From the NCBI GenBank assembly GCA_005809105.1, contig SYLI01000097.1, forward strand, positions 1 through 35,472: DNA of 35,472 nucleotides. Direction: 5' to 3'. The stretch's first letter is position 1. Each line of letters starts with the position of its first letter. Shown here one piece after another: positions 1 to 35,472 of the stretch. The translations under genes and the position numbers were made by a program. Under the pieces are notes generated by a model. It had not been told where the DNA came from, did no database searches, and worked only from the letters and a program-made list of their open reading frames with translations. The stretch comes from Verrucomicrobiales bacterium. GTDB taxonomy: Bacteria; Verrucomicrobiota; Verrucomicrobiia; Limisphaerales; UBA1100.

Positions 1-26
1 AGCGAGCACTTGAGGAAGTTTTCGGC

Positions 27-743
27 ATGGGAATGAACTTGGCCAAGCATCAGGGGGGATACCTTTCCCTCAGCGAACTGACGAGCCTGAGTGACGAAGA
101 CGCTGCGGCACTAGGCAAGCATGAGGAAAGGCTTTTCCTCAACGGACTGACGAGCCTGAGTGACGCCGCTGCCGAGGCACTGGCCAAGCATCATGGGGGA
201 TCCATTTCCCTCAACGGACTGACGAGCCTGAGTGACGCCGCTGCCGAGGCACTGGCCAAGCATCGGTGGGGATACCTTTCCCTCAACGGACTGACGAGCC
301 TGAGTGACGCCGCTGCCGAGGCACTGGCCAACCATCGGTGGGGATACCTTTCCCTCAACGGACTGACGAGCCTGAGTGACGCCGCTGCCGAGGCACTGGC
401 CAAGCATCGGGGATACCTTTCCCTCAACGGACTGACGAGCCTGAGCAATACCGCCGCCGAGGCACTGGGCAAGTATGAGGGATACCTAGTTCTCTATGGT
501 CAGGGGAGCCTGAGCCTGAGCCGTGATGACTCTCGCTACTTTGCCCATGTCGCGGACTACGTCCCGGATGGCTTTTTTGAGGGGAACCCCATCACTCCCG
601 CTGAGTTCCATAAGGTTTGGAGTCATGCCGAGTATCGTTATGATGAGGCGGAGGATGCAGCCCAACAGGCTTGGGAGAAGGCCGTTGCCGACCGGGAGGC
701 CGAGTTCAGAGAGGATTGTTATGCCGAGGATGATCTCGATTAG
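27..743 (+). CDS. Leucine-rich-type 23/24-residue repeat protein (possibly 5'-partial)
   Basis: The protein has 238 residues. Residues about 1-165 are a solenoid of 23-24-residue units with the consensus L-x-L-x-G-L-T-S-L-S-D-A-A-A-E-A-L-A-K-H, like the leucine-rich repeat proteins common in Planctomycetes and Verrucomicrobia. The last 70 residues are not repetitive, are rich in Asp/Glu and aromatic residues, and end in a strongly acidic tail. No signal peptide or membrane segment is visible, so it is probably cytoplasmic. The ATG at 27 has a GAGGAAG-like ribosome site at about 12-18, but the frame stays open to base 3 and the upstream codons could belong to another repeat, so the true start may lie outside the window. 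Function is unknown; such solenoids usually bind proteins. It is followed by a 113-base gap before panB. Confidence 0.75.
   Translation: MGMNLAKHQGGYLSLSELTSLSDEDAAALGKHEERLFLNGLTSLSDAAAEALAKHHGGSISLNGLTSLSDAAAEALAKHRWGYLSLNGLTSLSDAAAEALANHRWGYLSLNGLTSLSDAAAEALAKHRGYLSLNGLTSLSNTAAEALGKYEGYLVLYGQGSLSLSRDDSRYFAHVADYVPDGFFEGNPITPAEFHKVWSHAEYRYDEAEDAAQQAWEKAVADREAEFREDCYAEDDLD
69..491. repeat. In-frame tandem repeat, units of 69 or 72 bp (six units)
   Basis: Units begin at 69, 138, 210, 282, 354 and 423, each with the core CTCAACGGACTGACGAGCC or a close variant. A more diverged unit starts at 492. The units starting at 210, 282 and 354 are nearly identical at the DNA level, including third codon positions. 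Unit length switches between 69 and 72 bp, so every change keeps the reading frame. Confidence 0.9.
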
Positions 744-856
744 GTCGATATTATTGCCAGGCGCACCCGCCATGAACGCTGAAGATAGAAATCTCACGCC
801 TGTCTTATCGGCAGGGGGAGTTTTCCCTTGTCGATGCGGCGTCTGATGGGACAGGT

Positions 857-1621
857 TTGCTACGGGTGTCTCCAGCAAAGGTCAGCGCGGCGTGTGTGCG
901 CCAGATGAAGGGGCGCGAGAAGATCGCCGCGCTGACGGCCTATGATTATCCGACAGCCCGCCTGCTCGACGAGTGCGGCGTGCCGCTTCTTCTGGTCGGC
1001 GATTCGCTCGGCATGGTCGTGCTTGGCTACCCCGATACGACCCATGTGACGATGCAGGAGATGCTCCATCACACCCGTGCCGTGGCCCGCGCCTGCCCCG
1101 GCGCCCTCATCGTGGCCGATCTGCCCTTTGGCAGTTACGAGACGCCCGGAGCGGGCGTGGCGAACGCCCGGAGATTGGTTGAGGCGGGCGCCGAAGCCGT
1201 CAAGGCCGAGGGCGGCCGCGCCATCGCCGGACAGGCCCGCGCCATCGTGGATGCGGGCATCCCTTTCATGGGCCATCTGGGGATGCTGCCCCAGCACGTT
1301 CGGGAGGAAGGCGGCTATCACATCAAGGGAAAGAGCGACGAGGAACGCGACGCGCTGCATCACGACGCCGACGCGCTGGAGGCCGCCGGTGTGTTTGCCA
1401 TCGTGCTGGAACTGGTGGCACCGCCGGTGGCGCGGGAGTTGACGGCGCGGATGGCCGTGCCGACCATCGGCATCGGCTCCGGCGCGGACTGCGACGGCCA
1501 GATTCTGGTGACGAGCGACCTGTTCGGCACGTCACCCGGACGAATCCCAAGGCACGTGCAGCCCTCGCGTCTGGGCGACGCCATGCGCGCCGCCGTGGCT
1601 GCATGGAAGGCCGGGCTTTAA
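857..1621 (+). CDS. panB: 3-methyl-2-oxobutanoate hydroxymethyltransferase
   Basis: This cytoplasmic enzyme makes ketopantoate from 2-oxoisovalerate and methylene-tetrahydrofolate, the first committed step of pantothenate and coenzyme A synthesis. The 254 residues carry the whole PanB signature: LTAYD near 26-30, GDSLGM with metal-binding Asp49, ADLPFGSYE with Asp88, VKAEGG with Glu118, GHLGMLPQ near 139-145, the catalytic-type Glu185 in VLELV, and [11 protein letters not shown] near 205-214. Length is slightly under the usual 260-280. No ATG gives a full N-terminus. The start is TTG at 857 or GTG at 866, and the ATG at 905 would remove conserved N-terminal residues. It is the first gene of a compact unit, with moaC 16 bases downstream. 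No panC is in the window. Confidence 0.95.
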
Positions 1622-1637
1622 AACGCAAGCCAATCGC

Positions 1638-2090
1638 ATGTCGGAACTCACACACATTGACGACCAGGGGCGCGCGGCCATGGTGGACGTGTCGGCCAAG
1701 CCTGCGCAGCGGCGCGAGGCGGTGGCCAGCGGGCGCATCGAGCTTTTGCCTGAAACGGTGTCGCTCATCCAGCAAAGCCAGGTGACCAAGGGCGACGTGC
1801 TGGCGACGGCGCGGCTTGCGGGCATCATGGCTGCCAAGAAAACGGCGGAGCTCATCCCCCTGTGCCATCCGCTGGCGTTGACGCACGTGGCGGTGGACTT
1901 TGAGTGGTGCGAGGAACCCTGCGCGCTGCTGATCCGCGGCTCGGCGCGCACGCAAGGCCCGACCGGCGTGGAGATGGAGGCGCTGACTTGCGTCAGTGTC
2001 GCGGCCCTCACGGTGTACGACATGTGCAAGGCGGTGGATTCTTCCATGCGCATCACCGACATCCGGCTCGATTCCAAGACCAAGCAATGA
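1638..2090 (+). CDS. moaC: Cyclic pyranopterin monophosphate synthase (MoaC)
   Basis: MoaC rearranges the MoaA product to cyclic pyranopterin monophosphate in molybdenum cofactor synthesis. Seen in the 150 residues: LTHID at the N-terminus, [17 protein letters not shown] at about 53-69, the LCHPL loop at 75-79, TGVEMEALT at 109-117, and YDMCKAV with the catalytic-type Asp128 and Lys131. The protein stops after SKTKQ, just before the place where family members normally carry a Gly-Gly-Lys-Ser-Gly tail, so the C-terminus is short. Its stop overlaps the start of the mog gene in an ATGA, so the two are probably translationally coupled. No moaA, moaD or moaE is nearby. Confidence 0.95.
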
Positions 2091-2575
2091 ACGCCCGCAT
2101 CCCGGTTGGCATCCTCACCATTTCAGACCGCGCCTCCAAGGGCCTCTACGACGACTTGGGCGGGCCCGCGCTCAAGAAGGCGGCGCAGGGCTACGGCTGG
2201 GAGGTGGCCGCCGACGCGCTGGTGGCCGATGAGAAGCGCGACATCCAGCGTGCCATCCGCGAGCAGATTGCGCGGGGCTGCAGCCTCATTCTCACCACGG
2301 GCGGCACGGGTGTGGCGCTGCGCGATGTGACGCCCGAGGCCGTCCGCGAAATCGCCATCCGCGAGCTGCCCGGCTTCGGCGAGGTGATGAGGATGGAGTC
2401 GCTCAAGATCACCCCCAACGCCATCCTCTCGCGCAATCTGGCGGCCGTTGTGGACCGCGCGCTGGTCCTCTGTCTGCCCGGCAAGCCCAGCGGCGCGGTC
2501 GAGTGCCTCTCCTTCGTCGTCGGCGCCATCCCGCATTGCGTGGAGGTGCTGCAGGAAGTGCCGACGAGTTGCTAG
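2087..2575 (+). CDS. mog: Molybdopterin adenylyltransferase (MogA/MoaB family)
   Basis: This family adenylylates molybdopterin before molybdenum insertion. The 162-residue protein has LTISDRAS at 10-17, the ATP/pterin site TTGGTG at 70-75 with RDVTPEA following (Asp80), ELPGFGE near 93-99, SRNLAA near 115-120 and LPGKPSG near 130-136. The start is taken at the ATG at 2087 inside the ATGA overlap with moaC. The same frame is open back to 1904, but that stretch reads moaC out of frame. MogA and MoaB are close relatives and I cannot separate them by eye. Psd follows after 5 bases. Confidence 0.93.
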
Positions 2576-2580
2576 ATAAA

Positions 2581-3480
2581 ATGCCTGACGAGCCCATCAG
2601 GTACTTCAACCGCTACACCGGGCGTGTGGAGACTGAATTGGTGTACGGCGAGGCGTGGCTGCGCTTGTCGCTCCATCACCCGTTGGGAAAATTCACGATG
2701 CGCGCCATGGGGTGCCGCCCGTGGTTCGCGGCGTGGTACGGCTGGTGGATGAGCCGCGCGTCTAGCCGTGCCCGCATCGCCCCTTTCATCGCGCGGTATG
2801 GGATCAATGCAGCGGAGTTTGCCCAGCCGCCCGACGCGTTCGCCTCCTTCAACGATTTCTTCTCCCGCAAACTTAAATCAGGTGCGCGCCCGGTGGACGC
2901 CGATCCCAAGTCGGTGGTGTTCCCCGCCGATGGCCGCCATCTTGGCTTCGACCGCGCGGCGGCGGTTTCAGGCGTCTTCGTCAAGGGCCAGCGGTTTGAT
3001 TTGGAAACGCTGCTGGGCGACCGGGCGCTGGCCGCGCGTTATGGCGGGGGCGCCATCGTCTTCTCGCGGTTGTGTCCGGTGGACTATCACCGCTTTCATT
3101 TCCCAGTGGCCGGCACGCCCTCCTCCGCGAGAGCGGTGCGCGGAGTGCTTTCTCCAGTGAACGTGCTGGCGTTGCGGCGGCGCATCGAAATCCTGTGGAC
3201 GAACCGCCGGTGGATCACGCAGGTGCAGAGCGAGCACTTGGGCATAGTGCTGGTGGTTGAAATTGGCGCAACCAACGTGGGCAGCACCGTCCAGACGTTT
3301 TCTGCCGGCGCGCCGGCCGCAAAGGGCGGCGAGAAGGGGTACTTTCAGTTTGGCGGCTCGGCGATGGTGACGCTCTTCGAGCCGGGCCGCGTGAAGCTGG
3401 CAGACGATCTCATCGCGCACAGTGGTCAGCAACGCGAACTCTACGCGCACATGGGCGACCGGCTCGGCATGGCGTTGTGA
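2581..3480 (+). CDS. psd: Phosphatidylserine decarboxylase proenzyme
   Basis: Psd converts phosphatidylserine to phosphatidylethanolamine at the inner membrane and cleaves itself to create a pyruvoyl cofactor. The 299 residues show FNDFFSRKLK (91-100), the FPADG motif with Asp117, DYHRFHFP with His173, SPVN (191-194) and the self-cleavage site VGST at 233-236, where Ser235 would become the pyruvoyl group. Asp117, His173 and Ser235 match the family triad. The ATG at 2581 gives the FNRYTG-type N-terminus typical of the longer Psd form; upstream codons to 2503 overlap mog and are unlikely. No phosphatidylserine synthase gene is adjacent. It ends 14 bases from the convergent oxidoreductase gene. 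Confidence 0.95.
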   Translation: MPDEPIRYFNRYTGRVETELVYGEAWLRLSLHHPLGKFTMRAMGCRPWFAAWYGWWMSRASSRARIAPFIARYGINAAEFAQPPDAFASFNDFFSRKLKSGARPVDADPKSVVFPADGRHLGFDRAAAVSGVFVKGQRFDLETLLGDRALAARYGGGAIVFSRLCPVDYHRFHFPVAGTPSSARAVRGVLSPVNVLALRRRIEILWTNRRWITQVQSEHLGIVLVVEIGATNVGSTVQTFSAGAPAAKGGEKGYFQFGGSAMVTLFEPGRVKLADDLIAHSGQQRELYAHMGDRLGMAL

Positions 3481-3494
3481 CACCGGGCCGCCGC

Positions 3495-4646
3495 TTAGCC
3501 CATCACCTCGGCAAGCTTCACCAGTCGGCTGCGTTCATTGAGTGATTTGGCGCCGGCATGGATGATGGCGGTGACTTCAAGAATCTCCTGGTGCGGCACC
3601 GGCTCCACGCGGGTTTCCACCATCTTCAGGAAGACCTGCGCCATGCGAAAGATTTGGTAGTGGTGGCCGAACCAGTAGTTGTCATCGATGGCAGGCGTCC
3701 ACTGGTGGGTCTTGCGGGTGAAGTGAATGGAGGTGTGGCAGTAGAACTGCGCGATGTCGGGCCGGCCGTACCAGATTTCCGCGGGCATGCGGTCGGCGTA
3801 GGTCACCAACGCGTGGCAGGCGGCCTCGCGCGCGTACAGGCTCACGGCGTCCACGCCCGCGCCGGCAAGGGTGACAACCATCCACGCCGGGTGCTGTCCG
3901 TAGATGTGCCAGCCGGGCAGACTCCAGCCGCCGCCCTGGCTGCAAATGACATATTGGATGGGGCCGTGATCGCCCGACGCCTTCATGCGCAGCGCCTCCT
4001 CCGTTCCCCACTGGTGGCGGTACAGGCTCGAGGACATGAGCGGCGCCTTGTGCTTGCGTGCAAATTCAAGAATCCTGCGCGTGCCCGCCACCGTCTCGCC
4101 GATGGGCTTGTCGCAGAACGTGGGCAGGCCGCGTTCGAGCCCCGGCGCGATCAGGTTGAAATGGTCGTCGCCCCATCCGGATGCGTCACCCAGCCACACC
4201 GAGTCGCAATGTCTTACCAATTCGTCGATCGATGAAGCCACCTCGACGCCCGGAAAGGCCTCCGCAAACATCGCGGCGCTGGTCTTGTCGGCGTCGTAAT
4301 AGTGCGTGATGCGCGTGTTGGGGAAGGGCAGCTGCGCAAAGTCCTCCTTGGGATTTCGAAAGTGCGACTTAAACAAATCCACCGGCCCGCGGCTAAGGTG
4401 CTTCTCAATCGCCTTGAGATCCACCGTGGGGTGAAAACCCTGGGCGAAGTGCCACGTGTGTCCGTTGGTTTTCTGCGGCTGCCCACGAATGCTGGCCGAG
4501 ATGACGCCGATGCGCCAAACCTTGCCGGAAGCAGGCGCGCCGGGAGCGGGGGCGGCGAGGGCGGTGGCTGCGGCAGAGAGTGCGCCGGCCGTCGCGCCGG
4601 CCGTGGTGTGAGTCAGGAAGTTCCGACGAGAAGAGAGTGGATTCAT
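3495..4646 (-). CDS. Tat-leader Gfo/Idh/MocA-type oxidoreductase
   Basis: The protein has 383 residues. It begins with SSRRNFLTHTTAGATAGAL, a twin-arginine export signal, then a Rossmann-like domain (about 42-185) and a C-terminal alpha/beta domain. Support for the family is the CDKPIGET segment at 178-185, which corresponds to the E-K-P-x-x-x signature, and the overall length. The usual Gly-x-Gly-x-x-Gly nucleotide loop is not visible: the first strand reads RIGVISASIRG. Cofactor binding is therefore uncertain, and a cofactor-tight or degenerate member is possible. It lies 27 bases downstream of the enolase-superfamily gene on the same strand, so the two form an operon. Family members act on sugars, inositols or sugar acids; the substrate here is unknown. 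Confidence 0.75.
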   Translation of the reverse strand: MNPLSSRRNFLTHTTAGATAGALSAAATALAAPAPGAPASGKVWRIGVISASIRGQPQKTNGHTWHFAQGFHPTVDLKAIEKHLSRGPVDLFKSHFRNPKEDFAQLPFPNTRITHYYDADKTSAAMFAEAFPGVEVASSIDELVRHCDSVWLGDASGWGDDHFNLIAPGLERGLPTFCDKPIGETVAGTRRILEFARKHKAPLMSSSLYRHQWGTEEALRMKASGDHGPIQYVICSQGGGWSLPGWHIYGQHPAWMVVTLAGAGVDAVSLYAREAACHALVTYADRMPAEIWYGRPDIAQFYCHTSIHFTRKTHQWTPAIDDNYWFGHHYQIFRMAQVFLKMVETRVEPVPHQEILEVTAIIHAGAKSLNERSRLVKLAEVMG

Positions 4647-4673
4647 CTTGGGTTCGTTTTGATGGGATGGTGA

Positions 4674-5882
4674 TTAGTAGTCGGCGATGGAGCCGTCCTT
4701 CAAGGTGGCGCCTGGCCATTTGTAGGCCTGCGGTTTCTTGGCCTCCTCGGCGATGACCTTTTCATTCATCTCCACCCCAAGCCCGGGGCCAGGCGGCAGG
4801 CCAACATAGCCCTCCTTGTCCACCGTCCATTCCACCTGCGCGATCCCCTTGGGATTGAACCCAAAGTTGGTGGGATAGAACTCGTGGATGAGGAAGAGCG
4901 GCGTGGCAGCAATGGCGTGCAGGCTGGCGGAGATGCCCAGATTGCTGGCGGTGCAATGGGGTGCCAGAGGCACGTGAAAGGCCTCGGCCAACGCGGCAAT
5001 CTTGCGCATTTGGCTGATGCCGCCGGTGTGGCAGCAGTCGGGCTGGAGTACGTCGATGCATCGCTCATGCAGATAGGGGAGCATTTCCCAAATGGTGCGG
5101 TCGCGCTCGCCCGTTGCCAGCGGGATGTTGATGGCGGCCTTGAGGCGCTTAAACACCTCGATGTTGCCGGGCACGGCGGGCTCTTCGATGAACAGCACGT
5201 CGTAGGGTTTGATCGCCCCGGCCAGCTGGATGAGCGTGGCCGGCGGCACGGCGCAGTGGGCGTCGAACATCACCGTGCCGTCGGGCCCCACACGCTCGCG
5301 CGCGCTGGCGATGGCCTTCACCATCCGGTCAATGTCCGCTGGTGTGCCGGAGTGTTCGTAGATGCCATGCGGCGGAACCTTGAGCGCCTTGTCGGTGTGA
5401 TACACGCGGATGCGCTCGCGCACGGGCCCGCCCAGCAGGCGGTACACGGGCACCCCCCACAATTTGCCGGCCAGATCCCACAGGGCGATGTCGATGCCCG
5501 CCAGCACATGCACCATGAACGGGCCGCCGCGGATGTCGCGGTGCGCGCGGTAGACCTTTTGCCAGAGGTGCTCGATGCGCGTGGGGTTCTCGCCGGCGAT
5601 CAAGTCGTAGAGCGACGCCAGAAGCGTCAGCGCCACGCGCGGATCCACCCCCTTGATTTCCCCCCAGCCGCTGACGCCGTGATTGGTGTCGATGCGCAGG
5701 TACACCACGGGGTTGATCCAGTAGGCCTTGTAGGCGGTGATGCGAATGGAGGAGGTGCGGTCGGCGACGGTTTCTGCCGGGTTGCGGTTGGCGCTCAATG
5801 CGTCCTGCACCATGGCTAATCCGGCGGCGGCGCCACCCAGAGAAATGAAATTGCGCCGCGAGGCGTGCGAAGGGGCTTTCAT
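4674..5882 (-). CDS. Tat-leader enolase-superfamily sugar-acid dehydratase (mandelate racemase/galactonate dehydratase type)
   Basis: The protein has 402 residues. The ATG at 5882 places SRRNFISLGGAAAGLA near the N-terminus, a Tat signal; the frame runs open to 6137 but that region overlaps the divergent esterase. The enolase fold follows: a capping domain (45-165) with IDIALWDLAGK, then the barrel with metal ligands Asp207 (DAHC), Glu233 (FIEEP) and Glu259 (ATGE), QPD at 280-282, and His309 in PHCTAS. This pattern (D-x-H, EEP, GE, PHC) is closest to D-galactonate and D-mannonate dehydratases. The expected reaction is loss of water from a sugar acid to give a 2-keto-3-deoxy acid, here probably outside the cytoplasm. 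It heads the operon with the Gfo/Idh/MocA gene. Confidence 0.85.
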   Translation of the reverse strand: MKAPSHASRRNFISLGGAAAGLAMVQDALSANRNPAETVADRTSSIRITAYKAYWINPVVYLRIDTNHGVSGWGEIKGVDPRVALTLLASLYDLIAGENPTRIEHLWQKVYRAHRDIRGGPFMVHVLAGIDIALWDLAGKLWGVPVYRLLGGPVRERIRVYHTDKALKVPPHGIYEHSGTPADIDRMVKAIASARERVGPDGTVMFDAHCAVPPATLIQLAGAIKPYDVLFIEEPAVPGNIEVFKRLKAAINIPLATGERDRTIWEMLPYLHERCIDVLQPDCCHTGGISQMRKIAALAEAFHVPLAPHCTASNLGISASLHAIAATPLFLIHEFYPTNFGFNPKGIAQVEWTVDKEGYVGLPPGPGLGVEMNEKVIAEEAKKPQAYKWPGATLKDGSIADY

Positions 5883-5964
5883 GAGGGGGAGTGTCGACGG
5901 CTGCGCGTGAGACGCAAGCCCGCTTTGGCGTTGCCACCCTGCGCTCGCCGTGGATACTTTGCGC
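5883..5964. promoter_or_regulatory. Divergent intergenic region of the sugar-acid cluster
   Basis: These 82 bases separate the divergent dehydratase and esterase genes and must hold promoters for both. No clear hexamers or operator palindrome can be read, so this is a positional call only. Confidence 0.3.
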
Positions 5965-6846
5965 ATGCCAAATCTTCTCGTGGTCGTGGCCTGTTTATTT
6001 GCTGCCGCCAATTCGGCCGTGCGCGCCGCCGAGGCCTTTGCGCTGGGGCCAGACTCGCTGCCGCAGCCGGGCGTGCCCCGGGGAGAGCTCATCCAGATGC
6101 CCGCGTTTGCTGGTAGCACCAATTTCCCGGGCACCAAGCGCGACTGGTCGGTCTATGTGCCCCGCCAGTACGATGCGAAGAAACCCGCCTGCCTCATGGT
6201 GTTTTTTGACGGCGGCGGTTACTCCAGCACGAATGGATCCTTCCGCGTGCCCGTGGTGTTTGACAATCTGATTCACCAGCGGGCGATGCCCGTGACTTTG
6301 GGTGTGTTCGTGAATCCGGGCACCGTGCCCGGCGCCGAGCCGGGTGCCTCGGCGCGAAGCAACCGCAGCTTTGAGTACGACTCGACGGGCGACCGCAACG
6401 CGCGGTTTATTCTTGAGGAACTGCTGCCGGTGGTGGCGCGTCGCTGGGCTTTGACAAACGATCCGGCGGGCCGCGCAATCTGTGGCATCAGCTCGGGCGG
6501 CATCGCCGCATTCACGGTCGCGTGGGAGCGGCCCGACCAGTTTGGAAAGGTGGTGAGCCACATCGGCAGTTTTACCAACATTCGGGGCGGCTACGGCTAT
6601 GGTGCGCTGGTGCGCAAATCCAAGGACAAGCCCAAAGCCCTGCGCGTCTTTCTGCAAGAGGGCAGTGCCGACCTGGACAATCTGCACGGCCACTGGCCGC
6701 TGGCCAATCAGGACCTTGCGGCGGCGCTCAAGTTCGCCGGCTACGATCACAAGCTGGTGATGGGCCTCGAAGGCCACAGCGGTAAGCACGGCGGCTCGAT
6801 CCTTCCGGACACGCTGCGCTGGCTGTGGCGTGACTGGGTCAAGTAA
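5965..6846 (+). CDS. Secreted putative esterase (alpha/beta hydrolase, PF00756-like)
   Basis: The ATG at 5965 gives 293 residues starting with a clean Sec signal peptide (LLVVVACLFAAANSAVRAA). A GTG at 5950 would add five residues in front. The mature part matches the Fes/IroE/feruloyl-esterase type: VYVPRQYD at 63-70, FFDGGGY, a GISSG nucleophile elbow (174-178, nucleophile Ser176) and a C-terminal His (271 or 275) in EGHSGKHGG. An Asp in SADLDNL could complete the triad. It is clearly paralogous along its length to the first 290 residues of the fusion protein at 8072-9871. It probably removes ester groups from plant or algal polysaccharide fragments; the substrate is unknown. Confidence 0.82.
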   Translation: MPNLLVVVACLFAAANSAVRAAEAFALGPDSLPQPGVPRGELIQMPAFAGSTNFPGTKRDWSVYVPRQYDAKKPACLMVFFDGGGYSSTNGSFRVPVVFDNLIHQRAMPVTLGVFVNPGTVPGAEPGASARSNRSFEYDSTGDRNARFILEELLPVVARRWALTNDPAGRAICGISSGGIAAFTVAWERPDQFGKVVSHIGSFTNIRGGYGYGALVRKSKDKPKALRVFLQEGSADLDNLHGHWPLANQDLAAALKFAGYDHKLVMGLEGHSGKHGGSILPDTLRWLWRDWVK

Positions 6847-6873
6847 CGAACCTTTTTTAGCGACCCCACCCAC

Positions 6874-8025
6874 ATGACGACCTCCATCATTAAAGGCATG
6901 CGGCCCGGCAGACTTGGCTTGGGTCTCTTGATGCTCGCCTTCACGCTCACGGCCGGCCAGAGCCTGCCGCGCAGCACACCGGAGGCGCAGGGCGTTTCCT
7001 CCGCTGCCATTCGCGCGTTCGTCGAGGCGGCGAACAAACAGGTGGACACCATGCACAGCTTCATGCTGGTGCGCCACGGGCACGTGGTCGCGGAGGGCTG
7101 GTGGAAGCCCGAGGGGCCGGAGAAGCGTCACGTGCTGCATTCGCTCAGCAAGAGTTTTACTTCGACGGCGGTCGGGCTGGCAGTAGCGGAAGGGAAGCTG
7201 AGCGTGGACGACCCGGTGCTGAAGTTCTTCCCGGAGGACGCGCCGGCAGAGCCCTCGGCCAAGCTCAAGGCGATGCGTGTGCGCGACCTACTCACCATGT
7301 CCACCGGACATCAGTCCGAGCCGCGGTTTACGCCGGAGCAGCCGTGGGTGAGGGCCTTTCTCGCGCATCCCGTCGAGCACAAGCCCGGTGCGCACTTCCA
7401 GTACAACTCGCCGGCGACCTACATGCAGTCGGCCATCGTGCAAAAGGTGACGGGGCAGAGCGTGCTCGAGTACCTTCGCCCGCGCCTCTTCGAGCCGCTC
7501 GGCATCGACGGAGCGGAATGGAGCGCGAGCCCGCAGGGCGTGACCGTGGGCGGTTGGGGCCTGCACATCCGCACGGAGGACATCGCGAAGTTTGGACAGC
7601 TCTATCTGCAAAAGGGAAAGTGGAACGGGAAGCAGATCGTGCCCGCCGCGTGGATTGAGCAGGCGACGGCCAAGCAGGTCTCCAACGGCAGCGACCCGGT
7701 GAAGGACTGGGATCAGGGCTACGGTTTCCAGTTCTGGCGCTGCCGGCATGGGGCGTTCCGGGGCGACGGAGCGTTTGGCCAGTTCTGTATTGTGTTGCCC
7801 GATCAGGACACGGTGGTCGCCATCACTTCCGACACCAAAGACATGCAGGCCCAGCTCAATATCGTGTGGGACAAGTTGCTGCCGGCGTTTCACGCGAAGC
7901 CGCTGCTGCAGGACGCGAAGGAGCAGGGAAAACTCAAGGAAGTGCTGGCCAATCTCGCCGTGCCCGAGGGCCACGTGGCCAACGTCATCCGGCCGCCCGG
8001 CAGCGCACCGGTGCCGAAGAAGTAG
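6874..8025 (+). CDS. Exported serine hydrolase of the class C beta-lactamase fold
   Basis: The protein has 383 residues and a signal sequence at about 9-29. The beta-lactamase/transpeptidase-like domain has the S-x-x-K motif SLSK (Ser90, Lys93), LTMSTGH near 140-146, and YNSPATYMQ at 177-185 supplying the tyrosine motif. Proteins of this type hydrolyse esters, amides or beta-lactams. Its place between two esterase genes suggests a carbohydrate or acyl-ester esterase rather than antibiotic resistance. The gap to the upstream esterase is 27 bases and to the downstream fusion gene 46 bases, all on one strand, so a three-gene transcript is likely. Confidence 0.85.
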   Translation: MTTSIIKGMRPGRLGLGLLMLAFTLTAGQSLPRSTPEAQGVSSAAIRAFVEAANKQVDTMHSFMLVRHGHVVAEGWWKPEGPEKRHVLHSLSKSFTSTAVGLAVAEGKLSVDDPVLKFFPEDAPAEPSAKLKAMRVRDLLTMSTGHQSEPRFTPEQPWVRAFLAHPVEHKPGAHFQYNSPATYMQSAIVQKVTGQSVLEYLRPRLFEPLGIDGAEWSASPQGVTVGGWGLHIRTEDIAKFGQLYLQKGKWNGKQIVPAAWIEQATAKQVSNGSDPVKDWDQGYGFQFWRCRHGAFRGDGAFGQFCIVLPDQDTVVAITSDTKDMQAQLNIVWDKLLPAFHAKPLLQDAKEQGKLKEVLANLAVPEGHVANVIRPPGSAPVPKK

Positions 8026-8071
8026 GCACAACCACAAGCCCGAACGGAACACGATTCAACACGACTGGAAT

Positions 8072-9871
8072 ATGCAAATGCGACTGAAGTCATGGATTAC
8101 TGCCGCCACGATGGCCCTCTCGCTGCCGGCGATGGCGGCCGATGAGTTTAAGCCAACGCCCTATCACGAGGTGCAGGCGGGTGTGCCGCAAGGGAAGCTC
8201 ACCAAGTTCACCAACTGGCAAAGCAAGGTCTTCACCAACACGGTGCGCGACTGGTGGGTGTATGTGCCCGCGCAGTACAAGGCGGAGAAGCCGGCCAAGG
8301 TGATGGTCTTTCAGGACGGCCACGACTACGTGAACCTCAAGGGCAACTGGCGCGTGCCCACGGTGTTTGACAACCTCATCGCCAAAGGAGAGATGCCGGT
8401 CACCATCGCGATTCTCATCAATCCGGGACACGACAGAGCCCAAGCCACGCCGCAGTCGCCGTGGCGGTCGAGCAATCGAAGCTTCGAGTACGATTCGCTG
8501 GGCGACCGTTACGCACGCTTCCTCCTCGAGGAAATGCTGCCGGAGGTGGCCAAGACTTACAATCTCTCCACGAACGCCGCCGACCGCGCCATCTGCGGCG
8601 CCAGTTCGGGTGGTATCTGCTCGTTCACCGTCGCGTGGGAACGGCCGGACGCGTTCGGCAAGGTGCTCTCGACCATCGGCAGCTTTACGAACCTGCGCGG
8701 CGGCCACGTGTATCCCAGTTGGATCCGCAAGACGGAGCGCAAACCGATCCGCGTCTATCTGGAGGACTGCGGCGGCGACGTAGATAATTTTGCCGGGAGC
8801 TGGCCGCTGGCGAACCTGCAGATGGCGGCCGCCCTCAAGTACATGGGCTACGACACACGCATGGATTACGTCGAGGGCTACGCGCACAACTCAATGCACG
8901 GCGGCTCGGTTTTCCCCGAGGCGCTCAAGTGGCTTTGGCGCGCGGAAAAACCCGCGCCTGCGGTGAACACGAAGGGCAATCTCGGCGGCGACATGACGCT
9001 GCTGCGCCTGTTGATTGAGGGCGAAGGATGGCAGTTGGTGGCTGAGGGCCTTGGCTTCGCCGACGCTCCGTGTGCGGATGACAAGGGCAACTTCTATTTC
9101 TGCGACATGCGTTCCACTCCACCCGTCGTCTGGAAAGTGGCTGCGTCAGGCGCAAAGACAAAGCTCATCGAAGGCACTCCGTGCAGTGGATTGAAGTTTG
9201 GGCCCGACGGCCGGCTTTACGGCTGCGTCGGCAAGGACAAGCAGATTGTCGCCTTCGAGCTTCCCAGTGGCAAGAAGACGCTCATCGCCGAGGACGTGCA
9301 GCCCAACGACCTCGTCGTTTCGCGCAAGGGGCACATCTATTTCACCGAGACGGGGAAGAAACAGGTGACGTTCGTGAACCCGAAGACCGGCGAAAAGAAA
9401 GCCGCCGATGTGGGCATCACCGCGCCGAACGGCATCACCCTCTCGCCCGATCAAGGCACGCTCGCCGTGTCCGATTATCGCGGCGAAAATGTGTGGGCGT
9501 TCCGCGTGGAGGCTGATGGCACACTGACAGCCAGAGAGCCCTACATGACCGTGCGCACGGCAGTGGACACCGCGGTGCTGACGCAGGCTGTGCGGGATCC
9601 CGTTTACAAAACCGTAAGCGGCGGCGATGGCATGACGAGCGACACGGCCGGCCGCTACTACGTGGCGACGGAACTGGGCGTGCAGGTGTTTGATCCCACG
9701 GGGCGCATGTGCGGCGTGCTGACCAAGCCGTCGGAGAAGTCGATGACTAGTTGCGGGTTTGCCGGCGAGAAGCTGGACTGGCTCTACGTCACCTGCGGCG
9801 ACAAAGTTTTCCGGCGCAAAGTGCAGGCCACCGGCAACCTCTTCTTCCTGGCGCAACCCAAGAATCCCTAA
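8072..9871 (+). CDS. Secreted esterase fused to SMP-30/gluconolactonase domain
   Basis: The ATG at 8072 gives 599 residues with a signal peptide ending near residue 23 (SLPAMAA). Residues about 25-295 are an esterase domain with VYVPAQYK, the elbow GASSG (176-180, Ser178) and a C-terminal His in YAHNSMHGG. Residues about 315-599 are a six-bladed SMP-30/gluconolactonase propeller. Its likely metal ligands are Glu325 (AEGLGF), Asn453 (APNGI) and Asp519 (GGDGM), with QPNDL at 410-414 as a further conserved turn. One chain could therefore remove an ester and open a lactone. No stop or frame break lies between the halves. The frame is open back to 7748, but that stretch overlaps the upstream hydrolase. 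The stop overlaps convergent rmuC by 4 bases. Confidence 0.87.
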   Translation: MQMRLKSWITAATMALSLPAMAADEFKPTPYHEVQAGVPQGKLTKFTNWQSKVFTNTVRDWWVYVPAQYKAEKPAKVMVFQDGHDYVNLKGNWRVPTVFDNLIAKGEMPVTIAILINPGHDRAQATPQSPWRSSNRSFEYDSLGDRYARFLLEEMLPEVAKTYNLSTNAADRAICGASSGGICSFTVAWERPDAFGKVLSTIGSFTNLRGGHVYPSWIRKTERKPIRVYLEDCGGDVDNFAGSWPLANLQMAAALKYMGYDTRMDYVEGYAHNSMHGGSVFPEALKWLWRAEKPAPAVNTKGNLGGDMTLLRLLIEGEGWQLVAEGLGFADAPCADDKGNFYFCDMRSTPPVVWKVAASGAKTKLIEGTPCSGLKFGPDGRLYGCVGKDKQIVAFELPSGKKTLIAEDVQPNDLVVSRKGHIYFTETGKKQVTFVNPKTGEKKAADVGITAPNGITLSPDQGTLAVSDYRGENVWAFRVEADGTLTAREPYMTVRTAVDTAVLTQAVRDPVYKTVSGGDGMTSDTAGRYYVATELGVQVFDPTGRMCGVLTKPSEKSMTSCGFAGEKLDWLYVTCGDKVFRRKVQATGNLFFLAQPKNP

Positions 9872-11232
9872 TCGGGGATACTGCCGGGGAAGCTGGGGGG
9901 AGCGTCCGCAGCTGATGGCCGCTCCGTTCCCAGCAGGGCGCGGCTCTCTGCGTCGGGGAGCATCTCCACATTGCGCAGCTTGCGATCCATGGCGCGAGTC
10001 CGCACGTCCACCGACTCCACGACATGGCTGGCTTCCTGCAGCTTCTTCTTTACCTTTTCCATCACCTCGCCAAACCTGCCAAACTCGGTCTTCACGTCGG
10101 AGAGCACCTTCCACACGTCGCTGGAGCGCTTCTCGATGGCCAGCGTGCGAAACCCCATCTGCAGGCTGTTGAGCATCGCCGCCAGTGTGGTGGGCCCGGC
10201 CACACAAACGCGACAGGTGCGCTGCACTTCCTCGACCAACCCGGGACGGCGGAGCACCTCGGCGTAGAGGCCTTCGGTGGGCAGAAAGAGAATGGCGAAA
10301 TCCGTCGTGTGCGGCGGTTCGATGTACTTGTCATGGATGCTGCGCGCCTCGGTGCGGATGCGCGCCTCCAGCTTTTTTGCGGCCTCCTCGATGGCCGGCG
10401 CGTCGGCCCGTTCGGCCGCATCCTGCAGGCGTTCGTAATCCTCCTTGGGAAACTTGGAATCAATCGGCAGCCACACAGGATGCCCGGGTTCGTGGTCGCG
10501 GCCAGGTAGTTTGATGGCGTACTCCACGCGTTCGCCGCTGTGGGGCTTGGGCGCGACGTTGCGCTCGAACTGCTCCGCCGTCAGCACCTGTTCCAATAGA
10601 CTGCCCAGTAGAACCTCCCCCCATGTGCCGCGGGTGCGCACGTTGGTGAGCACGCGTTTGAGATCGCCCACGCCCGTCGCCAGCTCCCTCATCTGGCCCA
10701 GCCCGACATGCACTTGATCGAGCTGGTCGCGCACCAGCTTGAAGGACTCGCCCAATCGCGCCTCGAGTGTGCCCTGCAGTCGTTCATCCACGGTTTGTCG
10801 GATGACTTCCAACCGCTGCGCGTTATCCGTCTGAATCTGGGAGAGCTTGAGATCCACCGTGGCGCGCAGGTGCTCAAGTTTGATTTCGTTGGCCTGCGAG
10901 AGATCATGCAGGCTGCGGGTGATGCCCGTGAGGTGGGCTTGTTGCACCTGCGTGATCTGTTCCAGGCTTGTCATCATCGTGCCGGTGGCTTGCAGGTGGC
11001 TTTCGCCCAACTCGCGCCTCAACTGGCCTCCCAATTCGGAGGATTCGCGCCGGCCCATCGCCAGCTCTTCCTTGATGACGGACTCGATCCGCCCCTGATT
11101 GCGCTGTAGCTCGTCCAAGCGCGGCTGCAGTGCCGCGACATGGGGGTCGCCTCCGCCACGGCGCAGCGCGACGAGCACGATTGCCAGCAAGCCCACCTGC
11201 GCGATTCCTAGAAGGAGCAGTGCAATATCCAT
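9868..11232 (-). CDS. rmuC: RmuC-family DNA recombination protein
   Basis: RmuC proteins limit inverted-repeat rearrangements and have a nuclease-like core. The 454 residues show an N-terminal membrane anchor (4-23), a long coiled-coil region to about 150, then the RmuC core with RTRGTWGEVLLGSLLEQVL, LPIDSKFPKEDYERL and DFAILFLPTEGLYAEVL. The last 35 residues are Pro/Ser-rich and look disordered. It is the last gene of the minus-strand run mtnP-ridA-rmuC, starting 30 bases after ridA. The gene ends in a 4-base convergent overlap with the esterase-lactonase fusion. Confidence 0.93.
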   Translation of the reverse strand: MDIALLLLGIAQVGLLAIVLVALRRGGGDPHVAALQPRLDELQRNQGRIESVIKEELAMGRRESSELGGQLRRELGESHLQATGTMMTSLEQITQVQQAHLTGITRSLHDLSQANEIKLEHLRATVDLKLSQIQTDNAQRLEVIRQTVDERLQGTLEARLGESFKLVRDQLDQVHVGLGQMRELATGVGDLKRVLTNVRTRGTWGEVLLGSLLEQVLTAEQFERNVAPKPHSGERVEYAIKLPGRDHEPGHPVWLPIDSKFPKEDYERLQDAAERADAPAIEEAAKKLEARIRTEARSIHDKYIEPPHTTDFAILFLPTEGLYAEVLRRPGLVEEVQRTCRVCVAGPTTLAAMLNSLQMGFRTLAIEKRSSDVWKVLSDVKTEFGRFGEVMEKVKKKLQEASHVVESVDVRTRAMDRKLRNVEMLPDAESRALLGTERPSAADAPPSFPGSIPD

Positions 11233-11262
11233 GGAGGGACAGTAGCGGGCGCTTCCGGCCGG

Positions 11263-11643
11263 TCAACAATGAGCGATCACTTCAATCTCCACGCTTGCAC
11301 CGCGCGGCAGGGCCGCGACCTGGATGGTTGAGCGCGCCGGAAAGTCATGCGTGAAGTACCGCGCATAGACCTCGTTCATGCCCGCGAAGTCCGCGAGGTT
11401 GGTAAGGAACACAGTGCTCTTCACCACGTGCGCGAAGGTAAGGCTTTGGTCGTCCAAGATGCACTTAACGTTCTCCAGCACGCGCTGGGTTTGCGCCTTG
11501 ATGTCGCCCTCGACGAGATTGCCAGTGGCCGGATCCAGCGGGATCTGCCCTGCACAGAAGAGGAGACTGCCCACCTTCACCGCATGGTTGTAGGGGCCGA
11601 CGGCCGGGGCGGATTGGGCGGGCTTGATGATGGTCTTTTGCAT
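11263..11643 (-). CDS. ridA: RidA family 2-iminobutanoate/2-iminopropanoate deaminase
   Basis: RidA hydrolyses reactive enamine/imine by-products of PLP enzymes. The protein has 126 residues, the normal length, with the N-terminal VGPYNHAV, the LFCAGQIPLDP strand, FPARSTIQVAALP containing the carboxylate-binding Arg104, and the C-terminal VEIEVIA. It sits 33 bases after mtnP and 30 bases before rmuC, so the three are probably cotranscribed. Confidence 0.95.
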   Translation of the reverse strand: MQKTIIKPAQSAPAVGPYNHAVKVGSLLFCAGQIPLDPATGNLVEGDIKAQTQRVLENVKCILDDQSLTFAHVVKSTVFLTNLADFAGMNEVYARYFTHDFPARSTIQVAALPRGASVEIEVIAHC

Positions 11644-11676
11644 GCGGGCCTTGTGTGGCGGGAATCGTGCGGGATG

Positions 11677-12537
11677 TCAACGCCCCTGCGAACCCAGGAT
11701 CGGCGCCAGTGCCCGGCGAGTGCGGGCCGGCCAAAGGGCAGGGGGCGTCATGATGGCACCCTGCAACGCGCGATGGGAAGGCCAGCAGGGTTCCTCTGGG
11801 ATTTGTGGGATGGCGATTTCAAGAATCTCCTGCGCCCTCTGCGCGTTGCGGCGCAGGCAGTCCACCACCATCTCCACCGTCACCGCGGCGTGCCGGGCAT
11901 CCCAGCAGTCGGAGTCGGTCACCATCGCCAGCGTGGCGTAGGAAATCTCCGCCTCGCGCGAACAACGCGCTTCGCCCAGATTGGTCATCCCCACCACGTC
12001 AAAGCCCGCACGGTGGTGGATCAGCGACTCGGCTCGCGTGCTGAATGCCGGGCCTTCCATATTCAGGTAGATGCCGCCGTCGTGGACGCGCGCCCCGGCC
12101 TTTCGCGCGGCGGCGAGCAGCAGGGCGCGCAGATTCTGGCAGATGGGATGGGCCAGCGACACATGGGCGACGATGCCGTTTCCAAAGAAGGTGTGCGCGG
12201 CCGATTGCTTGGTGCGATCCACGAATTGATCCACCAGCACCACGTCGCAGGGGCGGTGCTTGCGTTGCAGTGAACCCACGGCGCTGACACTCAGGATCCA
12301 CCGCACCCCCAGCTTCCTCATCGCCCAGATGTTGGCCCGATGGTTGAGTTCCGAGGGAAGAATGCGGTGGCCGCGTCCATGTCGGGGCAGGAAGACCACC
12401 GGACGTCCAGCGAAAGTTCCGGTCAGAAGCTTGTCTGAAGGTGCGCCGAAGGGGGTGCGCACCGTCACCCATTTGGGATTCTGAAAGCTCTCGACGTTGT
12501 AAAGGCCGCTGCCACCAATGATGCCGATGGGGTTCAT
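11677..12537 (-). CDS. mtnP: S-methyl-5'-thioadenosine phosphorylase
   Basis: MtnP cleaves methylthioadenosine to adenine and methylthioribose-1-phosphate in methionine salvage. The 286 residues carry the trimeric MTAP/PNP signature: IGIIGGSGLY at the N-terminus, LPRHGRGH (phosphate site), NHRANIWA, YLNMEGPAFSTRAES, VVGMTNLGEA and TDSDCWD. The last contains the Asp found in enzymes that prefer 6-aminopurines. The C-terminal 25 residues are Pro/Arg-rich and outside the core. It is the first gene of the mtnP-ridA-rmuC run and diverges from glgC. No mtnA or other salvage gene is nearby. Confidence 0.93.
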   Translation of the reverse strand: MNPIGIIGGSGLYNVESFQNPKWVTVRTPFGAPSDKLLTGTFAGRPVVFLPRHGRGHRILPSELNHRANIWAMRKLGVRWILSVSAVGSLQRKHRPCDVVLVDQFVDRTKQSAAHTFFGNGIVAHVSLAHPICQNLRALLLAAARKAGARVHDGGIYLNMEGPAFSTRAESLIHHRAGFDVVGMTNLGEARCSREAEISYATLAMVTDSDCWDARHAAVTVEMVVDCLRRNAQRAQEILEIAIPQIPEEPCWPSHRALQGAIMTPPALWPARTRRALAPILGSQGR

Positions 12538-12618
12538 GCCCGACGATTAGGCCAGAATCCCTCGCGTCGCGCAGGAAAAATGTCCATGGGGATTGCGGAG
12601 GCAAAGGACTGAAGTCAC

Positions 12619-12647
12619 TTGTCCTGCGGCCGGACGAAGGGTATGGT
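12619..12647 (+). promoter_or_regulatory. Candidate sigma70-type promoter of glgC
   Basis: TTGTCC at 12619-12624 and TATGGT at 12642-12647 are separated by 17 bases, each matching four of six consensus positions. They lie 36 bases before the glgC ATG. Confidence 0.35.
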
Positions 12648-12659
12648 AAACCCACTCGC

Positions 12660-12678
12660 CCGCAGCAATCGGCTGCGG
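12660..12678 (+). promoter_or_regulatory. Hairpin just upstream of the glgC start
   Basis: CCGCAG (12660-12665) and CTGCGG (12673-12678) can form a 6-bp stem with a 7-base loop. It ends four bases before the ATG, exactly where a Shine-Dalgarno site would be, and none is visible. Confidence 0.4.
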
Positions 12679-12682
12679 TGTT

Positions 12683-13993
12683 ATGCCTGACTCCAATCAT
12701 AAATCGTTCGACCCGTTTACGACCCTGGCCGTGGTGATGGGAGGCGGACAAGGTGCGCGGCTTTTCCCGCTCACCAAGAACCGCGCCAAGCCCGCCGTGC
12801 CGCTGGCCGGGAAGTACCGGCTGGTGGACATCCCCATCTCCAACTGCATCAACTCCGGCCTCAAGCGCGTGTATGTGCTGACGCAGTTCAACTCCGCCTC
12901 GCTGCACCGGCACATCGCGCAGTCCTACAAGTTTGACCATTTCACGCGCGGCTTTGTGGAGATCATGGCCGCGGAGCAGACCCACGCGGACTCCTCGTGG
13001 TTTCAGGGCACGGCCGACGCCGTGCGCAAGCATTTGGGGCATTTTCTGAGCCACCGTTTCGACTACTTCCTCATCCTGAGCGGCGATCAGCTCTACAACA
13101 TGGATTTTAGCCGTGTGGTCGCCCAGCACATCAGCACCAAGGCGGAGCTGACGGTGGCCACCATTCCAGTCCGCCGCGATGATGTACCCTCTTATGGCAT
13201 CATGCATCTGGACGACCGCCGCCGCATCGTGGAGTTCGTGGAGAAGCCCAAAGATCCGCAACAGATCGACACCCTGCGCATGCCCTCGGCCGCGCGCGCT
13301 GAACTTCACATCGAAGAGCAGGAGGATTTATATCTGGCTTCGATGGGCATCTATGTCTTCAACCGGCAAGTGCTGGAGGAGCTGCTCGGCGACAATTCGC
13401 TCACCGACTTTGGCCGGCACATCATCCCTAGTGCCATCAAGACCCACCGGGCCTTTGCCTACATCTACCGTGGCTATTGGGAGGATGTCGGCAGCATCCG
13501 CACTTTCTTCGAGGCGAACCTCGATGTGACGTCGGAGCTGCCCAAGTTCAACTTCTTTGACATGTCCGCACCCATCTTCACGCGGCCGCGCTTCCTGCCC
13601 GCGTCCAAGATCAACGGCGCGGCGGTGGATCATGCCGTGCTGAGTGATGGCTGCATCATCAACCGCTCGCAGATCGCCCACTCCATCATTGGCGTACGCA
13701 GCATCGTGGGGGAGGGAACCCGGCTGATGCGCGTCGTGATGATGGGGGCCGACTATTACGAATCCGAAGGCTCCATCCTGCACCACACGCGCAAGGGCGT
13801 GCCCAGCATGGGCATTGGCAACAACACGCAGATCGAGAACGCCATCATCGACAAGAATGCGCGCATTGGTGACAACTGCTTCATCAGCCCCGCGGGCAAG
13901 CCCAGCCATGTCGATCATCCCCTCTACTTCATCCGGGACGGCATCGTGGTCATCCCCAAGGGGGGCGTGGTTCCCGCCGGGACGGTGATTTGA
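12683..13993 (+). CDS. glgC: Glucose-1-phosphate adenylyltransferase
   Basis: GlgC makes ADP-glucose, the activated precursor for bacterial glycogen. The 436 residues have the nucleotidyltransferase start VVMGGGQGARLFPLT (17-31), KPAVPLAGKYRLVDIPISNC, SGDQLYNMDF, EKPKDP and YWEDVGSI. A left-handed beta-helix C-terminus follows, with GADYYESEG, VPSMGIGNNT and IIDKNARIGDN. These C-terminal motifs resemble cyanobacterial and plant enzymes more than the E. coli type. That type usually responds to 3-phosphoglycerate and phosphate; such regulation here is inference. The start follows the hairpin at 12660-12678. The sugar-acid dehydratase gene begins 33 bases after it on the same strand; no other glycogen gene is present. 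Confidence 0.95.
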   Translation: MPDSNHKSFDPFTTLAVVMGGGQGARLFPLTKNRAKPAVPLAGKYRLVDIPISNCINSGLKRVYVLTQFNSASLHRHIAQSYKFDHFTRGFVEIMAAEQTHADSSWFQGTADAVRKHLGHFLSHRFDYFLILSGDQLYNMDFSRVVAQHISTKAELTVATIPVRRDDVPSYGIMHLDDRRRIVEFVEKPKDPQQIDTLRMPSAARAELHIEEQEDLYLASMGIYVFNRQVLEELLGDNSLTDFGRHIIPSAIKTHRAFAYIYRGYWEDVGSIRTFFEANLDVTSELPKFNFFDMSAPIFTRPRFLPASKINGAAVDHAVLSDGCIINRSQIAHSIIGVRSIVGEGTRLMRVVMMGADYYESEGSILHHTRKGVPSMGIGNNTQIENAIIDKNARIGDNCFISPAGKPSHVDHPLYFIRDGIVVIPKGGVVPAGTVI

Positions 13994-14026
13994 GTTTTTC
14001 CGCCGGGGATGCTTCAATCCGCGGCG

Positions 14027-15958
14027 ATGGCAGAAGACATCTTTCGCGTTCGCACCCACGCTGAAGGGCCGCAGGGAAGCCTGCCGATCACCGCCCAGAT
14101 GCTGCGCGAAGAACCCAGCGGCAATCTCTTTGGCCTCACGCAATCCGCCGGCATGGGCTGGAATCCCTCGGAGCTGCTGCGCCCGGCCTATCTGATTCTA
14201 AGCACTCAGGGCGGCGTGCGCGCCGCCGATGGCCGGCCCATCGCATTGGGCTACCACACGGGCCATTGGGAGGTGGGGCTGCTCGTGGAGGAGGCCGCCC
14301 ACACGCTGCGCCAGTGCGGGGCAGTGCCCTACGCAGGCCACTGTTCGGATCCCTGCGATGGCCGCTCGCAGGGCACCACCGGGATGTTTGACAGCCTGCC
14401 TTACCGTAACGATGCGGCGATCATCTTCCGGCGCCTGGTGCGCTCGCTGCCCACGCGCCAGGGTGTGATGGGGGTCGCCACCTGCGACAAGGGGCTCCCC
14501 GCGATGATGATGGCGCTGGCCGCCATGTCGGACTTGCCCACGGTGATTGTGCCCGGCGGCGTGACGCTACCTCCCCGCGAGGGCGAGGACACCGCCATGG
14601 TGCAGACCATTGGCGCGCGGTTTTCCCACGGGCTGCTCTCACTGCAAGACGCCGCCGAGGCGGGATGCCGCGCGTGCGCCAGCCCGGGGGGCGGCTGCCA
14701 GTTTCTGGGAACGGCCGCCACGGCGCAGGTCGTTGCCGAAGCCTTGGGCATGGCGCTTGCGCACACAGCCTTGGCGCCCTCGGGCGAGCCGGTGTGGCGC
14801 GACATGGCCGTACGATCGGCCCGCGCCTTGATGGAGCAAAAGTCGCGGGGATTCTTCACGCGCCACTATCTCTCCGAGGCCAGCCTTCGTAACGCCATGA
14901 CGGTTCACGCTGCCTTTGGCGGCTCCACCAATCTACTACTGCACATCCCCGCCATCGCGCATGCCGCGGGGCTGCGCCGGCCCACCGTGGCCGACTGGCG
15001 CGCCATCAATGCGCGCACGCCCCGGCTGGTGAGTGTGCTGCCCAATGGGCCCGTGCACCATCCCACCGTTCAGGTTTTCCTCGCAGGGGGCGTGCCCGAG
15101 GTGATGCTGCATCTGCGCGGGTTGAACCTGCTGGAGCTAGACGCGCTCACGGCCGATGGGCGCACGTGGCGGCAAGTGCTTGAAGAATGGGAATCGTCGG
15201 AGCGCCGCAGTCGCTTCCGTCAGATTCTGCGCGACCAGGCCGGGGTGGACGCCGACCAGGTGATTCATTCTCCGGCAAGCGCCGCCCAGCATGGGATCAC
15301 TCCCACGCTCACGTTTCCCACCGGCAATCTTGCGCCCGAAGGATCCGTGATCAAAAGCACCTCCATCGATCCTTCCAAACTGGATGCACAAGGCGTGTAC
15401 TGCCATCAGGGGCCGGCCCGTTTTTTTGCCAGCGAAAGGGCAGCCATGGCTGCCATCAAGAACGGAGATTTGCGCGCGGGCGACGTGCTGGTGCTCGCGG
15501 GCATTGGTCCCATGGGCACGGGCATGGAGGAGATTTACCAGATCACCTCCGCCCTCAAGTTTCTCCCCTTTGGCAAGGAAGTGGCCGTGGTGACCGACGG
15601 GCGTTTTTCTGGCGTGTCCACCGGTGCGTGCGTGGGTCATGTGGGGCCCGAGGCGCTGGCGGGTGGGCCCATCGGCCGCGTGCGCGAGGGCGACATCATC
15701 CGCATCGAGATTGATTGCCGCCGCAACTTGGGCTCAGTGAACTGGATTGGCGATGGCAGCAGGACGATGTCGCCGGAGGAGGGCGCGGCGGTGCTGGCGC
15801 AACGCCCCCGCCATCCGTCTCTGGCTCCCCACCCCCAATTGCCCGAGGACACTCGCTTGTGGGCAGCCCTGCAGGCGGCCTGCGGGGGAACCTGGGGTGG
15901 GTGCGTCTATGACGCCGGGGAAATCACCGCGAGACTGGGTGCCTCAAAAGGAGCCTGA
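14027..15958 (+). CDS. yjhG: IlvD/Edd-family sugar-acid dehydratase, YjhG/YagF (D-xylonate dehydratase) type
   Basis: The protein has 643 residues from the ATG at 14027; an ATG at 14009 would add six. Near-continuous resemblance to E. coli YjhG/YagF is visible: [106 protein letters not shown] and DTRLWA at the end. Cys110, Cys153 and Cys224 are the likely iron-sulfur ligands. YjhG-type enzymes dehydrate D-xylonate and similar aldonates to 2-keto-3-deoxy acids in the cytoplasm. The length and the SDPCDGR block argue against IlvD of isoleucine-valine synthesis. It lies directly after glgC and ends 12 bases from the convergent Sel1 gene. Confidence 0.9.
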
Positions 15959-15970
15959 TCGGGCGTCCGC

Positions 15971-16609
15971 CTAGTTGTTTGGCCGTGGCGGCGCAGGGTC
16001 TGGCGTGGTGCGGGGCGCGGACCCGGCCAGAGACTGCGGCGTGCTCTCGTAGATGCGAAACTGCTCTGCGCGTCGTTTGCCTTCGGCCACCAAATCCGGC
16101 GTGAGCAACAACGCCAGCTGGTCGCGCGCCTCGATGTGAACCGGCTGGCCCTTCTCGGCGGCCAGATGCAGCCACTTGTACGCTTCCACGATATTCTTGG
16201 AGACGCCGCTGCCTTCCTTGCAGGCCAGTCCCATCAGGTATTGGCCGTTGGGATTGTCCTGCCGCGCGGATTTGAGGTACCACTTGGCAGCCTCCAGATA
16301 GTTCATGGGCACGCCGTACCCATTTTGAGCGCAGACACCGAGCGCGAACTGCGCCTCCGCATGGCCCTGCTCGGCGGCTTGCTTGAAGAGTGCGGCGGCA
16401 CGCTCGTGGTGGATGGGCAATCCATCGCCCAGATAGTATTTGTAGCCCAGCTCCAGCTGGCCTTCGGCGGTCTTGGGATGCAAATCAAGAGTGGATGGCG
16501 CCTTGCCCTGAGGTTTGGCATCCGGCCCGCCGCAGCCCGCCGCGATGAACGCAGCCGCGATCCACAGCGCGTGACACAGCCGGACGATTGCTTGTGAAAA
16601 CCTCCTCAT
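15971..16609 (-). CDS. Sel1-repeat putative lipoprotein
   Basis: The ATG at 16609 gives 212 residues. It is fixed by a strong AAGGAGG ribosome site (complement of 16616-16622), six bases from the start. The N-terminus is a signal sequence ending in FIAAGCGG, so Cys26 may be lipidated, although Ala at -3 is not the best lipobox. Residues about 47-160 hold three Sel1 (TPR-like) repeats of the A-x-x-x-L-G-x-x-Y-x-x-G-x-G form, ending in a degenerate fourth. The tail is Pro-rich. Sel1 solenoids usually scaffold protein contacts. It follows the Sel1-protease gene by 61 bases on the same strand and is probably cotranscribed or a partial duplicate of its repeat region. Confidence 0.85.
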   Translation of the reverse strand: MRRFSQAIVRLCHALWIAAAFIAAGCGGPDAKPQGKAPSTLDLHPKTAEGQLELGYKYYLGDGLPIHHERAAALFKQAAEQGHAEAQFALGVCAQNGYGVPMNYLEAAKWYLKSARQDNPNGQYLMGLACKEGSGVSKNIVEAYKWLHLAAEKGQPVHIEARDQLALLLTPDLVAEGKRRAEQFRIYESTPQSLAGSAPRTTPDPAPPRPNN

Positions 16610-16615
16610 GAACTG

Positions 16616-16622
16616 CCTCCTT
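16616..16622 (-). promoter_or_regulatory. Strong Shine-Dalgarno site of the Sel1 lipoprotein gene
   Basis: CCTCCTT on the plus strand is AAGGAGG on the coding strand, six bases before the ATG at 16609. It decides the start against the longer open frame reaching 16780. It is one of the few strong sites in this window. Confidence 0.8.
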
Positions 16623-16670
16623 CGACTGTCAGGAAGGATAGTCGGAGACGCTCCAGAGTCAATCCGGCAG

Positions 16671-18257
16671 TCATCGGTGGGCGCGAATGCGCACGGCGGC
16701 GGCCTGTGCCGCGGCGATGATCTCCTGCTTGGTAAGTTCGCTCTCCGAGGGCACCGCCAGTTTGCCAGCCAGCGCCGCATGGCCGCGCAGAAAGTGGAAG
16801 ATCACATCGCTCTTGAGCGCGTAATTGACCTGCTGCGGCAGCGAGCCGGACCGCTGGAACGACTTCATCGGATTGAGCGCGCACTGGACCATGCCGATGA
16901 CGCGGCCACCTTCATCCACCAGTGCGCCCCCCGAATTCCCCGGCTGCACGGCCGCGTCCAGTTGAAAATGGCGCGGCTCATCCTGCGCGCCGGCCAGACC
17001 GTTGATGGTTCCTGCCGAGTACTTGGGCTCGACACCTTGGAGGGTCGTGTTGGGAAAGCCGATGGTGAACACCGCGTGGCCCAGTCGCCCGCCCGCGCTG
17101 CTCACCAAAGGCAGCGCCTTGTGCGTGCCTTCCACCTTGAGCAGCGCGATGTCATTGGGAATATCCGAGGCCAGCAGCTTTGCTTCGAGCAAGCCGGCGG
17201 CCGTGGCCACTTCGATGCGGCGCGCGCCGGCCACCACATGCTGGCAGGTGAGCACATGGCCATCGGTGGTGATTAAAAATCCCGAGCCGCCGCTTAGCTC
17301 CAAAGCGGCAGAAGCAAGCACGTCCGGGGCGGTCGTGGCCGCTTTGAGTTCGGGCGTGCTGAGGGCCGGGGCCGTGGCGGCCGTGCCTGAGGTGCGGGCC
17401 GATTGTCGGGCGGCAAACAAGGCCGCCAGCCGCTGCGCCTCGCCGTGCTGCTGGGGCGTGAGCTTGTCCTCGATGGTTTGCAGATGCTCCCCCGCCGCGG
17501 CATGGCCCGCGCCGGCAGCCAGGTTCATCCACTTGTGCGCCTGCACAAAATCCTGCGGCACGCCTTCGCCAAAGAAGTGGTGCGTGGCCACAAGGAATTG
17601 CGCAGGCACCCATCCCTGATCGGCGGCGGCGTGGTGCCAGCGCGCGCCTTCGGTCAGGTCTTTGTCCACTCCACGCCCCTCGAAGTAGGCCGTTCCCAGA
17701 TGGCATTGTGCCGGGGCAAAGCCCTGTTTGGCGGCGCGACGGTACCAGTAGATGGCTTCGGCTGGATTGGGCACGACGCCGGTGCCCGATTCCAACGCCG
17801 CGGCCAGGTTAGTTTGGGCCGCGGCGTGATCCTGTCGGGCGGCCTTGAGATACCACTCAACGGCAAGGGCAGGGTCGCGCTTCACGCCCTGGCCTCGGGC
17901 ATGAAGAACCGCGAGTCCGTGCTGCGCGATGGCGTCGCCCTGATCGGCGGCGCGGTGAAGCCAATGGGCGGCCTGCGTGAAGTCCACATTCACGCCTTGC
18001 CCGCTGTAATAGCAAAGCCCGAGCATGCCCTGCGCGCGAGCGTGGCCGCTCTCTGCGGCGCGGGAAAACCAAGTCACGGCTTCGGCTGGCGACTTGAGGC
18101 CTTGCGAGCCGACAAAAAACCCCATCCCAGCGCGGTATTGGACTTCCGAAACGGGCTCCGCAGGCGGTGCTGCGCAAAGGCAGAGGGCGGGGATGATCGC
18201 GGCCATCCCCATCAAGGCACGGCCAGCGCGCAACCCAATCCCGCGAAAACCCTCCAT
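16671..18257 (-). CDS. Exported Sel1-repeat protein with trypsin-like serine protease domain
   Basis: The ATG at 18257 gives 528 residues with a signal peptide (about 1-30, hydrophobic core MGMAAIIPALCLCA); a GTG at 18302 would add fifteen. Residues about 36-260 form six Sel1 repeats. A Thr/Ala-rich linker (283-318) leads to an HtrA-type S1C protease domain (about 320-492) with the full triad: His340 (LTCQHVV), Asp369 (PNDIALLKV) and Ser442 (QPGNSGGAL). No PDZ domain follows, unlike DegP; the Sel1 solenoid probably takes over substrate or partner binding. It likely acts in the periplasm or outside the cell. It is the first gene of the Sel1 pair and diverges from the Tat-leader isomerase. Confidence 0.9.
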   Translation of the reverse strand: MEGFRGIGLRAGRALMGMAAIIPALCLCAAPPAEPVSEVQYRAGMGFFVGSQGLKSPAEAVTWFSRAAESGHARAQGMLGLCYYSGQGVNVDFTQAAHWLHRAADQGDAIAQHGLAVLHARGQGVKRDPALAVEWYLKAARQDHAAAQTNLAAALESGTGVVPNPAEAIYWYRRAAKQGFAPAQCHLGTAYFEGRGVDKDLTEGARWHHAAADQGWVPAQFLVATHHFFGEGVPQDFVQAHKWMNLAAGAGHAAAGEHLQTIEDKLTPQQHGEAQRLAALFAARQSARTSGTAATAPALSTPELKAATTAPDVLASAALELSGGSGFLITTDGHVLTCQHVVAGARRIEVATAAGLLEAKLLASDIPNDIALLKVEGTHKALPLVSSAGGRLGHAVFTIGFPNTTLQGVEPKYSAGTINGLAGAQDEPRHFQLDAAVQPGNSGGALVDEGGRVIGMVQCALNPMKSFQRSGSLPQQVNYALKSDVIFHFLRGHAALAGKLAVPSESELTKQEIIAAAQAAAVRIRAHR

Positions 18258-18305
18258 CGAAGCGAACGCTATCCGGGCTCGCGCCGGCACGACAAGGCAC
18301 ACTTA

Positions 18306-18334
18306 TGAACACCGGGGCGGTTCCGAACCATAAT
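18306..18334 (+). promoter_or_regulatory. Candidate promoter of the Tat-leader isomerase gene
   Basis: TGAACA at 18306-18311 and CATAAT at 18329-18334 are spaced by 17 bases in the 158-base divergent region 18258-18415. They match four and five of six consensus positions. The predicted transcript would have a leader of about 75 bases. Confidence 0.3.
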
Positions 18335-18415
18335 ATGGCGGCCGCATTTCCTAAATGACTTGCCCGCGGGGCGCATTTTGGGAACGTGGGTGGTTCCCAG
18401 AACTCTTTGGATGTC

Positions 18416-19441
18416 ATGAACGCACCGCAAGCCCCTTCGCCCGAGCCCTCCGGATTTAGCCGTCGAGCCGCCATCAGTTCGGCGTTGGCCGCCGCAGGGG
18501 GGGCAGCGGCATTTGGAAGCAGCGCCTTGGGGGCGCCCAAGGCCGCACCGGATCTGCGCCGCGCGGCGACCAAGCGATACGTGATGAAGAAGTCCATCAA
18601 CCTCTGGGCGTTTCCGTATCCGGATCGGATGAATCTGGAGGAGTGCCTCAAGCTGGCGAAAGACGCGGGCTTTGATGGCATTGAACTCAACTACGATTTG
18701 GAGAACGACCTCTCACCGCGCCACGGCACGGCTGAGTTCACGGCCATCCGCAAGATGGCGGATAAAATTGGCATCGCCATCAGCGGTGTTTGTTCATTCC
18801 TCTTCTGGCCCTATCCCTTGACGAGCAACAAGGAGGCCGAGCGCGCGCGCGGGCTGGAGCTGGCCGAGCGGATGACGCGGTGCGCGCACGATCTGGGCAC
18901 GGAAAACCTGCTGGTGGTGCCCGGTGCCGTCCACATGCCCTGGCGCGCGGATCATGAGCCCACACCCAATGACGTGTGTGACCGGCGTGCGCGTGAGGCC
19001 GTGCGCCGACTGCTGCCGGTGGCCGAGAAGCTCAAGGTGCGGCTCAACATGGAAAACATCTTCTTCAACGGCTTCCTCATGACCCCGCAGGAAATGGTGT
19101 CCTTTGTGGACAGCTTCCAGAGCGAGTTCGTCCGCGTGCATTTCGACACCGGCAACATCATGCTCTTTCAGTTTCCCGAGCACTGGATCCCCATCCTCGG
19201 TCGGCGCATCCAGAACGTGCACCTCAAGGAGTTCACCAAGAAGGGGAGCGATCACTCGCTCGAATCCTTCCGGCCCTTGCTCGACGGCACCACGAACTGG
19301 CCGGCGGTGATGGAGGCGTTTGCGCAGGCCGGCTACAACGGCTACCTGACCTTCGAGTACTTCCACCCCTACGCGCACTACCCGGAGGCGCTCATCCACC
19401 AAACCAGCGACTCGCTCGACCGCATGCTCGGCCGCAAGTGA
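18416..19441 (+). CDS. Tat-leader sugar phosphate isomerase/epimerase-like TIM-barrel protein
   Basis: The ATG at 18416 (341 residues) puts FSRRAAISSALAAAGGAAAF at 14-33, a twin-arginine signal. The frame is open from a GTG at 18386. The rest is an AP-endonuclease-2/xylose-isomerase-type barrel: LAKDAGFDGIELNYD, then the likely metal ligands Glu213 (NMENIF), Asp244 (HFDTGN), His269 (NVHLKEF) and Glu314 (FEYF). Family members interconvert keto and aldo sugars or hydroxypyruvate-type acids. In Planctomycetes and Verrucomicrobia, Tat-leader copies are common, and their substrates are mostly unknown. It may work with the other Tat-exported sugar enzymes at 3495-5882, but nothing in the sequence ties them together directly. 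Confidence 0.88.
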   Translation: MNAPQAPSPEPSGFSRRAAISSALAAAGGAAAFGSSALGAPKAAPDLRRAATKRYVMKKSINLWAFPYPDRMNLEECLKLAKDAGFDGIELNYDLENDLSPRHGTAEFTAIRKMADKIGIAISGVCSFLFWPYPLTSNKEAERARGLELAERMTRCAHDLGTENLLVVPGAVHMPWRADHEPTPNDVCDRRAREAVRRLLPVAEKLKVRLNMENIFFNGFLMTPQEMVSFVDSFQSEFVRVHFDTGNIMLFQFPEHWIPILGRRIQNVHLKEFTKKGSDHSLESFRPLLDGTTNWPAVMEAFAQAGYNGYLTFEYFHPYAHYPEALIHQTSDSLDRMLGRK

Positions 19442-19450
19442 ACGGCGTGC

Positions 19451-20782
19451 TCAGTCTGCCGGAGGCCGGGCCACGCGATGGAGACGTTGGAGAAACCCGA
19501 TGAAGGCGCGCCCCGCCACCGCCACCGCCAACACCGCCACCGCCATGCCCAGATCCCTGCCCGGATCCCCTGAGGCGATGGGCATGTAATTGAAGAGCGG
19601 CAGCTGGAGCAGCGGCTGATTGATCCACCCCCGGCCCCATTCGTGGTAGTTCAGGAATTCGCCAACATAAATCTGCGCGACAAACCCCAGCCAGACAGAG
19701 ATCAGGATGACCGCCGTGACCAGCCGGCCCGCGCGGGAGAGTGCCCAGGCGACCAGTCGGGCAAACCAGTGGCGTTGCGGCGCGGGTGCGCTGCGCAGCA
19801 TTTGCAGACGGCCGAGCACTTCACGCTCCACGGCACTGAGTTCGTCCACGCTCAACCTCTGCTCCTGATGCAGTGCCACGATTCCGCCCGCGTAAATCCG
19901 GGCCGCCCAGACGCGCAGCATCACGAACAAGGGGAAGCCAGCCGCCGCCATGGCCCAGTAGTAGTTGCGGAGGTACTGATAGGCGGCCGCCTCCGTTGGA
20001 AAATCCAACCCGCTTTCGCGGTTGGACAAGTACATGGGCGCCACCTTGAGCGCATGGAAGGGCAGGGCGCAGACGGCGCAGGCCATGGCCAGTCCGATGC
20101 AGCGCACCCTTTGGCGCCGCACGATGCGCCAGACGAGGTCAAAATCAAAGAACGCCCTCCATTGCCCGCTGACCGATTGCCGCGCCTGCGCCATGGGAAC
20201 GTAAAACATCGCCGCGACAAACAGGACGATGCCGATGCCTGAGAGTCCCAGCCCGATGGCGAACTGCTCGTAGCTCTTGTAGTAGGAGATGTTCCAGCCG
20301 TAATCCCAGCCGAACCACCACAATAAACCCGGGGGCGCCAGCAGGAGGGAGGTGCAGAGCACGGCTTGCAGGCCCAGCCAGAAGTTTGACCGCACCGAGG
20401 TGACCAGCGCGCCGGCGCGATCCCATCCTTGCGGCGCGGGGGCGGTCTTCGCGCGTGTGTGGCGGAAAAACCAATTGGGCCAGTGTGCGTGACCGGCGAG
20501 CTCGCCGGCCTCTTGGACAAATCCCTCAAAGGGCTGGTGCGACAGGGGGCTGCGCTGCCACCAGTGCCTGAGTGCCGCGCGCTGTGCGGCACGTTGGGCC
20601 CAGCCGGCAACGAGGATGGCTCCCACGATGCTCTGGCAAAAGAAGACTCCCCAGAAGAATTTGACTGCACCTATGGCGAAGTGACGCAGCTGGGCCCATC
20701 CGTGGTTTTGGGGAATTCCGTGGGAGGGCAACGCGGCCGCACCGGCATGGGTTCCCGGAGAAGAGGCACCGGGCGTACTCAT
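19451..20782 (-). CDS. Multi-pass membrane protein of unknown function
   Basis: The protein has 443 residues and I do not recognise the family. About seven hydrophobic segments can be seen at roughly 35-60, 135-157, 174-198, 228-247, 277-303, 353-373 and 411-431. A Trp/His-rich loop lies between the first two, and a cytoplasmic-looking helical stretch (305-345) holds LSVDELSAVEREVLGRL. The N-terminal 30 residues are Gly/Ala/Pro-rich. Its ATG overlaps the stop of the alkaline-phosphatase-fold gene (ATGA at 20779-20782), so translation is probably coupled and the two products may act together at the membrane. It ends 9 bases from the convergent isomerase gene. Confidence 0.75.
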   Translation of the reverse strand: MSTPGASSPGTHAGAAALPSHGIPQNHGWAQLRHFAIGAVKFFWGVFFCQSIVGAILVAGWAQRAAQRAALRHWWQRSPLSHQPFEGFVQEAGELAGHAHWPNWFFRHTRAKTAPAPQGWDRAGALVTSVRSNFWLGLQAVLCTSLLLAPPGLLWWFGWDYGWNISYYKSYEQFAIGLGLSGIGIVLFVAAMFYVPMAQARQSVSGQWRAFFDFDLVWRIVRRQRVRCIGLAMACAVCALPFHALKVAPMYLSNRESGLDFPTEAAAYQYLRNYYWAMAAAGFPLFVMLRVWAARIYAGGIVALHQEQRLSVDELSAVEREVLGRLQMLRSAPAPQRHWFARLVAWALSRAGRLVTAVILISVWLGFVAQIYVGEFLNYHEWGRGWINQPLLQLPLFNYMPIASGDPGRDLGMAVAVLAVAVAGRAFIGFLQRLHRVARPPAD

Positions 20783-21984
20783 GCCAGTGCCGCTTCCAGC
20801 ACGGGTCCCTCGGTGTGCGGGGTCTTGAAGCCCATGAGTTGGCCAATCGTGGCGGCGACTTGAATCTGGTGCACGGGCTTGTCCACGCGGGTGCCCTTGG
20901 GCACGCCGGGCCCAAAAAGGAGCGCGAAGATTTCACGCGAGGAGCGGGAGTTGAAATGGTGCTGGAAGGGCACGTCGGCCAGCGGATTGTTGTCGCGGCC
21001 GCAGTCAGGAACGATGCAGAAGACCGTGTTGCCGCGGTAAAACTCGTCATGATCGACAAATTGGACAAGCTGGCGGATGCCTCGATCCATGATGCGGATG
21101 GCATCGGTGTAATGGCTGCGCACACCCCAGTGGACGTAATCGCAGTCAGTGTAGTTGATCATCATCAGGCGCGGGCGCAGGTGCTGCATGGCGCGCAGCG
21201 ACAGGTCGGTCAGCAGCTGGTCGCCGCGCTCGTTCACAAAGCCGCCATCACCATAGTAGGCACGCCAGCCATTCCAAAAATCCCGGATGGCCGGCCCCTG
21301 GCGGTCGGCGTTCTTCTGCTCTTGGTTCAGGCTTTTCTCCAAGTCGCGCATCAGCTTGGCCACCCGGCGGCGCTCGGCCTCGGGGAGTTTGGGATCCTTG
21401 AGCTGTTGGGAGTAGAGGTGCAGCTTGAACCGGAAGAGGCTCAAGGTCTCCGCCTTGTAGTCCACCCCGAAGTGAATGTGGTTGCTGAAGGTGAAGTACT
21501 CCTCCTGCGGCCGGTTTTCGTTGTTGATGATGAGCGTCTGTTCCGGCGGCACGTCGAAGGCGCTGCGGAAGTACTCGAAGAGCGTGGGCACCTTGAGTTC
21601 GAAATTCTCACTCAAGAACTTGCCGTCGCGGTCGCGAAACTTCTCGTACTTTCCGAGCAGCAGATAGAGCGTGCCCTGCGCGTGGCTCGTGTCCACGTTG
21701 AGCTTGGAATCAAGCTTCTCGCCGGACCTCGCCTTGAACTCCACCAGATCCACGATCATGTTCCCAAAGAGCGTGCCACGCGGCGCGAGCTCCTGGGTGA
21801 GATGGCGCGCGTAGCTGTGCTGCGGGTCAATGCTCTCGCGGCGTCGCGCTCCGCCCCCAAACCGGATGAGGATGACATTGGGGCCGCGATAGGTGGGCTT
21901 CGTGGCGGGCTGCGCCCAAAGTGGCCCGGCGACGGCCGTGCCTGCAGCCAAGCCCTGGAGAAAGTGGCGCCTGTGGGTCTTCAT
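20779..21984 (-). CDS. Tat-leader alkaline-phosphatase/sulfatase-fold protein
   Basis: The protein has 401 residues. It starts THRRHFLQGLAAGTAVAG, a Tat signal, then PNVILIRFGGGARRRESID (35-53), where AlkP-superfamily enzymes carry their first metal ligand and nucleophile. The usual Asp after the first strand is replaced here by Arg-Phe-Gly-Gly-Gly. Downstream MINYTDCDYVHWG and CIVPDCGRDNNPL resemble the D-x-D...H and D-H-G-R metal motifs, the second altered to D-C-G-R. A sulfatase C/S-x-P-x-R motif is absent. The fold is therefore likely, while activity is doubtful or unusual. It follows the cupin gene by 56 bases and overlaps the membrane-protein gene by 4. Confidence 0.72.
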   Translation of the reverse strand: MKTHRRHFLQGLAAGTAVAGPLWAQPATKPTYRGPNVILIRFGGGARRRESIDPQHSYARHLTQELAPRGTLFGNMIVDLVEFKARSGEKLDSKLNVDTSHAQGTLYLLLGKYEKFRDRDGKFLSENFELKVPTLFEYFRSAFDVPPEQTLIINNENRPQEEYFTFSNHIHFGVDYKAETLSLFRFKLHLYSQQLKDPKLPEAERRRVAKLMRDLEKSLNQEQKNADRQGPAIRDFWNGWRAYYGDGGFVNERGDQLLTDLSLRAMQHLRPRLMMINYTDCDYVHWGVRSHYTDAIRIMDRGIRQLVQFVDHDEFYRGNTVFCIVPDCGRDNNPLADVPFQHHFNSRSSREIFALLFGPGVPKGTRVDKPVHQIQVAATIGQLMGFKTPHTEGPVLEAALA

Positions 21985-22015
21985 GCGGGCATCGGCAACG
22001 AATTAGACAAACGCG

Positions 22016-22041
22016 GGGAGGGCCCGGTTACACCCCCTCCC
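22016..22041 (-). other. GC-rich hairpin between cupin and AlkP-fold genes
   Basis: GGGAGGG (22016-22022) and CCCTCCC (22035-22041) can form a 7-bp stem beginning at the cupin stop codon. The following coding-strand bases have only a broken T run, so it is a weak terminator or attenuator at best. Confidence 0.25.
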
Positions 22042-22370
22042 TAATCCAAAGTCAGCGGCCCGTCAAAATGCGTGAGGCTGATCACATCGGTTCTGGCATG
22101 ATGCGGGCCGTGGCGCTCACCCTTGGGCGCGAAGAAAAAAGTCCCCGGCCCGTGGTTCACCTCCCCTTCCTCCCACTGGCCGGAGATGACGTACGCCGAT
22201 TCATTGGCAAGGCGGTGGGTGTGGGCGGGCACGGTCGTGCCGGCGCGAAACTTGCGCAGCACCGTTATGGCCCCGGTGGCATCATCCTTGCGCAGGATGA
22301 GCAGCTCCACGCCTTCGTAGGGACCAGGCAGCCATGCGCCTTGCCGGGCGTCGGCAATGTAGGGAAACAT
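22041..22370 (-). CDS. Small cupin-domain protein
   Basis: The ATG at 22370 gives 109 residues, preceded by AGGAG three bases upstream of the start; longer frames to 22448 lack such a site and run into miaE. The single-domain cupin (about 18-100) has the first metal motif as HTH at 50-52 with Glu57, and later histidines at 87, 90 and 91 (ERHGPHHAR). Such short cupins resemble the ChrR/anti-sigma C-terminal type or small dioxygenase-like proteins, binding a metal through these histidines. It could bind or modify a small molecule; no specific role can be given. It is the first gene of the minus-strand unit with the AlkP-fold and membrane proteins and diverges from miaE. Confidence 0.82.
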   Translation of the reverse strand: MFPYIADARQGAWLPGPYEGVELLILRKDDATGAITVLRKFRAGTTVPAHTHRLANESAYVISGQWEEGEVNHGPGTFFFAPKGERHGPHHARTDVISLTHFDGPLTLD

Positions 22371-22426
22371 GGGCTCCTGCCTATCCCGTTGGCGCGCGTG
22401 TGGCAAGCGCGGGTTTTTCTTTCCCC

Positions 22427-23029
22427 GTGGTGGGTGGGGCCCGCACACTCCTGCCCGTGTTGCTGTGGCGCGAACCCATTCCTGCGGGGTGGCTGCCCAA
22501 GGTGATGGCCCACCTGCCTGCCGTGTTGGTGGATCATTGCCATTTGGAACGCAAGGCTGCGGCCATGGCGCTGGGCCTCATGCGTTATCAGGCGCTGGCC
22601 AACGTCACGGACCAACTGGCGGCGATCGCGCGGGAGGAGCTCGACCATTTTAGCATGCTCCTTGGATTGCTGCGGCGCCGTGGCATCCCGCTGGGGCCCC
22701 CTCGATCTAGCCCGTGGATCAGCGGGTTGATGAAGACCATTCGACGGGGCGGCCGCGAGCAAGTGGTGGATCACCTCATTTGCTTTGCCCTCATTGAGGG
22801 CCGAAGTTGCGAGAAATTCCAAATCCTCAGCCATGCGCTGGCGGACACCGAGCCCGAAGTGGCAGCCCTGTATGCTGGCCTAGTGGAATCGGAAGGTAAT
22901 CACTACGCCGACTACTGGCTCATGGCTTGTGCGCTCGATGACGCACAGGCGCACCGCCGCCTTGAAGAGTTTTTGAGCGTGGAAGCTGGGCTCATCCGCC
23001 GCGAACATCCGCTGCCGCTGCTGCATTGA
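22427..23029 (+). CDS. miaE: tRNA-(ms2io6A37) hydroxylase-like diiron protein (MiaE)
   Basis: MiaE hydroxylates the isopentenyl group of ms2i6A37 in tRNA using a diiron centre. From the GTG at 22427 the protein has 200 residues. The ferritin-like four-helix ligands are all there: Glu41 (DHCHLERKAA), Glu71 and His74 (EELDHF), Glu124 (ALIEGRSCEKF), and Glu156 and His159 (SEGNHY). The family phrases DH-x-H-x-E-x-KAA and IEGRSCE-x-F make the call firm. No ATG is available before the first ligand helix; GTG at 22400, 22427, 22430 and 22457 are possible and none has a good ribosome site. MiaE is best known from Gammaproteobacteria and is patchy elsewhere. No miaA or miaB is nearby. Confidence 0.9.
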   Translation: MVGGARTLLPVLLWREPIPAGWLPKVMAHLPAVLVDHCHLERKAAAMALGLMRYQALANVTDQLAAIAREELDHFSMLLGLLRRRGIPLGPPRSSPWISGLMKTIRRGGREQVVDHLICFALIEGRSCEKFQILSHALADTEPEVAALYAGLVESEGNHYADYWLMACALDDAQAHRRLEEFLSVEAGLIRREHPLPLLH

Positions 23030-23068
23030 CCGGCCGGATTTTTCTTTCGGCGGCATACCGCGGCATTC

Positions 23069-23074
23069 TATAAG
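23069..23074 (+). promoter_or_regulatory. Candidate -10 element with transcription start at the kinase ATG
   Basis: TATAAG matches five of six -10 positions and ends six bases before the ATG at 23081, so transcription would begin at or next to the start codon. No clear -35 hexamer lies 16-18 bases upstream. Confidence 0.35.
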
Positions 23075-23080
23075 AACCCC

Positions 23081-25441
23081 ATGCCGGACTTGGAGGAGTC
23101 ACAACTGCCGCAGGAACTGCGCGAGCGGTACCGGCGCGCCTCCGCTTCCGTCGAGAAACAGAATCACGAATACGCCCTGGTCCAGCTCAAGGAACTGGTG
23201 AAGCTGGCACCGGGTTTCGCCGAGGGGCGCACCGCACTGAGAGCAGTCCAGCGGTCGATGCGCAAGGGGACTGGGTTTCTCAAGAAAATCGCCGGCGCGG
23301 CGGCAAGCTCGCCGGCGCTGGCCCGCGGCCACATGGCGCTGCGCAAAGGCGATGCGACCGAAGGGCTCATTCAGGCCGAAGAAGTGTTGACGACCGATCC
23401 GGACAACCTGCTGGGCCACCGGCTGGTGGTGGATGCGGCCCTGGCGCTGGATCTTCCTCGCACGGCGCTGCCCAGCCTGCGCCTGCTCATTGCGGCCAAG
23501 CCCGACGACAAGGAAATCTGCCAGCTGCTCGCAAAGGTGCTGGAGAAGCGCGGCGACCATGAGGAGGCCGAGAACGTGCTGAAAACTCTGTGCGAACAGC
23601 ACCCCGACGACTTCAACCTGCGCCAGCTTTACCGCGACTTTTCCGCGCGCGCCACCATCCGCGGCGGTAACTACGAAAAACTGGCGACGGGGCAGGGGTC
23701 GTACCGCGACGTGCTTAAAAATGTCGCGCAGACGCAGGGAGCGGAGAACGAGGAGCGCGTCTTCAAGCCCGACGAAGTCCTTGAGCAGATGATCTATGAC
23801 AAGGAGCAGATCTTCCAGCAGGACGTGAAGAACCTGCGGCTGGCGATTGAGATCGGCAAGCTCTGGGTGCAGCGCAAGCAGTTCGACAAGGGGCTGGAAT
23901 ACTTTGAGTATGCCGCCGACAATGGCATGGCGGGCGATGTGTCGATGGACAAGCTCGTCAGTGACACGCGCCTTTCCAAGCTGGACCACGAGCTGGCGAA
24001 GCTCGACCCCAAGTCATCCAGCCACGCGGCCGACCGCGACCGCATCCAGACTGAACGCGCGCGTTTCCGTCTGGAGGACTGCCGCCAGCGCGCGGGACGG
24101 TTCCCCGCCGACATGGATGTGCGATACGATTTGGGAGTCGTCTGCTTCGAGTCAGGGCAGATTGACGAGGCCATCCAGGCTTTCCAACGCGCGCAGGAGA
24201 GCTCGCGCAACCGCGTCAAGGCGCGCAATTATCTGGGCCAGTGTTTCGCCATGCGCGGCATGCTGGACATGGCCGAGCGCACCTTCCACTCCGCACTGGA
24301 GGAAAAGCGCGGCATCCCGTCGGATCTGCGCAACGAGGTCATCTACCACCTGGGCTGCGTGTATGAGCGCATGGATCGGGCGGGCGAGGCCTTCGAGCAG
24401 TTCCGCGAGGTGTACGAACACGACGTGGGATTCCGCGATGTCGCCGCCAAGGTGGACGCGCACTACCGCGCCCAACGGCTGGAGTTGGAACGGGCGAAAA
24501 CCACGCCGGGCAAGCCCGTCTCTCCAGGCGTCCCGGCGTCCGTCGGGGGTGCGCCGGCCGCGCCGGAGGCATCCGGGGGCGTGGTGGGCGGCGGGCGCTA
24601 CCTGCTGTTGCGGCAGCTGGGGCGCGGGGGCATGGGCGTGGTGTGGCTGGCGCGCGACCAGCAGTTGGAAGAGGAAGTCGCCCTCAAATTGCTTCCCGCA
24701 GAGCTGGCCGCCGACGCCATGGCGCTGGGCGAACTCAAGCGCGAGACCCAGAAGAGCCGGCGCCTCTCGCACCCGCACATCGTGCGCACGCATGATCTGG
24801 TGCATCTTCCCGGCGAGGCGCCCTTCATCAGCATGGAATTTGTCGAGGGGACGATGCTGGAAACCATGCGGCTGGAGCGGGCCGATCAAATTCTGCGCTG
24901 GCATGAAGTCGAGGGGTGGATGCTGCAGCTTTGCGACGCGCTCGACTATGCGCACCGCCAGAAGATTGTGCACCGCGATCTCAAGCCGGCGAACATGATG
25001 ATTAGCAAAGCCGGCGAGCTTAAGCTGGCGGACTTTGGCATCGCCGCGACCATGGTGGACACGCTCAGCCGGTCGTCCATGCGCCATGTCATTAGCGGCA
25101 CGGCGTGTTTCATGAGCCCGCAGCAATTGCAGGGTGCGGTGCCCCGCGCCACCGACGATTTCTACGCGCTGGGGGCGACCCTCTACGAACTGTTCACCGC
25201 GCGGCCCCCGTTTTACACAGGCGACCTGACCTACCAGATCATCCATGTCCAGCCCGTGACGATGGCCGAGCGCCTGCAGGAACACGGGATGGAAAACCAC
25301 GTGCCGCCCCACATCGCGCAGCTCGTGATGGCGTGCCTCTCCAAGGAGGCGGCCGCGCGCCCCCAGGCCGCCACGGCCATCGCGCAGTGGATTCGATCAC
25401 AGGGCCAGTCCGAGCTGATCGCCGCACCCCAAGTTGTCTGA
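23081..25441 (+). CDS. TPR-repeat protein with C-terminal serine/threonine kinase
   Basis: The protein has 786 residues. Residues about 80-175 and 340-460 contain TPR units, the clearest being YDLGVVCFESGQIDEAIQAF, NYLGQCFAMRGMLDMAERTF and YHLGCVYERMDRAGEAFEQF. A Pro/Gly/Ala linker (470-504) leads to a Hanks-type kinase (507-771). The kinase has the glycine loop GRGGMG (514-519), VALK with Lys536, HRDLKPAN with Asp633, DFG at 651-653, TDDFYALG and the conserved Arg760. The usual A-P-E motif reads SPQQL. Catalytic residues are complete, so it should be active. There is no membrane segment, and the TPR part precedes the kinase, the reverse of the common kinase-TM-sensor order. It is followed by three genes for exported proteins on the same strand. 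Confidence 0.93.
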   Translation: MPDLEESQLPQELRERYRRASASVEKQNHEYALVQLKELVKLAPGFAEGRTALRAVQRSMRKGTGFLKKIAGAAASSPALARGHMALRKGDATEGLIQAEEVLTTDPDNLLGHRLVVDAALALDLPRTALPSLRLLIAAKPDDKEICQLLAKVLEKRGDHEEAENVLKTLCEQHPDDFNLRQLYRDFSARATIRGGNYEKLATGQGSYRDVLKNVAQTQGAENEERVFKPDEVLEQMIYDKEQIFQQDVKNLRLAIEIGKLWVQRKQFDKGLEYFEYAADNGMAGDVSMDKLVSDTRLSKLDHELAKLDPKSSSHAADRDRIQTERARFRLEDCRQRAGRFPADMDVRYDLGVVCFESGQIDEAIQAFQRAQESSRNRVKARNYLGQCFAMRGMLDMAERTFHSALEEKRGIPSDLRNEVIYHLGCVYERMDRAGEAFEQFREVYEHDVGFRDVAAKVDAHYRAQRLELERAKTTPGKPVSPGVPASVGGAPAAPEASGGVVGGGRYLLLRQLGRGGMGVVWLARDQQLEEEVALKLLPAELAADAMALGELKRETQKSRRLSHPHIVRTHDLVHLPGEAPFISMEFVEGTMLETMRLERADQILRWHEVEGWMLQLCDALDYAHRQKIVHRDLKPANMMISKAGELKLADFGIAATMVDTLSRSSMRHVISGTACFMSPQQLQGAVPRATDDFYALGATLYELFTARPPFYTGDLTYQIIHVQPVTMAERLQEHGMENHVPPHIAQLVMACLSKEAAARPQAATAIAQWIRSQGQSELIAAPQVV

Positions 25442-25492
25442 CGCGCTCGGGCAGGTTGACGCGGCACGCCCTTGGGAGTATTCCTTGAACCC

Positions 25493-26014
25493 ATGAAACT
25501 CATGACCCTTTTGAGCTTGGCCTGTGCACTTTCGTTGCAGGGGCAGGACAAGCCCGGAAAATTTGAGGTGGGCGGACTCAAGTTCGCCAAGCCGGCCGCT
25601 TGGAAGACCGTCGAAGCCAAGGGCGATGTGCGCAAGGCGCAGTTTGAGATTCCATCGGCGAAGGGTGCGGACGCCGCCGAATGCGTGTTTTTCCACTTTG
25701 GCCCGGGCGGTGCGGGGGGAGTGCAGGCCAACGTGGGACGGTGGCTGCAGCAGTTTGCCAAGGAACCCGCCGTCAAGCACGCGCAGGAACAGCTTGTGGT
25801 CAATGGCGTGAAGCTGACCTTCGTTCTTGCCGAAGGGACGTATCTGACCGGCCCGCCCTTCGGCGAGAAGGTGCCCAAGGCCAACTCCGCGCTGCTGGGC
25901 GGCATCATCGAGGCAAAGGACGGCTCGCTCTACATTCGCCTTACCGGGCCGGCCGCCACGGTGCGTGACGCCAACAAGGATTTCCGGGCGATGCTGGAGA
26001 GCGCGCTCAAGTAG
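25493..26014 (+). CDS. Small exported protein of unknown function
   Basis: The protein has 173 residues from the ATG at 25493; a GTG at 25472 would add seven. It starts with a short signal peptide (MTLLSLACALSLQGQ), then a single compact domain with FEVGGLKFAKPAAWK near 24-38 and a C-terminal ANKDFRAMLESALK helix. This layout recalls small lipid/ligand-binding folds in which a signal peptide is followed by a 'G-L-x-F-x-x-P-x-x-W' start, but I do not recognise a named family. It sits 51 bases after the kinase gene and 61 before the next exported protein gene. Confidence 0.75.
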   Translation: MKLMTLLSLACALSLQGQDKPGKFEVGGLKFAKPAAWKTVEAKGDVRKAQFEIPSAKGADAAECVFFHFGPGGAGGVQANVGRWLQQFAKEPAVKHAQEQLVVNGVKLTFVLAEGTYLTGPPFGEKVPKANSALLGGIIEAKDGSLYIRLTGPAATVRDANKDFRAMLESALK

Positions 26015-26023
26015 GGGCGGCGT

Positions 26024-26036
26024 CCCCCACAGGGGG
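26024..26036 (+). other. C5/G5 hairpin after the small exported protein gene
   Basis: CCCCC (26024-26028) and GGGGG (26032-26036) flank a three-base loop, ten bases after the stop codon. No T run follows, so it is not a standard intrinsic terminator; it may slow exonucleases or pause transcription. Confidence 0.25.
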
Positions 26037-26062
26037 CTGTAATCTGTCAGGGGCAGAGGGCG

Positions 26063-26068
26063 TATACG
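26063..26068 (+). promoter_or_regulatory. Candidate -10 element close to the start of the gene at 26076
   Basis: TATACG lies seven bases before the ATG at 26076. If used as a -10 element it would again give a leaderless or near-leaderless transcript. No convincing -35 hexamer is visible. Confidence 0.25.
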
Positions 26069-26075
26069 ATGTAAG

Positions 26076-26720
26076 ATGAAGTCGATCCTCATGCTGCTGC
26101 TGCTGGTGGCCGGGGCGGACAAGCCCGCGGCACCGCGCGATCCCGTCACCGTGATTACGCTGGCACAGCGCCGATCGGTGCAACTGCCCGGCAGCCAGTT
26201 GATGGTCAACCTGGGAGACATTTCCGCGGGGCAGATGCTCCTTCACATCACGTACCCCACCGGGCGCGATCTGGTGTCTGCGCGCGTGGTGCGTGCGGGC
26301 GACGTGGTGCCTTACGAGGTCAGCGGGCGCGCCCAGCAGTTGTCGGTGGTGCGGCTGGTGAATTTGCTCGTGGGCGAAGACTACGCCGTGATGGTGCACA
26401 GCCCGCGCGCTCTCACTGAACCCCTCAAAATCGAAGTGCTCTTGCAGGGTCTGCGCGGGGCCAACCTGCCGCTGCAGAGGGGTGGCAAGGAAACCACGGC
26501 GGCCGAGGTGGAACGCGGGTGGCGTGAGCAGTGGAAGAAATCGGGAGACACGGTCAAGACGGTTGAGGGTTTCATAGATCTGGTGATGCCCAAGTCCGCG
26601 CCGGAGTCGGAACGGCTGACCCTCCTTGACGCCACCGGCAAGGACGCACCGCTTCGCGAGCTGCTCTTGCGCCAGGCAGCCTCCTTCTTCGCGCGCCCGC
26701 CTGCGTCCCCGCGGCGATAG
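26076..26720 (+). CDS. Exported protein of unknown function (DUF5329-like tail possible)
   Basis: The protein has 214 residues. It has a very short N-terminal signal (SILMLLLLVAGA), a beta-rich middle (about 25-125) and a charged helical tail (about 140-200) reading VERGWREQWKKSGD, TVEGFIDLVM and LRELLLRQ. That tail recalls the DUF5329 family, in which a K/R-W-x-x-x-G-D helix is followed by a T-x-E-D-F-I-D segment. The likeness is by eye and may be limited to this part. It is followed by the PA14 gene after 2 bases, so coexpression is very likely. Confidence 0.7.
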   Translation: MKSILMLLLLVAGADKPAAPRDPVTVITLAQRRSVQLPGSQLMVNLGDISAGQMLLHITYPTGRDLVSARVVRAGDVVPYEVSGRAQQLSVVRLVNLLVGEDYAVMVHSPRALTEPLKIEVLLQGLRGANLPLQRGGKETTAAEVERGWREQWKKSGDTVKTVEGFIDLVMPKSAPESERLTLLDATGKDAPLRELLLRQAASFFARPPASPRR

Positions 26721-26722
26721 CG

Positions 26723-28402
26723 ATGCGCATGGTGAAGTTCATCCTCGCGGGCGTGTTGGGGCTGGGCTTTCTGCTGCAGGCCGGCACGGTTCGCACGCTC
26801 GACCAGAAAACTTACAGTGGCCACGTGCGCTTCGTGGAGGGCGATCAGCTCTTGATTCGTGGCCCGCAAGCCAGGGAGGTGCGTGTGCCGCTGGCTCAGG
26901 TGCGATTTGCCAGCTTCGAGCCTGCCGCCGATGCCGTGGGATTTGAGCCCGGTGCCTTGATGAACGGCAATGGCACCGGCCTTTTGGGCGCCTATTACAG
27001 CCGGCCGGGACACAAGGGCGCGGTGGTCTATCGCGTTGATGAAACGCTGGACTTTCAGTGGGGCCACGACCGGCCCATGGTGGATCTTAACCGCGATTAC
27101 TTCTCCGTCCGCTGGACGGGGTTTTTAGAGTGCCCCGTCAGCGGCGAGTACACCTTCTTTCTGGAGGCGAACGACGGCGGCCAGCTGCAGATGGGTGAGG
27201 CCCTGAAACTGGGAGAGTGGGAGGGGCAGCTGGGGTTTGCCGCCAAGGGCAAGGTGCGCCTCACCGCCGGAGTGCGGTATCCGGTGCGCCTGGACTTCTA
27301 CGACAACTACGGTGAGGCCGCAGTGCGCTGGCAATGGAGTGGGCCGGGAATCGCAAAGGCGGTCGTGCCACGGAACCAGCTGTATCCGGCGCTCGTCACG
27401 CCGGAACTCACCCAGCCGCTGCCGGGCCAGTCGGGATTGCTGGCGTGCTACTATCGCAACCGGTTTTTTTTCGGCGACGTACTGCTGCGTGTGGATCCGC
27501 AGATTCTCTTCCACTGGCGCCAGGAGCCTGCACCCGGTTTCGGCACTGAGAATTTCAGCGTGCGCTGGATCGGGCAGTTGCAGCCGGCGCTCTCCGGCGA
27601 GCATAAGTTTCACCTCATCGCCGACGAAGGCGTGCGACTTTGGCTGGGCGGCCAGCTTCTGCTCGATCAGTTGCGCAACCAGGAACGCGCGGAATTCACC
27701 GCCGCCATGACCCTGGCCAGAAATCAGCGCTACGACCTGCGGGTGGAGGCGGTGGCACGGCAGAGCGGATCGGCGTGCCAGATGCACTGGTCGGAACCCG
27801 GACGCGCCAAGCGACTGCTGCCCACGCAGAGTCTTTCCATCTCCACCGCGCCGCCACCTCCGGCGAAAAACCCTGCTGGGGAGGTCATCGCGCAGGCTGT
27901 GGGCGCCTACACATGGGGCGGCTCGCATCTGGCGCATGCGGTGGTGTCGGCCGATGACACGGCCGTGCGTTTTGCGGGCGACCGGGTGCCCACGCGCATC
28001 TCGACCGTCAATGTGGCGCGCCTCGTCTTCCAGCCTGTGGCTGAGCAGCACGCCGAGAAGGTCAAGGCCGACCGGCGCGGTGTGCTGCTCAAGAACGGTG
28101 ACTTCGTGGAGGGCAAATTTGTTTCGCTCGTGGACGGCACGCTGACGATCGACTCAGCCTTGTTCGGCCAGCGCGAGTACGGCGTGCTGGAGGTTCTGCT
28201 GATGCAGATGGCGAGGATCAGCGACAAGCCGCCGGCCGGCGCCAAGTTCAAGGCGAGGATGGAAGACGGCTCGGTGCTGCACCTTGCGCAATGCCGTGCG
28301 GCGGGGGACAAGCTGGAGTTGGAGGATCCCACAGTGGGCACGTTTTCAATCGAGCCCTCGCGCCTTTCTGAAATCCGGCGTCTGGGTGTCGCTGAGGATT
28401 AG
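26723..28402 (+). CDS. Exported double-PA14-domain protein with flanking beta modules
   Basis: The protein has 559 residues with a signal peptide at 1-20. Residues about 86-223 and 237-373 are two PA14 domains, each with L-L-x-x-Y-Y at the start, the F-S-V-R-W core strand (127-131 and 278-282) and S-G-E-Y/H-x-F. PA14 domains bind glycans or act as adhesion modules. Around them are short repeated beta units of the form 'x-D-G-x-x-x-x-G-x-V...P-L-x-x-V-x-x-x-F': 24-66, about 408-437, 452-497 and 508-556. A Pro-rich linker lies at 376-384. No catalytic domain is seen. It is the last gene of the plus-strand group that starts with the kinase and faces the alpha-2-macroglobulin terminator. Confidence 0.88.
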   Translation: MRMVKFILAGVLGLGFLLQAGTVRTLDQKTYSGHVRFVEGDQLLIRGPQAREVRVPLAQVRFASFEPAADAVGFEPGALMNGNGTGLLGAYYSRPGHKGAVVYRVDETLDFQWGHDRPMVDLNRDYFSVRWTGFLECPVSGEYTFFLEANDGGQLQMGEALKLGEWEGQLGFAAKGKVRLTAGVRYPVRLDFYDNYGEAAVRWQWSGPGIAKAVVPRNQLYPALVTPELTQPLPGQSGLLACYYRNRFFFGDVLLRVDPQILFHWRQEPAPGFGTENFSVRWIGQLQPALSGEHKFHLIADEGVRLWLGGQLLLDQLRNQERAEFTAAMTLARNQRYDLRVEAVARQSGSACQMHWSEPGRAKRLLPTQSLSISTAPPPPAKNPAGEVIAQAVGAYTWGGSHLAHAVVSADDTAVRFAGDRVPTRISTVNVARLVFQPVAEQHAEKVKADRRGVLLKNGDFVEGKFVSLVDGTLTIDSALFGQREYGVLEVLLMQMARISDKPPAGAKFKARMEDGSVLHLAQCRAAGDKLELEDPTVGTFSIEPSRLSEIRRLGVAED

Positions 28403-28426
28403 CCTGCTTTTCCCCCGCAGTCGCCC

Positions 28427-28465
28427 CCAAAAAACAAACAGGCCGGGAACTGGCTTCCCGGCCTG
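28427..28465 (-). terminator. Rho-independent terminator of the alpha-2-macroglobulin gene
   Basis: An 11-bp perfect stem (28439-28449 with 28455-28465) and a 5-base loop are followed, on the minus strand, by TGTTTGTTTTTT-like bases (28438 down to 28427). It begins 25 bases after the stop at 28491. On the plus strand no T run follows, so it is one-directional. Confidence 0.88.
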
Positions 28466-28490
28466 CGTGATGATCCTTGAGCCTTGACGC

Positions 28491-31400
28491 CTAGTTCACC
28501 GAGAGCATGTGGCTCTGGGAGTGGCTGTTAAACTCCGGCGCGTAGAGGCACTGGATGGAGGCCATGCCGGTCTGATACTGGCCCTTGTGCTGGACGCGCA
28601 CGGCGTATTCGAAGACGTACGTGCCCTTGGGCAGGTAGTCCACGAAGAAGTGCGAGGCCGTGTCGCGCGTGCTCTCGTAGTAGCCGATGCCATCCTGATA
28701 TTTGTAGCGGGAGAGCACGTTGACGGGCTCGGTGCCGCTGCCGCGCTGATCCTTCATGTGCACGTATTCCATGTCGCGATCGGTGCGCAGCACGATACGC
28801 ACGATCATCTCCGATCCCACCGTCACGTTGCCGGCCACCGGCACCAGCTGCGGGCCTTTCGCCGTGTTGACGCGCGTGAAGAGCTGCTTCTCCAGCTTGA
28901 GCGGCGTGTCGGTGTGCGCCGTCACCTTGCTGATGTCCTCCATGTACTGCCAGTGCACGCTGCCCCAGGAGACGCCCTCGTCGTGCTTGGTCACGGTGAT
29001 CTTGCCGAAGTCGGGCTTCACGTCGGTTCCCAAGTAGCGCTGCTCGTAGAAACCCGTGCCCGCCTCCACCTTCTTGGGCACAATCTTCGTGGGATTCTGC
29101 TCGCCCAGACTCACCTCCACCAGCGCGTCACTGGCCAGCCAATTGGCGCCCTGCAGCAAGAGCGCGTAGCACGCGTCGGCCGTGGCCTTGGTGGTCTTCC
29201 AGTCCTGCGTCTGCTTCTGCTTGAGCAGCCACACCTTGCAGTCTTCAACCATGTTGAAGTCCTTGGCGATTTCGTGGAAGGCCTCGATCATCACCGCCTG
29301 CGATTCGATGGGCGCGCGATACCACCACCAGGAGTACTCCGTGTCGCGCCAGAAGGTGCCCATCTCCTCATTGGTGACGGAGCGTTCCTTGAGCGAGGCT
29401 ACGATGCCCTTGGGTGTCACAGCGTCGCCCACGCGGTGGAGGCCAATGGCCAGATGCGCCTGCGACTGGCGGTTGGCCAGGCTCAGCCAATGCTTCTTGC
29501 CCTGCTCGACATAGTAGTCAAACGCCTCCTTGTGCTGCGCGGCGATGGGGCGCTCCTTGATGAAGAAGCTGCGCCCGTACAGATAGAAGGCGATGGTGTG
29601 CGAGAGGTTGTTCTTGGTCTTGTCGCCGTGGCGCAGGATCCAGCGGTACTGCTCATCCACCCAGCCGTCCATGCGGTTAAGCGCATTGAGAGCCATGCTG
29701 ATGTCCACATCCACGCCCAGGTTGCGCAACCGCCCGAAGCCCGTGGCGATGTAGAGGGTCATGTAATCGTTGGGCGGTCCGCCCGGGAACCACGACCACG
29801 CGCCGTCGGGCCGCTGAAGCTCGCGCAGCTTGCGCAGCATCGCGTCCACCTCGCGCGTGAGCCGGCCGTCGTCAAAGAGGATGCCGACATTGCGCCGCGC
29901 CTGGCTTTCATTCTTGGCCTGCCGCAGCCAGGGCGTCTCCTCCAGCATCACGGCCTTGAGGTCTTGGTTCTTTTCAAGCGGGCTGTCCAGGGCCGGCGTA
30001 TCGCGCCACTGGTCGAACACACCGCGAATGCGCGCGTCGCTCTTGGCAATGTGCCGCGCCAGGCTGTTGGCATAGAGCCGGTTGAAGGTCGCCTCGGTGG
30101 ATTCAAAGGGCGTCTCCATGAGGTAGGGCAGGGCCATCACGGCGTACCACGTGGGGTTGGACACCATCTGAACGGTGAAGCGCTCGTGCTTGATGGTGTC
30201 GGACTTGCCCGACCCCGCCAGCTTGGCGAAGTCAAACTTCTTGGTGCGCGCCCCGCGGATGGGAAGCGGCAGCGACTCGGTGACGAAGATGCGCCGCGAG
30301 AGCACCGGGAGGAACCCGGCCTCGCCATCGGACATCTTGTCGGTGGCCCCCACGGCCTTGTACGAGAGGTAGCCGATGTTGTCGGGGACATTCAGGCGCC
30401 ACGAGTAGGTGCGCGACTGCTTGGCCGGCACGTCAAAGGCCAAATCCTTGGCGACATTGCCCAAGAGCGCATCCACGGAGGTATCACCCACCGCGTCGTT
30501 CAGGGTCAGCCGCACTTGGCCCTTTTGCACCTTGTCGGTGAGGTTGGACACCTTCACGGTGAATTCCAGCTTGTCGCCCTCGCGCAGGAAGCGCGGCGCG
30601 TTGGGCTGCACCATGAGATCCTTGGCCGTGACGGCGCTGTCGGTGAGGTAGCCGCTGCGCAGCGCGTTGTCGTGCGCAAAGGCCATGAACTTCCACTTGG
30701 TAAGCGCCTCGGGCATCGTGAACTCCATCTTCACCACGCCATCCTTGTCGGAGAGCAGATGGGGCAGGAAGAATGCCTGCTCGTTGAGGTTCTTGCGGGC
30801 CGTCACCTGGCCCAGATCCGGGCCCTTGTTTGCGGCCCCCGCTGCCCCCTCATCGCGGCCACCTTGACCATTGGCCTGCTTGTCTTCGCCAGCAAAGTTG
30901 GCGCGCCGGTCTGACTTTGCCGCGGCCTCCATCAGAGCGCCGTCGGCCTGCATGGCGCTCTGCTGTTCGGCGAATCCACCGGGAGCGGTTGCCGCGCGGG
31001 CCATCATGGCCATGGGTGGGCCGCCCATGCCGCCCCCACCGCCGAAGCGGGCCTTGCGGTTGTAGTCGAAGTATTCGTAGCCCCAAAGGTTGGCCGCGAT
31101 TTCATTCGGGAACTGCCGGTAGGCAAAGTTGGAGCCTTTGTACAGTTGGGGCCACTGGCCTTGGAGGTATTGCAGGCCCTTGTTCATGTTCTCGAAGCTC
31201 TGCCCCAGCCGGGCGTAGTCCTGACGAAACACGCCAAAGGCAGTCTGCCATTGGTGGCGCAAGTATTGGTCGAGCGACTCGTCATAGAGCGTGGCCACCA
31301 TCTCCGCCACGGCCTTCTTGGCATTGGGGCCGGTGACAACCGCCGTCCACGTCTCCTTCTGGCTGGGCTGAAGCTTGTTGACGAAGTGCTCCCACTTCAC

Positions 31401-34400
31401 CGACAGCTCCTTGTTGCTCCAGGGCACGTTGACGCGGTGGCTGCTCAAGTAGGCGCGGTTCTCGCGCACCATCGTGATGTGAAGGGTGAAGCCGCCGCGC
31501 ATGGCTTCGTTGACGGCCTGCTTGATGGCCAATTGCGTCAGGCCCTGCTCCGTCCAGTAGCTCTGCAGCACCTTGTGGCGATGTTCCACCTCCACGAAGG
31601 CGCGCGCGCTGCCGTAGCCGCTGCCCCAGTACGCCGTGAAATCCTCGCCCGGTTCCACGCTCCACTTGGGAGAGGCCAGCAGGTTGGGGATCTTGATGGC
31701 CAGCTTGGGCGCCTTGGGATCGACCACCATGAATGGCAGCTGCGCCGTGACCTTCTTACCGAAGCGATCCTGCGTCTCCAATACGGCGCGGTAGGCGCCC
31801 ACGGGCAATTTGGCCGAGAAGCTGGCCTTGCCGTCCTTGTCGGTGGTGAAGCCGTGAGTGGCCGCTGCTGCGCCCAATTCCCATGAGTTGGGCTGCGAGG
31901 CGTCCGGTTCAGGCTGGAAGGTGAGCGCACGCTTACCCACCGGCATCGGGTAATGATGGCGGTCGACGAGCGAGGCGCGCTGCACGGTGGCCGGTTCCTT
32001 GAGCCGATGGATTTTGAGCGAGCCTTCCGCCGCCTGGCCGATGCCGTCAAGCGAGGCAGTGTTGATGCTGACCACCACGGCCTGGTCGCTGGTCTGCCAG
32101 TCGCCGGCGCTCAACGTGGCCGCAAGGGCGGTGTAGCCCACGTTGATGTTGCGGTCGTTGGAACGGGTCTCGCCGGTGGTGTCGGTCACATCGGCGTGAA
32201 TCTGGTAATGGAAGGTGGGTTCGTCCTTCTCCGGCACGGTGAGGTCGGGCATCGCCGTGAACTCGATGTCAAAGCCGCCGTCCACCTTGGTCACGGCCGT
32301 GCCATGCGCGATTTCCTGGCTGTTGTTGGGGGCCGCCGGACGCCACCAATAATACCAACCCCACCACATGGGATAGCGCACCTGCCGCACGACGCGCCAC
32401 TTGACCTGCGCGTCATTGATGGCGGCGCCCGTGTAGCCCGTGGCCTTGCCCGTGAGCTTGACGGCCGCGCCGAGCTTGGCGGCGGTTTTCGGCGCCTCCA
32501 ACTCCACTTGGAACTTGGGCCGCTTGTATTCTTCAACGCTCACGGCGGCGGAGCCATTGGGGCCGTTAATGACGTGCATGCTCATGCGCCCCATGAGGCG
32601 GTCGCGCGGCGCGGTGAACTTGCCGCTAAAGCTGCCGTACTCGTTGGCGCGCTGGTTCTGCCGGGTGACTTCCTTGCCGTTGGGGTCGTTAAACACCACC
32701 GTCAGAAACGCATTGGGCACGGTGGTGTAGTTGTCGTTGTTCGGGTCGACATTGATGCAAATGCCCTTGTACTCAATGGTTTGACCCGGCCGATAGAGGG
32801 AACGATCGGTGAAGAAGACGGTGTGCTGGTAGCTGTTCTGGTTGAAGCCGTGCATGCCATTGTAATGCTCGCGCGAGGTGGAGAGGCGCTGGCCATTCGC
32901 GCTGGCCAGCAGCAGGTAGCCGGTGTTATTCGCGGCAAACTTGAACTGGCCGTTGGCATCGGTCTTCTGTGCGGGAACCTCCACGCGGTTCTGGCCCACG
33001 CGCTGCCATGCGCGGATGTCGCCGTTCGCGATGGGTTCGCCTGTGATGGCGTTGAGCAGGAAACCCGAAACCACGCCGTCGCCCTGATGGGTGCGGATGA
33101 CAAAGGCCAGGTCGCTGGCCCAAAAGTCGGTGAAGTACACCATGTTATTGGCGCCGCCAAAGTTCTTGTCGTGGCTGGAGATGAGGAAGTAGAAGCCCGG
33201 CTTGACCCCCTTGGGCACTTCCACCTTCTGCAAGCGCTCCTGATAGTCGTCCGTGGGGGTGAGCTGGATCGACCATTCTTTGATGATTTCCTTACCCAGG
33301 AGCGCCTTGCGTTCGTTGTCATTGAGGGCCTCCGGCTGCCACGGATGCCGCTTGATGAGCTCGTCGTAGTTTTCCGCCACGATGCGGAAGTGAATCTCAG
33401 TCAGGTTGCGATAGCGCACGTGGACCTGCGGCTGCGGATCGTTCCACACGCGCTCCACGCTGACTTGCGAGTTCTTCTGTTCAATCTGCTGCTTGAGGTT
33501 AAAGCAGTGGATGCCTCCGTCGCTGTCGGGGAAAACTTCCGCGCCGCGCTTGGCCAGCGCATGCGCCTCAGCCCATTCGCCCTCGCCGTGCAGCACCGAG
33601 GCCCATTTGTGCAGCGCGCGCGTGCTCAAGGGATGATCGGCCCAGCGATCCACGAACCGCTTCATCGCCGCCTTGTAGCGCGCATTCTTGGTCTCGCCCA
33701 CGGCCAGATTCTGGCCCATGTCCAGGCGCCACAAGTCGGCGTCGGCCAGCGCGTCCGGCTTGGCGTCGTCCTTGTGGAACCGGATTAAGTCCTGATAGAG
33801 GCGCACAGCCTGCAGCGTGCGCGAGGTTGTGTCGGTCGTCGCCGGCTTCCACGCGAGGAACGCGGCCGTGTCGTCGAGGATGGGGCCCGTGGCGGCCAAC
33901 TCGAAGGCATCGGAGGCTTTCGTGCCGGCCTGTTCAGGCGACATGTAGAAGGCCAGCGCGTTGTGCGCCAGAAAGTCGTACATCGTGGGCCGGTAACTAT
34001 CGGGCGCGGTGGCCTTCTGGATGAGGTCGTTGTAATCGGCAACGGGCGTCTTCTTGAGCACATCCGCCGCGGAAAGCGCCTTGGTGAACTGCGCGTCGAT
34101 CTCCGTAAAAATGCGCTGGAGATCCCAAGTGAGCAGGTCCTTGCCGTTGGCTTGGCCGCTTTGGGTGCGCTGCATGAAGCGCCAGCGATTCTGTTGGAAG
34201 AAGTGCCAGTACCAGTTGGCCAGAATGGCGTCCATCACGGGCACCATCTCCTTGGGCGCCTTGGCGATTTCCGCCTGAAGGCGGGTGATCTTCTCTTCAG
34301 GCTTGTTGCCTTGGATGTTGCCCTCAAGGGCGATCTTCTTGCCAATGGCCCGGATGGCCTCGGCGTAGCGCTTCTCCTTCATCGTGCGTGCGATGATGGG

Positions 34401-34685
34401 TTCGAGCCTCTCGATGGCGGTCTTGGGAAGCCCCTTGTTGACGGCCTCATCCACCAGCTTCCAATCCGGGTGTTGCGCCACCGGGTCGGCAGCGGCCACC
34501 GGCTGGGCCGGCTGTATGGGAAGCCTGGGCGCGGGCCGTTGCAGGCGCGGCGCCACGGCCGGTGCAGCAGGTGCCTTTGGCGCTACCGCTGGCGCCGCCA
34601 GATCAACGGCGAAAAGTGCGGGCATCGAAAGTGCCGCGACGAACAGGACGGCGAGGGCGATGGGGGATTTCTTGGATCGATTCAT
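28491..34685 (-). CDS. Giant alpha-2-macroglobulin family protein lacking the thioester motif
   Basis: The ATG at 34685 gives 2,064 residues with a GGAG site 8 bases upstream; the frame is open to 34754. A Sec signal (LAVLFVAALSMPALFA) is followed by a Pro/Ala-rich stretch to about 75. There is no lipobox Cys, so it is periplasmic or secreted rather than a lipoprotein. A helical region (75-420) precedes the macroglobulin domains, including the MG2-type YRPGQTIEYKG near 635. A Gly/Met/Ala-rich bait-like linker (about 1210-1285) comes before the A2M domain (LNEQAFFLPHLLSD, PEALTKWKFMAF). The helical thioester domain begins near 1510. Where relatives have C-x-E-Q in the PYLME...YAN segment, this protein reads S1529-T-E-A1532, so no thioester can form. 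Such proteins trap proteases; this one would do so without covalent capture or has another role. Confidence 0.92.
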   Translation of the reverse strand: MNRSKKSPIALAVLFVAALSMPALFAVDLAAPAVAPKAPAAPAVAPRLQRPAPRLPIQPAQPVAAADPVAQHPDWKLVDEAVNKGLPKTAIERLEPIIARTMKEKRYAEAIRAIGKKIALEGNIQGNKPEEKITRLQAEIAKAPKEMVPVMDAILANWYWHFFQQNRWRFMQRTQSGQANGKDLLTWDLQRIFTEIDAQFTKALSAADVLKKTPVADYNDLIQKATAPDSYRPTMYDFLAHNALAFYMSPEQAGTKASDAFELAATGPILDDTAAFLAWKPATTDTTSRTLQAVRLYQDLIRFHKDDAKPDALADADLWRLDMGQNLAVGETKNARYKAAMKRFVDRWADHPLSTRALHKWASVLHGEGEWAEAHALAKRGAEVFPDSDGGIHCFNLKQQIEQKNSQVSVERVWNDPQPQVHVRYRNLTEIHFRIVAENYDELIKRHPWQPEALNDNERKALLGKEIIKEWSIQLTPTDDYQERLQKVEVPKGVKPGFYFLISSHDKNFGGANNMVYFTDFWASDLAFVIRTHQGDGVVSGFLLNAITGEPIANGDIRAWQRVGQNRVEVPAQKTDANGQFKFAANNTGYLLLASANGQRLSTSREHYNGMHGFNQNSYQHTVFFTDRSLYRPGQTIEYKGICINVDPNNDNYTTVPNAFLTVVFNDPNGKEVTRQNQRANEYGSFSGKFTAPRDRLMGRMSMHVINGPNGSAAVSVEEYKRPKFQVELEAPKTAAKLGAAVKLTGKATGYTGAAINDAQVKWRVVRQVRYPMWWGWYYWWRPAAPNNSQEIAHGTAVTKVDGGFDIEFTAMPDLTVPEKDEPTFHYQIHADVTDTTGETRSNDRNINVGYTALAATLSAGDWQTSDQAVVVSINTASLDGIGQAAEGSLKIHRLKEPATVQRASLVDRHHYPMPVGKRALTFQPEPDASQPNSWELGAAAATHGFTTDKDGKASFSAKLPVGAYRAVLETQDRFGKKVTAQLPFMVVDPKAPKLAIKIPNLLASPKWSVEPGEDFTAYWGSGYGSARAFVEVEHRHKVLQSYWTEQGLTQLAIKQAVNEAMRGGFTLHITMVRENRAYLSSHRVNVPWSNKELSVKWEHFVNKLQPSQKETWTAVVTGPNAKKAVAEMVATLYDESLDQYLRHQWQTAFGVFRQDYARLGQSFENMNKGLQYLQGQWPQLYKGSNFAYRQFPNEIAANLWGYEYFDYNRKARFGGGGGMGGPPMAMMARAATAPGGFAEQQSAMQADGALMEAAAKSDRRANFAGEDKQANGQGGRDEGAAGAANKGPDLGQVTARKNLNEQAFFLPHLLSDKDGVVKMEFTMPEALTKWKFMAFAHDNALRSGYLTDSAVTAKDLMVQPNAPRFLREGDKLEFTVKVSNLTDKVQKGQVRLTLNDAVGDTSVDALLGNVAKDLAFDVPAKQSRTYSWRLNVPDNIGYLSYKAVGATDKMSDGEAGFLPVLSRRIFVTESLPLPIRGARTKKFDFAKLAGSGKSDTIKHERFTVQMVSNPTWYAVMALPYLMETPFESTEATFNRLYANSLARHIAKSDARIRGVFDQWRDTPALDSPLEKNQDLKAVMLEETPWLRQAKNESQARRNVGILFDDGRLTREVDAMLRKLRELQRPDGAWSWFPGGPPNDYMTLYIATGFGRLRNLGVDVDISMALNALNRMDGWVDEQYRWILRHGDKTKNNLSHTIAFYLYGRSFFIKERPIAAQHKEAFDYYVEQGKKHWLSLANRQSQAHLAIGLHRVGDAVTPKGIVASLKERSVTNEEMGTFWRDTEYSWWWYRAPIESQAVMIEAFHEIAKDFNMVEDCKVWLLKQKQTQDWKTTKATADACYALLLQGANWLASDALVEVSLGEQNPTKIVPKKVEAGTGFYEQRYLGTDVKPDFGKITVTKHDEGVSWGSVHWQYMEDISKVTAHTDTPLKLEKQLFTRVNTAKGPQLVPVAGNVTVGSEMIVRIVLRTDRDMEYVHMKDQRGSGTEPVNVLSRYKYQDGIGYYESTRDTASHFFVDYLPKGTYVFEYAVRVQHKGQYQTGMASIQCLYAPEFNSHSQSHMLSVN

Positions 34686-34802
34686 GACAGGCTCCGTAAG
34701 TAGGCATTGGACGGCGGTGGACATGGCCATGCTCCGCAACTTGAATGTGCCCATAATGCCCCCCCCAAGGCTAGCGCTATGTGCGGTGGCGGCCAGAAAA
34801 AT

Positions 34803-34831
34803 CTTAAAAGGGCGCCACCGCTCCCCTTCAA
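34803..34831 (-). promoter_or_regulatory. Candidate promoter of the alpha-2-macroglobulin gene
   Basis: On the minus strand TTGAAG (complement of 34826-34831) and TTTAAG (complement of 34803-34808) are spaced by 17 bases, each four of six to consensus. The leader to the ATG at 34685 would be about 110 bases. Confidence 0.35.
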
Positions 34832-34841
34832 CACTTTGGGA

Positions 34842-34895
34842 GATTCAACCCCAGCGGCTGTGAGGAACATTTCTGGATTCCTGTTGATTCAACCC
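34842..34895. repeat. Direct repeat GATTCAACCC in the divergent promoter region
   Basis: The ten-base word occurs at 34842-34851 and 34886-34895, 44 bases apart, close to four helical turns. It lies between the divergent alpha-2-macroglobulin and MoxR genes and could be a regulator site, or chance. Confidence 0.3.
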
Positions 34896-34951
34896 GGGCA
34901 ATTTGGCAGTCTCCGCCGTCTCTCAATACCACTGTTGTTCCAACTAACACC

Positions 34952-35472
34952 ATGCGAGTTCACTTCACGCCCGATGCACCCGGTTCCAATGGCGGCCACC
35001 CCGTGTCCGACAAAGACGTGCAATCCATCGATGCGCTGCGCGAACAATATCAAGTGATCCGGCGCGAGATGGCGCGCGTCATCATCGGGCAGGAAGAGGT
35101 CATCGAGAAGATGATGCTCTGCATCCTGAGCCGCGGACACGGCCTGCTGATGGGGGTGCCGGGGCTCGCCAAGACCATGATGGTCAACTCTCTGGCCAAG
35201 GTGATGAGCCTGGAGTTTAGCCGCATTCAATTCACGCCGGACCTTATGCCCAGTGACATCACCGGCACGGAAATTCTTCAGGAAACCAACCAGCCCGGCC
35301 GGCGCCAGTTTGAGTTTGTCAAGGGGCCCATTTTCGCCAACATCATCCTGGCGGACGAAATCAACCGCACGCCACCCAAAACCCAGAGCGCGCTGCTGGA
35401 GGCGACGCAGGAGCACCGCGTGACCATCGGCGGCACGCCTTGGAGCCTGCCAGAGCCCTTCTTCGTGCTGGC
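34952..35472 (+). CDS. MoxR-family AAA+ ATPase (3'-partial, cut by window edge)
   Basis: From the ATG at 34952 the frame stays open for 173 codons to the end of the window. The N-terminal part has VIIGQEEVIEKM (43-54), Walker A GVPGLAKT (68-75), QFTPDLMPSDITG (93-105), FVKGPIFANIILADEINR with Walker B (131-136), and TQSALLEATQEHRVTIGG. This is the standard MoxR order. MoxR ATPases act as chaperones for metal insertion or protein assembly, usually in an operon with DUF58 and von Willebrand factor A proteins; the next gene is outside the window. Residues 1-20 are a poorly conserved tail. It diverges from the alpha-2-macroglobulin gene across 266 bases. No good ribosome site is visible before the ATG. 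Confidence 0.93.
   Translation, partial: MRVHFTPDAPGSNGGHPVSDKDVQSIDALREQYQVIRREMARVIIGQEEVIEKMMLCILSRGHGLLMGVPGLAKTMMVNSLAKVMSLEFSRIQFTPDLMPSDITGTEILQETNQPGRRQFEFVKGPIFANIILADEINRTPPKTQSALLEATQEHRVTIGGTPWSLPEPFFVL

Follow-up and report, generated by a model that had tools for sequence, protein, structure and literature searches.

Does an exported protein with an enzyme fold and altered active-site residues work together with the membrane protein whose gene it overlaps, and if so, to what end? This question is raised by a stretch of 35,472 nucleotides from a Verrucomicrobiales contig (SYLI01000097.1; hereafter the window). Gene A (20779..21984, minus strand) encodes a 401-aa protein of the alkaline phosphatase (AlkP) superfamily with a Tat-type leader, and gene M (19451..20782, minus strand) encodes a 443-aa, divergent DUF4013-like membrane protein. 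A sequence-only reading of the window had proposed that the two genes overlap by ATGA, and both the gene calls and the sequence confirm this stop/start overlap at 20779..20782 (minus strand). The coordinates originally given for the pair, 20779-22370, take in A and an upstream cupin gene but miss M.

Results

Pairing of A and M across genomes

The sequence-only reading had staked its case on the two genes being neighbours in other genomes, and M adjoins A in all 34 genomes found with a near-complete A (27 loci and seven further genomes; in one of the 34, G517, A carries a frameshift and M is visible only at its start). In each of the 27 loci examined, M follows immediately after A as a separate reading frame in the same direction, with an open -4 overlap in 21 of them. 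The pair is found in Verrucomicrobia, Alphaproteobacteria and one Hydrogenedentes MAG. A and M occur in the identical 14 genomes of a first sample of 98 and the identical 10 of a second sample of 198 (each p <1e-16 under independence, with relatedness ignored), and no genome in either sample carries M without A. A truncated remnant of A, with no M, was seen in G039.

We also searched a phylum-wide sample of 387 genomes, with at most four candidates per genome scored in the matches listed. Among these matches, A or M appeared only in the window's genome, apart from one weak partial match each, in G447 (A) and G331 (M). The G331 match, from a genome in which no A was matched, was resolved as a related, D-type DUF4013-like protein. 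The window's order is thinly covered, since the 22 genomes listed include 20 marked 'same class' and a single one marked 'same order'. Taken together, co-occurrence and adjacency bear out the proposal that the altered AlkP-fold protein and the membrane protein form a small system: the two genes genuinely belong together as one system, beyond chance. Among the literature matches listed, titles and abstract openings contain no description of such a pair.

The cupin gene (22041..22370, minus strand) encodes a 109-aa Cupin_7 (ChrR-like) protein (Pfam Cupin_7, E 2e-15) and does lie 56 bases upstream of the A start on the same strand, as had been described. The idea that the pair is led by a cupin finds no support in the form in which it was put, as a same-strand upstream cupin is present in 6 of 14 Verrucomicrobial loci and 0 of 13 others; the cupin is an optional neighbour. 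Within the window's family a MiaE-like gene, a TIM barrel gene and, by eye, a kinase-like gene are also conserved nearby, and no other gene family recurs at a fixed position in the neighbourhoods of A-M loci, for which genes came from a home-made caller that missed some. The neighbouring genes gave no hint of the substrate. Two loose BLAST clusters, c3 (large proteins) and c4 (ABC-type ATPases), have members near A-M in both Verrucomicrobia and Alphaproteobacteria; their distances and strands relative to the pair differ, and we take both as common families. Plasmid carriage and anti-phage defence were considered and rejected: an A homologue (L049) had no match in a plasmid collection at E 1e-20, and PADLOC gave no convincing match (one at E 0.012).

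Protein A belongs to the AlkP superfamily by fold and profile

The Tat leader and the AlkP fold attributed to A both held up. The protein begins with MKTHRRHF, and its signal region (RRHFLQG; 21910..21984, minus strand) scores 20 bits with NCBIfam TAT_signal_seq (cut-off 16.7) and 19.5 bits with Pfam TAT_signal, under the cut-off of 22.7. At least 90% of the 27 homologues keep R5, R6 and F8, and this twin-arginine leader marks A as a predicted Tat substrate. Searched with Foldseek, the AlphaFold model of A (pLDDT 81) gave 414 matches at E 0.001 or better, with TM-scores of only 0.4-0.5 and with LtaP as the fifth match (E 1e-8). The nearest relatives of the fold are PafA and Xac NPP, with VIA-align Z scores of 27 and 25, respectively. 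Model confidence is low near the active site, with pLDDT <50 at residues 93-95 and 331-336 and block means of 52 (91-100), 49 (331-340) and 59 (341-350).

At the level of sequence families, the profile of A matches NPP/sulfatase-like relatives with a probability of 98.7 over 301 columns. The window's A falls under the Pfam cut-offs for Sulfatase, Phosphodiest and Metalloenzyme; among the 27 homologues, 23 reach E 0.1 or better with Metalloenzyme, and two of the four scored narrowly exceed its cut-off of 24.3 (24.6 and 24.5 bits). Against solved structures, the single A protein found no relative at E 1, and the profile returned five matches, led by iPGM (E 0.08) and an arylsulfatase (0.23), the others evidently due to chance. 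By fold and profile, A belongs to the alkaline phosphatase superfamily. Because of its GG strand-1 motif and Tat export, we also weighed DUF1501 as the family of A and rejected it (hhalign probability 12.6, no Pfam match).

The active site of A

In SPAP, the metal-1 ligands are given as D300, H304 and H491, and the metal-2 ligands and nucleophile as D49, T89, D345 and H346 (PMC3145672). Sixty positions are invariant in the 27 A sequences, including every active-site position discussed here. By sequence alignment only, the metal-1 ligands of A would be D282 and H285 (Asp282-Tyr-Val-His285; 21130..21141, minus strand) together with one of His342-His343 (20956..20961, minus strand), where model confidence is low; D282-x-x-H285 aligns with the D-x-x-x-H motif of relatives and is one residue shorter.

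The second site departs from this pattern. The strand-1 Asp was said to be absent, and indeed the strand reads NVILIRFGGG, with Gly43 (21856..21858, minus strand) in the place of the metal-2 ligand, aligned beside the DG of relatives. Likewise, the reported D-C-G-R is found at Asp327-Cys328-Gly329-Arg330 (20995..21006, minus strand) where DHGR stands elsewhere, and both states are invariant in 27/27 homologues. His101 (21682..21684, minus strand) would occupy the nucleophile position, judging by its spacing to the (L)TG motif and by an alignment, adjoining a gap, that sets it against the Ser of FSYPGY in relatives. Directly before His101 stand Thr99 and Ser100; both His101 and Thr99 are invariant, the latter two residues ahead of the position expected from spacing. 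Compared with the canonical arrangement, Gly43 has taken the place of Asp, His101 (by spacing) that of Ser/Thr, and Cys328 that of His. With one of the four metal-2/nucleophile residues kept (of G43, H101, D327 and C328), we do not claim A as a canonical two-metal AlkP enzyme, and since three of the four positions are changed, the nucleophile included, catalysis may be lost.

In the tree, a small sister clade (G071 and G777) groups with A at 100/100 support. Like A, its proteins have GGGxR in strand 1 and a His at the 101 position, but they retain DHGR. M was not found in G071, and none was seen by eye in the 4.2 kb surrounding the G777 gene.

The membrane protein M

The seven helices counted from the sequence correspond to seven hydrophobic segments, after merging two neighbouring calls; the seventh is missing from the shorter Alphaproteobacterial homologues, which end before it. 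M had been taken as a protein of unknown family, a description that needs revision: 17 of 23 M homologues hit Pfam DUF4013 with E ≤0.1, and although the window's M scores 19.1 bits against a cut-off of 26.9, the M of G043 passes with 29.5. M is, in all probability, a divergent relative of DUF4013. Its motif W163-N-I-S-Y-Y-K-S-Y-E-Q173 (20264..20296, minus strand; family consensus GWxNSFNKGYEQ) contains W163, Y171 and E172, invariant in 23/23 homologues, and the positive-inside rule applied to loop charges predicts that the loop 163-173 is periplasmic.

M is also homologous (probability 97.5) to a second DUF4013-like protein, which adjoins PSCyt2/PSD1 and DUF1501 genes in seven of eight loci examined, and which occurs in 18 of 98 genomes and in 0 of the 14 that carry A-M. 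One DUF1501/PSCyt2 locus also carries the window's cupin type. DUF1501, which we take to be a member of the AlkP clan, has 71 matches in the window's genome.

Discussion

The data suggest that A-M is an enzyme or sensor in two parts, sited at the cell membrane and so far uncharacterised. The explanation we favour, at a probability of roughly 0.5, is that of an obligate membrane system in which A, as a metalloenzyme, would act on a phosphate or sulfate ester, either membrane-associated or lipid-linked, with M as its anchor and presenter. A would be exported folded via the Tat route, take the AlkP fold, and be held by M at the cytoplasmic membrane, presumably through direct contact, with the GWxNSFNKGYEQ loop, the best conserved of M's short loops, and a conserved C-terminal loop of M turned towards the periplasm. 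The retained D282, H285 and H342/H343 would bind metal at the first site, and the second site would be rebuilt, with D327, C328 and H101 replacing the Asp/Asp/His set and the Ser/Thr nucleophile. M would both anchor A and present its substrate, so that the pair would resemble LtaS, EptA or YejM split into two chains. It should be noted that operon pairs may share a pathway without touching. A bolder version of this proposal, which we put forward tentatively, is that A-M is an undescribed periplasmic metalloenzyme of two obligate partners with a His-Asp-Cys second site. Its ester chemistry would lie outside what AlkP enzymes are known to do, and its substrate would be membrane-bound and presented by M.

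The same substitutions could instead describe a catalytically dead AlkP-fold sensor or scaffold that binds metal or a lipid headgroup and regulates how active or how stable M is, as the first-strand Asp, the nucleophile-position Ser/Thr and the His of the DH motif have all been lost. YejM can be cited on either side, as no activity was on record for this AlkP-like protein of the inner membrane until a 2020 paper reported it to be an active phosphatase (PMC7576196). Yet the substituted positions of A are invariant in 27/27 rather than drifting, at a mean pairwise identity of 53% among homologues, and all the aligned metal-1 ligands are kept; we consider such a dead sensor or scaffold doubtful, though a serious possibility. 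That the linkage is merely inherited synteny of no functional meaning is very improbable: surrounding genes are also conserved within the window's own family, but A and M stay together amid differing surroundings in several Verrucomicrobial families, Alphaproteobacteria and the Hydrogenedentes MAG.

Two further explanations give A-M a role in uptake or delivery. A constant pairing of a seven-segment membrane protein with an exported hydrolase fold might suggest a nutrient-acquisition unit, with A as an ordinary hydrolase for scavenging and M as the transporter that takes up its product. We find this unlikely, as the active site of A departs from the ordinary one, M homologues give only weak one-member matches to Pfam/NCBIfam transporter families, solved-structure matches of M are at noise level (best Z 3.4, an ABC transporter chain), and no set of catabolic genes is seen repeatedly next to the pair, so far as gene names are readable. 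Foldseek with M gave nothing at E 0.001 or better, although an absent match excludes no family. Alternatively, the Cys/His/Asp site of A could deliver zinc or copper to M as the receiver, with the optional cupin as a further metal-linked component. H101, D327, C328, D282, H285, H342 and H343 are all invariant potential metal ligands, and Tat export is common among proteins that take up cofactors before export. However, the fold of A is that of ester hydrolases and no recurrent metal-transport or metalloregulator gene was noticed nearby by eye, which makes metal delivery more improbable still.

As a model for the diversification of catalytic sites, the AlkP superfamily is a standard choice. In the A clade, which spans three phyla, three of the four second-site residues have been swapped for invariant ones, two of them able to bind metal, and these swaps make the question of how such sites diversify testable by simple mutagenesis. 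The strict pairing also provides, as far as is known, the first functional handle on DUF4013-like membrane proteins; in the portions of the literature searched, DUF4013 is mentioned only in a cotton genetics study. If A-M is indeed a metalloenzyme with a rebuilt site, DUF4013-like proteins would be general membrane partners of exported AlkP-fold proteins, reused in DUF1501/PSCyt2 clusters, which would stand in for A-M in related genomes. The link between a DUF4013-like protein and those clusters could help to explain DUF1501.

Several known systems resemble A-M in part. The DUF1501/PSCyt2/PSD1 (DUF1549/DUF1553) cluster also places an AlkP-type gene beside a DUF4013-like membrane protein, but with another AlkP-type family, another gene order and an extra PSCyt2/PSD1 protein. 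In LtaS/LtaP, EptA/MCR and YejM, an extracytoplasmic AlkP-fold domain likewise works with a multi-helix membrane part, and the two parts are joined in one chain. A-M differs from them in its two genes, in the Tat-type leader of A and in the DUF4013-like M. The catalytic Thr is conserved in LtaS/EptA/YejM-type enzymes (PMC7576196), whereas in A the corresponding position would, by spacing, be His. Finally, enzymes of the NPP/PafA/sulfatase type, including NPP-like paralogues from the same order, share the fold and the metal-1 motif with A; what sets A apart is the replacement of the strand-1 Asp, the nucleophile-position residue and the DH His, together with the constant presence of a membrane partner.

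Results

The sequence-only reading had placed a cupin gene ahead of an overlapping AlkP-fold and membrane-protein pair, and this minus-strand set was confirmed from the window sequence. The gene for the cupin (Cupin_7, ChrR-like; 22041-22370) is followed after 56 bases by that for the Tat-leader AlkP-superfamily protein A (20779-21984) and then by that for the DUF4013-like membrane protein M (19451-20782), the last two sharing an ATGA at 20779-20782. Two plus-strand genes flank the set: a TIM-barrel gene (18386-19441; AP_endonuc_2, E 1.6e-43), convergent with M, and a MiaE-like gene (22463-23029 as tested; E 8e-43), divergent from the cupin. By eye, Sel1-like repeat ORFs occupy 15971-18302 on the minus strand, one with an apparent C-terminal trypsin-like protease domain. 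The genome comprises 3.0 Mb in 106 contigs.

The A-M pair is real. Among 98 relatives of the window's genome, from genus to order, A is full or nearly full (E < 1e-120) in 14, and M homologues occur in the identical 14 genomes; one further relative, G039, has A only as a truncated fragment (L138:3862-4308; E 4.5e-26), and no M was found there. The other A matches are short stretches of other AlkP-type proteins. Scanning genome contigs yielded 16 loci; three of them, duplicating loci of G001, G002 and G003, were counted once, which leaves 27 distinct loci: 14 Verrucomicrobial, 12 Alphaproteobacterial and one from Hydrogenedentes. In all 27, M immediately follows A and shares its strand, and 21 have an open 4-base stop/start overlap. 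In the family of the Alphaproteobacterial genome G483, A and M are found in the same 10 of 198 genomes; seven of these are new, bringing the total to 34 genomes, with A adjoined by M in every one. The G517 copy of A carries a frameshift, and M is visible there only at its start. A phylum sample of 387 genomes yielded neither protein outside the window's genome, save one weak partial match each, that to M (in G331) being to a protein of type D, a second DUF4013-like kind. Were A and M independent, the chance of such exact sharing would be below 1e-16 per sample, a rough figure since the genomes are related. Their pairwise distances correlate at 0.86 (24 loci), as expected from joint inheritance.

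The cupin is an optional neighbour: six of the 14 Verrucomicrobial loci have it upstream in the same orientation, the matched stretches being 37 to 1186 bases apart, and none of the 13 others does. Two loci are uninformative on this point, L067 because its contig stops within 0.4 kb upstream and L062 because A starts at the locus edge. In G043, a small gene pair resembling a toxin-antitoxin system (AbrB-like and PIN-like, by eye) lies between cupin and A (L068:7521-8158). Besides the pair, no gene recurs at a fixed position across lineages; there are only two loose clusters of common families.

The AlphaFold model of A (27 sequences; pLDDT 81) has an AlkP fold. Its best Foldseek match (E 3e-9) is, judging by its name, presumably a carrageenan sulfatase; LtaP is matched at E 1e-8, and TM-scores are 0.4-0.5. 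VIA-align superposed A on a PafA mutant (Z 27.4, rmsd 3.1, 296 aligned) and on Xac NPP (Z 25.2), and the A profile matched same-order NPP/sulfatase-like proteins at a probability of 98.7 over 301 columns. DUF1501, an AlkP clan member, was rejected as a match to the profile (probability 12.6). The window's genome shows a striking DUF1501 expansion, with 71 matches in 3.0 Mb.

M is a divergent DUF4013 relative. Its model is all helical (pLDDT 86.7) and has no match among solved structures (none by Foldseek at E 0.001 or better; best Z 3.4). Averaged hydropathy, with borders set by hand, gives the window's M seven membrane segments; the shorter Alphaproteobacterial homologues stop before the seventh, so seven helices are not family-wide. 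The positive-inside rule suggests an outside N-terminus and periplasmic GWxNSFNKGYEQ and F376...P395 loops, which would lie on the same side as exported A.

The D proteins, other DUF4013-like members found in the order, are homologous to M (probability 97.5, E 8e-12) and appear to belong to a parallel system. Of eight D loci inspected, G331 contributed one and the 98 relatives the rest. In seven of the eight (L162, L163, L164, L166, L167, L168 and L169) D forms a conserved cluster with genes for DUF1501 and PSCyt2/PSD1 (DUF1549/DUF1553), neighbours named by family in three loci and by similarity in the remainder. In G033, where A-M was not found, a cupin of the window's type adjoins D (L164:4932-5264). 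D was found in 18 of the 98 relatives, all of them outside the 14 that carry A-M (hypergeometric 0.046); among 20 genomes of the window's family, five have A-M, 11 have D and none has both (p 0.008). Both values ignore kinship, and several genomes are incomplete.

Discussion

The A family has sixty invariant positions. In SPAP the ligands, as given in PMC3145672, are D300, H304 and H491 for metal 1 and D49, T89, D345 and H346 for metal 2. By alignment through relatives, A keeps the metal-1 set (D282, H285, H342/H343), and its metal-2 set becomes G43, H101, D327 and C328. H101 is placed at the nucleophile position by its distance of ten residues from the (L)TG motif Gly, a spacing common to A, its sister clade and NPP-like proteins; Thr99 or Ser100, just before it, could possibly be the nucleophile instead.

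The sister clade (two members, G071 and G777) has GGGxR and a His at the 101 position and keeps DHGR. No M was found in G071 or, by eye, around the G777 gene. In the tree, A is monophyletic (100/98) and groups with this clade (100/100), under midpoint rooting and with long branches flagged. Since the clade joins A and has these motifs without M, loss of the strand-1 Asp probably predates pairing with M and the His-to-Cys change coincides with it, insofar as a pair of sister sequences can tell. In L108 and L140, loci of this rare clade (GGGxR, DHGRE), a different exported-looking protein, by eye, is the neighbour.

The analysis itself establishes the pairing, the predicted fold, the export signal and the residue changes; topology, A-M contact, metal content, activity and substrate are inferences. 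The chief rival to the reading we favour is that A is a non-catalytic sensor. Under the favoured reading, at roughly even odds (about 0.5), A would be exported via Tat and dock at the membrane, presumably through contact with M, where it would bind metal and act as a metalloenzyme on a membrane-associated ester. The A-M pair would then be a two-part, split analogue of LtaS, EptA or YejM (PMC7576196).
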